From Candidatus Doolittlea endobia (GTDB taxonomy: Bacteria > Pseudomonadota > Gammaproteobacteria > Enterobacterales > Enterobacteriaceae), in the NCBI RefSeq assembly GCF_900039485.1, contig NZ_LN999833.1, forward strand, positions 372,001 through 436,000: 64,000 bases of DNA, given 5' to 3'. Of this stretch, positions 1-64,000 are shown in pieces; the stretch's first letter is position 1; each line of letters begins with the position of its first letter. The position numbers and the translations under genes were made by a program. Under the pieces are notes generated by a model, which saw only the letters and a list, made by a program, of their open reading frames with translations, had not been told where the DNA came from and did no database searches.

Positions 1-306
1 GTAACGCCTGTGCGTATGGTGGCGTTCAACGATCATCAGGCCTACCATCAGCAAATGCTAGATACGCTGGTTTCGTCAGAAGAGCAATTACTAATGACAG
101 AAAAAGACGCAGTCAAATGCCGCGCCTTTGCTCGCACCAACTGGTGGTATTTGCCGGTTGACGCGCAATTGCTTCCTGAGGCAGAAAAAGCGTTGTTAAC
201 GCCAATTTTACAGGCGATTCGCCGTTATCAGTCAACGGCGGACGGCAAGATGGATTATTCGGCTCTGTGTTTCCCTGATTACAAAATATACAACATAAAG
301 TCCTGA
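1..306 (+). CDS. lpxK: LpxK C-terminal part (tetraacyldisaccharide 4'-kinase), cut by window edge
   Basis: The frame is open from the first base and ends with TGA at 304-306. The residues [18 protein letters not shown] and [11 protein letters not shown] match the C-terminal third of enterobacterial LpxK, the inner-membrane kinase that phosphorylates the 4' position of the lipid A disaccharide. Only about 100 codons are visible, so the P-loop lies outside the window; the GTG at position 10 is internal and not the start. The last 20 or so residues (from ADGKMDYS) run beyond where I expect LpxK to end and look like read-through after loss of the native stop. None of the genes that follow lpxK in enterobacteria (ycaQ, ycaR, kdsB) is seen next to it. 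Identification is confident; whether the whole gene is intact cannot be judged. Confidence 0.9.
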
Positions 307-1241
307 TATCTGACATTGGTAAGTACAATAATACAGAGCACGGGTAGTTGTCGTTGAGGCCAACAAGCTATTGTTACAAGATCAAATATTTAAAAGAGTA
401 TATTTAAGAGAGAAATTACTTAAAATTATTTATTTCGGTTTTGAATGCAGGGATTTTAAGTGACCATTGGAACTCAATAGTGTTCTAGTTGCATTTAAAA
501 AATTAAGCTGATGCTTATCTACTATCAAGCAGACGCACTATTATCCTATCCATAGGGTAATTCGCTGTGTATAAAGAAATGAGCTTTTACTCATTTTAAA
601 AAACTGTTGTTCATGCTCTATTGACCCGGTGGTATAACTCTTATACTAAGATTGTAATGAATAAACCGTTAATGTTCAGTTGTCATTATTCTCATATATT
701 TGTAGGCATATTTATTACTGAAAGGCTCTGATTATTGGTTGATCAGAGTATGCCAATTCCCGTCTCATGCTCAAAGCTCGACGCAGGAGGCTACTAGCCA
801 TCTCCTGCAACGTCCTACCAGGATATAAAGATATTCACGACTATGCTAGTGACGTTACGACTTGCTTCAGCTCTGGTAAAGAGACTACCACGTCTCAGTC
901 CAAAAAAGGTAATGCGCTGATAGTCTCTGTGTCAATCGCCGATAGCCTGGTAAGCATTGTTCTTTATCATACAACGTAATTTTTAAACGTACTGGAATAT
1001 AATATTCCAAGTGCATTCAAATACTCCCGTTTATTGTTATATTAATATTACAACAAGGGCAGATTACACAGGCTGATAAACAGCGTCGGTATCCACAGAT
1101 GGTCTAAAATTAACTTTTGCCAAAAACTCACACGCTTACAATACGTTGGCATTTAGCCGAATGTTGATTATTATTTTAATAAAAGCTAAGATTTAAGCGA
1201 TTTGACGTATTACGCCAAGTGTAAAGGACATCGCCTTATCC
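307..1241. other. Long gap between lpxK and accC, no gene recognised
   Basis: About 930 AT-rich bases. A 70-codon open frame at 767-979 (plus strand) has no recognisable motif and no convincing ribosome site. I could not match either strand to ycaR/kdsB (expected after lpxK) or to panF/prmA (expected beyond accC). Probably decayed sequence. Confidence 0.6.
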
Positions 1242-2591
1242 TTAAGTTTTCTGACATCCGAGTTTCTTTTCAAGATAATGGATGTTGGCTCCACCTTTCT
1301 GAAAATGTTCATCGTTCATAATCTTTAACTGCAGGTCAATATTAGTTTTAATGCCGTCGATAATCAGCTCTGTTAGCGCATTTTTCATGCGAGCAATAAC
1401 CACGTCCCGTGTTTCACCAAAACAGATAAGTTTGCCAATCATTGAGTCGTAATAAGGTGGCACTGAATAACCGGCATAAATATGCGATTCCCAACGTACG
1501 CCTAAGCCACCAGGCGCGTGAAAGTGAGTGATTTTGCCTGGACTCGGCAGGAAGCTTGTAGGATCCTCAGCATTAATACGGCATTCTACTGCATGACCAG
1601 ATACTCTAACCTCATTTTGCTTCAACGACAGAGAGTGTCCAGCGGCGATGCGCAACTGCTCTTTAATAAGATCTACCCCAGTTATCGTTTCGCTAACCGG
1701 GTGTTCTACTTGAATACGGGTATTCATCTCAATAAAGAAGAATTCACCATTTTCGTAAAGAAATTCAAAAGTACCGGCGCCTCGATAACCGATTTCAATG
1801 CAGGCTTTGGCACAGCGTTCACCGATAAAGCGGCGCAGTTCCTCAGTAATGCCAGGAGCTGGCGCTTCTTCTACCACTTTTTGATGACGGCGCTGCATAG
1901 AGCAGTCGCGCTCAGGGAAATACAGGGCGTTGCCTTGAGCGTCTGCTAACACCTGAATTTCAATATGACGCGGATTTTCCAGATACTTCTCCATGTAGAC
2001 TATATTATTATTAAATGCGGATTTTGCTTCTGCGCGAGTCATACGGATTGAAGCGTCTAGGGCTGTGTCGCTGCGTACCACGCGCATTCCACGCCCTCCG
2101 CCTCCGCCGGAAGCTTTAATGATTACAGGATAACCGATGCGGTTTGCAATAATACGGTTTGTATTCATATCCTCTCCAACAGGTCCGTTAGAACCTGGGA
2201 CACAAGGAACACCAGCTTTTTTCATCGCGTTAATGGCGGAAATTTTATTGCCCATAAGCCTAGTAGTCTCCGCGCGCGGGCCGATAAAAATAAAGCCAGA
2301 ACGCTCTACCTGCTCAGCGAAATCAGCGTTTTCTGACAGAAAACCATAACCTGGATGGATAGCTACGGCACCGGTAATTTCTGCAGCAGAGATAATGGCA
2401 GGAATATTCAGGTAACTTTTTACTGAAGGCGGCGGACCGATACAGATCGCTTCATCGGCCATCAGCACATGTTTCAGGTTACGGTCGGCAGTAGAGTATA
2501 CCGCTACGGTTTTAATACCCAGTTCTTTGCACGCGCGCAGAATACGCAATGCAATTTCACCGCGGTTTGCGATGACAATTTTATCTAGCAT
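1242..2591 (-). CDS. accC: Biotin carboxylase subunit of acetyl-CoA carboxylase
   Basis: AccC carboxylates biotin carried on AccB using ATP and bicarbonate, the first half of the acetyl-CoA carboxylase reaction that starts fatty acid synthesis. The protein is 449 residues, the E. coli length, when started at the ATG giving [18 protein letters not shown] lies a few bases upstream. The longer open frame (to 2630) only adds 13 residues that are the out-of-frame tail of the accB remnant. Visible features are the N-terminal Rossmann-like domain, the glycine-rich ATP-grasp loop [20 protein letters not shown], and [12 protein letters not shown] in the catalytic core. It sits directly behind a destroyed accB, its essential partner, which is the oddity of this locus. 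The accC sequence itself shows no sign of decay. Confidence 0.97.
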
Positions 2592-2602
2592 TTGGCGCCT
2601 CG

Positions 2603-3014
2603 TTATTCGATGACGACCATGACTCGTCAAATTTAACCGATTGACCGTTTTTTAGCGAGATGCTTTCATTAGGCCAGCATTGTTCAATGCAACCTAGTGC
2701 ATCATTTTCATTGCCTCAACGATACAAGGGATGTCGCCAATTCATAGCGATCTCAACGAAAGGTTTCGCATCCAGGCCAGGTGAAGTAGAACGTCTTCAC
2801 TATCGGCGAGCTTACCAGGTGATCACTCATGGTTTCAGGTCAGCAGATGCCATGGCCGCATGGTTGTTGCTGCACTGAAAGCATAGAAGCCTATTGCATC
2901 ATCGGATAGGCCGGTTTCATCGTAGCACGACTGATACAAACGAATTCTTTTAGCTCGAAAATGCTGCATGCGTCAACCAGCGCAATCAGTTTTTTTGATC
3001 TTACGAATACTCAT
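2603..3014 (-). pseudogene. accB: accB remnant (biotin carboxyl carrier protein)
   Basis: Reading the minus strand upstream of accC in three frames recovers AccB in order: ATG then SIRKIK, KLIALVDACSIFELKEFVCISR, a shortened linker, LVSSPIVKTFYFT, DIPCIVEAMKMMH around the biotinylation lysine, [10 protein letters not shown] and a terminal VVIE-stop 11 bases before accC. The frame is broken by an extra A in an A7 run at codon 8-9, several in-frame stops and at least three more shifts. The region is 412 bp against about 470 bp for an intact gene, mostly from loss of the Ala/Pro linker. The order aroQ-accB-accC is the standard enterobacterial one, so this is the native copy in decay. A product cannot be made from it even with slippage at the A7 run. 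Note that accC beside it is intact. Confidence 0.88.
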
Positions 3015-3031
3015 ATGTGGAGTTCCATACT

Positions 3032-3487
3032 TTAATTAATTGGATATAAACAGGCGTTTGACCACTGTCTATAAAGTACAGCAATACCTGCAGCACTAAG
3101 GCCACATATTAAGTTAACCGAAATATCAGACAAATAAGAGTAATGACAGAAAGGTTCCCGTACATACACATTGGAAAGGTAAATCTTAATCAACGATATG
3201 TTTACTATTAACATCGCATCGCATAGGATGATGCCAGTATAGGTAAGCGCTGCAGGATTGATAGTGATAAAATTAGTATTGTTATAGACCTGATGAATAC
3301 GGTCGATCAGTATATGCTCCGCATGAAATTTAAAATGGCTGAGTTTGATTCCCAAACTGCCTGACAGCGCGCTTAGGTCCTCGATAATATTAGCAAGTGT
3401 GGCACAATCATATTTGTCTAGTTTACGGATACCGAGCAAATTCAGGTGCGGTCTATTGAGAAGTAAAACGTAGCACTGATCATCCAT
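3032..3487 (-). pseudogene. aroQ: aroQ, open frame but inactivated type II 3-dehydroquinate dehydratase
   Basis: AroQ dehydrates 3-dehydroquinate in the shikimate pathway. The frame from ATG 3487 is 151 residues, the normal length, and LLNRPHLNLLG, AEHILIDRIH, TINPAALTYTG, LSNVYVREPF and YLSDISVNLICGL align along the family. Key positions are changed: the family E-x-H-L-S-N segment reads K-I-Y-L-S-N (catalytic His to Tyr, nearby Glu to Lys), the second Arg of REPFR is Cys, and the His of the HTS motif is Tyr. The last 18 residues are out of frame; the plus-one frame there reads VKRLFISN-stop, resembling the native C-terminus. So the gene is full length but very probably dead. The alternative is a protein kept for another role. 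The ATG at 3508 is less likely as start, because GGAG then lies inside the frame, correctly placed for 3487. Confidence 0.75.
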
Positions 3488-3574
3488 TGTGCAGCGATCT
3501 CCTTTCAATTTACATTACTATATAGAAAATAACCAATGGTAAACGATTTGTCATCTTTTTACTGATCATTTTGG

Positions 3575-4474
3575 TCAAGCAATATAATGATATCGAAGGT
3601 TTTCACAGCAAATTAGTAGTGGCATTTGAGCACAGTACTTTTCTACCAGCGCGCGGGCAATCGCTTCGGTTTCCATGTCTGCAACACCGGTAATATTTCT
3701 TGGACGAAAATGCATCTGAAAAGCGCTAATGACACGCTGCGTCTCCGAATTCATTTTGCCTGTTTTCGGGATAGTATAACCATAAGCAGCTAGTGCTTGC
3801 TGGATAATCATGACGTCACCGCTAGACCATCGGTGCTTACCCTGTAAATATTTTGTCACCGTTTCTGCATCCGGCCATGCGCCTACGCCCTGCTGCGCCA
3901 TAGTTTTCCACGGAAACTGCGGGCCTGGATCGGTCTTCCTCAGCGGCGCGATATCGCTGTGCGCCAAAACGTTTTGCGGCTTAATCTGGTAACGTGCGAT
4001 AATGTCTCTAGCTAGGCTAGCTGCTAATATCATTTGCTCTTTGTGGTAAGGAATCCATTGTCGTCTAGAGGAGTGCTCATGAAAACCATCATTGACAATC
4101 TCAATACCAATGGACGTATCGTTGATATTATTCCGTACAGCCCAGCCGCTTACGCCCGCGTGCCATGCCCGCTTACTTTCCGGAACTAACTGCAATACTA
4201 CCGGTTTACCGTTGAATTTCCCTGGATTGGAAGAAATAAGATAATGAGCGCTTACTTTACCCTGCGTAAGTAGTCGAAGAGACTCTGTATCATCTACAGC
4301 GGTGTAATGGAATATAAGAAACCGGACACGTTCATCTTGAACTTGGGAGGGGAAGAAGGTATCAATCGCGTAATCGCCATGATCAATCAAGTTATTAGCC
4401 GGTTTTTCAGTAATATGATGCTCAACGCATCCTACTAAGCTCAGAACGTTAAAAAGCAAAAAAATCCTCTTCAT
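3575..4474 (-). CDS. amiD: Outer-membrane lipoprotein N-acetylmuramoyl-L-alanine amidase AmiD
   Basis: AmiD is a zinc amidase anchored in the outer membrane that cuts the amide between N-acetylmuramic acid and L-Ala in peptidoglycan and anhydro-muropeptides. The 299-residue product starts with a lipoprotein signal (MKRIFLLFNVLSLVGC, lipobox LVGC, Cys16). An Amidase_2 domain follows at about 45-190 with zinc-ligand motifs FHYTA (His56) and AHSDIAP...KTDPGP. A peptidoglycan-binding domain of the PG_binding_1 type covers about 210-275 (VISAFQMHFRP). The last 20 residues exceed the E. coli protein and suggest a lost stop codon. It stands alone between aroQ and tusE, unlike the E. coli location. 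A retained wall hydrolase means the cell still turns over a peptidoglycan wall. Confidence 0.93.
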   Translation of the reverse strand: MKRIFLLFNVLSLVGCVEHHITEKPANNLIDHGDYAIDTFFPSQVQDERVRFLIFHYTAVDDTESLRLLTQGKVSAHYLISSNPGKFNGKPVVLQLVPESKRAWHAGVSGWAVRNNINDTSIGIEIVNDGFHEHSSRRQWIPYHKEQMILAASLARDIIARYQIKPQNVLAHSDIAPLRKTDPGPQFPWKTMAQQGVGAWPDAETVTKYLQGKHRWSSGDVMIIQQALAAYGYTIPKTGKMNSETQRVISAFQMHFRPRNITGVADMETEAIARALVEKYCAQMPLLICCENLRYHYIA

Positions 4475-5155
4475 ATAAACTTTTCCTAAAGGATATCGTC
4501 ATATTTCAGACTCAATCTAAAAACCACTTAGAACCATACCAACATGCCGAATGATTGAATTTAATTTAAAGTGTATGGCTATTTATTCGTATTTATTTTT
4601 GTACTCAAATTATTGCTTCGTTTTCGCTAGTAAGGCACTCAAGAATATATATCAGGCTACCTTCAATATGGGCATGAAAAGCTCTGCATGAGAGATATTG
4701 AAGGCTGCTGCAGTACATTTAAAAAATACGCAAGTAAGTTGCCGATAGTTTAGGCCTAATGCTAACATTGTAGTCTGCTGTGAAATAAACGAACAACGCA
4801 TAGAGCAGAATGACTTAATTCACGCATATACAGCAAACGCCTTTCTTGTAAAACCATGTACTTCAAATGATAATTATCTGATTATATATAATGTTTCTGC
4901 TATCGATAAAGATGAGTCACTCTTTGTGTTGCGCAATACCTATATTTCTTACACTGCCATTTATTATGGTTACCAGTGTCTAATTGTAATTCTTTAAATG
5001 CATTTTCAATATTTTCATTTTATTATGCTCGTCTCTACCTTGTCATAGCATCTTTGGCGACATATGCAGCAACTAACTGATTATCCCGTAGGGATATATT
5101 ACGTTTTCTGCACCGCAAATCTTTATCTGATAATCAATAAACTGGATAGCAAACG
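4475..5155. other. Gap between amiD and tusE
   Basis: About 680 AT-rich bases between divergently read genes. No remnant recognised on either strand. It contains one copy (4544-4554, reverse orientation) of a short motif, TCATTCGGCAT, that recurs near 29545 and in altered form near 44208. Confidence 0.55.
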
Positions 5156-5482
5156 ATGGAGTTTAACGGAATAGAAATCAGTACCGATGCGCAAGGGTAT
5201 TTGACTCACCTACAGGACTGGTCCGAAGCGTTAGCGGGAGAAATCGCTCGCCAAGAAGGTATTAGCCTCAGTGAAGCTCATTGGCAGGTGATTTATTTCG
5301 TCCGAGCATTTTATCTACAGTATAATATATCACCTGCGATGCGAATGCTGGTAAAAACCATAGCGCAAACCTACGGTGAAGAAAAAGGCAATAGCCGTTA
5401 TCTTTTCCGTTTATTTCCTGACAGTCCTGCCAAACAGGCAACAAAAATCGCCGGTCTACCAAAACCAGTAAAATGCCTGTAA
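5156..5482 (+). CDS. tusE: Sulfurtransferase TusE (DsrC family)
   Basis: TusE takes sulfur from the TusBCD complex and passes it to MnmA for 2-thiolation of U34 in tRNA-Lys, Glu and Gln. The product has 108 residues, the usual length, starting [41 protein letters not shown] and [11 protein letters not shown] are family motifs. The C-terminal [16 protein letters not shown] keeps the penultimate Cys that carries the persulfide. The relay partner tusD is intact at 58.4 kb in this window, but tusC and tusB are not next to it. No operon partner is seen here either; yccX and yccA, which neighbour tusE in E. coli, are absent. Confidence 0.95.
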
Positions 5483-5960
5483 TCACAAAGATTAAACAAC
5501 TGATATTTAAATTGTTAGGCACCGAAGTCCACCATTGCTTGTGCCAGCTGATAAGTGGAGTATTGCTGCTTATCTATAACGATGATGGAACGTCGTATAA
5601 GGAAGGTGGAAGGTTGTTAATAGAGATGGTAAAAACATTAAGATTCCTATCGCTATCATTGCTTCCTGGTGGTAGACAGTCCAACTGCTTCCCACCTTAC
5701 ACTTTCTTTGCAGACTACAACTTTAACGTTGCCATGTTCTAATTGTAGATAAGACCGCTTTTAATTCTTGATACTTTACTTGATATTGAGTAGCGTAGTG
5801 AAAGTTAATGCTCTAAACCTGACTATAGATCTAGGCGAGATGTTGTGCTTGTTTTTCGCTAATTAAGCAAATTCAATATAGTTTTTTACTAGGTTTAGTT
5901 GGACTCAGTCACATCAAATATCTTGCTCATTGAGCCATGTATGTTCAAAATTAGAAATAC
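5483..5960. other. Gap between tusE and the trp operon end
   Basis: About 480 bases separating convergent genes. An 89-codon open frame at 5473-5742 overlaps the tusE end and has no recognisable motif. No gene remnant identified. Confidence 0.55.
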
Positions 5961-5982
5961 TAGTCACAATAGTATGTGACTA
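5961..5982 (-). terminator. Possible hairpin terminator of the trp operon
   Basis: TAGTCACA and TGTGACTA form an 8-bp perfect stem with a 6-base loop overlapping the trpA stop codon. On the minus strand it is followed by a moderately T-rich stretch but no clean U run, so assignment is tentative. Confidence 0.35.
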
Positions 5983-6807
5983 TACATCACGATCAGTAAA
6001 TTTAGTTAGAGTCGCTGACTTGAGTTTGCGAACAAACTGCGCTAGATGTTCTAACATTACGACTGGATTATCTTTATGTTCTGCGATAATACGCACAATA
6101 GCCGAGCCGCAAATAGCGCCGGCTGTACCGGCCTGAAGCGCGTCTTGAACTTGGCCTGGTTCGGAGATGCCAAATCCCTGTAATATCGGTGGAGCATGAT
6201 ACCACTTCAGGGTGTCAACCAGATGCTTGAGAGGGATATTTGCTCGTTTCTCGTTCCCAGTGACACCGGCACGCGAAAGTAGGTAGGTATATCCCCGGCC
6301 GTGCGAAGCGATATTACGCAGTAACGTATCATCAGCGTTAGGTGGACAAATGAAAATAGGGGCCACTTTATAGTACAAAGCGGCCTGATGAAATGGAAGA
6401 CTTTCTTGTAGAGGCACGTCTGCTACTAACACCGAGTCGACGCCAATCCTAGCACAATGAGCGTAAAAAGCATTTATGCCTTCATTGTAGATTAAATTGG
6501 CATACATCAACAAACCAATCAATATGGCGGGATATTTTTGGCGAATCATCTCTAGCATTTTAAAACAATGCGCCGGCGTAACGCCAGAGGAAAACGCGCG
6601 TAGATTGGCATGTTGAATGATAGGGCCATCAGCTAACGGGTCTGAAAATGGCATACCCAACTCAAGTGCATCGGCGCCAGCATTAATAAGTGTATCGATG
6701 ATGCGTAGCGAAAGGGTAGGATTGGGATCGCCAAGTATCACAAAAGGTACAAACGCGCCTTCATGCCGTGCCGCCAGCTGGCTGAACAATTGCTGATAGC
6801 GTTTCAT
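5980..6807 (-). CDS. trpA: Tryptophan synthase alpha chain
   Basis: TrpA cleaves indole-3-glycerol phosphate to glyceraldehyde 3-phosphate and indole, which is channelled to TrpB. The 275-residue product starts [11 protein letters not shown], closely matching E. coli Trp[16 protein letters not shown] carries the catalytic Glu (about residue 49) and Asp (about 60); GAICGSAIV near the C-terminus belongs to the phosphate-binding region. The last few residues (after FVRKLKSA) are slightly longer than the E. coli protein. The start codon overlaps the trpB stop by one base, which indicates translational coupling. It is the last gene of a complete trpEGDCFBA operon with no sign of decay. Confidence 0.97.
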
Positions 6808-7997
6808 TAAATATCTCCTTTCGCCTTAAGAATATCATGAACGGTGAAAATATCTTTATCTCCGCGACCGGATAGATTGACTACTAAGATCTGCGCTTTT
6901 CCCGGTTCCGCTTGTATCATTCTCAATGCGTGGGCCAACGCATGGGACGATTCCATCGCCGGAATAATACCTTCATGGCGGGAAAGACGACGAAAAGCAT
7001 CCAAGGCCTCTTCGTCTGTAGCCGACACGTACTCAGCCCGGCCTATTCTATCAAGATAGGCGTGCTGAGGACCTACCGAGGGAAAATCTAAGCCGGCTGA
7101 TATAGAGTAGGATTCCTCAATTTGACCTTCTGCGGATTGCAGCATCAGCGACTTCATACCGAAGTAGATGCCGGTGCGACCATGTTTCAATGACGCTCCA
7201 TGCTGCCCGGTCTCGATGCCAAGGCCGCCTGGCTCTACACCTATCAAGCGAACAGTTGGTTTATCGATAAAATCGGCGAACATGCCGATGGCGTTAGAGC
7301 CGCCGCCAATACAGGCGATAACAGCATCTGGCAGATGATTCTCGTGTTCTTGCAACTGCGCACGCGTTTCCTCACCGATCATTCGTTGAAATTCGCGCAC
7401 GATAGTTGGAAATGGATGCGGACCGGCAGCAGTGCCAAGCATGTAGTGGGCACGATCGTAGCTATCAGACCAATCACGCAACGCTTCATTGCAGGCGTCT
7501 TTTAAAGTGGAAGAGCCGCTGTGCACTGGAATGACCTCGGCACCCATCATCCGCATGCGAAAAACATTGGGCGACTGACGTTCGATGTCTTTAGCCCCCA
7601 TATAAATACGACATTGTAATCCAAGCAATGTGGAAGATAGGGCGGAGGCTACGCCGTGCTGACCGGCGCCGGTTTCAGCGATAATTTCAGTTTTTCCCAT
7701 CCGTTTGGCCAACAGTGCTTGTCCCAGCACTTGATTAGTTTTATGGGCGCCGCCGTGCAGCAGGTCTTCACGTTTGAGATAAAGTTTGGTCCGGGTGCCA
7801 ACAGTCAGGTTGCGGCACAGCGTGAGCGGGGTCGGTCTGCCGGCGTAGTTTGTCAGCAAATCTCTAAATTCGGCCTGAAACGCCGGGTCGCTTTGAGCGC
7901 TAACAAACGCGTCTTCCAGTTGAATTAACGCAGGTATCAAGATTTGTGGCACATACATGCCGCCAAACTCACCAAAATATGGATTCAGTCGTGTCAT
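6807..7997 (-). CDS. trpB: Tryptophan synthase beta chain
   Basis: TrpB condenses indole with L-serine to L-tryptophan using pyridoxal phosphate. The product has 396 residues, the enterobacterial length. [16 protein letters not shown] is the conserved N-terminus; HGGAHKTNQ contains the PLP-binding lysine (about residue 86); [10 protein letters not shown] is the phosphate-binding loop; [10 protein letters not shown] lies at the active site. It is coupled to trpA by a one-base overlap and follows trpCF by 33 bases. The enzyme depends on PLP although pdxB, an early step of de novo PLP synthesis, is a remnant at 43 kb, so the cofactor probably comes from a salvage route or another organism. Confidence 0.98.
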
Positions 7998-8030
7998 TCT
8001 TGGTTGTCTCTCACGGTATCACACTAAAGG

Positions 8031-9389
8031 TTAATAAGCGCGCAGCATCTGAAACACCGCAGCTAATTTATGATGATCCTTAATACCCGGCGCGCTTTCC
8101 ACCCCGGAGTTGAAGTCTAGTCCTGCACAACCTAGACGTGCTGCTGCTACGCATTTGTCTGGTGTTAAGCCGCCTGCCACGATCACGTTGTCCAATGTGG
8201 CACCGTTCAACAGCGACCAATCGAAAGATTTTCCACTGCCACCGCTATTGTCCAGCACATAACGATTAATTTGAGTTAAATCTCGTGCCGGTAAAGTCTG
8301 GCGCATATCCAGCGCTTTCCAAATACGGCACTCGGACGGCAGGGCACGGTGTAGCGCATCGATATAGCTCTGGTCTTCATCGCCGTGCAATTGAACTGCC
8401 GCTAGTGATAGTGCGCTGACGGTTGCCGCGACATCCCGCACCGGCGCGTTACGAAATACACCAACATAGCACAGCGCAGCGCCGGACATCACGGTGCTGG
8501 CGGTGTCGATATCCACACACCGCGGGGAGTCGGAGACAAAAATCAGCCCGCCGTAAATTGCCCCCGCTTCTAGAGCAGCGCGCGCATCAATGGCTCGGGT
8601 AAGTCCGCACACTTTGTTTTCACCCAACAGGACCCGATGTACGGCTATCTTCAGATTAGGTTCAGACATTAGCGCGCTTCCAATTAGGAAACCGTTAACG
8701 TAATGGCTGAATTCACGCACTTGGCAATAGCGATTAATACCGGATTCGCTGATTACCGTCACGCCCGCCGGCAGACGCTGGGCAAGTGTACGGGTTCGGT
8801 TCAAATCAATCGATAGATCGCGTAGGTCGCGATTATTGATGCCTACAACTTTTGCACCCAACGTAATGGCGCGTTTGCACTCATCATCACTGTTAACTTC
8901 GGTTAACACCCCCATATTCAGGTTATGGGCCGTTGCCGCCAACGCAAGGTAGGTATCGTCGTCTAGGACGGACAGCATCAGTAAAACTGCGTCTGCCTGA
9001 TGCAGGCGCGCGAAGTAAATCTGCCAGAGATCAATAATAAAATCTTTGCATAATATCGGTTGGCTCACCAAGTGGCTTACTTCATGCAGATAATCAAAGC
9101 TACCTTGAAAATATTGTTCGTCAGTTAGGACCGAAATCACGGAAGCATAATGCCTGTAAATACGCGCGATGTCGCCAGGGACGAAATCGTTTCGAATCAG
9201 TCCTTTGGACGGAGATGCTTTTTTACATTCCAGTATAAATGTTGTCCTGGTACCGGACAGCGCGTGATAAAAACTTCGTGTGCTAGGCTGCACCTGATGA
9301 TGGAAACTGCCCAACGGCGTCATCCGTTTGTGCTCGGCGACCCATTTATATTTATCTGCGACGATTTTCTTAAGTATCGTGTTCTGCAT
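8031..9389 (-). CDS. trpC: Bifunctional indole-3-glycerol-phosphate synthase / phosphoribosylanthranilate isomerase
   Basis: The fused enterobacterial TrpC-TrpF protein (452 residues) catalyses two consecutive steps from phosphoribosylanthranilate to indole-3-glycerol phosphate. The N-terminal synthase domain (about 1-255) has ECKKASPSKGLIR, LCKDFIID and VISESGIN. The isomerase domain (about 258-452) has CGLTRAIDARAALEAGA, AAVQLHGDED and DFNSGVESAPGIKDH. The fusion itself is typical of enterobacteria. trpD ends 6 bases before its start and trpB begins 33 bases after its stop, so it is mid-operon. No disrupted motif is seen. Confidence 0.97.
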   Translation of the reverse strand: MQNTILKKIVADKYKWVAEHKRMTPLGSFHHQVQPSTRSFYHALSGTRTTFILECKKASPSKGLIRNDFVPGDIARIYRHYASVISVLTDEQYFQGSFDYLHEVSHLVSQPILCKDFIIDLWQIYFARLHQADAVLLMLSVLDDDTYLALAATAHNLNMGVLTEVNSDDECKRAITLGAKVVGINNRDLRDLSIDLNRTRTLAQRLPAGVTVISESGINRYCQVREFSHYVNGFLIGSALMSEPNLKIAVHRVLLGENKVCGLTRAIDARAALEAGAIYGGLIFVSDSPRCVDIDTASTVMSGAALCYVGVFRNAPVRDVAATVSALSLAAVQLHGDEDQSYIDALHRALPSECRIWKALDMRQTLPARDLTQINRYVLDNSGGSGKSFDWSLLNGATLDNVIVAGGLTPDKCVAAARLGCAGLDFNSGVESAPGIKDHHKLAAVFQMLRAY

Positions 9390-9395
9390 ACTGTC

Positions 9396-10394
9396 TTACC
9401 CTCTTGCTGCTAGTGCCATCATACGCGCATATGGGGCACCACTGCGAATTTCTTCAAGTACACGATAGGTATTGTCACGGAGATTTTCCTGCCCGAACAA
9501 TTTGAGCAGCAAGGCTACGTTAATGGCAATAGCGAATTCATGTGTATGTTCCCCTCTACCTTGTAACAAACGAGCTAAAACGTCACGGTTTTCTTCCGGT
9601 GACCCTCCCTGTAGTGCCTCTGCTGGTTGGGCTGATAAACCAAAATCCACCGCGTTCAAGATGTAATTCTCAATCGTTCCTTCACGCAGCTCTGCTACAT
9701 GCGTCGGTGCATGCAAGACAACTTCGTCCATACCGCCACCATGCACCACCGCAGCGCGTTGGTAACCTAACATACGCAGCGTCTCTGCAATAGGCTGCAC
9801 CAATTCCGGGCTGTAGACGCCGATCAGTGTCAGCGGTGGTTTAGCAGGGTTAATAAGCGGCCCTAGGAGGTTAAACAGAGTACGGGTTTTCAACAATTGG
9901 CGAACTGGCATCGCATGGCGCAAGCCGGAATGATACTGAGGGGCAAACAGAAAGCACACGCCCAGCTCATCTAGTGCCTGGCGCGACGATTCAGCCGACA
10001 TATCTAGTCGGATATTAAAGGATGCTAACAGGTCTGAGGAGCCTGAACGGCTTGAAACGCCGCGATTGCCGTGCTTGGCTATTCTGGCGCCGCAACCGGC
10101 GGCAACGATAGCACTGGTGGTAGAAATGTTGATGCTATTGCTACCGTCGCCTCCGGTACCCACGATATCGGCAAAAGCATAATCAGGACTTGGAAACGGG
10201 CCGGCGTTAGCCAATAAAGCACTAGCAGCACCGGCAATCTCTTCGGGGTGTTCACCGCGCACCTTCATGCTGATAAGCGCGGCTGCTAGCCGTTCCGGGG
10301 CTAATTGTCCTTGAATAATAGTCCCAAACAGCTGCTGGCTTTGTTCGCGGCTGATACGCCCGCCCTGATAGAGATGCTCCAATATTGCTTGCAT
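9396..10394 (-). CDS. trpD: Anthranilate phosphoribosyltransferase
   Basis: TrpD transfers phosphoribose from PRPP to anthranilate. The 332-residue protein is a stand-alone TrpD, as in Serratia, Yersinia and Sodalis, rather than the TrpG-TrpD fusion of E. coli. [17 protein letters not shown] is the PRPP-binding motif at about 78-94; [16 protein letters not shown] and [10 protein letters not shown] are substrate-binding loops. The preceding trpG ends 15 bases upstream. The unfused arrangement helps place the organism outside the Escherichia/Salmonella clade. Confidence 0.97.
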
Positions 10395-10409
10395 AAACAG
10401 CCCTTCTGA

Positions 10410-10988
10410 TTACGTCAGTGCCCAGGCTATCGTCTGGTTTAACAAATGTGCTCCATGGGTCGTCAAAATAGATTCAGGATGAAACTGAAAGCCACAGAGC
10501 CGATCGACATCACTACGTACTGCCATCACCATGTCGTCAAAGTAAGCGTTGACCGTAAGCGTTTCTGGCACCTGACTAACGACTAGTGAATGATAACGCG
10601 CCACCTGAAGCGGGTTCGGCATGCCGGCAAACATGCCAGCGTTATCGTGTCGGATCAGCGAGGCTTTACCGTGCAAAATATCACCTGCATAGCCAATATT
10701 CCCGCCGTACGATTCTACAATCGCCTGATGGCCAAGGCAAATACCGATGATAGGCAGGCGACCACATAGTGTTGTGAGCAATGCCGGCATACAGCCGGCC
10801 TGAGCCGGCACTCCGGGACCTGGAGAAAGCATCAGGATCGGATTGTTCATTTTGGACAGCGCCCGCATGATGAACGCGGCTGGCAGAGAGTTTCGGTAAA
10901 TCACTACCCGATGATTGTTAGCGCGTAACTGATCTACCAGATTATAAGTGAACGAATCGATGTTATCGAGTAACAAGATGTCGGCCAT
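10410..10988 (-). CDS. trpG: Anthranilate synthase glutamine amidotransferase subunit
   Basis: TrpG (192 residues) supplies ammonia from glutamine to TrpE. The class I amidotransferase triad is visible: Cys in [17 protein letters not shown], and His and Glu in [25 protein letters not shown] is the conserved N-terminus and LSPGPGVP the oxyanion region. Its ATG overlaps the trpE stop codon, so the two subunits are translationally coupled in equal amounts. It is a separate gene and not fused to trpD. Confidence 0.97.
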
Positions 10989-12556
10989 CAGAACAATTCC
11001 TTTGCGTCGTGAGCGGTAGCAATAGCACGTAAAACGGCACGCGCTTTGTTGCGGCTTTCCTCGGCTTCTGCTTGTGGAACAGAATTTAATACTACGCCTG
11101 CACCGGCCTGCACTGTGGCAATACCGTCTTCAACGTAGGCGGAACGGATAATAATGCAAGTATCGAGCACGCCGGTGGCAGTAAAATACCCAATTGCGCC
11201 GCCGTAGCTACCGCGGCGTTCGCCTTCTGTCTCGGCGATAAGCTGCATGGCGCGAACTTTCGGCGCGCCGCTTAAGGTGCCCACATTCATACAAGCTCGG
11301 TAGGCATGTAGCACATCAAGATCGGTGCGCAGCTTGCCGACAACACGAGATACTAAATGCATCACGAAGGAGTAACGATCAACTTTGGTTAGATCAGCTA
11401 CATAACGGGTGCCAGGTTCGCAAATACGCGCTAGCTCGTTACGCGCTAAATCCACCAGCATTAAGTGTTCGGCCAGTTCTTTATGATCGGTGCGCATTTC
11501 CAGTTCAATGCGACTGTCAAGATCAGAATCTAATGTACCGTCTTGGCGCCGTCCGCGTGGACGGGTGCCGGCGATGGGGTAGATTTCAATCTGTCCGGTA
11601 TCAGGGTCGTATTTTAGCGAGCTCTCCGGCGAGGCACCAAACAAGGTGAATTCATTATCCTGCATAAAAAACATATACGGACTGGGATTATTTTTTTTCA
11701 ACGTATGGTAGGCGGCGAGTGCTGAAGGACAGGGAAGTAAGAATCGCCTAGAAGGCACGACCTGAAAAATTTCCCCTTCACGAATCGCTTTCTGCATTCG
11801 GCGTACGACTTGACCGTACTCTTCATCGCTTTGAGCACAGGTCAATGTCATAGTCTCGATAGCCTGATGTGGAATAGGTTCTGACTCCTGAGTAAGTTGA
11901 TGCTGCAACTGCTCAAGACGGTACTGCAAGCGCTGCTTCTCTGATGAACTGTCGCTAAACAGGCTACATTGCAGTGTGCAAGTTTGTCGCTGATGATCAA
12001 GGATTAATAGCGTTTCCGCTAGATAAAAGCAGTAATCAGGGCAGCGCTGTCCTGGACGCAAAGGCGGAAGAGGTTCAAATCCTACAACGAGATCATAGGC
12101 GAACAATCCGCCAATAAACATCGCTTTTGGCTCGCTCGGCGGCTGACCGACCAGTGTCAACAGCAGACGCAAGCAATCGAATACAGACAGAGATCGCAAG
12201 CGAGTATCCTCATCCACGTTTTGTATCAATGGCGGGAAGATTAATTCACGACCGTCAGGATGTGTAACGATCGTGACTTCTTCGGGCAAGGCAGCATCCA
12301 ATAGTGGTAATAACGCAACGCCGTTAGCGCTCAGTGCCTGTAGCGTGACAATCTGCCCAAAGGCGGTGATACGCAGCGCGCTATCCACTACCATCATGCT
12401 TTCTAGATCGTGCTTCTTATCGATCTCAGCCGATTCCAGCAATAGCGTCGCAGGCCGCGCGCCGCACAACTGGTTAAACATACCCGTTGGGTCTGTGCGG
12501 TAAGGGGCCTGCACGTGCAGCAATTCTATCTGATACTGACTAGTTGGCATTGACAT
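10988..12556 (-). CDS. trpE: Anthranilate synthase component I
   Basis: TrpE converts chorismate plus ammonia to anthranilate, the committed step of tryptophan synthesis. The 522-residue product keeps the feedback-inhibition motif [11 protein letters not shown] (residues about 38-48), which binds tryptophan in enterobacterial enzymes. The chorismate-utilising catalytic motifs are also present: [38 protein letters not shown]-like (here LARNELAR), SGAPKVRAM and GGAIGYF. The leader peptide and attenuator lie immediately upstream. Chorismate supply is a question here because the aroQ copy in this window looks inactive. Confidence 0.98.
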
Positions 12557-12581
12557 TATCTATTTCCTGATTGTCGCCCAT

Positions 12582-12603
12582 AAAAAACCCGCAACGTAGC
12601 GGG
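12582..12603 (-). terminator. trp operon attenuator (terminator hairpin)
   Basis: On the minus strand CCCGC-tacgtt-GCGGG is followed by TTTTTT, an intrinsic terminator 26 bases before the trpE start. An upstream segment around the trpL stop codon (TAGCGGG, 12651-12657) is exactly complementary to the 5' part of this terminator (CCCGCTA), giving the alternative antiterminator. This is the standard enterobacterial attenuation architecture. Confidence 0.85.
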
Positions 12604-12654
12604 CGTTCTGGATTATGCTCTGTTTGATGACAACGACGCATGATTTCATACCCG

Positions 12655-12705
12655 CTAAAGAACGGTGCACCACCAGCGAAACGTTACGGTTAAAAAGACC
12701 ATCAT
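12655..12705 (-). CDS. trpL: trp operon leader peptide
   Basis: A 16-codon frame, MMVFLTVTFRWWCTVL, starts at tandem ATG codons and has two adjacent tryptophan codons five codons before its stop, as in enterobacterial TrpL. Ribosome stalling at the Trp codons when charged tRNA-Trp is short would free the antiterminator (the stop codon lies inside TAGCGGG). It is too short for ordinary gene calling. The combination of Trp-Trp, mutually exclusive hairpins and position directly before trpE makes the assignment firm. Confidence 0.88.
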   Translation of the reverse strand: MMVFLTVTFRWWCTVL

Positions 12706-12729
12706 TCTGCGCGTCTTTCAGGCTTTTAT

Positions 12730-12756
12730 TGAACTACATAATAGCAAGTTAGTTCA
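12730..12756 (-). promoter_or_regulatory. Candidate trp promoter/operator region
   Basis: A perfect inverted repeat TGAACTA-N13-TAGTTCA lies 25 bases upstream of trpL and contains TATTAT on the minus strand as a possible -10. The half site resembles the AACTAG core of TrpR operators, but the spacing is wider than the E. coli operator, so TrpR control is uncertain. Confidence 0.35.
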
Positions 12757-13291
12757 GAAATAAAAAGTCATCCACAATGGATGAACTCATAAAAAATAAA
12801 TCCGCTAGTTCAATATCATCTGTCGCTCAAATCACTGAAACGGCCGCTGATACATTTAACTTCCGCAAGAGAAGAAAGGAATCAGCTTGCGGTCTATGTA
12901 CCGTGATAAAGCGTCTTTTTTATCAATTCCGCACCTGAGTTGAGCTAAGTTGCAAACTGAGCATATGCTACTTGCTACCTGCTTTCGTATAGCATCTAGA
13001 ATATTCATTGCCATATCGGCAATAAGCCTGGTTTATGTCTGGCTGAACGTCTCAATAGTAAGAAGCTAATATTTTCATACAGATTGCAAATGTGGTTGAG
13101 CTTCTGACGCCGGATAATCATTATATCAAACTCTATTTGTTTCACAACGATATCCTACGCATTCTTAAGAACAGGAAGAAAATCCATCTGAGTCCTTACA
13201 CTGTCTGTGAGATAAACACAATGCAGGTCGTCTTTAAAATGTCTCAAATTCTACTTCAAAAGTGATTGTTGCATTGCTTCATTCCTTTGAA
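12757..13291. other. Intergenic region between divergent trp and car operons
   Basis: About 530 bases. dapB, the usual neighbour upstream of carA, and the gene usually divergent from trpL (yciV) were looked for and not recognised. A second GAACTAG half site occurs at about 12807-12814. Otherwise nothing identified. Confidence 0.5.
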
Positions 13292-13306
13292 TGAATTAGT
13301 ATGTAA
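13292..13306 (+). promoter_or_regulatory. Possible remnant of the carAB arginine operator
   Basis: TGAATTAGTATGTAA lies 30 bases before carA in the position of the ArgR boxes of the enterobacterial carAB P2 promoter and resembles one box; the second box is not recognisable. Weak evidence. Confidence 0.25.
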
Positions 13307-13335
13307 GTATGATGTTGGATCTCATGGGAGGGGCT

Positions 13336-14490
13336 TTGATAAAGTCAGCACTGTTAGTTCTGGAAAACGGAATCCAATTCCACGGTCGATCTATTGGGGC
13401 AGAAGGTATAGCGGTGGGAGAAGTAATTTTCAATACTTCAATGACCGGTTATCAAGAAATTCTCACTGATCCTTCCCATTTTCGCCAAATCGTCACTCTG
13501 ACTTATCCTCATATCGGCAATGCCGGCACTAATGAAGCGGACAATGAATCATCTCGTGTGCAAGCAGAGGCGTTGGTAATTCGAGATTTGTCGCTCATCT
13601 CTAGCAACTTTCGCGATACACTTTCGCTATCGGATTATCTGAAGCAACAAAATACTATTGGTATCGCTGATATAGATACTCGTAAGCTGACGCGTTTACT
13701 ACGGGAGAAAGGGGCACAAAACGGCTGTATTATTTCGGGAGAGACCCAGGATGCGCAGATGGCTCTGCGTAAAGCTCGAGAATTCCCAGGTCTACATGGC
13801 ATGGATTTAGCGAAAGAAGTGAGCACCACTGAACAATACAACTGGACCCAAGGCAGCTGGACTCTGAAAGGAGGTTTGCCCGCGCCAGCGACGGATCTAC
13901 CCTATCATGTGGTAGCCTACGACTACGGTATCAAGCGCAATATCATGCGCATGCTAGTCGATCGCGGCTGCCGATTGACGGTAGTGCCGGCGCAAACACC
14001 GGCTGAAACGGTGCTATCGATGAATCCGGACGGCATCTTCCTGGCCAACGGCCCCGGTGACCCGGCGCCCTGCGATTACGCGATCGCCGCGATTCAAATC
14101 TTCCTGACAACTGATATTCCGTTGTTCGGTATCTGCCTTGGCCATCAGCTTCTGGCACTAGCTAGCGGTGCCAAAAGCGTAAAAATGAAGTTCGGTCACC
14201 ACGGCGGCAACCATCCGGTTAAAGATCTTGCGGCTGATCGTGTAATGATCACCGCTCAGAATCACAGTTTCGCGGTGGATGAAAAAACACTACCAAACAC
14301 ACTCAAAGTGACCCATACCTCGCTGTTTGACGGTACGCTGCAGGGCTTGTGCCATACTAATAAACCGGCTTTCAGCTTTCAGGGACACCCCGAAGCCAGC
14401 CTTGGCCCACACGACGCCGCACCGCTGTTCGACCATTTTATTGGGCTTATCAACGCTTATCGTTCACACCCTAACGTATTGGGAGCCTGA
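13336..14490 (+). CDS. carA: Carbamoyl phosphate synthetase small (glutaminase) subunit
   Basis: CarA hydrolyses glutamine and channels ammonia to CarB for carbamoyl phosphate synthesis. I place the start at TTG 13336 because the following residues [11 protein letters not shown] align with the family N-terminus, E. coli carA also uses a non-ATG (TTG) start, and GGGAGG lies just upstream. In-frame ATGs at 13309-13326 would add 9 residues. The product is 384 residues. Class I amidotransferase residues are intact: Cys in [18 protein letters not shown] and His/Glu in [13 protein letters not shown]. carB starts one base after its stop. Carbamoyl phosphate normally feeds both arginine and pyrimidines, but pyrF is a remnant in this window. 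Confidence 0.96.
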
Positions 14491-14491
14491 G

Positions 14492-17400
14492 ATGCCAAAA
14501 CGTAACGATATAAAAAGTATTCTGATTCTTGGCGCTGGTCCAATCGTTATCGGGCAGGCCTGTGAGTTCGACTATTCAGGTGCGCAAGCATGCAAAGCCC
14601 TGCGCGAAGAAGGCTACCGCGTAGTGCTTGTAAATTCTAACCCCGCTACCATCATGACCGATCCTGACATGGCTGATGCCACTTATATTGAGCCTATTAA
14701 CTGGGAAGTAGTACGCAAAATCCTTGAAAAGGAGCGTCCGGACGCGCTACTCCCAACCATGGGTGGCCAAACGGCGCTGAACTGCGCGCTTGAGCTGGAA
14801 CGTGCAGGAGTACTAAAAAAATTCGATGTTGAAATGATTGCCGCTACTGCTGACGCGATTGATAAGGCCGAAGATCGCCAGCGTTTCGATAAAGCAATGA
14901 AAAAAATTGGTCTGGAAACTGCTCGTTCAGGTATTGCTCATACCATGGATGAGGCACTTTTAGTTGCATCAGATGTCGGTTTCCCATGTGTCATCCGTCC
15001 ATCATTCACCATGGGTGGCACCGGTGGTGGCATTGCTTATAATCGTGAAGAGTTTGAAGAAATTTGCGAGCGTGGTTTAGATCTGTCACCTACCACTGAA
15101 CTGCTGATCGATAAATCTCTTATCGGTTGGAAAGAATACGAAATGGAGGTGGTGCGCGATAAAAAAGACAACTGCATTATTGTTTGTTCTATTGAAAACG
15201 TCGATCCGATGGGGATCCATACCGGCGACTCGATAACTGTCGCACCGGCGCAAACCCTGACCGACAAAGAATACCAAATTATGCGTGACGCCTCGATAGC
15301 AGTACTGCGTGAAATTGGTGTGGAAACCGGCGGTTCCAATGTTCAATTCGCGGTCAATCCAAAGACTGGCCAGCTTATCGTTATCGAAATGAATCCGCGC
15401 GTTTCCCGCTCTTCCGCACTGGCATCCAAAGCTACCGGCTTCCCTATCGCCAAAATAGCCGCCAAGCTGGCTGTGGGTTATACCCTTGATGAACTGACGA
15501 ACGACATTACTGGCGGTCGAACGCCAGCTTCCTTCGAGCCTTCCATCGACTATGTTGTCACTAAAATCCCACGCTTCGACTTTGAAAAATTTACAGGTAC
15601 CAACGATCGGCTGAGCACTCAGATGAAATCAGTCGGCGAGGTCATGGCTATCGGCCGTACCCAACAAGAGTCGTTACAAAAGGCGCTGCGCGGATTAGAA
15701 GTCGGCGCCACTGGCTTCGATCCCAAGATCAATCTAAATGATTCAGCAGCGTTGACCACTTTGAGGCGTGAGCTTAAAGAAGCCGGCAGCGAACGTATCT
15801 GGTATGTAGCCGACGCATTCCGCGCCGGCATGTCAGTAGATGGCGTATTCAACCTGACTAACATTGACCGCTGGTTCCTGGTGCAAATTGAAGAACTTGT
15901 CAAACTGGAAAACGACGTGGCAGAACAGGGTGTTACTGCACTCAGCGCCGATTATTTGTATTATCTGAAACGAAAAGGTTTTTCTGATGCACGTTTGGCC
16001 GCATTGGTAGGGGTGACGGAGACGGAAATCCGAAAATTACGCGAAAGCTACAGTTTGCATCCGGTGTACAAGCGAGTCGATACCTGCGCCGCCGAATTTC
16101 CTACAAATACCGCCTATATGTATTCGACCTACGATGAAGAGTGTGAATCCAAAACACATCAAGATCGTAAAAAAATCATGGTGCTAGGGGGCGGCCCTAA
16201 CCGGATAGGGCAAGGAATCGAATTTGACTACTGCTGCGTGCACGCCTCGTTAGCGCTGCGGGAAGACGGTTATGAAACTATCATGGTTAACTGCAATCCC
16301 GAGACGGTTTCCACTGATTATGACACTTCAGATCGTCTCTATTTCGAACCGGTGACACTGGAAGACGTGTTGGAAATCGTGCGTATTGAAAATCCAGAGG
16401 GCGTCATTGTCCAGTACGGTGGTCAAACGCCGCTGAAACTAGCCCGTGCCCTGAAGGATGCCGGTGTGCCAGTGATTGGCACCAGCCCGGATTCTATTGA
16501 CAGAGCGGAAGACCGAGAACGGTTTCAGGAGGTGGTTAAATATTTGGGGCTGAAACAGCCAGCCAATGCGACTGTTACTACTATCGATCTAGCAATGGAG
16601 AAAGCCGCGACTATTGGTTACCCCCTGGTGGTCCGCCCCTCCTATGTTCTCGGGGGCCGAGCGATGGAGATCGTTTACGACGATACGGATTTGCTACGCT
16701 ACTTCCACAACGCTATCAATGTCTCTAACGATGCGCCTGTTCTGCTTGACCGATTTTTGGACGATGCACTAGAAGTGGACGTGGACGTGGTTTGTGACGG
16801 TAAAAACGTGCTAATCGGCGGCATTATGGAACATATTGAGCAAGCTGGGGTGCACTCCGGCGATTCAGCTTGTTCGCTACCAGCCTGTACGTTAAGTCCT
16901 GAAATCCAGGACGTCATGCGTCAGCAGGCAGAACAATTAGCGTTTGAACTGCAAGTCAGTGGTCTGATGAACGTGCAGTTTGCCGTAAAGAACAATGAAG
17001 TATACCTGATTGAGGTCAATCCACGTGCTGCGCGTACAGTGCCGTTTGTGTCAAAGGCTACCGGCGTATCCCTGGCAAAAGTCGCTGCTAGAGTAATGGT
17101 CGGTCAATCTTTGCTACAACAGGGTGTAACTCGCGAGGTTATTCCACCCTACTATTCGGTAAAAGAGGTCGTGCTGCCGTTTAATAAATTTCCTGGTGTA
17201 GACCCAATCCTCGGTCCGGAAATGCGCTCTACCGGTGAAGTTATGGGAGTGGGGCTAACGTTTGCTGAAGCGTTCGCTAAGGCGATGCTTGGTAGTCAGT
17301 CACGTATGAAGAAAAGCGGCCGTGCACTATTGTCGGTACGCGATGGAGACAAAGATCGGATAGTTGATTTGGCAATTAAGTTATTAGAACATGGCTTTGA

Positions 17401-17734
17401 GCTTGATGCGACCCACCGCACAGCAGTGATTTTGGGCGAGGCTGGAATTAATCCGCGTCTTGTTAATAAAGTTCACGAAGGGCGACCGCATGTTCAGGAC
17501 AGAATCAAAAACGGTGAATACAACTATATTATCAATACAACTGCCGGCCGCCAGGCCATTGAAGACTCCAAGCTCATCCGGCGCAGCGCCTTACAATATA
17601 AAGTCCATTATGACACGACCATAAACGGCGGCTTCGCAACTGCGATGTCCCTTAACGCTGACGCTACTGCCCAGGTGATTTCGCTACAAGAAATGCATGC
17701 GAAAATCAAGAAGGAGGAAAGACACTCCTATTAG
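14492..17734 (+). CDS. carB: Carbamoyl phosphate synthetase large subunit
   Basis: CarB makes carbamoyl phosphate from bicarbonate, ammonia and two ATP. The start [18 protein letters not shown] matches the E. coli N-terminus; the ATG is one base after the carA stop. A longer open frame begins inside carA (14327) and is not the gene. The protein has 1080 residues, slightly longer than the 1073 of E. coli because of a short C-terminal tail (EERHSY). Both ATP-grasp halves are complete: [17 protein letters not shown] and [17 protein letters not shown] begin the two halves, and [18 protein letters not shown] and [18 protein letters not shown] are the paired metal-binding motifs. The C-terminal allosteric domain (about 935 onward) is present. 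Confidence 0.98.
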
Positions 17735-17800
17735 GAGTGATTTAACACCAGCTATCGCTGTTCTGAATTTCTTATCAGCAATTTTCTTATAAGATCTATC

Positions 17801-18289
17801 ATGATTATTAGTATGATTGCTGCTCAGGCAGTAAAACGTGTAATCGGAATGGGAAATGCCATACCTTGGCACCTTTCCGCCGATCTGGCTTGGTTTAAGC
17901 GTAATACACTTCATAAACCAGTTATTATGGGGCGTAAAACATTTGAATCCATTGGCAGGCCGCTTCCAGACAGACAGAATCTCGTGTTAAGCAGCCGTTC
18001 TGGCAATAATGATTCCGTGATGTGGGCAACGACATCAGCGCAGGCGCTGGCGGCAGTGGCCGATAAGGCGGCAGAGGTAATGGTAATCGGGGGAGGTAAG
18101 GTCTACGAGACGTTTTTCCCCCAAGCAGAACGACTTTATTTGACCCATATCAACGCCGAAGTAAACGGTGACACTTGGTTTCCTAACTACGATCCAGATG
18201 AATGGTGTTCTACCTTTAGAGCATTTCATGACGCGGACGACAGCAATACTTACAGCTACTGCTTTGAAATTCTAGACCGACGCGTTTGA
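17801..18289 (+). CDS. folA: Dihydrofolate reductase
   Basis: FolA reduces dihydrofolate to tetrahydrofolate with NADPH. The 162-residue product follows E. coli DHFR throughout: [33 protein letters not shown] (with Asp near 28), [24 protein letters not shown] and YCFEILDRR. Alternative start codons are close together (ATG 17801 and in-frame ATG 17813); the first fits the usual length best. The gene is followed, in the opposite direction, by apaH, the normal enterobacterial folA/apaH pairing, but apaH is broken here. Confidence 0.97.
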
Positions 18290-18358
18290 AGCTAGATTTT
18301 ACGACGTTCCGCACTGGATTTAAAATACCTCCAAATCGCCAAAATTGAAGTACGGACC

Positions 18359-19206
18359 TCAGTCTACAATAGAATTGTTGACGCCGGTTGCGCCTTGACG
18401 ATTCGAAGGCACCTGGATAAGCGTTTTATCTTCCCAACGCAGTTGGGTCAATGCGCCGCCCCAACAACAACCAGTGTCAATCCCGTAGATATGAGCCGGC
18501 GTTCCCTGTCCCATCAGCGAGGCCAATGACCAAAAACAATATTGTAGCGTTCAGATACTGGGCTCGATAAGGTGACCACGGCCGTAGCGGAAATGGAGCT
18601 TTTTCCGGCGTGTCTTTGCAGTGAATTTCCAACTGAATGTTGGGAAAAACAGTAGCGCATGCGCGTAAAAACATTAGTGCTGAACTGCAAGCGCGCCAGA
18701 CCGCTTAATTCAGGACTCCATTTATTCGGCGCATCTCCGTATATGACATTTAGAAACAGCGGATAGCTATTGCTTTTCAGCATCGCTTCCACCTCATGAG
18801 TGCACTGACGTGCTGTGAAAAGGTCCCACTGTGGAGTAATGCCGGCGTGAGCCATAACTAATTTTTTCTCTTCATCTACTTGAAGCACTGGTTTGACGAC
18901 GCATCCAGTCAATTAGCTCCTCAACGTCCTGCGCTTCCAAAATCGGCATGATGCAATCTTTCAGATTATTACGGCAGATGCGGAAAATACCATCAAAAGA
19001 TGGAGATCGTGATTGCCCAACACTAATCGTACGCAGTCCCCTAGACTGCGTACCAGTCGCAGTACCTCTAGCGAATCCGGTCCGCGCGCAACAAGATCTC
19101 CAGTCAACCAGAGCGTATCTTCTTCTGAGTCAAACTGAACCTGCGCTAATATACTTTTCAGTTCGTCGTAGCAGCCGTGAACATCACCAATTAAATAAGT
19201 CGACAT
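18359..19206 (-). pseudogene. apaH: apaH remnant (symmetrical diadenosine tetraphosphatase)
   Basis: ApaH hydrolyses Ap4A to ADP. The N-terminal part (from ATG 19206, [15 protein letters not shown] to [11 protein letters not shown]) is intact in one frame, including the metallophosphatase motifs [13 protein letters not shown] and GNHD. After that the sequence moves between frames: [27 protein letters not shown], then [19 protein letters not shown] to TRMRYCF, then [18 protein letters not shown], then [16 protein letters not shown], and finally [19 protein letters not shown] to the native stop at 18359-18361. I count about five one-base shifts, one from an extra A in CAAACC. All segments are collinear with E. 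coli ApaH, so this is recent decay by small indels. The upstream partner apaG is not recognised. Confidence 0.93.
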
Positions 19207-19401
19207 AGTTAGAGGTTCCTCACAAAATAAAGATATCAAGTAGGACAAAGTAGCTGCACCTTTGGGACGTCAATTTCGCCGCTTGATTTTATCAATATAT
19301 TTTAACTATATAACTTGTTGAATCTAATAAGACCTAATCAAGGGCCATATATCGGTGTAGAAGGCCATGAAGCATAGAGTATAAAAATCAATAGATCTGA
19401 T

Positions 19402-20079
19402 TCATAACACATAATTCAAGAACTTTGGTGGTGTTTCTTCTGATAGCGAAATAGTTGAAAACCACTCATCTAACTTACCTCTTAGCTTATTTACCCCCTG
19501 TTTGTTTAACGCTGAGAAGGTTTCAACTTGAACATCTCCCATAAAGATCTGCACCGCTTTACGCACTTGATTTAGTTGCGCCTTGCGTACGATAGAAGCT
19601 AGCTTATCTGCCTTAGTAAGAAGAATCAGCACTGGGATATTGACATTGACCGCCCATTGTATCAATCTCTGATCGAGATCTTTCATCGAATGACGAATAT
19701 CCATTAATACTATCAACCCTTTGAGGTTATTACGCATTTGCAGATATTCAACTAAAGCGCGTTGCCATTTATTTTTTAGTGTTTTAGGAACGTCTGCATA
19801 GCCATATCCGGGCAGATCGACCAGTCGGAAGCCGGGTTTCACCTCAAACAGATTGATAAGCTGTGTGCATCCAGGTGTTTTACTGGTTCTTGCTAGCCTT
19901 TTTTGATTAGTCAGAACGTTGAGTGCGCTAGATTTTCCAGCATTGGAATGTCCTGCGAAAGCAATTTCAATTCCGCTATCGACCGGTAAATAGCGGATGT
20001 CTGGCGCGCTGATCACGAAATGTGTCAGATGATAGTTATGGGATTTTATCAAAGGTATCCCTTTCTTTATAGAAAGCAT
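19402..20079 (-). CDS. engB: Ribosome-associated GTPase EngB (YihA/YsxC)
   Basis: EngB is an essential small GTPase for assembly of the large ribosomal subunit. The G1 loop is [11 protein letters not shown] (family usually GRSNAGKS), G2 lies in [14 protein letters not shown]3 is [11 protein letters not shown], and G4 is LLTKADKLA. The frame from ATG 20079 is 225 residues. A TTG at 20052 preceded by AAAGGGAT gives a 216-residue protein starting [19 protein letters not shown], which fits the family N-terminus better and may be the true start. The Arg-to-His change in G1 is unusual but leaves the nucleotide-binding residues. No polA or Spot 42 RNA gene is found on its flank, where they occur in E. 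coli. Confidence 0.95.
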
Positions 20080-20480
20080 ATGATCAGTAATGACACCGCG
20101 TATGGCACATAGCGGTCGCAGTCATTTTTGCATGGCTTTCTAATAGTTTTTACTGAAACGGTAAAGTCAATAAGTTGCTCGATATGCTAGCACGAAAAAT
20201 CCGCGAGAAACGTTGCTGTTCGCTCGCAGTCAATTTAGATAAACTAGAGCATCGGTTCTCCGACTTTTTTATCGGTGCGCAGATTAATAGTAAGATTAAA
20301 TATCAACTTGCTATCTAACAACCTTGTCATATCGATGCTAATTTTAAAAAATACATGATTTTAAGAACAAACAGAAAGTTGAAATATTTTCCCGCGCAGA
20401 TGTAGCGTTGAACTCCGATACAAAATATTTACTACATAACGAGAGCAGATAATATCAATCTTTCCTTATAACCACTGTCT
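20080..20480. other. Gap between engB and ybgI
   Basis: About 400 bases, no gene recognised on either strand. Searched by eye for the spf (Spot 42) RNA that adjoins engB in E. coli; not found. Confidence 0.5.
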
Positions 20481-21224
20481 TTAAGCAGGATTAGGAATCT
20501 CAATAAAAGTCACATCTAAATTATACTCTTGGGTCAGCCACGAGCCTAAAGCGTAAATTCCGCCGCGTTCAGTAGCATGGTGGCCGGCTGCATAGAAATG
20601 CAGACCTTGTTCCCTGGCAACATGAATGGTATGTTCGGACGCTTCTCCTGTAATAAAAGCGTCTACGCCCGCCTGTGCTGCCAGTTCGATAAACTTTTGA
20701 CCGTTTCCGGTACACCAAGCCAACCGCAAGATCTGCGCTGGCCCGTTATCGCCGCAATGTAGCACGCTACGCCTAAGCGTCTGTTCAAGGCGCAAACGCA
20801 AAGCATCACCGCTAAGCGGTGTTTTGAGTTCACCTTGTAGCAGTAGTGGTGTTATTGCTCCTGTTACTCGAATTTCTAACGCCACTGCAAATTGCGCGTT
20901 ATTGCCTAATTCCGGATGGGCATCCAGCGATAAATGCCAAGCATACAGATTAATATCGTTAGTCAGCAGAGTTTTTAGCCGTTGGCGTTTCATGCCTCTG
21001 ATAACTGGCGCTTCATTTTTCCAAAAATAACCATGGTGAACGATGACTGCGTTGGCCTCGTGGGCTAGAGCGCTTTCCAGCAGCGCCTGACAGGCTGTAA
21101 CGCCGGTGACGATACGCTGTACCTCTTGACACCCCTCCACTTGCAAACCATTAGGGACATAATCTTCTATTTCGTTGCTGTTAAGCTTTTGGTTGATAAT
21201 GTATTCGAGTTCGGTATTGTGCAT
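20481..21224 (-). CDS. ybgI: NIF3/YbgI family dinuclear metal-binding protein
   Basis: YbgI is a toroidal hexamer with a two-metal site; its role is not settled (a GTP cyclohydrolase I type 2-like or nucleotide-handling function has been proposed). The start MHNTELEYIINQKLNS at 21224 matches the family; the upstream 44 codons of the longer frame are unrelated. The product is 247 residues, the E. coli length. Metal-ligand motifs are visible: VIVHHGYFWK, LSLDAHPELGNN and FYAAGHHATERGG. VDAFITGEASEHTI is also conserved. AGAGG lies upstream of the chosen ATG. Neighbours give no functional hint. Confidence 0.93.
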   Translation of the reverse strand: MHNTELEYIINQKLNSNEIEDYVPNGLQVEGCQEVQRIVTGVTACQALLESALAHEANAVIVHHGYFWKNEAPVIRGMKRQRLKTLLTNDINLYAWHLSLDAHPELGNNAQFAVALEIRVTGAITPLLLQGELKTPLSGDALRLRLEQTLRRSVLHCGDNGPAQILRLAWCTGNGQKFIELAAQAGVDAFITGEASEHTIHVAREQGLHFYAAGHHATERGGIYALGSWLTQEYNLDVTFIEIPNPA

Positions 21225-21406
21225 TAGTTTGCCTCTTTCTAGTCTGCCTGGCGTCCCTCTTCGATTTTTATTATTATGGACGATCGGTGATGAACGTGTA
21301 AATACTGCTGCCTTTAAGCAGGGCGCAGAATAGCAAACGTTCGTTCTTACATCCATTCCATAATACGCCGTGGCAATCGCATTGGCGTCTAGTGCGCCTG
21401 CTTAGG

Positions 21407-22500
21407 CTAGCGCAGAAGCAATAATGGTAACCAAATAATCAGCCGTAAACCACCTACATCTTTTACCCAGCCTCGGAGCTGTATAACGGTGGTTTCGGCA
21501 ATCGCTAGACCAAGTCCAGTACCACCAGACTCGCGATCATGCGCTTCATCTGCAGAGGCATTACCTAGCAGTGCCCAATTACCTGGCGGAGAAGTAACCT
21601 TTAGGCTTTTCCCTAGTTGCTCAGCTTCAAACATGCATCATTGATGCACATCTGACCAGATCGTTCGCTTTCAATACTTCCTGCAACACTTTGTTTTTAT
21701 GCTGATTACGTGACAACACCAACAAATCGTTAATCATCGAGTCAAGCCGTTGCGCTTCCGTCTCGATATGCGTAAGTTCATATCCTTCACCGTGTCGTCG
21801 ACGTATCAACGCGGTAGCCAACTGGAACCGGGTTAATGGTGTCTTCAGTTCATGAGAGACATCAGACAGTAAGCGCTGCTGCGCGATGACCATCCGTTCC
21901 AGAGCGCTAACTATTTGATTAAAGCTAACGCCGGTAGTTGAAAATTTCTACGGACCTACTGCCATCTTGGTGTGTTGCCGCAGATTCTCCCGCACCACTA
22001 CATCAGCAACATGCTTCAGTTTACGTATTGGTTTAGCTAAACCCCGAGCTAGATACAAAAGTAAAGGAATGTTGATGAATATACTGACAATCAATAATAA
22101 CAGCTAGCGATCGAACAAGAGATTAATGAAGTCGGATTGAACTCTTCCTTTCAGATGAATCTGGTAAAATTGATAATTGTCTTCGCCGTCGCGAATAGCA
22201 ACAGGCCCTAGTAGTTCGGCGCGCGCATATTTTTTCTTCTGGAGATGATTAGGATTGCCCGATTGGAAAATAAAGTTGCGGACAGTTTACATTTCTCTGG
22301 TTACTAGAATTAAACGCTGACCGGGCGGCGCCTGATTCTTAACGATACGAAATAGCGGCGCCATCATAAATCGCTGTCTGAATCAGCGGATGCTCCATTT
22401 CTACGTGCTGCTACAGCATTAGGCTCTGAAGATTCGGCGCTATAAGTATTAGCTTGATCACCGCGAGAGAGTCAACCTCGTGTGGTTAAGCTATAATCAT
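21407..22500 (-). pseudogene. cpxA: cpxA remnant (envelope-stress sensor histidine kinase)
   Basis: The start ATG (22498-22500) overlaps the cpxR stop as in intact cpxRA operons, but stop codons follow at once. Collinear CpxA pieces are found in several frames: periplasmic domain traces (QAPPGQRLILVTRE, RDGEDNYQFYQIHL), SDFINLLFDR and the second membrane segment, KPIRKLKHVADVV (HAMP), QQRLLSDVSHELKTPLTRFQL with the phospho-accepting His, EAQRLDSMINDLLVLSRNQ, and the C-terminal ESGGTGLGLAIAETTV...LRLIIWLPL. The part of the ATP-binding domain between GNAS and ADEAHDRESGG (N and G1 boxes, about 50 residues) is deleted, as is the first membrane segment. Total 1.09 kb against about 1.37 kb in E. 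coli. It cannot encode a kinase. Confidence 0.93.
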
Positions 22501-23195
22501 ACAGCGGATACCATCAAATAACCACGACCACGTAACGTTTTAAACCATGGATGCCTATCTTTGCGTTCTGGAAGCTTACGCCGCAAATTAGACACATGCA
22601 TATCAATGGCCCGATCAAACGGCGTCAGGCGCTTGCCTAATACTTTCTGGCTCAAATCTTCCCGCGACACTACTTGTCCTAAATGTCGTGCTAGCAAATA
22701 CAGTAAAGTAAACTCGGTACCGGTCAATGCCAGTGGTACTCCGTTAAAGGTAGCCTCTTGTCGGCCAGGGATTAGACGTAGAAAATCTACCTCTAGTGAA
22801 AGAGTGTCGGCCTTGCAAGGCTGCTGTTGTTCCGTCCAGCATGAACGGCGCAGTATTGCCCGGATACGTGCAATTAGTTCTCGGTCGTTAAACGGCTTAG
22901 GTAGATAACCATCTGCGCCTAATTCCAGGCCAAAAACGCGATCCAGCTCGCTACCGCGAGAGGTCAACATCATTATCAATGTCTGATGTTGTTGGCGTAA
23001 CTCTGTGAGGGCGTCAATGCCGTTCTTACGTGGCATCATTACATCGAGAAGCAAGAGATCAATAGATCTATCTAACTGACTCAACGCCTGCTCGCCGTCG
23101 TAAGCCACTTGGACATTAAAACCTTCCATTTCCAATAGTTCTTTCAATAGCGATGTTAATTCGCGATCATCATCAACCAAAAGGATTTTATTCAT
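22497..23195 (-). CDS. cpxR: Response regulator CpxR
   Basis: CpxR is an OmpR-family transcription factor of the envelope stress response. I start at the ATG giving MNKILLVDDDRELTSLLKELLEMEG, which makes 232 residues, exactly the E. coli length; the longer frame to 23243 adds 16 unrelated residues. The receiver domain keeps the acidic pair (DDD), phospho-acceptor Asp51 (LLLLDVMMP), Thr (MLTSRG) and Lys (LPKPF); AD-D of the family is ADG here. The winged-helix DNA-binding domain (RLTPFDRAIDMHVSNLRRKL, KTLRGRGYLMVS) is complete. Its cognate kinase gene cpxA downstream and its divergently transcribed regulator cpxP are both broken, so CpxR is an orphan that may be kept for basal regulation or phosphorylated by acetyl phosphate. 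Confidence 0.96.
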   Translation of the reverse strand: MNKILLVDDDRELTSLLKELLEMEGFNVQVAYDGEQALSQLDRSIDLLLLDVMMPRKNGIDALTELRQQHQTLIMMLTSRGSELDRVFGLELGADGYLPKPFNDRELIARIRAILRRSCWTEQQQPCKADTLSLEVDFLRLIPGRQEATFNGVPLALTGTEFTLLYLLARHLGQVVSREDLSQKVLGKRLTPFDRAIDMHVSNLRRKLPERKDRHPWFKTLRGRGYLMVSAV

Positions 23196-23312
23196 TTGAT
23201 TCACCTCTTCATGAAAATACGTCATCATTCCCTTCCAATTCATGGTTTTTAGTAATTTCCATCGCTTAATGCATGTTGTCTAGTGAAAAAGGACCCTCCC
23301 AATGAGGCTAGG

Positions 23313-23535
23313 ATGCATAAGATATTCGCCGCCTTAGTATCTATTAATGCTGTCGCTGCTGATAACAATACTTTAGAAATCTGGAAACAGGACGATGCCG
23401 TTAGGAAACAAACAGAATAGATGTTCAGGAGCATGTTGCTTATCAGGTCAAAACCAGGTGCGTAATCAAATATATCACTTGCTTACGCTGGAACAGTAAT
23501 AGATCCTAGCGCAAAAACATCTGCAATGAGTAGCT
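23313..23535 (+). pseudogene. cpxP: Probable cpxP remnant
   Basis: Divergent from cpxR, where cpxP lies in enterobacteria. GAGG precedes an ATG and a signal-peptide-like start (HKIFAALVSINAVAA), then after an in-frame stop a stretch reading VRNQIYHLLTLEQ, two stops, ILAQKHLQ, which resembles the CpxP segment [23 protein letters not shown]. CpxP is the periplasmic repressor and chaperone of the Cpx pathway. The middle is largely gone. Position plus this match support the call; sequence evidence alone is modest. Confidence 0.55.
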
Positions 23536-24025
23536 TGAGGCTGCAGATTAATGAACAAGATTTCAATTTTATCCAGAAGCCATCAGTAAAAAGCAGAGGC
23601 TTGGGCTGCTTTTATCAAAAGGAATATTTAGATTAGCTAACAGATCAAGCTAAATGACGTTCACTGTTTCAACAGGAGCATATTAGAAGTAGGTAAAGTA
23701 AACCTATATAGTAAGTATACGGTCATTTTTAACAAAAAATATCTATCTTTAACGCGCGACGATAGTTCATCGTATATGTTCTTAAAGAAAAGGCGGTCGT
23801 TATTGGATTCAATGCTGTTGTGTCATCTAATAATCTTGTTATGTATTGATTCTGATTTCGAAAAACAAATGATGAACATATTTGAGCGTAAGTATATTAA
23901 TTTAAATTATGTTGCATTGTGTTAATAATTTATGTAGTATCTATGCGCACCTAAAATGTGTAGCATGGTACATGGATTAGAGGACATGCTTTATTGATTC
24001 CGACTACACCATTCCCATCTATTAG
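23536..24025. other. Gap between cpxP remnant and pykA
   Basis: About 490 AT-rich bases. It contains one copy of a dispersed repeat (23921-23945). No gene recognised. Confidence 0.5.
23921..23945 (+). repeat. Dispersed repeat, copy 1 (TTAATAATTT.TGTAGYATCTATG type)
   Basis: Reads GTTAATAATT then TATGTAGTATCTATG. Related to copies at 25963, 34312 and 61389, all on the same strand in gene-free DNA. Confidence 0.45.
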
Positions 24026-24048
24026 CGCTGCGCGCATCGCGCGCAGCG
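24026..24048 (-). terminator. Strong GC-rich hairpin after pykA
   Basis: CGCTGCGCGC-atc-GCGCGCAGCG is a perfect 10-bp stem with a 3-base loop, 24 bases beyond the pykA stop, in otherwise AT-rich DNA. No U run follows on the minus strand, so it could be a processing or stability hairpin and not an intrinsic terminator. Confidence 0.5.
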
Positions 24049-24072
24049 ACTCACCTCCATCTTACCAGGTTA

Positions 24073-25512
24073 TCATTCTACGCGCAGGACGCGGCTAGTG
24101 TTAGTGAACCCGACTATATCGACATCACCCTGGGTGATAATGACCAAATCTCCCGACACTAGAAAGCCTTTATCTCGCAACAAATTAATAGCATAGGTCG
24201 CCGCCGCGATACCCTCACCGTCGCAGTCAAAGTAAACCGGCGTCACACCGCGATACAGTGCAGTCAAATTCAGGGTATGTTCGTGGCGCGAAAGAGCAAA
24301 AATCGGCAGACCAGAACTGATACGCGACATCATAAGCGCGGTACGGCCAGATTCAGTCATTGAGATAATAGCGGCAACACCTTTCAAGTGGTTGGCAGTG
24401 TACATCGCCGACATGGCGATGGCTTCTTCGATGTTATCGAATTGCACGTCTAGCCGATGTTTAGACACATTGATGCTCGGGATTTTTTCGGCACCGAGGC
24501 AGACATTAGCCACGGCGACCACCGTTTCGACAGGATATTGTCCTGCGGCAGTTTCGGCCGAGAGCATTACCGCATCGGTTCCATCAAGCACTGCGTTGGC
24601 AACATCCATAACTTCCGCGCGCGTTGGTATCGGATTGGTTATCATTGATTCCATCATTTGCGTAGCGGTGATGACAGCGCGATTAAGCGTACGAGCACGA
24701 CTAATTATTTTTTTTTGAATAGCTACCAGTTCTGGATCGCCGATTTCAACTCCTAAATCTCCGCGTGCGACCATTACCGCATCCGAGGCGAGGATAATAT
24801 AGTCCATCGCTTCTTCGGTCACTACAGCTTCGGCGCGCTCCACCTTCGAGACAATTTTGGCATAGCTGCCTGCATTTCTGGCCAGACGGCGCGCATAATT
24901 CAGGTCTTCACCTGTCCGAGGGAAAGATACGGCTAGATAATCAACGCCAATTCGCGAAGCGGTAATAATGTCGGCTTTGTCTTTTTCAGTCAGAGTATCG
25001 GCTGATAGACCTCCGCCAAGCTTATTAATGCCTTTATTATTGGACAATGGACCGCCTATCGTCACTATTGTGTAAATCCGCGTATCCTGGACTTCGAGCA
25101 CTTTGAGCCGTATGCGACCATCATCGAGTAATAAAATATCACCAGATACTACATCGTCCGGCAAACCTTTATAATCAATGCCTACCCGTTCACGGTTGCC
25201 CTCTCCGAGGCCAAGTGAAGCATCCAGTAGGAATTTGTCGCCGACATTCAGGAATATTTTCCCTTCATGGAAGGTCGAAATACGAATTTTAGGTCCTTGT
25301 AAATCTCCGAGTACTGCTACATGTTGGCTTAGTCGAGCCGAAATTTCACGAACTTTCTGTGCTCTCCGCAAATGATCTTCTGTGCTGCCATGTGAAAAGT
25401 TAAGGCGTACAACATTAGCCCCAGCGGCGATTACTTTTTCGAGATTGCTCTCGCGATCTGTAGCTGGGCCGAGGGTTGTGACAATTTTAGTTCTTCTTAG
25501 CCGTCTAGACAT
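24073..25512 (-). CDS. pykA: Pyruvate kinase II
   Basis: Pyruvate kinase converts phosphoenolpyruvate and ADP to pyruvate and ATP. The start [19 protein letters not shown] matches E. coli PykA (not PykF) and gives 479 residues; the frame to 25536 adds only 8. Active-site motifs include [26 protein letters not shown] (catalytic Lys), [19 protein letters not shown] and [29 protein letters not shown]. The C-terminal allosteric domain with [23 protein letters not shown] is complete. The usual neighbours lpxM, hexR and zwf are not present. A GC-rich hairpin follows the stop. This is likely a main ATP-yielding step for the cell. Confidence 0.96.
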
Positions 25513-26967
25513 GGATAACTCCGTTGACTTAGGCAATAGTGTTGTTGCGATAAAAAGACTATTCTGGTAGGGTAAGAGACATTAACCACTACACATGGTA
25601 GTCCATACTTGTAAAATCTACGACATCCGAGACCTTAGTATAGGGTTTAGAAATCGCCTTGAATGACTTTGTTAAAGTCCTAAGTTCGCTTTATAAAATC
25701 GCGGTTCTTTTAAGCCGTCCGCCCTTGACCTGATTTTCATCAGAATTTTGGACTGCACTATAATATGAAGTTAGTTATCAAGACATCGTTCATAGTCAAA
25801 TGTCATCGCTATTTTCAAACACTAGCAGTGAGCGTAGCAAACTGATAGTATAGCCGATCATGCCTCGTGCCGATGCCGAGAGTGTTAAAAATATGCAGCT
25901 TATGCGTTGTAGGGCCATATCCTTGACTAAACCACTGGCATGCACTACTTATGTTGAGTATTGTTAATAATTTCTGTAGCATCTGTGTATTGCTGATTCT
26001 AAATAAATGAGTAAAAGCCCTCTTCTCATACAACCATCAGCATAAAACAATCAGAGAGGATTGTCACGTATTTCATTGTTCTTCTGCTTCACAGAAGATA
26101 ACGACTTTAGCATGAGGTTTTGTACTACCCCACATTAAGTGTCATTAGTGTAGTCTAATGACGTTGCGATAACGAAAGCAAGCTGGAACATTTTCTAACA
26201 CTGAAAGTAGCTTAATAAACGCAAAGTGACTCAACTTTCTTTTTGTGTTTCAGGCATCTACTCAAGTATTTTGTTATTTTCTGAGTATGCCGAGTCAGTT
26301 TACCAAAATATACGCACTAGTAATCTTCCTTTTTCTCGCTTTGTCTTGATAAAGGGCATTCATGCATTTTTATCTTAAATATGCGCCAATGAGAACGTTA
26401 TATCAGATAGTGCAACATCTTAATCACATGGCTTTCTTCAGGTCAAAACTTATTGCTTTTAGTTTTCGTGGCATTGTTCCGCCGGAAGTCCATCATAGGT
26501 GATGCTTCTAATGAAGTTCACGATCATAAATATGCAAGTCACCGAAGGTACAGATAGTCGGATTCTCTCTGCCTATCACATATACAGCAGATTATCCATT
26601 ACCAATGCGAATAACATCCTTAAAAATTATCGATTGATCTCAAACATGGACAAATTAATCGTAAAAACTCTATGCCGCATGGGTATCATAATAGTAACTC
26701 AGAGGATATATGTTTATTAGGTCAGTTTAGATGCCATTTTTATTAAAATGGGACATGCATGAAACATGGCTGAAAAGGTCACTGGCAATCGTTATGCACG
26801 ATGCATTATAGGTTTAAGTGATTTCATGAGCCTTATTCACGTTGGAATAGCCTATCCGTATTAACCATAAAGATAAGATCAATTTTGCTATATCCAAGAA
26901 CGACCTCCGCTTGACACGGAGGTTTTTCAAGCGGCGTCAAACATTGACGCTATGCCAGAAGAAAGCA
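25513..26967. other. Long gap upstream of pykA
   Basis: About 1.45 kb of AT-rich DNA with only short shadow frames. hexR/zwf, expected upstream of pykA, were looked for and not recognised. One dispersed repeat copy at 25963-25987. Confidence 0.55.
25963..25987 (+). repeat. Dispersed repeat, copy 2
   Basis: Reads GTTAATAATT then TCTGTAGCATCTGTG, 21 of 25 positions shared with copy 1. Confidence 0.45.
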
Positions 26968-27486
26968 TCAGAAAGCAGCAGTATCCTTAAAGAGCCCAAC
27001 TTTCAAGTCACTGGCAGTATAAATAATAATCCCATCGCACAGGACTTCCCCGTCCGCCATACCCATGAGCAGTTTACGATTAATTACTCGGCGAAAATGG
27101 ATGTGATAGGTAACTTTTTGCGCGCTCGGTAGAATTTGTCCAGTAAATTTTACTTCACCTACACCTAGCGCGCGGCCTTGACCTTCCCCGCCAAGCCAGC
27201 CTAAATAAAAACCGACTAACTGCCACATGGCATCCAGACCTAAGCAACCTGGCATTACCGGATCGCCGATAAAATGGCAGCCGAAGAACCACATATTCGG
27301 GTGTATATCCAGTTCCGCTTCCATGAAACCTTTATCATAATTGCCGCCGTTTTCGGTTACATTGACCACTCGGTCCATCATCAGCATATTTGGTGCTGGC
27401 AACTTCGGGCCATCTTTGCCGAACAATTCGCCGCGGCTAGACGCCAAAAGCTCTTCTTTTGTATAAGATTCGTGTTTATCCACCAT
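26968..27486 (-). CDS. fabA: 3-hydroxydecanoyl-ACP dehydratase/isomerase
   Basis: FabA dehydrates 3-hydroxydecanoyl-ACP and isomerises the product, the branch point to unsaturated fatty acids. The start [16 protein letters not shown] at 27486 gives 172 residues, the E. coli length; an upstream in-frame Met adds 11 unrelated residues. The catalytic His is in [20 protein letters not shown] (about residue 71) and the catalytic Asp follows in [18 protein letters not shown] and [11 protein letters not shown] are conserved. It lies 70 bases after ycbZ, the same gene pair as in E. coli. Its retention implies fatty acid synthesis is still running, which conflicts with the broken accB in this window. 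Confidence 0.97.
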
Positions 27487-27555
27487 ATTCTCTAAACCTT
27501 CATTATTGAGTCCGCGCATTACCTGGCATACTAATCGTTAACAATTCCACTAGCT

Positions 27556-29301
27556 TTAGTTCAACCAGTTTAACCAGCGAAAGGACCAGGGAAAATGCTT
27601 CCGCTCGTGTAGATTCATATTGTCGATACGCTCGCGTATCGACGCGAGAAGACTTGGGCGCTTATCGTGGTTAAACGGCAACGCGGTCAGGATTTCCAAT
27701 GCTTCATCGATAGTATCTACCGCCCACAAGGAAAATTGCCCATCACATACCGCCTCGACAACATCGTCGTGAAGGCATAAGTGGCGTACACTAGCGGTAG
27801 GAAGAATCACCCCTTGGGCGCCGGTCAGATCACGCATTTGACACAAAGCGAAAAAACCTTCTATTTTCTCGTTCACTCCGCCAATGGGTTGGACGCGTCC
27901 GAACTGATCTACCGAGCCGGTAACGGCAATTTGTTGATTAATAGGTTTATTCGCTAGCGCACTGATAAGCGCCACTCCTTCTGCCAATGAAGCGCTGTCT
28001 CCGTCCACCTCACCATAAGACTGCTCAAAAACTAGCGAAGCAGAGAAGGGCAGCTGTTGGTCCAACTTTAGCGCTGACATCAAAAACGCCTGCATAATCA
28101 TCATGCCTTTAGCATGGATATTGCCGCCTAATTCCGCTTTACGCTCGACATCATTGATTTCACCATCTCCTAAATGCACGACGCAACTAATACGTGAAGG
28201 TTCACCGAACGGTAGCGGATGACCTGGAAAATCTAGCACTGACAAAGCATTCACCTGGCCTACAACTTGACCCTCCGTTTTCACCATAATCTGACCTTCA
28301 GCGATTTCATCCTGCATCCGCTCGCTAAGATAGCTTTCACGCCAGAGGCGTACGCGATCACTTTCGGAAAACGCCGCAGCGGTTAAGGCTCGCTGAGAGC
28401 CGTACAACGCTGCTTCTTTTAGCCGTCTAGTAAGCCACTGAGGACACAGTGGTAGCTGGCATTGATCGCCGCTATAGCGGACTGATTGTCGTATCAAGAT
28501 CGGCCAAGCGTCGGCATTTAGCAGTGCTAGCCCTTGACGCTGGGCCAGCGTGTTGACCCAACCGCACCATTGTGCCATTTCCTCAGTCTCCGTGATGCGC
28601 ATTTCAGACTCGAATTCACCATAAAGCGCCAGACGGGTCAGTTCAGGTTCTAAATCGCTCATACCAGCCAACCCTTCTCGGTCGCTAAGAATGATTAATC
28701 GTAAGTTGAGTGGCATTGATGGGACGGAAATTGGTAAAGGACGACTATTATCTGCCGGTAACCAATCAAAGCGTTGCTGCAAAATCATCTGTTTAAGCCG
28801 AAACCAAAGAAAAGGTTGACTAGTGAGAGCACGGGCCCCGACGATGAGGACACCGCCGTTAGCGTGATGCACTAAGCCAGGCTGTAAATCGATAGCATCT
28901 TGATAACAGCGCATTGCACCAAACAACTGCTCGTATTCTACCCAAGTCTGCCACACGCAAACATCGCTGGAAGCAAAGTTATCCTCAGCCTTAGTCGCTG
29001 GTTGTTCGCTAATCCTCATACCAGTTACGACATAGCGGCTGCCGGTAGGCCGGACTGGCGTAGGCAGGATCTGCTTAATCTCCTCGGCAATCAACTGAAG
29101 ATAGTCTTCTATCTCTTGTGCCGTCAGCAGCATAAAGCGACTAGGCGAATTTTCATGGCAAAATTGTGCCAATCCATCCATAAGACGAGCCTGTAGAGTT
29201 GCCAAAGGAGCAGACAAAGGCGGGCAAGGTTGGTTAAATACTGTTGCGAAATCGGCTAGATCAGGCAGTAAATATTTCCATTGTAATTTTTTGTTGGTCA
29301 A
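27556..29301 (-). CDS. ycbZ: Lon-family protease YcbZ (LonH-like), ATPase degenerate
   Basis: A 581-residue homologue of E. coli YcbZ (586 residues), a predicted ATP-dependent-like serine protease of the Lon S16 family. The C-terminal protease domain (about 350-545) carries the Ser-Lys dyad: Ser436 in EVDGDSASLAEG and Lys479 in GGVNEKIEGF. The N-terminal and middle part has a degenerate AAA-like region (GGVLIVGARAL, LRLIILSDREGLAGM) without a recognisable Walker A, as usual for this protein. It is followed by fabA, as in E. coli; the matP and ompA neighbours on the other side are missing. Substrates are unknown. Its retention in a decaying genome suggests a useful quality-control role. Confidence 0.93.
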   Translation of the reverse strand: MTNKKLQWKYLLPDLADFATVFNQPCPPLSAPLATLQARLMDGLAQFCHENSPSRFMLLTAQEIEDYLQLIAEEIKQILPTPVRPTGSRYVVTGMRISEQPATKAEDNFASSDVCVWQTWVEYEQLFGAMRCYQDAIDLQPGLVHHANGGVLIVGARALTSQPFLWFRLKQMILQQRFDWLPADNSRPLPISVPSMPLNLRLIILSDREGLAGMSDLEPELTRLALYGEFESEMRITETEEMAQWCGWVNTLAQRQGLALLNADAWPILIRQSVRYSGDQCQLPLCPQWLTRRLKEAALYGSQRALTAAAFSESDRVRLWRESYLSERMQDEIAEGQIMVKTEGQVVGQVNALSVLDFPGHPLPFGEPSRISCVVHLGDGEINDVERKAELGGNIHAKGMMIMQAFLMSALKLDQQLPFSASLVFEQSYGEVDGDSASLAEGVALISALANKPINQQIAVTGSVDQFGRVQPIGGVNEKIEGFFALCQMRDLTGAQGVILPTASVRHLCLHDDVVEAVCDGQFSLWAVDTIDEALEILTALPFNHDKRPSLLASIRERIDNMNLHERKHFPWSFRWLNWLN

Positions 29302-30720
29302 AATGATAAATGGTGCCGATGTTTAAAGAAACTCTGATTATACAAGAAGAGACATTGCTACGTCTCAACCCCTTTTCTTGAGGCATTGTTGCCGCCACAT
29401 GCCAACGTAAACACATACTGAATTAATACACACATATTTTAGTGACTATAATCACAAATGAACATACTACGTTTTGTATGTTTAAGACTTAGATTATGAT
29501 TAAAATTATTCGTTGTACACAGCCAATGAAGTTCAATGTAATGGTCATTCGGCATTGGAAACTCAACACTCACCAGACTATCGTCGATATAGTATCGTCG
29601 ATATAGTAAAGCATGTTTTTTGCATTTACGAGCAAGAATCTATACAGACTATCCATTGAGACATCATTGTTGTAATCAACAGACCTTATAACTACATCAG
29701 TCATATAGTGTTTATACCTGTCTCGCTATAAAAAGCGCAATAGGGACAAGTCTTTCCTATAAAACTAATTTTCTTCCAAAATCAGAATCAATGCTATTAG
29801 CTGATATATGATCATACGTAGTTGTTACTACATTTTGGTACGAGCCATTGTTGTGCTTTTATGTTGATAAAAACGTGAAACTCATCAAGTATCCCCGTAT
29901 AAAGACGTAAACGTTTATTTAATATGTATTAAAGGAGAATCTATGACTTGTCGTTCTTTCTCTCTAATGTTGACATTTTACAGAAAACCATTATCTGATA
30001 CTCCAGCTTATAACCTACTGAAACATCAAGTAGCGTGAGTGACAAGAAGCGTGATGTCGGAAATGAGTATATTAGTGGATTAGGGAAATGAGTCTTAAGC
30101 TTTGTTATTGACCATTAAACAATGATTCAACAAACAATTCTGGTTAATGGACTTGCGCGATGAAATTCGCCTAAGAAACCTGAATCAGGACGTGCATTTA
30201 AACATAATACAGCTTAACCGTAACACGCAACCATTAATTGATTATCATTGATCAAATAATCAGTTTTTTCACGTCGTGGCTCAACTGCTATAATCCCACT
30301 TTAAAAACAAATGATTTTACAAGAAAAGGGGTTAATGATCTTAATAGCGGACGGTCAGTTTAGGTGCGTTTCGCCAGTTTTTACCTCAGTAGTATTCAGT
30401 TCTCGACTTGGCCTACGGCATATATCGACGATAACTCGTTGGATTTGAACATGACCCATTGGCTTAACTTGTCAATCTAAGCATGTTTCTATATGTTTAC
30501 TTTCAAATAATATATTTGGAAATACTTTCTACGATGCAGATAAGTCATATGCAATGCACCTGCATGATATTATAGGTACAGGTCAGAATAGAACACTTGT
30601 TGCTGGCAATACGGTTAGTTGTTCTAAACCTGCTAGCAGATTATTTTCTAGTCGACAGAGACCATGATATGAATTTATCCATTAAACAAGTCGAAACCAG
30701 AGGTGAAAACCAACATCTTG
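29302..30720. other. Long gap between ycbZ and tRNA-Leu
   Basis: About 1.4 kb. matP and ompA (neighbours of ycbZ in E. coli) were looked for and not recognised. A tandem 16-base duplication, CGTCGATATAGTA repeated, is visible at about 29583-29609, and one copy of the TCATTCGGCAT motif lies at 29545-29555. Confidence 0.55.
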
Positions 30721-30807
30721 TGGTGCGAAGAGAGGGACTTGAACCCTCACGTCTCTTAAGACACTAGCACCTGAAGCTAGCGCGTCTACCAATTCCGCCA
30801 TCTTCGC
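30721..30807 (-). tRNA. leuQ: tRNA-Leu (anticodon CAG)
   Basis: On the minus strand GCGAAGATGGCGGAATTGG begins a class II tRNA of 87 nt with a long variable arm. The anticodon loop reads TTCAGGT (CAG), the T arm GGTTCAAGTCC, the acceptor stem is GCGAAGA/TCTTCGC and CCA is encoded. It matches the E. coli leuPQV family and sits next to rsmC, as leuQ does in E. coli; here there is a single copy instead of three. Confidence 0.96.
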
Positions 30808-30971
30808 TTAACAGAAATAGCCGATCAAAATCTTTACTACAAGTGATGAATTCTAGAGGTTTTAGCGTTGAGGTCAATGGTTATTTATATAATTCCTCGG
30901 GCATTTTCCTAAAATACCGCGCTCGACTGAACCACCAACACGCGGTACATGATCTCGTGCTATCGCCTGTA

Positions 30972-32018
30972 TTAATAACGGCATTTAACGCAGCTGTGTT
31001 TTACGCAATGGATAGCCTGATACACTTTGAAGCGGCCGTTTTGCGCCAGCACCTGATAATTGCCGAATACAGCATTGAGCAGATGCGCATAAGGTAGAAA
31101 AGCATTAGCTACAATACGCAATTCGCCATAGATCCGCAGATGGTTAAGCGCGCCGCGAATCAGCATTTCAGCTGCCTGCAAATTAATTTGTATGCCATCA
31201 TGAAACGGCGGGTTTGAAATAATCATATCGAAGTGACCACTGATAGAAGAGTACACATCGCCAGCTAGTACCTTCCCTTGCAGCCCATTGGCTAATAAGG
31301 TAGCGCGGCTGGCCGCCAACGCTGGCGCATAGGCATCACTGAGCGTTAGTTGTACTCCTGCCGCTTCTTTCGCAAGAACAGCTGACAAAACGCCGACGCC
31401 GCATCCGATGTTAGCCACATGACCGTGAAGCGGCTGATTAAACGTGGACAATAGCAATTGACTACCATCATCTAGTCCGTCACGGCTGAAAACGCCAGGT
31501 AAAGTTTTGATCACTACATCTTCATGTTGGTAAGATTGCCAAAACGCCTCGACATTGAAACAGGGTTGCTGAACAAGCTTGCCTTGATACAACTTGCATC
31601 GCCGAGCGCTGTCGATTTTAACCAGAGGACACCAAACTGACAGCATAGGTTCGGCGCTATACACGCCGCTGCGATTTCCCCCTACCACATACACATCACA
31701 GCCCAACGGTAGCAGCGACAACAGATTAGTTAATTGAAACAGCGCTTCTAGCTTGTTTTTCGGCCAGTAATAGATAAGCGTATCGCACCCGCCGACCAGC
31801 TCGGTGTCAGCCACTGAGCTGAATTGTACCGCCTGTTCTCCAAGCGTGTTCACCAGAATTTGGTAATGATGATACCAGGTAGTATGCACTTTAACACTTC
31901 TTGCCTCGAGGCGGATAGGTAGAAAATCCTGTAAGTCACCTGCAATCACGACCCGTTTATTTGAAAGTGTATCTTGATGCCGGACTAAAAGTTCAGTGGC
32001 ATGAGTTAAAGCAGGCAT
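30972..32018 (-). CDS. rsmC: 16S rRNA (guanine1207-N2)-methyltransferase
   Basis: RsmC methylates G1207 of 16S rRNA using S-adenosylmethionine. I start at the ATG giving [15 protein letters not shown] (348 residues; GAGGAA upstream); the frame to 32048 adds 10 unrelated residues. The N-terminal pseudo-methyltransferase domain has [15 protein letters not shown]; the C-terminal Rossmann domain has [16 protein letters not shown] (SAM loop, family DVGCG) and [11 protein letters not shown] (NPPF base-binding motif). The linker [19 protein letters not shown] is conserved. The last residues ([11 protein letters not shown]) differ from the E. coli tail. Flanked by tRNA-Leu and a divergent holD remnant, the native enterobacterial order. 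Confidence 0.95.
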
Positions 32019-32099
32019 GCGACAAATGTTCCTCATTAAATCGAGCAAAATGCTTTACTGACCTGAATTCGATTGGTTTAATAGTATAACAACACAATA

Positions 32100-32511
32100 A
32101 TGATAACAACAAAGCGCACCTGACAATTACAACAGCTTGGCATGGCACAATGCCTTTCCGGCGTCCAACGGTAATTTCAAGGAAAAGTTGCGATCAAATT
32201 ATTGTAAATTCGTTTGTTGCTGGTGACTGACTTGATTCCGCAGGTGGAACATCCCTTTGTCGTCGATGTAGTGCGCAACATATCCTGAAGCAGCGCAACT
32301 ATATGGGCTGACGCTAGCGCAGGTGATAACGCTACCGAGCAGCGTTCGTTGCCATTGCTGACGGCTTGGTCCTAAAGACACGCAAACAGACAAATCTTTT
32401 CATACGCCACTGCTGGTAGCGCTCTTGCAGAACGCTGACGCGAAACACCACTTATGGCACAGGATAAGTGATTCCGTATTACCAATGCTGATTGCTTCAT
32501 CCGAAGCCTAG
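32100..32511 (+). pseudogene. holD: holD remnant (DNA polymerase III psi subunit)
   Basis: HolD (psi) links the clamp loader to SSB through chi. Divergent from rsmC, as in E. coli. From ATG 32100 the reading is TTKR-stop-QLQQLGMAQC, where the stop replaces the Trp of the family N-terminus. Then, after shifts, IPQVEHPFVVDVVRNIS and a long open stretch LAQVITLPSSVRCHC-stop-RLGPKDTQTDKSFHTPLL, VALLQNADAKHHLWHRISD, which is collinear with the HolD C-terminus (LxxLxxxxxxxRALWQQI). Several nonsense codons and at least two shifts make it non-functional. The expected next gene rimI is not recognisable. Confidence 0.8.
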
Positions 32512-33346
32512 CGCATTGCACAGGCCAACTATGTGAAGCACCAAAACTTTTTTTTGGCCGTCTGATTCAGACAGTGCTAACTTGTCGCAAAAATTGACAC
32601 AATTCCGCTTGGCGCGGTGCAAAGTTTCGTCAGTTATAAATCACTTTTTTATGCAATTATTAAAAAGCTGATTGGACACATGACTCTAAAATAGTCGCAC
32701 TGCGGAGGAACAGAACGACAACGTTGTACTATCGGTTAATCTGAAATGGAGCGTTGCTGAAATCATCGGTATTTTGCAGACGTTACTGCTGGCGTTAAAA
32801 AATAGATGTCCATCGCAAATAATACGCCGATATTTGTCATGAGTGTTAACCATAACGCTTATGAGCTCCTTTTTTAGCACCAACTGTCTGGTTTTAGTGG
32901 TTGACATTGTCAATGACAACTTCGGAATTACTCTTACATTCTCGGCACGTCTCCTCCTCCATGGGCTGACAAAGTTATGATTCGCAATTAAGCTAATCCC
33001 GAACTAAGCCGTAAATTGATTGGCATATATTTCCGCGTGCCGACGCCGAACGATTCAGTGATCGCTCTGATCGCGTGTCTAAAAAACCGGCTTGCTATAA
33101 AAAGCATATAAGCAAAACTAATCAGATTAGTGTCTACTGATTTCAACGGCAATAAGCTAACCTCTGTATTCGATATCATAGCACATGGTACTTGCATGGT
33201 AAGTTTAACAACTTGGTAGCTTAGTCAGAACGGCCGGCACCCAAGAGTTCACGTCTGTTTTTCCGTCCCGACTGCACAACTCCACATGCAAGACGTGCCA
33301 AAATTTGCCATAATAGTTAATAAATTTGATGAACCCAAGAATAGGC
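32512..33346. other. Gap between holD remnant and rnt
   Basis: About 830 bases. rimI, yjjG and prfC would follow holD in E. coli; I found a faint possible rimI-like start (IAQANYVKHQNFF) right after holD but not enough to call it. Short open frames at 32686-32919 and 32988-33197 (minus) have no recognisable motif. Confidence 0.45.
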
Positions 33347-34051
33347 ATGGCTGCGCAAGACGATTTAACTACTCTCCGAGCCCGCTTTCGCGGCTTTTAT
33401 CCTGTTGTTATTGATGTAGAAACCGCAGGCTTTAACGCTGCGACTGATGCTCTGTTGGAAATTGCTGCTGTAACCTTAAAGATGGATAACAGTGGCTGGT
33501 TGCAGGCTGACTCTACTCGGCATTTTCACGTCGATCCTTTTCCCGGCGCGCTGCTGCAGCCGGAAGCGTTGTCCTTTAACGGTATAGATCCGCATAATCC
33601 GCTCCGTGGCGCAGTTAGTGAGTATGAGGCTCTGCATGAAATTTTTAAAATGGTACGTCAGGGGATTAAAGATCAAGATTGCAACCGCGCCATTATCGTT
33701 GCTCACAACGCCGCCTTCGATCATGGTTTCCTAATGGCTGCAGCCTCACGCGTTGGTTTAAAGCGTAATCCTTTCCATCCTTTCGTTACTTTTGACACTG
33801 CGGCACTAAGTGGCCTGGTGCTTGGACAGACTGTATTGGCCAAAGCTTGCGCCGCGACCGGTATCGCCTTTGACAAAGGTGAAGCACATTCTGCGTTGTA
33901 TGATACAGAACGTACCACAATACTATTCTGTGAATTAGTTAATCGTTGGAAACGTCTTGGCGGCTGGCCACTCGCACTATCCGAACAGGGCGACATCGGA
34001 GAAGAGACAATTGACGCACAAAATCACAAAAATTCGACTCTCGATTTATAG
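33347..34051 (+). CDS. rnt: Ribonuclease T
   Basis: RNase T is a DEDD 3'-5' exoribonuclease that trims tRNA and other stable RNA 3' ends. The start at ATG 33347 ([20 protein letters not shown]) aligns residue for residue with the E. coli N-terminus; ATG 33329 is also in frame but has no better ribosome site. The product is 234 residues, about 19 longer at the C-terminus than E. coli. Catalytic motifs are intact: [10 protein letters not shown] (Asp, Glu), [10 protein letters not shown] (Asp) and [12 protein letters not shown] (His, Asp). The gene stands alone between two gaps; gloA and lhr neighbours are absent. Confidence 0.95.
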
Positions 34052-34311
34052 CGTCTCAGTTCGGTAATATTGCAAGCAAGAACTATCTGAAGCGTTGAAT
34101 AGCTTTTTGTAGTGGTTAAGAAATTTGTATCGCGTTTATTATACGCTAAGTGCCGGATCACGGCCTGTGCTTGCTACAGGTTTTTACTAATCATAGCGCA
34201 TGGACATGAACAAAATATTTAATATGGATCTTTATCCGCTGAGTATTTTGTTCACTCTCCGACTTTTAAGTTAAAGAAGACCTTATAAATGAATATGCAT
34301 AATTACTAACA

Positions 34312-34338
34312 GTATTAATCATTTCTGTAGTGTCTATG
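34312..34338 (+). repeat. Dispersed repeat, copy 3
   Basis: Reads GTATTAATCATT then TCTGTAGTGTCTATG, related to copies 1, 2 and 4. Confidence 0.4.
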
Positions 34339-34910
34339 AATTTCTTGCTCTAAAATATATACAAAGGCGCATTACCTGATTCAATTATAAGCATGGAATA
34401 ATCAACGGCTCATTACATACATCAAACCATGCCTTCTCTATTTTAGAGCAAATCATAACTGCACCATTAGGGGCTATTATGACTTACAGATAGATTATAA
34501 AAAATCACCGTGTATCTTATGAAAGACCATTATAGAATGTAAGCTTAAAACAAGATTTTACTTATGTTTTGATAATTAATGCATAATCTATTTATAAGGT
34601 TTTCTCTGACTTAAGTGTCAGAGAGTGAACAAAATACTCAACTGGTATAGCGGTATAATTTGAATTTACATACCAATATCAAACGTCTTGGTTGTAAAAT
34701 ATTGCATAATTATACTAGTATTCAGGATATGTCGTGGTGTTTCATAGGACAAAAGGTAAAAAGAAAAAATTAAGAATAAGAGTCTACATCAATGATGACA
34801 ATAAGAAACAGTAACATTACGAATTCCTCTTCACGCATATGCTCAGTGGGACATCCTTTTCGTCAAGCGCTGCGTGAAACGCTAAGCGTAACTAGGCAGC
34901 CCAGTTTTAT

Positions 34911-35051
34911 GGGAAAACCTACCAAGTAGTAAGAGCGGAAATTATCGGGAATGGAAAGGATATCTCAGCCATTGAGCTTCTCTATCAGAGTCGAGAGAGC
35001 ATCAATCGTCTGTGCGCGGCCTCGCGCTTACAATACTATCTAGTAGCGTGA
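34911..35051 (+). pseudogene. Unassigned gene remnant
   Basis: A 46-codon stretch without start has protein-like composition: KDISAIELLYQSRESINRL, CAASRLQYYLVA-stop, continued after a shift by VQTLQKIAQGMILAALKV. The pattern ISAxxLxxSRxxIN...LAxxMxxAALK faintly resembles the end of RNase D (rnd), but I am not confident. It is richer in GC than the surrounding gap, which supports a coding origin. Confidence 0.3.
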
Positions 35052-35345
35052 TAAGTACAGACTTTACAGAAAATCGCGCAGGGGATGATCCTGGCTGCGC
35101 TTAAGGTATAGAAATCACCGCACTAGCACCAACACTGGTATTAGTGCGAATTGAGTGAAAACGGCGCTGATATCTCAAAACCTGCGATCAAGTAAATTGT
35201 CACTTAATAACTCCTTCATTTCTCGAAAATGGCTAAATACGTTTATTACGTTCTCTTGAAATATTTTAATAATCATAAGCCTGCTGCGTAGTTTGCAAAG
35301 CACATAGGATCTTGACGGACTTTTAGATAGGTAAAGTATTCTTGC

Positions 35346-36752
35346 ATGTCAGAAAAAAATCCGTTTAATAACGAAAATTTTGCCAGAGATCGCCAAGCTG
35401 AAGGCTTGAAGATGCCGCCTCATTCGCTGGAAGCAGAGCAGTCGGTGTTGGGCGGTTTGATGTTGGATAACGAACGTTGGGATAATGTTGCCGAACGGGT
35501 AACTGGCAATGATTTTTTTAATCGCCCCCATCGCCTTATCTTCGGTGAGATGCAGCGTTTATTGGAGCTGAATAAACCTATTGATCTGATCACGCTTTCG
35601 GAATCTCTGGAACAAAAAGGGAAACTAAATGCGGTCGGCGGATTCGCCTATCTGGCTGAGCTATCAAAAAACACCCCTAGTGCCGCTAATATTTCCGCTT
35701 ATGCCGATATTGTGCGCGAACGGGCTGTAATACGAGAAATGATAAGTGTTGCTCATGAGATCGCAGATGCTGGTTATGATCCTCAGGGACGAAGTAGTGA
35801 AGCTTTGCTTGATCTGGCGGAGTCGCGAGTATTCCAGATAGCAGAAAATCATGCCAGCAAGGATGAAGGCCCAAAGAGCATCGACCGTGTTCTTGAGGAT
35901 ACAGTGGCACGCATTGAACAGCTTTATCAGAAGCCGCATGACGGCGTGACCGGCGTATCTAGTGGTTATCTCGATCTCGATAAAAAAACTGCCGGACTGC
36001 AAAAGTCGGATTTGATCATCGTAGCCGCACGCCCCTCCATGGGGAAAACGACCTTCGCTATGAACCTGTGCGAAAACGCCGCGATGACAGAGGCTAAACC
36101 AGTACTTATTTTCAGCCTAGAGATGCCTAGCGAACAGATTATGATGCGTATGTTAGCGTCGCTTTCACGTGTCGATCAAACTCGGATTCGTACCGGTCAG
36201 CTGGACGATGAGGATTGGGCGCGGATATCCAGCACCATAGGGATTCTTTTGGAAAAACGCAACATGTATATCGATGACTCATCGAGTCTAACCCCGACAG
36301 ACGTGCGCTCTCGCGCACGACGGGTATTCCGCGAACATAATGGTTTGAGTCTGATTATGATAGACTATCTTCAACTGATGCGAGTGCCGTCGCTATCTGA
36401 CAACCGCACGCTGGAAATAGCAGAAATTTCTCGTTCGCTAAAGGCGTTGGCTAAAGAACTGCAGGTGCCAATGGTGGCGTTGTCCCAATTAAACCGTAGC
36501 CTAGAACAACGAGCCGACAAACGTCCCGTCAACTCCGATCTGCGCGAGTCCGGTTCTATCGAGCAAGACGCTGATCTGATTATATTTATCTACCGTGATG
36601 AGGTCTATCACGAGAATAGCGATATGAAAGGTATTGCTGAAATTATTCTCGGTAAGCAGCGAAACGGTCCCATTGGCACCGTGAGACTAACCTTTAACGG
36701 ACAGTGGTCACGATTCGACAATTATGCTGCTCCGAAATATGAAAATAGGTGA
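35346..36752 (+). CDS. dnaB: Replicative DNA helicase DnaB
   Basis: DnaB is the hexameric helicase at the replication fork. The 468-residue product matches E. coli DnaB (471). The N-terminal primase-interacting domain (PPHSLEAEQSVLGGLMLDNERWD, about 22-125) is followed by the RecA-like domain: Walker A ARPSMGKTTFA (about 231), Walker B LIMIDYLQLM (about 340), and the motifs SQLNRSLEQR and LRESGSIEQDADLI. No intein is present. The next gene is ssb, 360 bases away, where E. coli has alr, tyrB, aphA and uvrA in between, so this junction marks a deletion or rearrangement. Confidence 0.98.
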   Translation: MSEKNPFNNENFARDRQAEGLKMPPHSLEAEQSVLGGLMLDNERWDNVAERVTGNDFFNRPHRLIFGEMQRLLELNKPIDLITLSESLEQKGKLNAVGGFAYLAELSKNTPSAANISAYADIVRERAVIREMISVAHEIADAGYDPQGRSSEALLDLAESRVFQIAENHASKDEGPKSIDRVLEDTVARIEQLYQKPHDGVTGVSSGYLDLDKKTAGLQKSDLIIVAARPSMGKTTFAMNLCENAAMTEAKPVLIFSLEMPSEQIMMRMLASLSRVDQTRIRTGQLDDEDWARISSTIGILLEKRNMYIDDSSSLTPTDVRSRARRVFREHNGLSLIMIDYLQLMRVPSLSDNRTLEIAEISRSLKALAKELQVPMVALSQLNRSLEQRADKRPVNSDLRESGSIEQDADLIIFIYRDEVYHENSDMKGIAEIILGKQRNGPIGTVRLTFNGQWSRFDNYAAPKYENR

Positions 36753-37113
36753 TTATACTCGACGCTTTTCCTACGTTTTTATTAACTAATTTCATTCAAA
36801 TCTCTTTATGTGATATTATAATGAGTAACATGAGAGAGTCATATTTTTGACAAAATGTTAATATGCTTCATATCCGATTTTCCATTAATGACGGAGATAG
36901 GCGAAAAGCGATACAACATAAGCAATTGTCTTTGTAGTTAACAAAATCGTACAGGGGGAGACGATAAACTAATATACATCTAGTATTGATTGAAGCAATC
37001 TGCTGCACAAGCTTTAAGATGATTAGTCCAAGTTGTAAAACTTGTTCTTTAAGCGTTACTAATAGTAGACTTGAACAATTAAACTTAGCCGTTCATCTTA
37101 TCAGGAGACCCTC
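36753..37113. other. Gap between dnaB and ssb
   Basis: About 360 bases. Should hold the ssb promoter. No LexA box (CTG-N10-CAG) seen and no uvrA remnant recognised, unlike the shared uvrA/ssb control region of E. coli. Confidence 0.5.
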
Positions 37114-37641
37114 ATGGCTAGCAGAGGCGTTAATAAAGTGATTTTAATCGGCAACCTTGGCCAGGACCCAGAAGTTCGCCATATGCCTAATGGTGGTGCG
37201 GTAACCAACATGACGCTAGCCACGTCAGAAAGCTGGCGTGACAAGCAGACCGGCGAAATTAAGGAGAAAACGGAATGGCACCGCGTGGTACTATTTGGCA
37301 AGCTAGCCGAGGTAGCAGGTGAATATGTGCGTAAAGGGTCTCAAGTATACATCGAAGGATCGTTGCAAACCCGCAAATGGCAAGACCAAAGCGGTCACGA
37401 CCGTTACACTACCGAAATTGTGGTCAATATAGGCGGTACCATGCAAATGCTTGGAAGACGTCAGGACGTCGCGGTGTCCAGTAGAAGCCAGCAGAGCGGA
37501 TGGGGCCAGCCTCAGCAACATCACAATCATAATTCACAATTCATCGGTAGTCATGAATTAGCGTCTCGCTGCACACAGAACAACGCTCCGGCGATCAGCC
37601 AGGAGCCGCCAATAGACTTTGATGACGATATTCCGTTCTGA
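37114..37641 (+). CDS. ssb: Single-stranded DNA-binding protein
   Basis: SSB coats single-stranded DNA during replication, recombination and repair. The 175-residue product has the OB fold in the first 110 residues ([60 protein letters not shown]). A Gln/His/Ser-rich linker follows, then the acidic tail [11 protein letters not shown] that docks SSB partners such as PriA, RecQ and the chi subunit. AGGAG precedes the ATG. The chi-psi bridge to the clamp loader may be lost because holD (psi) is broken at 32 kb. Confidence 0.97.
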
Positions 37642-37869
37642 AGTTAAGTGTAGAACTACATCCTTAGATTTTTTCTATACAATCCAGTCGTAAGTCAAAT
37701 TTATTAAAAATGCAAACAGCATATCCTTTATTTATACTAAGACCGATGACGTTCGATATCTCATTCGGCCATCGAAAGCTTAATTTAATATCGTATTTTT
37801 TATTTTAGTTCAATAGTTCAATAGCAAGCGACTGGGACATCTCAATTTCTCAATCAAAGCTGATAAGCA

Positions 37870-37905
37870 AAACACACCTTTGACACCCGTGTCAAAGGTG
37901 TGTTT
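37870..37905 (-). terminator. Strong hairpin terminator between ssb and pyrF remnant
   Basis: A perfect 17-bp inverted repeat (arms 37870-37886 and 37889-37905, around ACACCTTTGACAC / GTGTCAAAGGTGT) with TTTT following on the minus strand. It lies directly after the pyrF remnant on the minus strand and 228 bases after ssb on the plus strand, and may act in both directions. Confidence 0.7.
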
Positions 37906-38549
37906 CATCCTCACCGCCAGTGCGGCAGCAGGATCGGTGACTTGGGCAATCGGATTTCAGATCAACATATAAGTCTGCACCTGCGTGCTTATCTGTAACG
38001 GTGTCATCACCCGTCACTGATCCCTTGCCTCGCTACTGGCGAGGTGGATACTCGACGTCACTACGAGGTTTTCAGATGCGCAGTTTCCAAGGAAGAACAT
38101 ACCGCCAGTATGGTCAGATACATACATCATGGTCCGCCGGTAATGTTTATCCCAGAAGATCCTCATCGTTCATACTAGCGAGTACTGTGACTGTGATGAG
38201 CGCAGGCGCGTCAGATATAAACAGTTTCAGCGCTTCCCTCGCCGCTTCCATCATACGTTAACCCCCGATGGGTATGACATTAATCATCTTACCACGAGTT
38301 CTGCTGCCGCGCTGACCGCTTTGGCTTACCTATAGAGGAGATCGTGAAACTTAAAGTCTAGAAAATTGTGAAACCATAGTGCTGGTAGGTCGCGCATCAG
38401 CGCCGGTCCAGCTTGGGTAGACATTTGCCGATTTTCAGCCGGCACTTGGAGGTTTCACACGGTCGGTAAACGCTAGCCAGTCAACATAAGCCAGCGATAC
38501 AATCACAGGCTAAATAGCTTGTTTCGGGCAGGAGAAGATAACGCGTCAT
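37906..38549 (-). pseudogene. pyrF: pyrF remnant (orotidine 5'-phosphate decarboxylase)
   Basis: PyrF is the last step to UMP. It lies downstream of lapB on the same strand, the enterobacterial order. Collinear pieces in shifting frames are: CRLKIGK, LDFKFHDL, AKAVSAAAELV, the segment around INVIPIGG, MMEAAREALKLFISDAPALI, TVTVLASMNDEDLLG, RVMTPLQ and IAQVTDPAAALA. The catalytic Asp-Lys pair region (LDFKFHDL) survives but stops and shifts occur throughout. The start ATG at 38549 and the end at the hairpin (37905) are approximate. Loss of PyrF would block de novo pyrimidines although carAB is intact. Confidence 0.85.
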
Positions 38550-38644
38550 GAGACCTCTCTAGTTGGCAGTCAGTTAGCTCAGCCCTGTTAGGATTGAGAC
38601 AGGGCAACACCATTTGACACTAATGAAGATTTACACTACCAGAA

Positions 38645-39808
38645 TTACTGGCCGTCTAGACCGCGTATGGGTTTGACAGAAGCCCAGGATTTACACGACG
38701 GACAACGCCAATACAGGCTATGGGAGGTAAAACCGCATTTCTGACAGCGGTAACGAGGTTTGGTATGGATCTGTTCACCGACCATATCGCGTAGTGTCTG
38801 CAGACTTTCTTTAGCGCGACCGTCTTCCACCTCGATAAGATGAAAATTTATCAGCCGGTGAAACATACGCATTGTCGGATGTTGGCGCAACTGCTGGTTG
38901 ATATAGCACTGAGCGATCTCCGACCCCTGTTCGCGCTCAATAATATCAGTTAACAACAGCTCTGCTGTCGAGCCGACATTTTCTTCTACGCAGAGTTTGA
39001 GAAATTTCACCCATTGTGCAGGTTGATCCAACATTTGATAACATTCCTGCAGCATCGGCAGCGTTTCGCTGACCATTTCACGATCTTGACTCAAGACCTG
39101 TGTAAGTTCTCTGACCGCGCCTGCATAATTTCGCTTCACCATGTAGATTCTAGCGAGCATAATAGACACCCGCGCGCTGTTTTTGTCAGCAGCCAATCCT
39201 TTTTGCAGCAGCGCAATGGCACGATCCATATCGTCACTACCTATTGCCTGTAGGGCCAGCTCACAGTAAAAATGTGCTATTTCCAGTCGGTGGTGCTCTT
39301 TACCGAGTTTAACCAGTTTTTCCGTAACGTCTATCGCCTTCGACCATTCGCTGGTTGCCTGATGGATTTGCAAAAGCAGATTCAATGCGCTCACCCGGAA
39401 ATCATCTTCGTTCACTAATTGGGTAAACATATCTTCAGCGCGATCGTAAAAACCGGCTGCCATATAATCACGACCCAGTTGTTGAATGGCTAATAACCGC
39501 TGTTTTAGGGTTAACGACGTGCTTTCCATTAATGCCTGGTGGATGCGGATAGCGCGATCGACTTCTCCTCGGGCACGGAACAGATTGGATAGCGTCAGAT
39601 GTGCTTCAAATGTGTTGCTGTCCTCCTTGTCAAGGAAAAGATTCACCGTCTCATCCTGCTGATTAGATAATAGAAAATTTGCTCCGGCGTCTTTCTCTCT
39701 AGAAAGACGATTTTCTGCCTGCTGTTTATCTTGCTGCACGTCTTTGCGCCCCATATGCCAGCCATAGACGACAGCTACTGGCAGCAACAAAAACAGCAAT
39801 TCTAACAT
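38645..39808 (-). CDS. lapB: Lipopolysaccharide assembly protein LapB (YciM)
   Basis: LapB is an inner-membrane-anchored TPR protein that controls LpxC turnover by FtsH and coordinates LPS assembly. The 387-residue product has one N-terminal membrane segment (MLELLFLLLPVAVVYGWHMGR), a series of TPR repeats from about 70 to 340 (for example AIRIHQALMESTSLTLKQRLLAIQQLGRD), and a C-terminal rubredoxin-like zinc ribbon with Cys pairs CQKCGF and CPSC, ending WASVKPIRGLDGQ. The ATG overlaps the end of lapA as in E. coli. Retention with intact lpxK sequence implies LPS is still made and needs regulation. Confidence 0.96.
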   Translation of the reverse strand: MLELLFLLLPVAVVYGWHMGRKDVQQDKQQAENRLSREKDAGANFLLSNQQDETVNLFLDKEDSNTFEAHLTLSNLFRARGEVDRAIRIHQALMESTSLTLKQRLLAIQQLGRDYMAAGFYDRAEDMFTQLVNEDDFRVSALNLLLQIHQATSEWSKAIDVTEKLVKLGKEHHRLEIAHFYCELALQAIGSDDMDRAIALLQKGLAADKNSARVSIMLARIYMVKRNYAGAVRELTQVLSQDREMVSETLPMLQECYQMLDQPAQWVKFLKLCVEENVGSTAELLLTDIIEREQGSEIAQCYINQQLRQHPTMRMFHRLINFHLIEVEDGRAKESLQTLRDMVGEQIHTKPRYRCQKCGFTSHSLYWRCPSCKSWASVKPIRGLDGQ

Positions 39809-40107
39809 AATACGTTATTCCTTAGGCGCAACAGCAGAAATTCCTGCTGTTGCGTGATGGTCGTCGTGTCCAATTGTTTCACCTTGCGTTCAGTCCGCAT
39901 TAGTAGAACGCGCAGGCGTAGCTTGGATAAGCCATAGGTGACCAAGCCGATGACAGGGCTAGCAGCGAATAATGAAGTGAATAAGGTCGACATATGACTT
40001 TGCACAAGAAAATAGTTGAAAGTCATCACTTGATTATTGTGCGCACCAAAGGCAACTTAGGTAATAAAAATCACTAACACTAGTAAAATTATCAGAACAT
40101 ATTTCAC
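39802..40107 (-). pseudogene. lapA: lapA (yciS) with one in-frame nonsense codon
   Basis: LapA is a small inner-membrane partner of LapB. From GTG 40107 the frame reads KYVLIILLVLVIFIT, then TAA at codon 17 (40057-40059), then VAFGAHNNQVMTFNYFLVQ and the rest in the same frame to LRNNVLC, overlapping the lapB start. Apart from the TAA the frame is complete and collinear with E. coli LapA: TM1 is interrupted by the stop, TM2 is SLFAASPVIGLVTYGL, then the basic RTERKVKQL segment. A downstream ATG (MMTFNYFLV) could allow a TM2-only product. This is the youngest-looking lesion in the window. Confidence 0.85.
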
Positions 40108-40344
40108 ATGATTTCCTGCAAATCGTGTTAGTTGTATGTTTTAGACGTTTATTGCATCTGACATCAATGAAAACAATGCCCCTTTCCCTGTGAGAAATGA
40201 CAGGTCCTCCGACGGAATACTTTGTTGCGGCGGTGAATATCTTGCGCACGCTGAATATAGATACTATAGGGGCGCTGAAGGGAAAACCCAACCTCGGCGG
40301 TACTTTCTCTTTGCAGGTCGAGTGCAAGGAACGCTTGGTCCTCT

Positions 40345-41094
40345 TTAACTGTAAGATCCGATATTCGTCCTTTCTTCCGGTGTTAGCGTGCCTATCCAAC
40401 GCTGCACCAACCAGCACCCGAGGATTATTACTAACCAACTAACGGCGATACTCATGACTATATCCAACGGCCAATGCATACCGAGCACCATTCGGCTGAC
40501 CATCACACCGTTAGCCCAAACCATCAGTACTACAGTGGGGATTATATACTGACGTGACCAAAGTAATCCCACAGCCAACAACGCCCAACTGGCGGCAAAT
40601 ATCGTGTGACCAGAAGGAAACGAAAAATAAGTTTCATTCCCCCAATGCTTTTGCAGCCAGGGCGGAATCATCTGCTGCTCTTTCAGCTTCCGTTTCATCG
40701 TCACGCTCCGATCTTTTTGTGGCATTGCGGAAAACACTTTAACGTCGATCGCATAATGTTTTTCCATCCATATTACGTAGGGTCTAAGTGTTTGCACCTG
40801 TTCTTTGATGAAAGATTTTATGCTTTGCCCGATAAGTAAGATCGCGGTTAAAATCACCACCAACCTCAAAGCTGACTTAAGACGATAACGCAAGCACCAG
40901 AGAAACAAGCTTATCAGCAGCGCGCTAGCCAAAGCTCCACATGTAGATGTAACGGTTTGCGTTATCCAATACCACTCTTTTAGCCAGCGGTAATTATTTT
41001 CCGCCCGCCACTTCCAGCCGCTAGCCCAGAGCAGTAGCGGAAATACCATCAGCATTAGCGCGCCTATGCCGGTGCGTTTTGCAATTTCAGCCAT
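40345..41094 (-). CDS. pgpB: Phosphatidylglycerophosphatase B / undecaprenyl pyrophosphate phosphatase
   Basis: PgpB is a multi-pass inner-membrane PAP2 phosphatase acting on phosphatidylglycerophosphate and undecaprenyl pyrophosphate. The 249-residue product keeps the three PAP2 motifs: KEQVQTLRP (about 99-107), FPSGH (about 160-164) and SRMVLGMHWPLD (about 201-212, with catalytic His). Hydrophobic segments at about 10-28, 55-72, 78-95, 168-182, 187-200 and 215-235 fit six membrane spans. The gene precedes lapA-lapB as in E. coli. ribA, which neighbours it there, is not recognisable here. Confidence 0.95.
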   Translation of the reverse strand: MAEIAKRTGIGALMLMVFPLLLWASGWKWRAENNYRWLKEWYWITQTVTSTCGALASALLISLFLWCLRYRLKSALRLVVILTAILLIGQSIKSFIKEQVQTLRPYVIWMEKHYAIDVKVFSAMPQKDRSVTMKRKLKEQQMIPPWLQKHWGNETYFSFPSGHTIFAASWALLAVGLLWSRQYIIPTVVLMVWANGVMVSRMVLGMHWPLDIVMSIAVSWLVIILGCWLVQRWIGTLTPEERTNIGSYS

Positions 41095-41722
41095 TGAATT
41101 TCCTTTATCTATGGATTAGCTTTTATGGCACGCAACGGCCGAAAGCAAGCTTAACAGAAAGCTCCTTAACATGGAAAATGGTGTGTTATAGGGTAATTTA
41201 TGACATAGTATCGTTGCTTCCTGTCAGTTCAAATGTTCTCCCAACTATTCATCCTGCACTGCAAGTGCGGTTTCACCAGATTGCATTCTCCACCGGATAT
41301 CGACATTCTGATACAAGCCAGAGGCATTGTATCGCTTGACACCAAATTTCAGGACATCATCTATTCACTGAACATAGAGCATATTGAGATCAGAGTTAAT
41401 AGATACGCTCAAAGCTTCCGATAGTCATAGTTTTGACTTTTCGCCGCCTCATTGCGTCGTGACCAGCAGGAATTCCGTACTTATACCGTACTGCTGCAAG
41501 TATTGATGTAGTATTCCTTTGATAAACGACATCAGGATGATATAAGTTCCGATTACCGGATAACACAATACTAACCTATAAGATCGCAGGCCTTAATGGC
41601 TACTGCTTTAATGATTGAACAAGCACGGCACTCTCTCAGTCTATTAGCCATTGTAATATATAAGTCAGTGCCGACGAATCGATGTAATCACAACGCTAAT
41701 CGATAAGAATAAACGTTTAATC
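41095..41722. other. Gap between pgpB and truA
   Basis: About 630 bases. ribA (expected next to pgpB) and dedA/accD (expected beyond truA) were looked for and not recognised. A 63-codon frame at 41233-41424 has no recognisable motif. Confidence 0.5.
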
Positions 41723-42556
41723 TTAAAAACATAATGGCCCCGACGACGACGTGGGCAAGATGAAACGCGACGGATAATCTATCCCAACTAAGTACAGCCC
41801 CTCTGCACGGGCGGTGGGGCCAGCCTGTGTTCGGTCTCGGTATGCTAGCAAGTCGGAGACCCAATTTTCTGACTGGTTTCCAGATCCTACTATTAGTAGA
41901 CTGCCTACAATATTACGAACCATATGATGCATAAAAGCATTAGCTTTGATATCGATCACGACATAGTATCCCTGACGCGTAACGTGCAGATAGTGCACGT
42001 TACGCCAAGGGCTAGTCGATTGGCACTGCAAAGAACGAAAAGATGTGAAATCGTTTTCGCCTAATAAACACTGGCCTGCACGCGCCATCGCCGGTGCATC
42101 GATCGGGTAATAACAATAGGTTAACCCGCGACTGAGTAGCGCCGAGCGCAGGGGATGATTATAAATAATATAACGGTAACGCCTAGCAGTCGCGCTGAAA
42201 CGTGCATGAAAATCGTCCGGCACTGACGTTACCCAACGCACGGCAATATCAGCCGGCAGATTGGCATTAACACCGAGCGCCCAAGCGGCATATGATCGCC
42301 GAGATCGGGTTTCGAAATGAACGACCTGCCCCGTGGCATGCACACCGGCGTCGGTACGGCCGGCGCCATAAATCGAGACAGTTTCATCAGCGACAGTTGA
42401 TATTGCATGTTCTAGGCACGCTTGTACGCTCGCAAGTTCTTTCTGACGCTGCCAGCCGTAATAAGCGCTACCATCATATTCAATCCCAAACACTAGCTTC
42501 ATCGTTCCGTCATTATCTGTTACCGGCAATGCTACATCGCGCCGAAAGAGAGGCAT
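41723..42556 (-). CDS. truA: tRNA pseudouridine(38-40) synthase
   Basis: TruA converts uridines 38-40 of the anticodon arm to pseudouridine. [18 protein letters not shown] begins the catalytic fold, the catalytic Asp is in [18 protein letters not shown], and [32 protein letters not shown] and [12 protein letters not shown] are conserved. The frame from ATG 42556 is 277 residues; an internal ATG (42502, MKLVFGIEY) would shorten it by 18. Neither has a clear ribosome site, and E. coli TruA has an N-terminal extension of similar size, so the first is kept. Upstream lie usg and pdxB remnants, the native enterobacterial order. Confidence 0.94.
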
Positions 42557-42564
42557 CGTTTATA

Positions 42565-42800
42565 GTGTCATTATGCGCTGGTTTTGGCTGTTAAGTTCTC
42601 TGAGGTAAACACCGATATCGGGGTGACGCTAAAGCTAGTATTATCCACCACCGACCTCAGAATATCTGCTACCTCAATCATGTTGCAGTTACGGTAATCG
42701 AAAAGTGCGTCATTATTCACGCCAAGCACGTTCGTCAGAGTACACAAGCCGCTAACATCAACTGCCAGGCAGTTGATGAACGAAGGCTACAAAACATACA
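42565..42800 (-). pseudogene. usg: usg remnant (semialdehyde dehydrogenase-like protein)
   Basis: Between truA and the pdxB remnant, where usg lies in enterobacteria. A frame reads AVDVSGLCTLTNVLG, VNNDALFDYRNCNMIEVADIL, VDNTSFSVTPISVFTSE, which matches the middle of Usg (VIDxSGL...ALxDYRNxNxxAVxDSL...). Only about 75 codons of a protein of roughly 335 residues are left. Position and the DYRNCN segment support the call. Confidence 0.65.
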
Positions 42801-42874
42801 ACACCAGGGCCTACATGCTGATGACACCGTTTCGCCGAAGTTGCACTTGCTAGACAAGCAAAAGCTTTTTGTTT

Positions 42875-43975
42875 TTATTGCTTGTGAACGGCCGAGTCTG
42901 GAACTCTAACTGTTGCAGTACATCCGCGCCAATGCTGTTGTCGGTTTACACGCACAGTAACGACCATTCTCTGCGCTGACAATAATTTTTGCGCAAGCGA
43001 TCGACTACCATGCAGTCCAGTTATGCAGCGTAACTACATTTTATCTCGCCGAACATATAGACTAGATGTACCAATAGACGCAGCGCTTCTTCATCAATTG
43101 CTCCCAGCAAACGGATACGCTCCACCTCCGGTGGAGGCAATAGTTGCGCTAGGCGCGCGCTTATCATTGCCGATATAAGCGCTGTAGGCATCAAAAATCT
43201 GCGTTATACCGCATGACTTGCCTTCCAGAGTATATCGGCGATTGGACGATTCCAATATCAACGCGGCTAGCAGCGGCAACGACAGCGCTGGCTCTGCCTC
43301 CCAGACGTCCAGCACAACACTTAGCGATTTACCGCCTTTAGTGCCCGCAGTAATGCGACGGTATCCACTACCGCGCCTCGGCAATCGTTGATGATAATAC
43401 GGCCGGCCGAAATAGCCACCAATAAAGCTTTATCTACTTGATGCAGCTAGCAGTCAGCCAGCACGCATGAAAGGCGTATGGAGCGTCAGCTCATTCGCCT
43501 CAGCCACTAGCGTTTCCAACAGTTTCCAGTTACCTGAGCGCCGGTCTCCGCCAGCGGCGGATCGTACAGTAAAGTGCGTACGGAGGCGTCGTTGTAGTAG
43601 ACAGCCGCCGATATTTTCAGCATTCACAATACCGAAGGTTTTGTCGCGTAGAGAGAAACCGTCTCGCTGCACCGCCAGAGTAACGCAAAGGACATACTCT
43701 GCTACCGAAATGGTATTACAGATAGGGGCAAAAACCAATCCCCGCTTGTGCTAACCAGTCCACATCTTACATCCACATGATCGCTAACAACGGTAGCACC
43801 GTACCAACAAATTTCACCTGACTACCATTGAGTAGGGTGCTATCGACACGAATTACCAAACGCACTATTAGCGCGCCGGCCAGTGCCGGCGTAAAAATCC
43901 CTCTGCCAACCATAGTCTGTACGTTGTTAATACGCCCAAATAGCGTCACAGCATAAGGCGAATTTCATCCATCAC
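42875..43975 (-). pseudogene. pdxB: pdxB remnant (erythronate-4-phosphate dehydrogenase)
   Basis: PdxB acts early in PLP synthesis. Collinear segments in several frames span the whole gene: TLFGRINNVQTMVGRGIFTP, RVDSTLLNGSQVKFVGT, CNTISVAEYVL, RDGFSLRDKTFGIVNAENIG, AISAGRIIINDCRGAVVD, ALKAGKSLSVVLDVWEAEP, RYTLEGKSCGITQIFDAYSAYIG, LRLLVHLVY, DRLRKNYCQRREWSLLCV and LQQLEFQTRPF to a stop at 42875-42877. The dinucleotide-binding glycines (family GxGxVG, here VNAENIG) are also mutated. At least five shifts and several stops are present, so no enzyme can be made. Start coordinate is approximate. Confidence 0.9.
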
Positions 43976-44659
43976 ATTGAATTCCGTCAGTACAATTCCA
44001 TCAGGCGTTAAATGAAGGACCATAAGGTATTCCAGTTTATTATATACTTCACTTCATCATCGTTGGTATAAACTTGTTATTAAGCTCCCCGTTAGTGTCG
44101 CTCTCCTGGCGTTGCCTGACTTGCACTGTCTGTTATCCTGCCATGATGTGATAAAGATTGATGTGATCTGCCTTTATTGTAGTAGATAGAACGCAATACA
44201 ATAATGATCATTCGGTATCGGGAGTGTAACTCTACGCCTGTACGAAGTGAAATTTTCCCTATGGAGGGCTTAAACTAAACAACATCATACCGTCAATATG
44301 ACCTAGATGGTTCTAAATGCAGGGATTCTATCGAACTATCGATCATGCTTTCTATATTTCCGTGGTGGTATTACAATCTGTATTTTAGATTATTACCATG
44401 CTCTCAGTCTTCTAAAAAAATAGTTTGCATTTAATTCCTTGAGAAAATACAGAACGACTATTACTTAAGTAATAATAACCATAATGAAAGGCATATTAAC
44501 AGTCAGATGCAGTTTTCCATTGTCGTGGTAGCAACTCAGCTATTACTGATAGTAATAGATGATTTTATGCTAACCAACAAGCTTTTAATGCATCGATCCT
44601 GATTAGGTGCAAGCCGTTTACTGTAGATACGTTTAAATCAGCTGAGTATGTTTCGCTTA
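43976..44659. other. Gap between pdxB remnant and panC
   Basis: About 680 bases, no gene recognised. Holds a variant copy (44208-44218) of the TCATTCGGCAT motif. Confidence 0.5.
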
Positions 44660-45517
44660 CTATTTCATTTGCCTTATGAAATAAGCGTTATCAAGCAACC
44701 GAACCTTACCAAGCCAGGCGGTGAATAGCACCACCACTCGCCGACTATCGGCCGTCAGAGGCTTTAGAGTCCGCGCGTCGAGAATGACTAGCGTGTCTGG
44801 CCTGAAGCCGATTTGATACAATTCTTTTTCCGCAGAGGTCAACAATGAATTGATGTGGTGTTCACCTTCGCGCAACTGCGCTACTAGTCGCATGAGCACC
44901 TGATTAAACTGTGGCGCCCGATAGCGTTCTTCAGCGCTCATATAACTGTTACGAGAACTAAGCGCCAACCCATCAGCGTCGCGCATTGTCGGTATGCTAA
45001 TAATGTCGATGTCATAGCTCATGTCACGTACCAAGTGGTGAATAAGCGCGAGTTGCTGAAAGTCCTTCTCGCCGAAGCAAGCCACGTCCGGCTGAACCAG
45101 ATTAAAAAGCTTGCTGACAATAGTAGCGACACCGCGAAAATGGCCCGGTCGGCTCTTACCTTCCAGAACATTGGCGAAACGGAGTACATCAACGACAGTC
45201 TGGTTTGAGAGACCGTCTGGGTAAACTGCCGACGTCGCAGGCGCGAACACCATGTCTACGCCGCGCCTTATGAGTCGTTCACAGTCTGCTCGTAGCGTAC
45301 AAGGATAGGCCGCCAGATCTTCCGGCCGATCGAACTGCATTGGATTGACGAATACACTGACTACAATTTTATCTGCTAGAGCACGCCCTGCGTCAATCAG
45401 CGCCATATGCGCTTCATGCAAATTGCCCATGGTCGGGATTAGGGCAATGCGTTTATGTTCCTGACGCCACTGTTTGATCTTCTGACGTAGCGTTGGTGGC
45501 GTTTTGATAATCAGCAC
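44660..45517 (-). CDS. panC: Pantothenate synthetase
   Basis: PanC joins pantoate and beta-alanine with ATP to give pantothenate. The start is GTG 45517 ([17 protein letters not shown]), preceded by AAGGAG at good spacing and giving 285 residues; the longer open frame to 45700 lies inside panB and is not used. HIGH-type motif and substrate residues are visible: [63 protein letters not shown], and KMSKS-like [11 protein letters not shown]. It overlaps the 3' end of panB by 65 bases because panB has lost its normal stop. panD is not in the window, so the source of beta-alanine is unknown. Confidence 0.96.
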
Positions 45518-46319
45518 GGGAGTCTCCTTCGTAATTAAAGCTATGTTCAGACGCAGGAAACTGTCCAGTTTCCACCTCTTGGACGTAGAGGCGTACGGCA
45601 GTAGCAATATCCCCGCCTGCTGCCAAAAAATCTTTAGCGAAAGAGGGGGCGCTATTACCGGTAATACCGAGTACATCCTGCATGACCAAGATCTGGCCAT
45701 CAGTCATAGCACCGGCGCCAATACCGATAACCGGAATGTTTAGCTCATGTGTCACGAGTCCTGCCAGCGTGGCCGGTACGCATTCCAGTACCAACAACTG
45801 GATGCCTGCCTGTTCCAGAACTTTCGCGTCGGTCAATAGCTGGTCTGCACCAACCGCATTGCGTCCTTGAATTTTATAGCCGCCGAAGATATTCACCGAT
45901 TGCGGAGTCAAACCAAGATGACCGCAGACTGGCACTCCCCGCTCTATCAGAGCGCTAACAGTATCAGCCAGCCACGCACCGCCTTCAAGCTTAACCATAT
46001 TGGCGCCCGCGCGCATTAGCGCTGCTGCATTATCAAAAGCCTGCGATGGCGTCGCGTAACTCATGAATGGCAGATCAGTCAGTAAGAGGCACGAGGGTGC
46101 GCCGCGGCGCACGCAGAGGGTATGATAAACCATATCTTGCATAGTGACAGGCAGCGTCGAGTTACGACCCTGGGTGCTCATACCTAGGGAATCGCCTACC
46201 AGCATCACCTGAATTCCCTGTTCATCGAACAGTCGGGAAAATGCAGCATCGTAAGCGGTAATAGAAGCGAATTTGTGTTTTTTCTGTTTCCATTGTCGTA
46301 AATGAAAAATCGTTGTCAT
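45453..46319 (-). CDS. panB: 3-methyl-2-oxobutanoate hydroxymethyltransferase
   Basis: PanB makes ketopantoate from ketoisovalerate and methylene-tetrahydrofolate. ATG 46319 ([12 protein letters not shown]) has AGAGG nine bases upstream; the TTG three codons earlier is less likely. Active-site motifs are conserved: [38 protein letters not shown] and VIGIGAG. The product is 288 residues, about 24 more than E. coli: the family ends in EHSFH or similar, while here EHSFN is followed by [12 protein letters not shown] and more, running 65 bases into panC. A point change of the native stop is the likely cause. Function is probably unaffected, and coupling to panC may be tighter. Confidence 0.95.
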
Positions 46320-46682
46320 GGTGTACAACCTCTGATAGAAGCGGCCGCTTCAGATTAAAGAACAACAAATTATTTTAATAAAAACTTTACCGTAAATATA
46401 GTATTTATCGTACAAATAAGGGAAACATTGCTGTCACGAGAGACACCTTATAAAATCGCAAAATAATTTTACTATAAAATAGTAACATAATAAAGATATA
46501 GATACCTATGTTTTAGGAATCGAACAAAGCTTCTGATTCTATTGTATGACTCACTCACAATAAAGCGAGACTTTTCTTCAAAAAACTGACCGCGCCACTT
46601 GTTTGATCAGGAATTAAGCAAAGTCGTCATCATATACTTACTTTTGTAGCTAAATAGGCTATAATAGTTTATTGTCTAGTGT
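46320..46682. other. Gap between panB and tRNA-Arg with tRNA promoter
   Basis: About 360 bases. TATAAT at 46660-46665 sits at promoter distance before the tRNA-Arg gene. Nothing else recognised; hemL/hpt-type neighbours of panBC are absent. Confidence 0.5.
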
Positions 46683-46754
46683 GTCTCCGTAGTTAAACGG
46701 ATATAATAAGCCCCTCCTAAGGGCTAGTTACAGGTTCGATTCCTGTCGGGGACG
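46683..46754 (+). tRNA. argW: tRNA-Arg (anticodon CCT)
   Basis: A complete cloverleaf: acceptor GTCTCCG/CGGGGAC (one G-U pair), D arm TAGTTAAACGGAT, anticodon stem GCCCC/GGGGC-like around CTCCTAA (anticodon CCT), T arm ACAGG-TTCGATT-CCTGT, discriminator G. It matches E. coli argW. CCA is not encoded directly after position 73. TATAAT lies 18 bases upstream. argW is a known phage and island attachment site in enterobacteria; a large inverted repeat begins 184 bases downstream. Confidence 0.94.
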
Positions 46755-46938
46755 TTACCATAAAGAAATCTATCAAGATTCATAGCTGTCGTTATGAGTT
46801 AAGGGCGAAGGTTTTACACGTAAGACCCTGGTCTGTATACATTAACCGAGACTCAAGTTTAATGCATATAGCGAAAATCTTTTCCTTAAAAGATGTAATC
46901 ACAACCTTGTTATAGTGAAGCCGAACATAACATTCATT

Positions 46939-47383
46939 TAACATCGTGACCTCCCTCGACATTACATCTGCAAGCAGATTTTGGAAAGCATTCCCGCTTT
47001 ATTTGCGCTATGAGACGCTCATAGCTATCGTGAATATGGTAATACATGATTTTGATGCATTCTTGGCACGAATATTAAGAATTCTTATATAAGAAATGGC
47101 CGTTTTTGTGTTTTATTATGTTTTGAAGCAAGACAGGCACAAACAATAACGCCCGTTTATCAGTGGCAAACGGTAGAGCGGTATTTACGTACTTACATCA
47201 ACCATCCTGACTTTCAGCAGGATTTTATGTTGAAAGCTAATTCCCAATATTCGTGCCAACACTACATCAAAATCATGTATTACCATATTCACGATAGCTA
47301 TGAGCGTCTCATAGCGCAAATAAAGCGGGAATGCTTTCCAAAATCTGCTTGCAGATGTAATGTCGAGGGAGGTCACGATGTTA
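46939..47383. repeat. Large inverted repeat, arms about 138 bp, spacer 169 bp
   Basis: Arms are 46939-47076 and 47246-47383. The outer 119 bp of each arm (46939-47057 and 47265-47383) are identical in reverse complement with no gap; five mismatches follow and then 14 more matching bases. Each arm carries the same open reading frame read inward (left, plus strand from GTG 46947; right, minus strand from 47376): TSLDITSASRFWKAFPLYL, then RYETLIAIVNMVIHDFD. I do not recognise this protein. It lies between argW and the gloB remnant, neither of which is part of it. It could be a head-to-head duplication of a gene fragment, a miniature mobile element with very long terminal repeats, or an island remnant. 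Confidence 0.9.
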
Positions 47384-47510
47384 TAGTAATTGCATCACTC
47401 TTTGTTAAAAGATCGATAAACATGAGCACATATTAACCATTGCCTACTTCTGACTCATAAAGAATATCACATCTTCACATTTTATGACAGCTAAAAATAA
47501 CGAGATTACG

Positions 47511-48261
47511 ATGAATCTTATTAGTATTCCCGCATTAGTGGATAATTACATTTGGGTTTACACAATAATGATAGGCGGTGCTTAATAGTCGATCCTGGTG
47601 CTGCAACACCAGTATTGCAGGTATCAGCCGCCAACCGTCTAACCCCTGTTGCTATTTTATTAACTCATCATCACCAAGACCATATTGGCGGCGTTAGGGA
47701 GTTGCTGCAGCATTTCCCAGTGCCTATCTATGGCCCAGCAGAAACCTGTTTTAAAGGGGCTACGAAAATAGTTAACGAAGGTGATAAGCTAACATTATTA
47801 AACTATACCTTTAGCATAATGGCGTTACCTGGTCATACGCTAGGTCATATCGGATTTTATAGCGCACCCTGGCTTTTTTTGCGGAGACACGATTTTTCCC
47901 GCCGGTTGCGGCCGCCTCTTTGAGGGTACCACCAAGCACATGTATCAGTCTTTTCAGAAGATCAATCAGCTTCCGTCAGATACTCTTATTTGTGCCGCGC
48001 ATGAGTACACTTTAAGTAATTTAAACTTTGCTGCTGCCTTGCTACCACGAGATAACATTATCGCTGATTATCAGCGTAAAATTAAAGAGTTACAGTTGCA
48101 AAAAACCAAGTCTGTTGACAAAACTGTATTTAGAGCGACAAATTAATCTTTTCTTACGTTGTCATGACGTTGATTTACACAATCAATTAAGTATTCATCC
48201 TTCTCCTGGCGAGGAATGGCGCATTTTTGCGGCATTGCGCGAAAAAAAAGATCTTTTCTGA
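47511..48261 (+). pseudogene. gloB: gloB remnant (hydroxyacylglutathione hydrolase)
   Basis: Glyoxalase II hydrolyses S-lactoylglutathione in methylglyoxal detoxification. The gene is full length but has three single-base shifts. From ATG 47511 [16 protein letters not shown] runs to a shift near 47558. [23 protein letters not shown] (metal-binding THHHxDH) and [18 protein letters not shown] follow to an extra T in a T7 run near 47875. [33 protein letters not shown] follow to a third shift near 48122, then [11 protein letters not shown] to KKDLF and the native stop at 48259-48261. All segments are collinear and highly conserved, so inactivation is recent. Confidence 0.93.
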
Positions 48262-48623
48262 AGATTTAAAAGATATCGTCAATGCATTATAGACATTAGT
48301 TAATTGTTTACAAGGTCTTATTGAACTGAACTGACTATTTAATAAACAAAATATACTCTTTGAGTTGGATAACGTGGCTTAACTTGAATGCCACTACTTG
48401 AACAAACGTTTTTTTAAAAAACCATGTTTTACATAGCTATTAGCAAATATGAGTAATTGTATTCTAGACTTTAGATTATATTAAATTGCGCATCATGCTG
48501 GTATAGTTCTGCATCTAGATCTTAAATGTATTATCGATGTTTTCATCTTGTGACGACAGTCGCTAAAATAAGCGAGCAATTTCGTTATTCATCCGGCTTG
48601 AAAGGCTTCTTTCGGAGAGAAAT
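48262..48623. other. Gap upstream of yebC
   Basis: About 360 bases holding copy A of a longer dispersed repeat (48479-48570). No gene recognised; aspS and nudB, neighbours of yebC in E. coli, are absent. Confidence 0.5.
48479..48570 (+). repeat. Repeat segment, copy A (upstream of yebC)
   Basis: About 90 bases alignable with 53836-53932 upstream of fpr. Shared features in order are ATTAAATT, CATCATGCT, GTATA.TTCTG, a TTAA.GTAT stretch and TGACRACAGTC. Both contain a TATAAT-like box and lie upstream of a plus-strand gene. Confidence 0.55.
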
Positions 48624-49370
48624 ATGGCAGGTCATAGCAAGTGGGCCAATACTAAGCATCGCAAAGCTGCACAGGATTCCAAGCGTGGGAAGATCTTTAC
48701 TAAAATCATCCGCGAGCTGGTCACCGCTTCCCGTTTAGGTGGGGGGGATATTGACTCAAATCCTCGTTTACGTGCGGCGGTAGATAAGGCATTAGGCAGT
48801 AACATGACGCGCGACACTTTAAACCGCGCTATCGCCCGCGGCGTAGGAAATGATGATGATGCACAAATGGAAACTATCATTTACGAGGGATACGGCCCTG
48901 GAGGTACCGCGATCATAGTGAAATGTTTAAGCGATAATCGCAATCGTACCGTTTCTGAAGTACGACACGCCTTTAATAAAACCGGTGGAAACTTGGGCGC
49001 CGACGGCTCTGTATCATATTTGTTCACCAAACGAGGGATTATCTCCTTTGCGCCGGGTCTGAACGAAGACACGATCATGGATGTGGCCCTTGATGCCGGT
49101 GCCGATGACATTATCACTTATGATGATGGAGCAATTGACGTATATACCACGCCTGAAACATTTTACGATGTAAGGAACGCGCTGGAAACAGCTAAGTTGA
49201 CGCCGGAAACGTCAGAGGTGACGATGGTACCATCAACCCGAACCGACCTGGACGCCAAGACTGCACCGAAATTACTACGTCTTATCGACATGCTAGAAGA
49301 CTTTGATGATGTGCAGGACGTCTACCACAACGGAGAGATCTCCGACGAGGTAGCGGAAACCCTGCAATGA
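48624..49370 (+). CDS. yebC: YebC/PmpR family translation-associated protein
   Basis: YebC proteins were annotated as transcription regulators and more recently linked to ribosome rescue at difficult stretches such as polyproline. The 248-residue product (E. coli 246) begins [27 protein letters not shown], with a three-domain architecture: N-terminal helical (1-80), then [23 protein letters not shown] and [13 protein letters not shown], and a C-terminal part with [10 protein letters not shown] and [19 protein letters not shown] precedes the ATG. ruvC follows after 41 bases in the same direction, as in E. coli. Confidence 0.97.
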
Positions 49371-49411
49371 CCGCATTCCCGCCTTATTTCATCTGCTTGG
49401 CTGTGTAAGGT

Positions 49412-49933
49412 ATGACTATGATTCTAGGCATCGACCCCGGTTCTCGCATGACCGGATATGGTGTCATACAGCAGGAAGGGTGCAAACTGACTTACCTAGG
49501 AAGCGGCTGTATCCAAAGCAAAATCGACGATTTTCCCGCGCGGCTAAAACTGATTTATTCCGGTGTCAGCAAAATCATTATACAGTTTCAGCCAGATTGC
49601 CTGGCGATAGAGCAAGTTTTTATGGCTAAGAACGCGGACTCGGCGTTAAAACTGGGACAGGCGCAAGGCGTGGCTATTGTGGCAGCGATGAATCTAGATC
49701 TGTCAGTGTTTAAATATGCGACGCGGCAGGTTAAACAAACAGTAGTAGGCGATGGTGCAGCGAAAAAATCTCAGGTGCAACATATGGTGCGCACTCTTTT
49801 AATGTTGCCGGCTAACCCGCCGCCGGATGCCGCTGATGCGTTGGCTATTGCCATTACCCATTGCCATATTAACCAAAGTGCTTCACGCATAGGAAAAGGT
49901 GTGCTCAATCTAGTTCGCGGGCGTTTGCGTTAG
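49412..49933 (+). CDS. ruvC: Holliday junction resolvase RuvC
   Basis: RuvC cuts Holliday junctions symmetrically. The 173-residue product keeps the four acidic catalytic residues: Asp in [14 protein letters not shown] (about residue 8), Glu in [12 protein letters not shown] (about 67), and two Asp in [17 protein letters not shown] (about 139 and 142). A second ATG two codons in (MILGID) is equally possible as start. It follows yebC closely and is separated from ruvAB by a LexA-type operator, the E. coli arrangement. Confidence 0.97.
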
Positions 49934-49960
49934 CGGTTAGTATTAGCGTGTTAGTCTTAA

Positions 49961-49980
49961 GGCTGGATATCCATCCAGCC
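49961..49980 (+). promoter_or_regulatory. LexA (SOS) operator upstream of ruvA
   Basis: GGCTGGATATCCATCCAGCC contains CTG-N10-CAG in a nearly perfect palindrome, the LexA box form and the position of the E. coli ruvAB operator. It is 60 bases before the ruvA start, with TATAAA at 49991-49996 as a -10 candidate, so LexA would cover the -35 region. The surrounding palindrome extends to 12 bp per arm (49957-49984). Confidence 0.75.
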
Positions 49981-50040
49981 TTAATCATGTTATAAAGATA
50001 ATCGTCATAAGAACTACCTGAGGGATAATGGAAGGTTAAG

Positions 50041-50643
50041 GTGATCGGACGTCTCAGAGGTATTATTTTAGAAAAGAAGCCACCGCAGGTGCTATTGGAG
50101 ACTCATGGTATAGGATATGAGGTTTTTATGCCGATGACCTGTTTCTATGTCTTGCCGGAAACTGGCCAAGAAGCGATCATTTTTACCCATTGTTTAGTAC
50201 GTGAGGATGCTCAGTTGTTGTTTGGCTTTATTCATAAGGAGGAACGCGTCCTATTTCTCGAGCTTATTAAAGTCAATGGAGTCGGACCAAAACTAGCACT
50301 GACAATTTTATCTGGCATGTCAGCGCAACAGTTTTTTAGCGATGTGAAACGTCAAGAAATCAACACTCTAATGAAATTGCCTGGCGTTGGTAAAAAAACT
50401 GCGGAACGACTGATGGTAGAAATGAAAAATAGGCTCAGGGGTCTGTCCAGCGTATCACAGGACGCGGAAGAGATACTTTCGGCTGCGCCGGCCATGTCTG
50501 ACGATCCTGAAAGCGAAGCAGTAGCTGCTTTAGTGGCGCTGGGTTATAAGCCACAAGAAGCAAGCCGGATGATCAGTAAAGTAACTAACGCCAGCGCTGA
50601 TTGTAAAATTCTAATCCGTGACGCGCTGCGTGCCGCACCGTGA
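50041..50643 (+). CDS. ruvA: Holliday junction branch migration protein RuvA
   Basis: RuvA binds four-way junctions as a tetramer and recruits RuvB. The start is GTG (E. coli ruvA also begins VIGRLRGI-like), with GGAAGG just upstream; 200 residues. Domain I is an OB fold ([21 protein letters not shown]), domain II has two helix-hairpin-helix motifs ([16 protein letters not shown] and [20 protein letters not shown]), and domain III (from about 150, [18 protein letters not shown]) contacts RuvB. ruvB begins 8 bases after the stop. Probably SOS-inducible through the upstream LexA box if lexA exists in this genome. Confidence 0.97.
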
Positions 50644-50651
50644 GGTAAAGG

Positions 50652-51698
50652 ATGATAGAAGCAAATCGACTGATGAGTAGTGCCATTGCGGTGACTGAAG
50701 AAGAGGTCATTGACCGTGCTATTCGACCGAAAAAACTGAAAGACTACATTGGTCAGCCGCACGTATGCGAGCAAATGAAGGTTTTTATTCAGGCGGCGAA
50801 AATGCGTGGTGATGCACTCGATCATCTGTTGATTGCTGGACCGCCTGGGTTGGGTAAAACTACGCTGGCGAATATTGTTTCTAATGAGATGGGTGTTAAT
50901 TTGCGCACTACCTCGGGTCCAGTGCTGGAAAAAGCTGGCGATCTAGCGGCCATGCTAACTAATCTTGAGCCTTATGACGTTTTATTTATCGATGAAATCC
51001 ACCGACTATCACCGATGGTGGAAGAAGTGCTATATCCAGCCATGGAAGACTACAAACTAGATATTATGATAGGCGAAGGGCCGGCTGCCCGCTCAATCAA
51101 GATTGAGCTACCGCCCTTTACGTTGGTGGGTGCTACTACTCGTGCTGGCTCGTTGACACCGCCGCTGCGTGATCGCTTTGGCATTGTGCAGAGACTAGAG
51201 TTTTATCAGACGGGGGATTTGCAGCATATCGTCAGCCACAACGCCGCCCGTTTGGCGCTAAATATTACTGAGGGTGGCGCACGGGAGATCGCCCGTCGGG
51301 CGCGAGGAACGCCTCGCATCGCCAACCGTTTGCTACGTCGGGTCCGTGATTTCGCCGAAGTGCAAGCTGCAGGCCTCATCACTGACGATGTGGCAGTAAA
51401 CGCACTAAACATGTTGCATATCGATACTGAAGGGTGCGATTTTATGGATCGTAAACTTATGCTGGCTATTATTGATAAATTTGTCGGTGGACCAGTCGGG
51501 CTGGATAATTTGGCAACGGCGATCGGCGAAGAGCGAGAGACAATAGAGGATGTACTGGAGCCTTTTTTAATTCAGCAAGGCTTTATCCAACGCACATCGC
51601 GTGGACGCATCGCCACCGTGCATGCTTACCACCATTTCGGGCTCAAAGGACACGGTGATGATCCTGTATCGTGTCATTGGCCTGCGAGGACAGAGTGA
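50652..51698 (+). CDS. ruvB: Holliday junction branch migration ATPase RuvB
   Basis: RuvB is the AAA+ motor of branch migration. The 348-residue product has Walker [16 protein letters not shown] (about 61-75), Walker [12 protein letters not shown] (about 111), sensor 1 [19 protein letters not shown] including the arginine finger, sensor 2 [18 protein letters not shown], and the C-terminal winged-helix domain ending [17 protein letters not shown]. The tail after that ([18 protein letters not shown]) makes it about 12 residues longer than E. coli RuvB, again suggesting loss of the native stop. AAAGGATG gives the ribosome site. Confidence 0.97.
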
Positions 51699-52609
51699 TC
51701 GGTGTCTTGCTGCGCAGTATAAACAACAGATTTTTCTGCATGAACGAATAGAACTAATTCTTTTTAAGACATTTATTGCTAAAGTTAGCAAGCAAGCAGA
51801 ATAACGACTGTTTACCATCAAAACACGGGCGTTGATTGCAGAACTGACATCATCGGCGTGTCGACTGATGCTTTACAGAATTGATCGCGACTAGAAACTG
51901 CCATCAACTGGTACAAGTATCACGCCTGTTCTAAGTTTAATCAGGGTAATACTTTCTATTACGTCATACTGAAGACTCAAATAAAATTGAGGATATTGCA
52001 AAATTGTTGCAAGCTAGGTTTATCATGGTTAGTTCGCTCATTCACGGATCCGTTACGGGTTTTTTAGAGTGCTTTGTACTTAGGAAAAGTGTTCAGTTTG
52101 CTGCGTATCAAAGCATTTGAGAAAAGCCATTGCTTTTCCTCACATGAGACTTATATGCTGGATATTATGAATAAAGCTATACGAATTAGTAAGAATTTTT
52201 CTTTACAAGATAACCAAGAACTAATTTGATATTTCAAGAGATCTGTTCACTGCGACCGCATTAAAAATATTTACTCAATTCGCCAGATCAAGCGAAATTC
52301 CGCTCATAGAATGCAGCATGGGATTGGTACCGGCATTATCTTAAGCTATTATCAAGTCTAATATGACGATCACGACAATCAGTATGATTGTCATAAGGGG
52401 GACTCTATCTGCAACCTAGAGCTATTTGAATAAACGCACAGATCTAGAGTCGTGTGTAATTTTGCTAATAAAAGTGTAACACTAATTTGCGAAGCAAATG
52501 GTTCGATACGGGCACATTACATAATGTACTCTATCATCTAATACGGCTTTATTATAAAATAAATTGTGAACAATTTGTTACCGGAACTTAGTTTTGCGTT
52601 GTTCTTTAA
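51699..52609. other. Gap between ruvB and yafD
   Basis: About 910 AT-rich bases between convergent genes. znuB/znuC, neighbours of ruvB in relatives, were looked for and not recognised. A GGGTTTTTTAG stretch near 52057 could be a weak ruvB terminator. Confidence 0.5.
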
Positions 52610-52636
52610 ATCAACACTACTCAAGGTAGTGTTGAT
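52610..52636 (-). terminator. Hairpin after yafD
   Basis: ATCAACACTAC-tcaag-GTAGTGTTGAT, a perfect 11-bp stem, 25 bases beyond the yafD stop. On the minus strand it is followed by TTTAAAG, a weak U run. Confidence 0.6.
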
Positions 52637-52660
52637 CGTTTCCAGCAAACGCTATAACGT

Positions 52661-53575
52661 CTACTTTTTACATTCCATTCCACCTTCTATATCCTTCGAT
52701 AGTATTGGAATATAGGCATTCATACGCTGAGAGCGTAAGTATCGATACCGACGATCTTCTGTTCCACAGAGTGGCGCCCGAGACGGAGAGGCAGATTCAA
52801 ACTCGACGAGCAAGGGATTATGATCCGAAGCTTCGGTAACTAACACAGACGCTTCGCAGACGTTCATATCGCGGTAAAAAACAAAATCTAGCGGACGGCC
52901 AAACGCCCGTCGACGCTGATCGTTGATAAATCTCACTTCGTCTAAGCCCATTCGTTCTGAAAAACGGTAAAGTGCTAACATACGCTGTCGGCTCCAGGCA
53001 TTAAAGTCCCCTGCCATAATAACCGGACCGCCATGATTATAGATTTGTTCTCCGATAGAATCTAATTGCTTACTATATACATCAATACCAAGACTGAAAT
53101 TCACCGCATGAACATTGACCACCATTAGTAATTGGCCATTATAGATTGGATATACGGTAACAAGAGCCGATTTAGCTAACCGTAACAATGGTTCGCGTTT
53201 ACGAAGAGGACAACAGTAGACAGGATGAACCGCGGATAAAGTCATGACTCCAGATGAATGCTGTGGGAAAATTAATGCAGGAACCTGATCTGTCGATAAG
53301 TAATGAGAAGTTGCAAATCGGACCAATTCAGGAGTCGTTTGCGCTTCCTGTAGCAAGACGAGTTTGGCTTCTTTACTAAATTCTTTCAAAGCAGATAGCC
53401 AATTGGCGCGCTGCTGTTTGAAAATATTCCATACCATCACTCTCAAAATACGCAAGCTTGGAAGAGCTTTTCCCGACGGGAACTCTTGACCTGATTGCCT
53501 AGAGGCAAAAGGTGGAAAAATATGCTCAACTGGCCGGCCAGCGATATACCTGACGGCATATGTTTTTTTTGGCAC
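52661..53575 (-). CDS. yafD: Endonuclease/exonuclease/phosphatase family protein YafD
   Basis: YafD belongs to the DNase I-like EEP superfamily; its substrate is unknown. The start is placed at GTG 53575 ([14 protein letters not shown]), where AAGGTGG lies at proper distance and the sequence aligns with E. coli MRKNTYAMRYVAGQP; upstream ATG codons add unrelated residues. The EEP motifs are present: [24 protein letters not shown] (metal Glu), [33 protein letters not shown] and [11 protein letters not shown] (Asp-His). The 304-residue product is about 40 longer than E. coli YafD because reading continues past LLVEF for some 47 residues, a probable stop loss. It is separated from gloB, its neighbourhood in E. 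coli, by the yebC-ruv block. Confidence 0.93.
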
Positions 53576-53752
53576 GCTTACCACCTTTATTCTCAAATTT
53601 TTACTCGTAGCAGTTGTTTGACGTTTTGCGTTCACAAGCACCTTACGGTCTTATGCGGTTATATGCTCTCCGACAGGCAACATATCACATATTCAAATAC
53701 AGCTTGACTTAACTTTAAGACTAGTGACGTTCTGTATTATCCGTTATCGTAA

Positions 53753-53775
53753 CTGTCTTTATGAGTTAAAGACAG
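53753..53775 (+). terminator. Hairpin upstream of fpr, terminator-like
   Basis: CTGTCTTTA-tgagt-TAAAGACAG is a perfect 9-bp stem; CCTTTTT follows 11 bases later. A related sequence, CTGTCGTTATGAGTTAAGGGCG, lies at 46786-46807 after tRNA-Arg. No plus-strand gene lies directly upstream, so the role is unclear. Confidence 0.35.
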
Positions 53776-53835
53776 GCATTGATTGCCCTTTTTAGGAAAA
53801 ACAAATGCAAAAGGTAGCAGAACACCTTAAGTGTG

Positions 53836-53932
53836 ATTAAATTACTCATCATGCTAGTATAATTCTGATCAAAAATTTTGATTTAAGTATACTATTTTCG
53901 ATATTTTTGTTCTTATGACAACAGTCTCTAAT
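53836..53932 (+). repeat. Repeat segment, copy B (upstream of fpr)
   Basis: About 97 bases alignable with 48479-48570 (copy A); roughly two thirds identical with small gaps. Contains a consensus TATAAT. A weaker third relative may lie at about 55240-55335. Confidence 0.55.
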
Positions 53933-54156
53933 GTCTCGTAAACGGACGGGGTAAATTTTTTTATGAAGAACCGTTTTAGGCTGCGGACTGGATGCGTTGA
54001 TAAAATTAGTCAATAATGAATTATTTAAAGATAAGGGATATGGACTGTACTCTGCATACCGATGCGCCCTGAAAGATAATTTCAGCCGCTGTAATAGCAC
54101 TAGGATAAATGCATGTTGTGAAGAACAAGCGCTAGGATCAAAAGGAGTTAAATATT

Positions 54157-54903
54157 ATGGTTAAATGGGTAGCTGGTAACGTGGTGCAAGTAAAGCATTG
54201 GACTGACAGTCTCTTTAGTCTTATTATCCATGCTCCTATCGCCCCATTTACTGCCGGACAATTTGCTAAGATAAGACTGGAGATCAACGGAAAAAATATT
54301 CAGCGCGCCTATTCTTACGTCAATGCGCCAAAAAATAATAATCTTGAATTTTATCTGGTCACAGTGCCGGAAGGAAAAATCAGTTCGTTGCTACATAGGC
54401 TACAGCCCGGCGATAATCTAATGGTAAGCAAAGAAGCGGCTGGTGTCTTTGTGTTGGATGAGATCCCGCCTTGTGACAATTTATGGATGTTAGCGACGGG
54501 GACCGCGTTAGGCCCCTATTTATCAATTCTTGAACAAGGCGAAGGATTAGTGCGTTTTAACAAGATCGTTCTGGTGCACGCAGTGCGCTTTTCTCGGGAT
54601 TTAAGCTATTTATCACAGTTACTGGATCTTCAGCAACGCTTTAGGGGAAAGCTTCGCTGCCAAACGGTGATAAGCCGAGAAAAAGCCCTCGGGTCGCTCA
54701 CCGGCCGGGTGCCCACCCTTATCGCCGATGGTTCGCTGGAAGCGGCAGTAGGTGTCAAGTTAGAAAAAGCAAACAGTCACGTTATGTTATGCGGTAACCC
54801 GAAAATGGTGCACGATACGCAGAAGTTGTTAAAAGATACCCGCGGCATGCAGAAACATTTCAAGCGCAAGCCGGGTCATATGACTAGCGAGCACTATTGG
54901 TAA
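54157..54903 (+). CDS. fpr: Ferredoxin/flavodoxin-NADP+ reductase
   Basis: Fpr is a cytoplasmic FAD enzyme that reduces flavodoxin or ferredoxin with NADPH, feeding iron-sulfur and radical enzymes. The 248-residue product equals the E. coli length. The FAD domain has FTAGQFAKIRLEI and RAYSYVNAPK (FAD-binding RxYS), the NADP domain has LATGTALGPYLSIL, VHAVRFSRDLSYL, LTGRVPTLI and VMLCGNPKMVHDTQ, and the protein ends GHMTSEHYW as in E. coli. AAAGGAG precedes the ATG. It stands alone; yiiQ/glpX neighbours are missing. Confidence 0.97.
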   Translation: MVKWVAGNVVQVKHWTDSLFSLIIHAPIAPFTAGQFAKIRLEINGKNIQRAYSYVNAPKNNNLEFYLVTVPEGKISSLLHRLQPGDNLMVSKEAAGVFVLDEIPPCDNLWMLATGTALGPYLSILEQGEGLVRFNKIVLVHAVRFSRDLSYLSQLLDLQQRFRGKLRCQTVISREKALGSLTGRVPTLIADGSLEAAVGVKLEKANSHVMLCGNPKMVHDTQKLLKDTRGMQKHFKRKPGHMTSEHYW

Positions 54904-55984
54904 AGGTGATACAAAAATAACGACTGACTAGTCGCTGCATTTAATAAAGGAACTGGAAAATGAACTTTCTTTCGGTAGAAAGCGCAAAGAAGCAGGCCGT
55001 TTTTGCGAACGCTATTGCCTATATGAAATGACAACGCTCTTGCGTGAGTTTAAGCTAAAACAATACGCCATGTTTTTAGCAACAGCAGTTTCCTTTGTGA
55101 TGTGATGATAGATAATTACAAAAGCCTGAATCCAGCAAACCTGTGTTAGCTAAGTCATAATTCATGCACGATCGATAGCAGAAAAACAAATCTATCTTAA
55201 GATCTGTAACTAATAAAAAGATGGCTATACACTTTAGGTTTGATTAACTCACTCATTCCCTATACTAGGGCATGGTGCAGTTTTATGTGTCTTAAATGTA
55301 ACTACACTCCTATCTTTTAAGACAACGAACTCTTACTCATATTTTCGGTGAGCAATACACAGATGCTACAAGGTTAGGGTGTTGTCTTGTCGTTTTCTTT
55401 TATGCTACTTGATCTGCAAGTAAGCACACAGAAAACTGCACATAACGGTCGACGCATGCGATATGTTGCTCACAACAATACATACAGTTGCTCCGATGTA
55501 CTCAAGCAGTTCACTGAATATTATTAGTTAGCCAGTTGTAGCTAGGTTCGATAGTAATTTTTTATAAAAGTTGCTATCTGGTAACCGCTGAAATTTGCCG
55601 GCCGCCGTTTGAGTCGAGAAGCGCGTCAGCCGTTGCCAACATTGATCACGACATTGATCGTCTGGCGGCTTTGGTTGAATAAGATACAACTTATCAAAGT
55701 CAAAAAAAGCTAGAAGTGATGCATCGAGCCTGTAAAATTCTCGTCTTGGCGCGCATCCAAAATAATAGTCTCTAGACCTGCATAAATATCTGTTACCGCA
55801 TCAGTATTACTTGTCGGCATAGTGCGCTGTCTATGCGTTCATTCAGACGATGCTTAACTATATGTTTGAGCTCGGTGACATAGGCAATAAACATTCTATC
55901 GCCGTGCTCGGGAGACTAAGACAAATTAACACGCCTATGTCTGTGATAAGGATGACTATCGCTATTTTCGTCAGAAATATGCTC
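54904..55984. other. Gap between fpr and ubiH remnant, with a short unassigned remnant
   Basis: About 1.1 kb. Just after fpr, AAAGGA precedes ATG 54960 with a 23-codon frame (NFLSVESAKKQAVFANAIAYMK); its TGA overlaps an ATG (55028) opening a 25-codon frame (TTLLREFKLKQYAMFLATAVSF). Together they look like one shifted or truncated small membrane-protein gene, which I cannot identify. pepP and ygfB, upstream of ubiH in E. coli, were not recognised in the rest. Confidence 0.4.
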
Positions 55985-56620
55985 AGCGAGATGCTGGCGT
56001 TTTCTCTCAGACGACAGAAAACCATGATTATCCTGGATTTGATGCTCGCGTTATTGTCTTGTTACATGGCTCAATATCATTAGCTGACTGTCATTGGTTT
56101 TTGGCCAGCGTTGGCGTTTTGCCCCTGTTATTATCCAGATAGAGATAAGTGAATTCAGATCGCAATCGAAGATTATCGGTTACCAGCGTTGGGCATATTG
56201 TGAAGCTGTATGCAGCCGGTAAAAACCGTTCAATCTGCTGTGCGAAGTATCCGCATACGGCTGCATTGTCCAGCGATGACTTACGTGTCTCTTAGTCGTG
56301 AGCATGAGGGTGTGAGGATTATCCACCAATGCAGCTACGCACTGATACAAGGCACAGTGGCCTATGGTCCCTTTGGGGTTAGTAGGGAATTTGCATATAT
56401 CTTGCATCTTATCCCTGATCATGGATGTAACTTTTCGTACTGTTTCGCCGGCATCGTCAGATGGATCAGACAGCTACCATTGGCTTCACCGACGGATTGG
56501 TCCGTCTGTTTCGACCAACTGTTACCTACTGTAAGTGGTTAGCCATATAGTCATAGCTCATATGCTATCTTTACGCGATGCCATAATACGCAAAATGCTG
56601 ATTTGGTAGCTAGATGATCC
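55985..56620 (+). pseudogene. ubiH: ubiH remnant (ubiquinone biosynthesis hydroxylase)
   Basis: UbiH is the FAD monooxygenase hydroxylating the ubiquinone ring. Collinear pieces in three frames are: TENHDYPGFDARVIVLLHGS (family HPGFDARAIAL), IAIEDYRLPALG (family EDYxLPALGHVVEL), SVGHIVKLYAAG and KPFNLLCEV, then near the 3' end RQMDQTATIGFTDGLVRLF (family RQxDREATIGVTDSLVHLF) and MLSLRDAIIRKMLIW (family ARDVLAQRTLGW). The N-terminal FAD loop and about half the middle are missing: about 640 bp is left of roughly 1.2 kb. Borders are approximate. Neighbour ubiI is not recognised. Confidence 0.65.
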
Positions 56621-56830
56621 TATACTCGTGTAATGTGATCTTGTTGCGCCTTAAATAGCAAAAACGAAGCTGAAATATTTTCAGCTTCTAATACCAAATT
56701 ATCTTTATTACCAATCGGCTTCATACAACAAGGGCATTTGCTTTTTAAAAACAAAAGCGGAAAATGAGACACAACATGACAAAATTATCAAAGATGTATA
56801 TAACACATCAGCAAGTCTAAGTCACGGAAA

Positions 56831-56920
56831 TGGCGGAGAGACAGGGATTTGAACCCTGGAAGGGATTGCTCCCTTAACGGTTTTCGAGACCGTCCCGTTC
56901 AGCCGCTCTGGCACCTCTCC
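56831..56920 (-). tRNA. serU: tRNA-Ser (anticodon CGA)
   Basis: On the minus strand GGAGAGGTGCCAGAGCGG starts a 90-nt class II tRNA with a long variable arm. The anticodon loop is CTCGAAA (CGA), the T arm GGTTCAAATCC, the acceptor GGAGAGG/TCTCTCC-like, and CCA is encoded. It matches E. coli serU. A run of eight T directly before the gene on the plus strand lies on its 5' side. Confidence 0.95.
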
Positions 56921-58414
56921 TTTTTTTTGAGGTTACTATTGTGCCTTGTTTTATAGCATTTTAACAGTACCAATCTGTGTCTCTAAAATTCAAGTGATGA
57001 CTTATTGAGCAACATGATGATCGAACGGAATAGAGTACTTTAAAAAAGAAAATCGCGCAGAAAGATTAGTTCTTTATCAGAATCAGTATTAGTTGCATAG
57101 CAACAAGCACGAATCGTGTTAAGGGTTTCCTGGCATATGTCATGCAGTGTAAATAAATTGGAACAGTATTGAGAGGCTAATGCTCAATACTCCTATTATA
57201 TCCCTACATTTAACATAATTCTATGTTAGATCGACAATCGTCTAGTCTATGTTTTGTTATAACGATAAAAAGGTAGAAAATCGATAAATTAAGTTACTGC
57301 TAGTATTAAACAAAAATAAATAAAAGAAAACTGCATATCTTATGGAGTATCATCGCAATAAAGTGATAAAATAGAAGGATTAGCTTTATTACACCGACAC
57401 GGTATTTTGACTGTAGTCCTTAAATACTCGTTATCGGTTCGCTTTAAGCTGTTTAATCGCGGCCAGTTATAATGAGCGAAGTTGTTAATGACTTAATCCA
57501 CCATCGCGCTGATCTGCTCGTTACTGCTTTCCACTTCGCTAAGCCATGTGCCAATCCAAAAATTGCGGAAATAGACTTTGCTACAGCAAAGCTTCTAATT
57601 ATAAATAAGCATAAGCATCTCATATTTACAATAGATACCTGTATATCTCATGCACTACAAATGCGTGCATGAGTTGGGTTATTCTTTTACTTTCGGAGAT
57701 ATAAAAATAAGCATGGTTGGCGCTTTATCACATGACTAAACAGTTTACGCTGAACGTACAGAGGGTTATCACATTTTAAAAATGTTGAGTTTCATTCGCC
57801 CGATAAATTTACGGCATCATTTAGCGCAATAAGAGTAATTTTGTTATCACATTATTGATGGACGTTTTTGATCGCGGTTGGATAAGAGTCTTATCTTTAC
57901 TGCTTAGTAAAAAAGTAAATGTGTTTCAAATATCTTTTTCAAATGTTTTGAAATCTAATAACAGGGCTTTCGGAGAAACTTGCATTTGATAACTACGGAA
58001 AAATACTCACTGTCGATTTTATCGTTAGGAAATAAGATATATGGGTACAGATTCTTAAAAATCTAACACATAGAAGATATAAATGGTCATGTTAAATGTA
58101 ACTACATCTTCAGATATCAAATCTGTGGAACATTACATAAATCATTCGCTCGCACCGGCAAACGCGACACTAGTCAGACCTCAAAATAATAAAAATTTTT
58201 ATCAAATACACGAACAGTATTTACTGGATTTGCTAGACTGACACCTAGTTCATAAGAACCCAGTAAGTGCTATCTTGCAGATTTACAGATACGGTCGGTA
58301 TTGTTCTTATGTGTGCATCTTGTTTCGTTTTCATATTGATGCAGGCAAGCTAGCTTTTAAGCACACGGTGCATATCCATCAGTTTAAGAACAGTGATTTC
58401 GTTAGCAGGGGAAA
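56921..58414. other. Long gap between tRNA-Ser and tusD
   Basis: About 1.5 kb. The 66-codon frame at 57472-57672 has no recognisable motif. yheO and fkpA, upstream of tusD in E. coli, were not recognised. A 15-base string TTAAATGTAACTACA at about 58091 also occurs at about 55298. Confidence 0.5.
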
Positions 58415-58807
58415 ATGGCTTTGGACTATTGTCTGATGGTCACAGGACCGGCTTATGGCAATCAGCGCGCTAGTAGCGCGCTGCAGTTCTCCCGTGCGTT
58501 GCTGGCGTGCGGTCACCGTCTAGGTACGGTGTTTTTTTACCAAGACGGCGTACATAACGCCAACCGCTTGACTTCACCCTCCAGCGATGAAGTGGATTTA
58601 GTACGTGCCTGGCACGAGCTAGCACAGCAACATCAGGTAGCGATGTATGTTTGTGTTGCTGCTGCCCTGCGTCGTGGCGTAATTGACTCCTTACATGCGT
58701 CACTGCTTAAGCTTAATGGAGAAAATTTTCAGCCAGGCTTTGAGGTGAGTAGCCTTGGAAAGCTGGCGCAGATGGCGCTTAGCTGCGATCGATTTATCCA
58801 ATTCTGA
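58415..58807 (+). CDS. tusD: Sulfurtransferase subunit TusD
   Basis: TusD is the active subunit of the TusBCD hexamer that relays persulfide sulfur from TusA to TusE for tRNA 2-thiouridine. The 130-residue product matches E. coli TusD (128): [45 protein letters not shown], and the relay cysteine in [15 protein letters not shown] (about residue 78), ending CDRFIQF. AGGGG precedes the ATG. The usual co-transcribed tusC and tusB are missing: only 124 bases separate the tusD stop from the argS end. TusE is intact at 5.2 kb. Confidence 0.95.
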
Positions 58808-58931
58808 AATCTATAATTAAAAATCAAAGACACACATTAATTTGTTCTTTTTGTCGCGTGACTCTTAAATCTGAGCACAACTTTACTTATGTTTTTGACG
58901 ACAGCACCTACTTTCAAATATTGAGCGTTAA

Positions 58932-60662
58932 CTACATCCGTTCCACGGTTTGAATGCCCAGTAGATCTAAACCTTGTTTTAGCGTACGTGCAGTAAGCAG
59001 TGCCAATTGTAAGCGACTTTGACGTTTCGCCATACTTTCAGCGTTCAAGATAGGGCAGTGTTCATAAAAAACGGAGAACAAGACGGCCAAATTGTACAAA
59101 TAGGAACAAAGAACATGCGGTGTGCCATCTCGTGCCACGATCTCAATGGCTTCCTCCAGCTGTAACAAACGAACTGCCAGCTGGATTTCTTGTTTTGCTT
59201 CTAGATAAATGTCGTTGGTGAGCTGATGCTCACTCTGACCGCTACGTTTGAAAATCGAGGTGATGCGGGTATAAGCATATTGAATATAAGGCGCAGTGTT
59301 GCCCTCAAAACTTAACATATTTTCCCAGTTAAAAACATAATCAGTTGTACGGTTTTTCGATAAATCGGCGTATTTTACAGCACCGATCCCTACAACCTGT
59401 GCTAGTTTTGCTAATTCCTCAGCGTCCATAGTGGGGTTTTTAGAAGCAACTAGATGGCGTGCGCGTTCCAGTGCTTCATCCAGCAACTCCGTTAATTCAA
59501 TAGTACCGCCGGCGCGGGTTTTAAACGGTTTACCGTCTTTGCCTAACATCATTCCGAACATATGATGTTCAAGTGGAACAGATTCAGGAACATAGCCAGC
59601 CTTGCGTACAATAGTCCAAACCTGCATCAAGTGCTGATGCTGACGTGAATCGATATAGTAGATAATCCGATCTGCCTTCAGCGTCTCATAACGGTATTTG
59701 GCGCAGGCGATATCAGTAGTAGCATATAGGTAAGCGCCGTCTTTTTTCTGGATGATTACACCCATGGGCTTACCTGCTTTATTTTTGAATTCATCGAGAA
59801 ACACCACGGTGGCGCCTTTGCTTTCCACTGCCAGCCCTTTTGCTTTTAAATCCGCTACGATATTGGGCAGCATATCGTTGTACAATCCCTCCCCCATGAC
59901 GTCCGCATGCGTTAACGTTACGTTAAGCCGATCATAGATTTTCTGATTCTTTGTCATGGTGATATCTACCATTTTTCGCCACATGTGTCGACAATACTCA
60001 TCCCCGTCATGTAACTTCACCACATAGTTTCGGGCACGCTCGGCAAACGCTGGATCCTCGTCGTAATGCCGTTTAGCGGCGCGGTAGAAGCTTTCTAGGT
60101 TTGAAAGTTGCATTTCCGCTTTATCACTGTTCTGTACTTTTTGTAAATAGGCAATTAACATACCAAATTGTGTTCCCCAGTCACCAATATGATTGGCCCG
60201 AATAACCTTGTGACCCAAAAATGACAACGTGCGCACCGAAGCATCACCGATGATTGTTGAACGTACGTGACCGACATGCATTTCTTTGGCGACGTTAGGC
60301 GAAGAATAATCTACCACGATGGTTTGCGGCGCTACGCTTACAATGCCTAGTCGTGGAGAGGAAAGAGCCGTGAAAAGATGTTTTGCTAACCAACTCGCTT
60401 CAAGAAAAATGTTGATAAAACCGGGCCCCGCAATGTTGACTTTAGAAGCGATGCCGTCCAATTGCAGAAAACCAACGACATTTTCCGCTAGATTGCGAGG
60501 CGGAAGACCTAATTCTTTAGCAATCGCTATGATGCCATTAACTTGATAGTCGCCGAACTGAGCCTTTGTCGATTGACGCACTTGCGCGTCGAAATCGGCG
60601 GGCGCGCCTGCAGCCACTAGCGCCTGATGAATTCTTTCTGAAAGAAGGGTGTGGACGTTCAC
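58932..60662 (-). CDS. argS: Arginyl-tRNA synthetase
   Basis: ArgS charges tRNA-Arg. The start is placed at GTG 60662 ([20 protein letters not shown]) because AAAAGG lies seven bases upstream and this residue aligns with Met1 of E. coli ArgS; the ATG two codons earlier is too close to that site, and the longer frame to 60824 is unrelated. The product is 576 residues (E. coli 577). The class I signature is [17 protein letters not shown] (HVGH); the KMSKS loop is replaced by [13 protein letters not shown], normal for Arg[11 protein letters not shown] and [29 protein letters not shown] are conserved, and it ends GIQTVERM like E. coli. cutC, its usual neighbour, is absent. Confidence 0.97.
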
Positions 60663-61541
60663 TGGCATACCTTTTATTATATGGATGAGAAGCAGGTAAG
60701 AGCACTGACATTTCCTGGAAATTGAACTACGCCACCGTAATCGGCAGACTCGGTGGTTAAACCCGATGATTATACCATAATTGGTAGCAGGAGCCAGTAG
60801 AGCGAATTTTATCGAAATATACACCAGTCTATAAAATGCATGATTCTCTGGATGCAGAGATACCGCACAAGTATTATGGTTTAGGCTTGCTCTAGTACAT
60901 TGTAAAGAATTACACTAAAGCAGATTGCTGGTTAAATGAAGCTTAATGTTTGCAGTATCTCTGCGAAGCGGGCAAAACAGTCTCTTGTGCATCATAAGAT
61001 GCATACCAACTTTTTAAAGCGAGATAAATATTGATGTCATTGCTGGAACAGCGCGCACCCACTATTCCAGCACACCACGCTGGTCGATGTACATAGCCGT
61101 TATCCACCATTATGTTATTGGTATTTTCTCCCATATGTCTGTAATTCAGCGATGCTATTGATTTCCAGCTAGCGTCCGTCGCGACAAAGCAAACCTGTGC
61201 GCTGATCTATCCAACGCTATACGCTCCGTATAGCTCCTTAAGCTTGTCTTGTAGCCTTCAGGCCTTTACTAGCCTGCGCTGCAAAGGCGCGGTACTTATC
61301 GAGCAAGGGGTAGCGTTTGTCTAAAACGCGCTTTATACCGCCAATTGAGGATATTTTTCCGAAGTTCTCTTTAAGAGAACAAGACCACGATAATTTTTTT
61401 TGTAGCATCTATGCATGTATTTTCTGTCTACACACATCAGTAAAGACTCATTTTTTTAGCTTTACATTTTCGATGATATCTACCTAAAATAGTGCGGCAC
61501 ATATATCGTCAATACCGTAAACATTTATAAAATCGTGTTGA
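60663..61541. other. Gap between argS and dnaJ
   Basis: About 880 bases. On the minus strand a stretch at about 61240-61345 has protein-like composition (KRVLDKRYPLLDKYRAFAA) but I cannot assign it. A 63-codon frame at 60943-61134 (minus) is also unassigned. One dispersed repeat copy at 61389-61413. Confidence 0.45.
61389..61413 (+). repeat. Dispersed repeat, copy 4
   Basis: Reads GATAATTTTT then TTTGTAGCATCTATG, sharing the TGTAGCATCTATG core with copies 1 to 3. It lies about 130 bases beyond the dnaJ stop. Confidence 0.4.
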
Positions 61542-62648
61542 CTAATGGGTTAAATCGTCGAAGAATTTTTTTACTCCGTCGAGAAATCTTTTCGAGCGCG
61601 GGCTGTTCTTATCGCCGCTCGGCCCTACAAAACTCCTTTCTAGCTCCCGTAGAAGCTGTTTCTGACGCTCATTAAGTTTCACTGGCGTTTCCACCACCAT
61701 CCGACATAAAAGATCCCCTTGCGATCCGCCGCGTACTGATTTTACGCCTTTGCCGCGCATGCGAAAAAGTTTCCCGGTTTGAGTTTCCGCCGGCACTTTC
61801 AGTTTTATTCGACCATCGAGTGTTGGCACTTCAAGCTCACCGCCCAATGCCGCCGTAGCAAAGTTGATCGGCACTTCACAACATAAATTGTTTTCTTCAC
61901 GTTCAAAGATAGGATGTTTTCGTACCTGCACCTGCACATAGAGATCTCCTGCGGTCGCTTCGCCCGACAACCGGATACGATCTCCAGTATCCACGCCGGA
62001 TGGAATTTTCACCGATAGCGTTTTATAATTTTCTACTTGACCATGGCCCTGGCACTTTATGCAGGGATTTTTTATGATTTTACCCTGTCCATGACAAGTA
62101 GGACAGGTCTGTTGAACTGCGAAGAAACCTTGACGCATCTGAACCTGACCCTGGCCATGGCATGTCGGACAGTTGACTGCCGATGTTCCTGGCTTTACGC
62201 CGCTGCCATGGCAAGTATCGCACTCTTCAAGTGTTGGAACGCGGATTGTGCGTGTTACCCCACGCACTGCTTCCTCAAGTGAAAGCTCCATGTTGTAGCG
62301 TAAATCCGTGCCCCGGTTGGTGCGCTGACGCCGGTTGCTTCCAAAAATATCGCCAAATACATCACCAAAAATATCACTAAAATCTGCGCCGTTAGTTCCT
62401 CCGCTGAAACCGCTGCTGCCCTGTTCAAATGCCGCATGACCACACTGATCGTAAGCGGCGCGCTTTTTCGGGTCAGTCAGTACTTCACAGGCTTCCTTAA
62501 TTTCTTTGAATTTCGCTTCGGCTTCAGTATTTCCTGGGTTCCGATCTGGGTGGAATTTCATTGCTAAGCGTTTATAGGCCTTTTTGATTTCACGCTCTTC
62601 CGCATCCCGGGAAACGCCCAAAATCTCATAGTAATCTGATTTCGCCAT
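61542..62648 (-). CDS. dnaJ: Co-chaperone DnaJ
   Basis: DnaJ delivers substrates to DnaK and stimulates its ATPase. The 368-residue product has the J domain (1-70, with HPD in [10 protein letters not shown]), a Gly/Phe-rich region ([27 protein letters not shown]), four CxxCxGxG zinc-finger repeats ([16 protein letters not shown] twice, CIKCQGHG; about 135-205), and the C-terminal substrate-binding domains ([32 protein letters not shown]). It follows dnaK by 115 bases on the same strand, an operon as in most proteobacteria. The heat-shock promoter would be upstream of dnaK outside the window. Confidence 0.97.
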
Positions 62649-62668
62649 CGTTGCCTTTTCCTGCCTTC

Positions 62669-62686
62669 AAAACGCCCGCACGGGCG
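62669..62686 (-). terminator. Hairpin in the dnaK-dnaJ intergenic region
   Basis: On the minus strand CGCCCG-tg-CGGGCG is followed by TTTT; a further stem GCACGGG/CCCGTGC encloses part of it. It lies 21 bases before dnaJ, so it could lower dnaJ relative to dnaK by partial termination or act as a processing or stability hairpin. Confidence 0.5.
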
Positions 62687-62763
62687 CAGAGCGTCTCCGA
62701 GACCCGTGCTTGTTGCACGCCGGCGGGGTAAACCATACCCAGCGCTGTGTCCGTTTAAGGCGA

Positions 62764-64000
62764 TTATTTTTTATCTTTAACTTCTTCAAATTCGGCGTCG
62801 ACAACATCGTCGTCGACCTTGGCGCTGCCGTTCGCGCTACTTTCGCTCGCCGAGCGAGCCTTTTGCTGAGCCGCTTCGAAAAGTTTTCCGGACACCTGAA
62901 TAAGCACTTGTATTTTTGTTTCAATGTCGGCTTTATCCTCACCTTTTAAAGCGGTGTCCAAATTTTTCAAAGCGTCTTCAATAGCAGTTTTATCATCAGT
63001 CGGCAGTTTGTCAGCCTCAACTTCTGATAACTGCTTACGGGTGCTGTGCATCAAATGGTCGGCTCGATTACGGGTCTGGACAAGATCCTCGAACTTACGG
63101 TCGAATTCAGCGTTTGCTTCTGCTTCTTGCACCATCTTTTGGATTTCCTTTTCGCTCAAACCAGAGGAGGCCTTAATCGTAATCTTCTGTTCTCGGCCAC
63201 TATTCTTGTCTTTAGCGGAAACGTGTAGAATACCGTCGGCGTCGATATCGAACGTCACTTCAATTTGCGGCGTGCCGCGCATAGCTGGCGCAATGCCGTC
63301 CAGGTTGAACTGACCCAGTGATTTATTATCACCGGAACGCTTCCGTTCCCCCTGCAACACGTGGATAGTAACGGCGGATTGATTATCTTCTGCTGTAGAA
63401 AACACTTGGCTGTGCTTGGTCGGAATGGTCGTATTTTTAGCAATTAGCGGTGTCATTACGCCACCCATGGTTTCGATACCTAGCGACAGCGGGGTCACAT
63501 CTAGTAGGAGCACATCTTTCACGTCACCGGCCAGTACACCGCCCTGCACTGCAGCGCCGATGGCTACCGCCTCGTCCGGGTTGACGTCTTTACGTGGCTC
63601 TTTGCCAAAGAAGTCGGTAACTCTCTTTTGCACGAGCGGCATACGAGTCTGCCCGCCAACTAGGATAACATCTTTGATATCGGAAACCGACAGGCTTGCA
63701 TCTTTCAAAGCCACTTTAAGCGGTTCAAGCGTGCGATTGACGAGTTTTTCCACCAGAGACTCTAGTTTAGCACGGGTTACTTTTAAGTTCATATGCTTAG
63801 GACCAGAGACATCGGCTGTAATGTAGGGCAGATTGACGTCACTTTGCTGCGCGGAAGACAGTTCAATCTTGGCTTTTTCAGCCGCCTCTTTTAAGCGCTG
63901 CATCGCCAGAGAATCGTTGCGCAAATCAACACCCTGATCTTTTTTAAACTCATCGACTAAATAGTTAATAAGACGACTGTCGAAATCCTCTCCACCTAAA
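62764..64000 (-). CDS. dnaK: Chaperone DnaK, C-terminal two thirds (cut by window edge)
   Basis: DnaK is the Hsp70 chaperone. The open frame runs off the window; the Met at 63924 is internal. Visible ATPase-domain motifs are [28 protein letters not shown] and [14 protein letters not shown]; then the linker and substrate-binding domain ([55 protein letters not shown]) and the helical lid. It ends [16 protein letters not shown], the conserved DnaK tail. No lesion is seen in the visible part. dnaJ follows on the same strand. Confidence 0.98.

Follow-up and report, generated by a model that had tools for sequence, protein, structure and literature searches.

The expansion of insertion sequences at the onset of symbiosis and their later decay are well described (PMC3899985). 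Judging by the title of Cordaux 2009, as cited in PMC3004938, gene conversion of non-functional transposable elements has also been reported from an obligate endosymbiont. Template switching turns imperfect inverted repeats into perfect ones (PMC7202029), and switching between inverted repeats characteristically occurs at short spacing (PMC8604942). In E. coli, RecA is not needed for template switching, the reporter being an 18-bp quasipalindrome (PMC6357072), while SbcCD of the same species cuts hairpins at a 246-bp interrupted palindrome (PMC3315005).

We analyzed a long inverted repeat located in a window of 64 kb, i.e., the whole stretch of DNA under study. The window belongs to a genome of 846,562 bp, consisting of two contigs of 834,734 and 11,828 bp. 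This size, the presence of decayed genes, and a family placement among symbionts with small genomes agree with a reduced genome of an insect endosymbiont. The repeat most probably goes back to two independent fossils of IS1-family elements that were homogenised after their decay, either by gene conversion or because replication switched templates between the two close inverted copies.

Structure and identity of the inverted repeat

The following features were identified at the locus:

46682..46755, + strand: tRNA-Arg(CCT), a bystander (tRNA search)
46860..47115, + strand: left IS1-family remnant, insA region, model positions 89–349 (nhmmer with the genome's own IS1 profile, E 9.6e-36; aligns to the IS1 of a relative)
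46939..47057, + strand: left arm, putatively homogenised tract (exact repeat search, pair comparison)
47172..47201, + strand: scrap of the insB 3' part in the spacer, model positions 666–704 (nhmmer on the spacer, E 3.5e-4; blastn, 27 bp at 89%)
47215..47405, − strand: right IS1-family remnant, inverted, insA region, model positions 142–344 (nhmmer with the genome's own IS1 profile, E 1.4e-30)
47265..47383, − strand: right arm, putatively homogenised tract (exact repeat search, pair comparison)
47512..48292, + strand: gloB-like pseudogene (metallo-beta-lactamase fold), frame-shifted, a downstream bystander (Lactamase_B, E 1.6e-14 on the open piece 47552–47920; frame breaks in the sequence)

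The perfect inverted repeat (46939–47057 and 47265–47383) had arms of 119 bp, 100% reverse-complementary with zero mismatches, exactly as the original prediction had claimed; the tRNA-Arg(CCT) gene, beside which the repeat had been placed, was located at 46682–46755. The whole structure was 445 bp long, with a central gap of 207 bp. Ungapped extension of both arms to 47083 and 47239 gave a 145-bp match with five mismatches (positions 47058, 47060, 47062, 47077, and 47078 of the left arm) and a gap of 155 bp. All of these mismatches were confined to the terminal 26 bp (p ~2.6e-4 versus an even spread); their clustering at one end suggests at least two copying events of unequal extent. In 30 first-order Markov sequences with the dinucleotide composition of the window, the longest exact inverted repeat reached only 14–22 bp; therefore, a chance origin of the 119-bp repeat is excluded. 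Further copies of the arm, for which a genome search had been proposed, did not emerge: no third full copy was found in the genome.

Both arms are decayed fragments of insA from an IS1-family element, and the earlier guess of a mobile-element remnant was borne out. The remnants were delimited with nhmmer and a nucleotide profile, iterated from the IS1 matches of the genome itself; the envelope of the left one spanned 46841–47136. A possible trace of the left terminal repeat (IRL), GACTCAAGTTT, lay just upstream of it (before 46860), the ends of the remnants being strongly eroded. Comparison of a 471-bp region with 60 related genomes gave one weak outside match, situated within an IS1-like element of a relative (genome G004, locus L004). 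This element consisted of two frames with the Zn_ribbon_InsA, HTH_Tnp_IS1, and DDE_Tnp_IS1 domains and aligned across both arms. No close relative carrying the locus itself was found among the 60 genomes, and the arm sequence had no exact match in the genomes of other species.

The insA-like frame was interrupted by stops in both arms and carried a 15-bp deletion and a 4-bp insertion. An intact transposase frame was absent: the IS1 remnants are fragmentary, frame-shifted, and internally deleted, and can yield no transposase. A 48-codon frame reading toward the centre was indeed present in each arm, as originally described; its status as a gene was rejected, since it runs in a different frame from InsA over frame-shifted, decayed insA, and the 48-residue peptide matched no Pfam family. 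The annotation thus loses a false gene. The 100-codon frame across the right arm (P0001) gave nothing significant in Pfam, PHROGs, NCBIfam, plasmids, or phages, and no Rfam families besides tRNAs were identified.

Two further suggestions of the original prediction, an island remnant at argW and a miniature element, did not hold. We failed to find a second copy of the argW 3' end (att duplicate) in the window with up to three mismatches allowed; argW is a bystander with no visible role in the repeat. A miniature element (MITE) was rejected because the arms are internal insA sequence rather than terminal repeats and lack a third full copy in the genome.

IS1 fossils across the window and the genome

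The relative's IS1, used as a query, produced 72 fragment matches in the genome under study. PF03400 had 11 matches there, most of them with internal stops. With the genome's own IS1 profile, about 25 decayed remnants were revealed in the 64-kb window, i.e., one per 2.5 kb. The genome contained at least 108 remnants, a lower bound since they were sampled from stretches around IS1 matches. Fossil IS1 probably makes up a good part of its non-coding DNA. The second contig of 11.8 kb also carried IS1 remnants, and another one was located at 48304–48427, after the gloB-like pseudogene.

A second adjacent inverted IS1 pair was present in the window (34224–34482, − strand, and 34567–34699, + strand). 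Its members were 81% identical over 74 shared columns and contained an exact 20-bp inverted repeat (34240–34259 and 34621–34640). This pair probably went through the same process on a smaller scale or at an earlier time.

Comparison of the arms and rival explanations

The 108 sampled remnants formed 2834 pairs overlapping by at least 40 columns, with a background identity of 0.634 on average (standard deviation of 0.059). The arm pair ranked at the top of all 2834, with an identity of 0.845 and 115 consecutive aligned columns without a difference. Within the tract, the two copies were identical in 114/114 columns; beyond it, they agreed in 4/12 columns on the outer side and 24/42 on the inner side. 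IS1 homology continued past the edges: the inner flanks matched intact IS1 in 29/50 (left) and 30/43 (right) columns, and the right outer flank matched the relative's IS1 in 9/20. The arms had 29 substitutions relative to intact IS1 in common, as well as the 15-bp deletion and the insertions. Thus, shared derived changes were combined with a sharp drop of identity at the tract edges, while IS1 homology went on.

Since the decay is common to both arms, copying should have come after most of the erosion or have recurred. The sharp edges together with the continuing homology favour the homogenisation of two copies that were already in place over a fresh inverted duplication. By our own estimate, the last copying dates back no further than about 5% of the period since the two copies diverged; the estimate rests on 0/119 differences (95% upper limit of 2.5% divergence) against a background of ~36%, corrected to ~50%. 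The original prediction had offered recent duplication, ongoing gene conversion, or selection; recent or repeated homogenisation of the arms agrees with the second of these, while no evidence points to selection for an RNA stem.

The common decay and the 100% identity could likewise be explained by a recent local inverted duplication, in which the locus started from a single decayed IS1 and one event placed an inverted copy of part of it about 200 bp from the source. Fold-back or template-switch insertion is able to create new inverted copies, and the right outer flank, with its 9/20 columns, is only weakly IS1-like. However, the homology of the right copy to intact IS1 continues inward past the tract (30/43), where the left copy differs from it (24/42), as two separate insertions would; the confinement of all five mismatches to the end of the 145-bp match also speaks against a single duplication, which we regard as unlikely. 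The difference of the inner arm ends and of the flanks, and the right copy's own IS1 sequence past the tract, argue against an assembly artefact, i.e., doubling of one arm by a chimeric or hairpin read or by repeat mis-assembly. Although close identical inverted arms are a classic trouble spot for assembly, the structure is short (445 bp), and such an error is very improbable.

Maintenance of the arms by the function of a DNA or RNA stem is scarcely credible. The predicted fold of the strand is indeed a near-perfect stem (−185.7 kcal/mol as DNA, z −33), but this is a trivial consequence of identical arms, which consist of decayed transposase DNA; no Rfam family was matched, promoter-like sites were not above chance, and adjacent IS1 fossils elsewhere demonstrate weaker forms of the same effect. 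The identical tract therefore very likely reflects concerted evolution of junk DNA, and not a functional element, a new gene, an island, or an RNA.

With homogenisation of two fossils as the preferred explanation, the following course of events may be proposed. Two IS1-family elements of opposite orientation would have come to lie a short distance apart behind tRNA-Arg(CCT). Both would then have died and eroded by substitutions and deletions, alongside about 100 or more other IS1 copies. Because the two fossils were close inverted repeats, one arm could have served as a template for the other, and copying of a tract of at least 119 bp would have made the decayed arms identical. The likeliest routes would be either gene conversion within the chromosome, dependent on RecA, or quasipalindrome correction, in which replication switches template at a hairpin. 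The IS1 identity of both arms, their common decay, and the sharp tract edges are observed; the copying event and its route are what we infer.

Possible routes of copying and relation to known systems

Among inverted remnant pairs, those with a gap of up to 120 bp had above-background identity (7 pairs, p 2e-4), whereas pairs 120–600 bp apart did not (p 0.58); identity fell with the gap (Spearman −0.60, p 0.03). The 120-bp cut-off was set post hoc, and the distance effect is only suggestive. Two near direct pairs were also above the background, which is not predicted by a purely inverted-repeat mechanism. Other adjacent inverted IS1 pairs demonstrated much weaker effects: the second-longest identical run, an exact inverted repeat of 35 bp, belonged to abutting remnants at C1:780442-780589 (− strand) and 780588-780719 (+ strand; locus L058).

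The genes recA and ruvABC were present in the genome, so that RecA-dependent conversion is possible. RecA, RecB, MutS, and the large subunit of Exo VII (xseA) were intact; the idea that loss of recB or mutS enabled the copying was accordingly rejected. The genome search detected no genes for SbcC, SbcD, or Exo I, and the absence of SbcCD may let a hairpin-prone repeat persist or be tolerated. Given that the E. coli reporter uses only 18 bp (PMC6357072), 119 bp would be long for a single event. Template switching and RecA-dependent conversion appear about evenly matched. A bolder proposal is that template switching over at least 100 bp continually perfects adjacent inverted IS1 fossils in this genome, where SbcCD and Exo I were not found, converting dead transposons into long hairpins, and that remnants genome-wide record tract length versus spacing; we put it forward tentatively and consider it rather doubtful.

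With this reading, a puzzling identical repeat in fast-decaying DNA becomes a datable copying event between fossils. At least 100 dead IS1 copies that share both an origin and a genome could serve as a calibrated set for the distance and length of homogenisation without hairpin nucleases.

Compared with the IS1 family proper, the arms and the spacer scrap align to insA and insB of the relative's IS1, although here only fragments, frame-shifted and internally deleted, are left. The case resembles that of Cordaux 2009 (PMC3004938), the title of which indicates that conversion keeps dead transposable elements in an obligate symbiont; it differs, as far as the title tells, in that our elements are fragments arranged as a close inverted pair, a single tract of 119 bp was detected, and the conversion mechanism is putative. 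Quasipalindrome template switching (PMC7202029, PMC6357072, PMC8604942) has in common with our locus the perfecting of an imperfect inverted repeat, sharp tract edges, and an effect of short spacing, but the 119-bp tract and the 207-bp spacer are longer than those described from bacteria and yeast in these papers. Mitochondrial genes of Nematomorpha also contain long perfect arms, and repeat conversion, not function, has been proposed as their cause (PMC6649704); those repeats lie in functional genes, whereas the IS1 arms lie in junk DNA. The locus thus adds a clear new case to a process already known.
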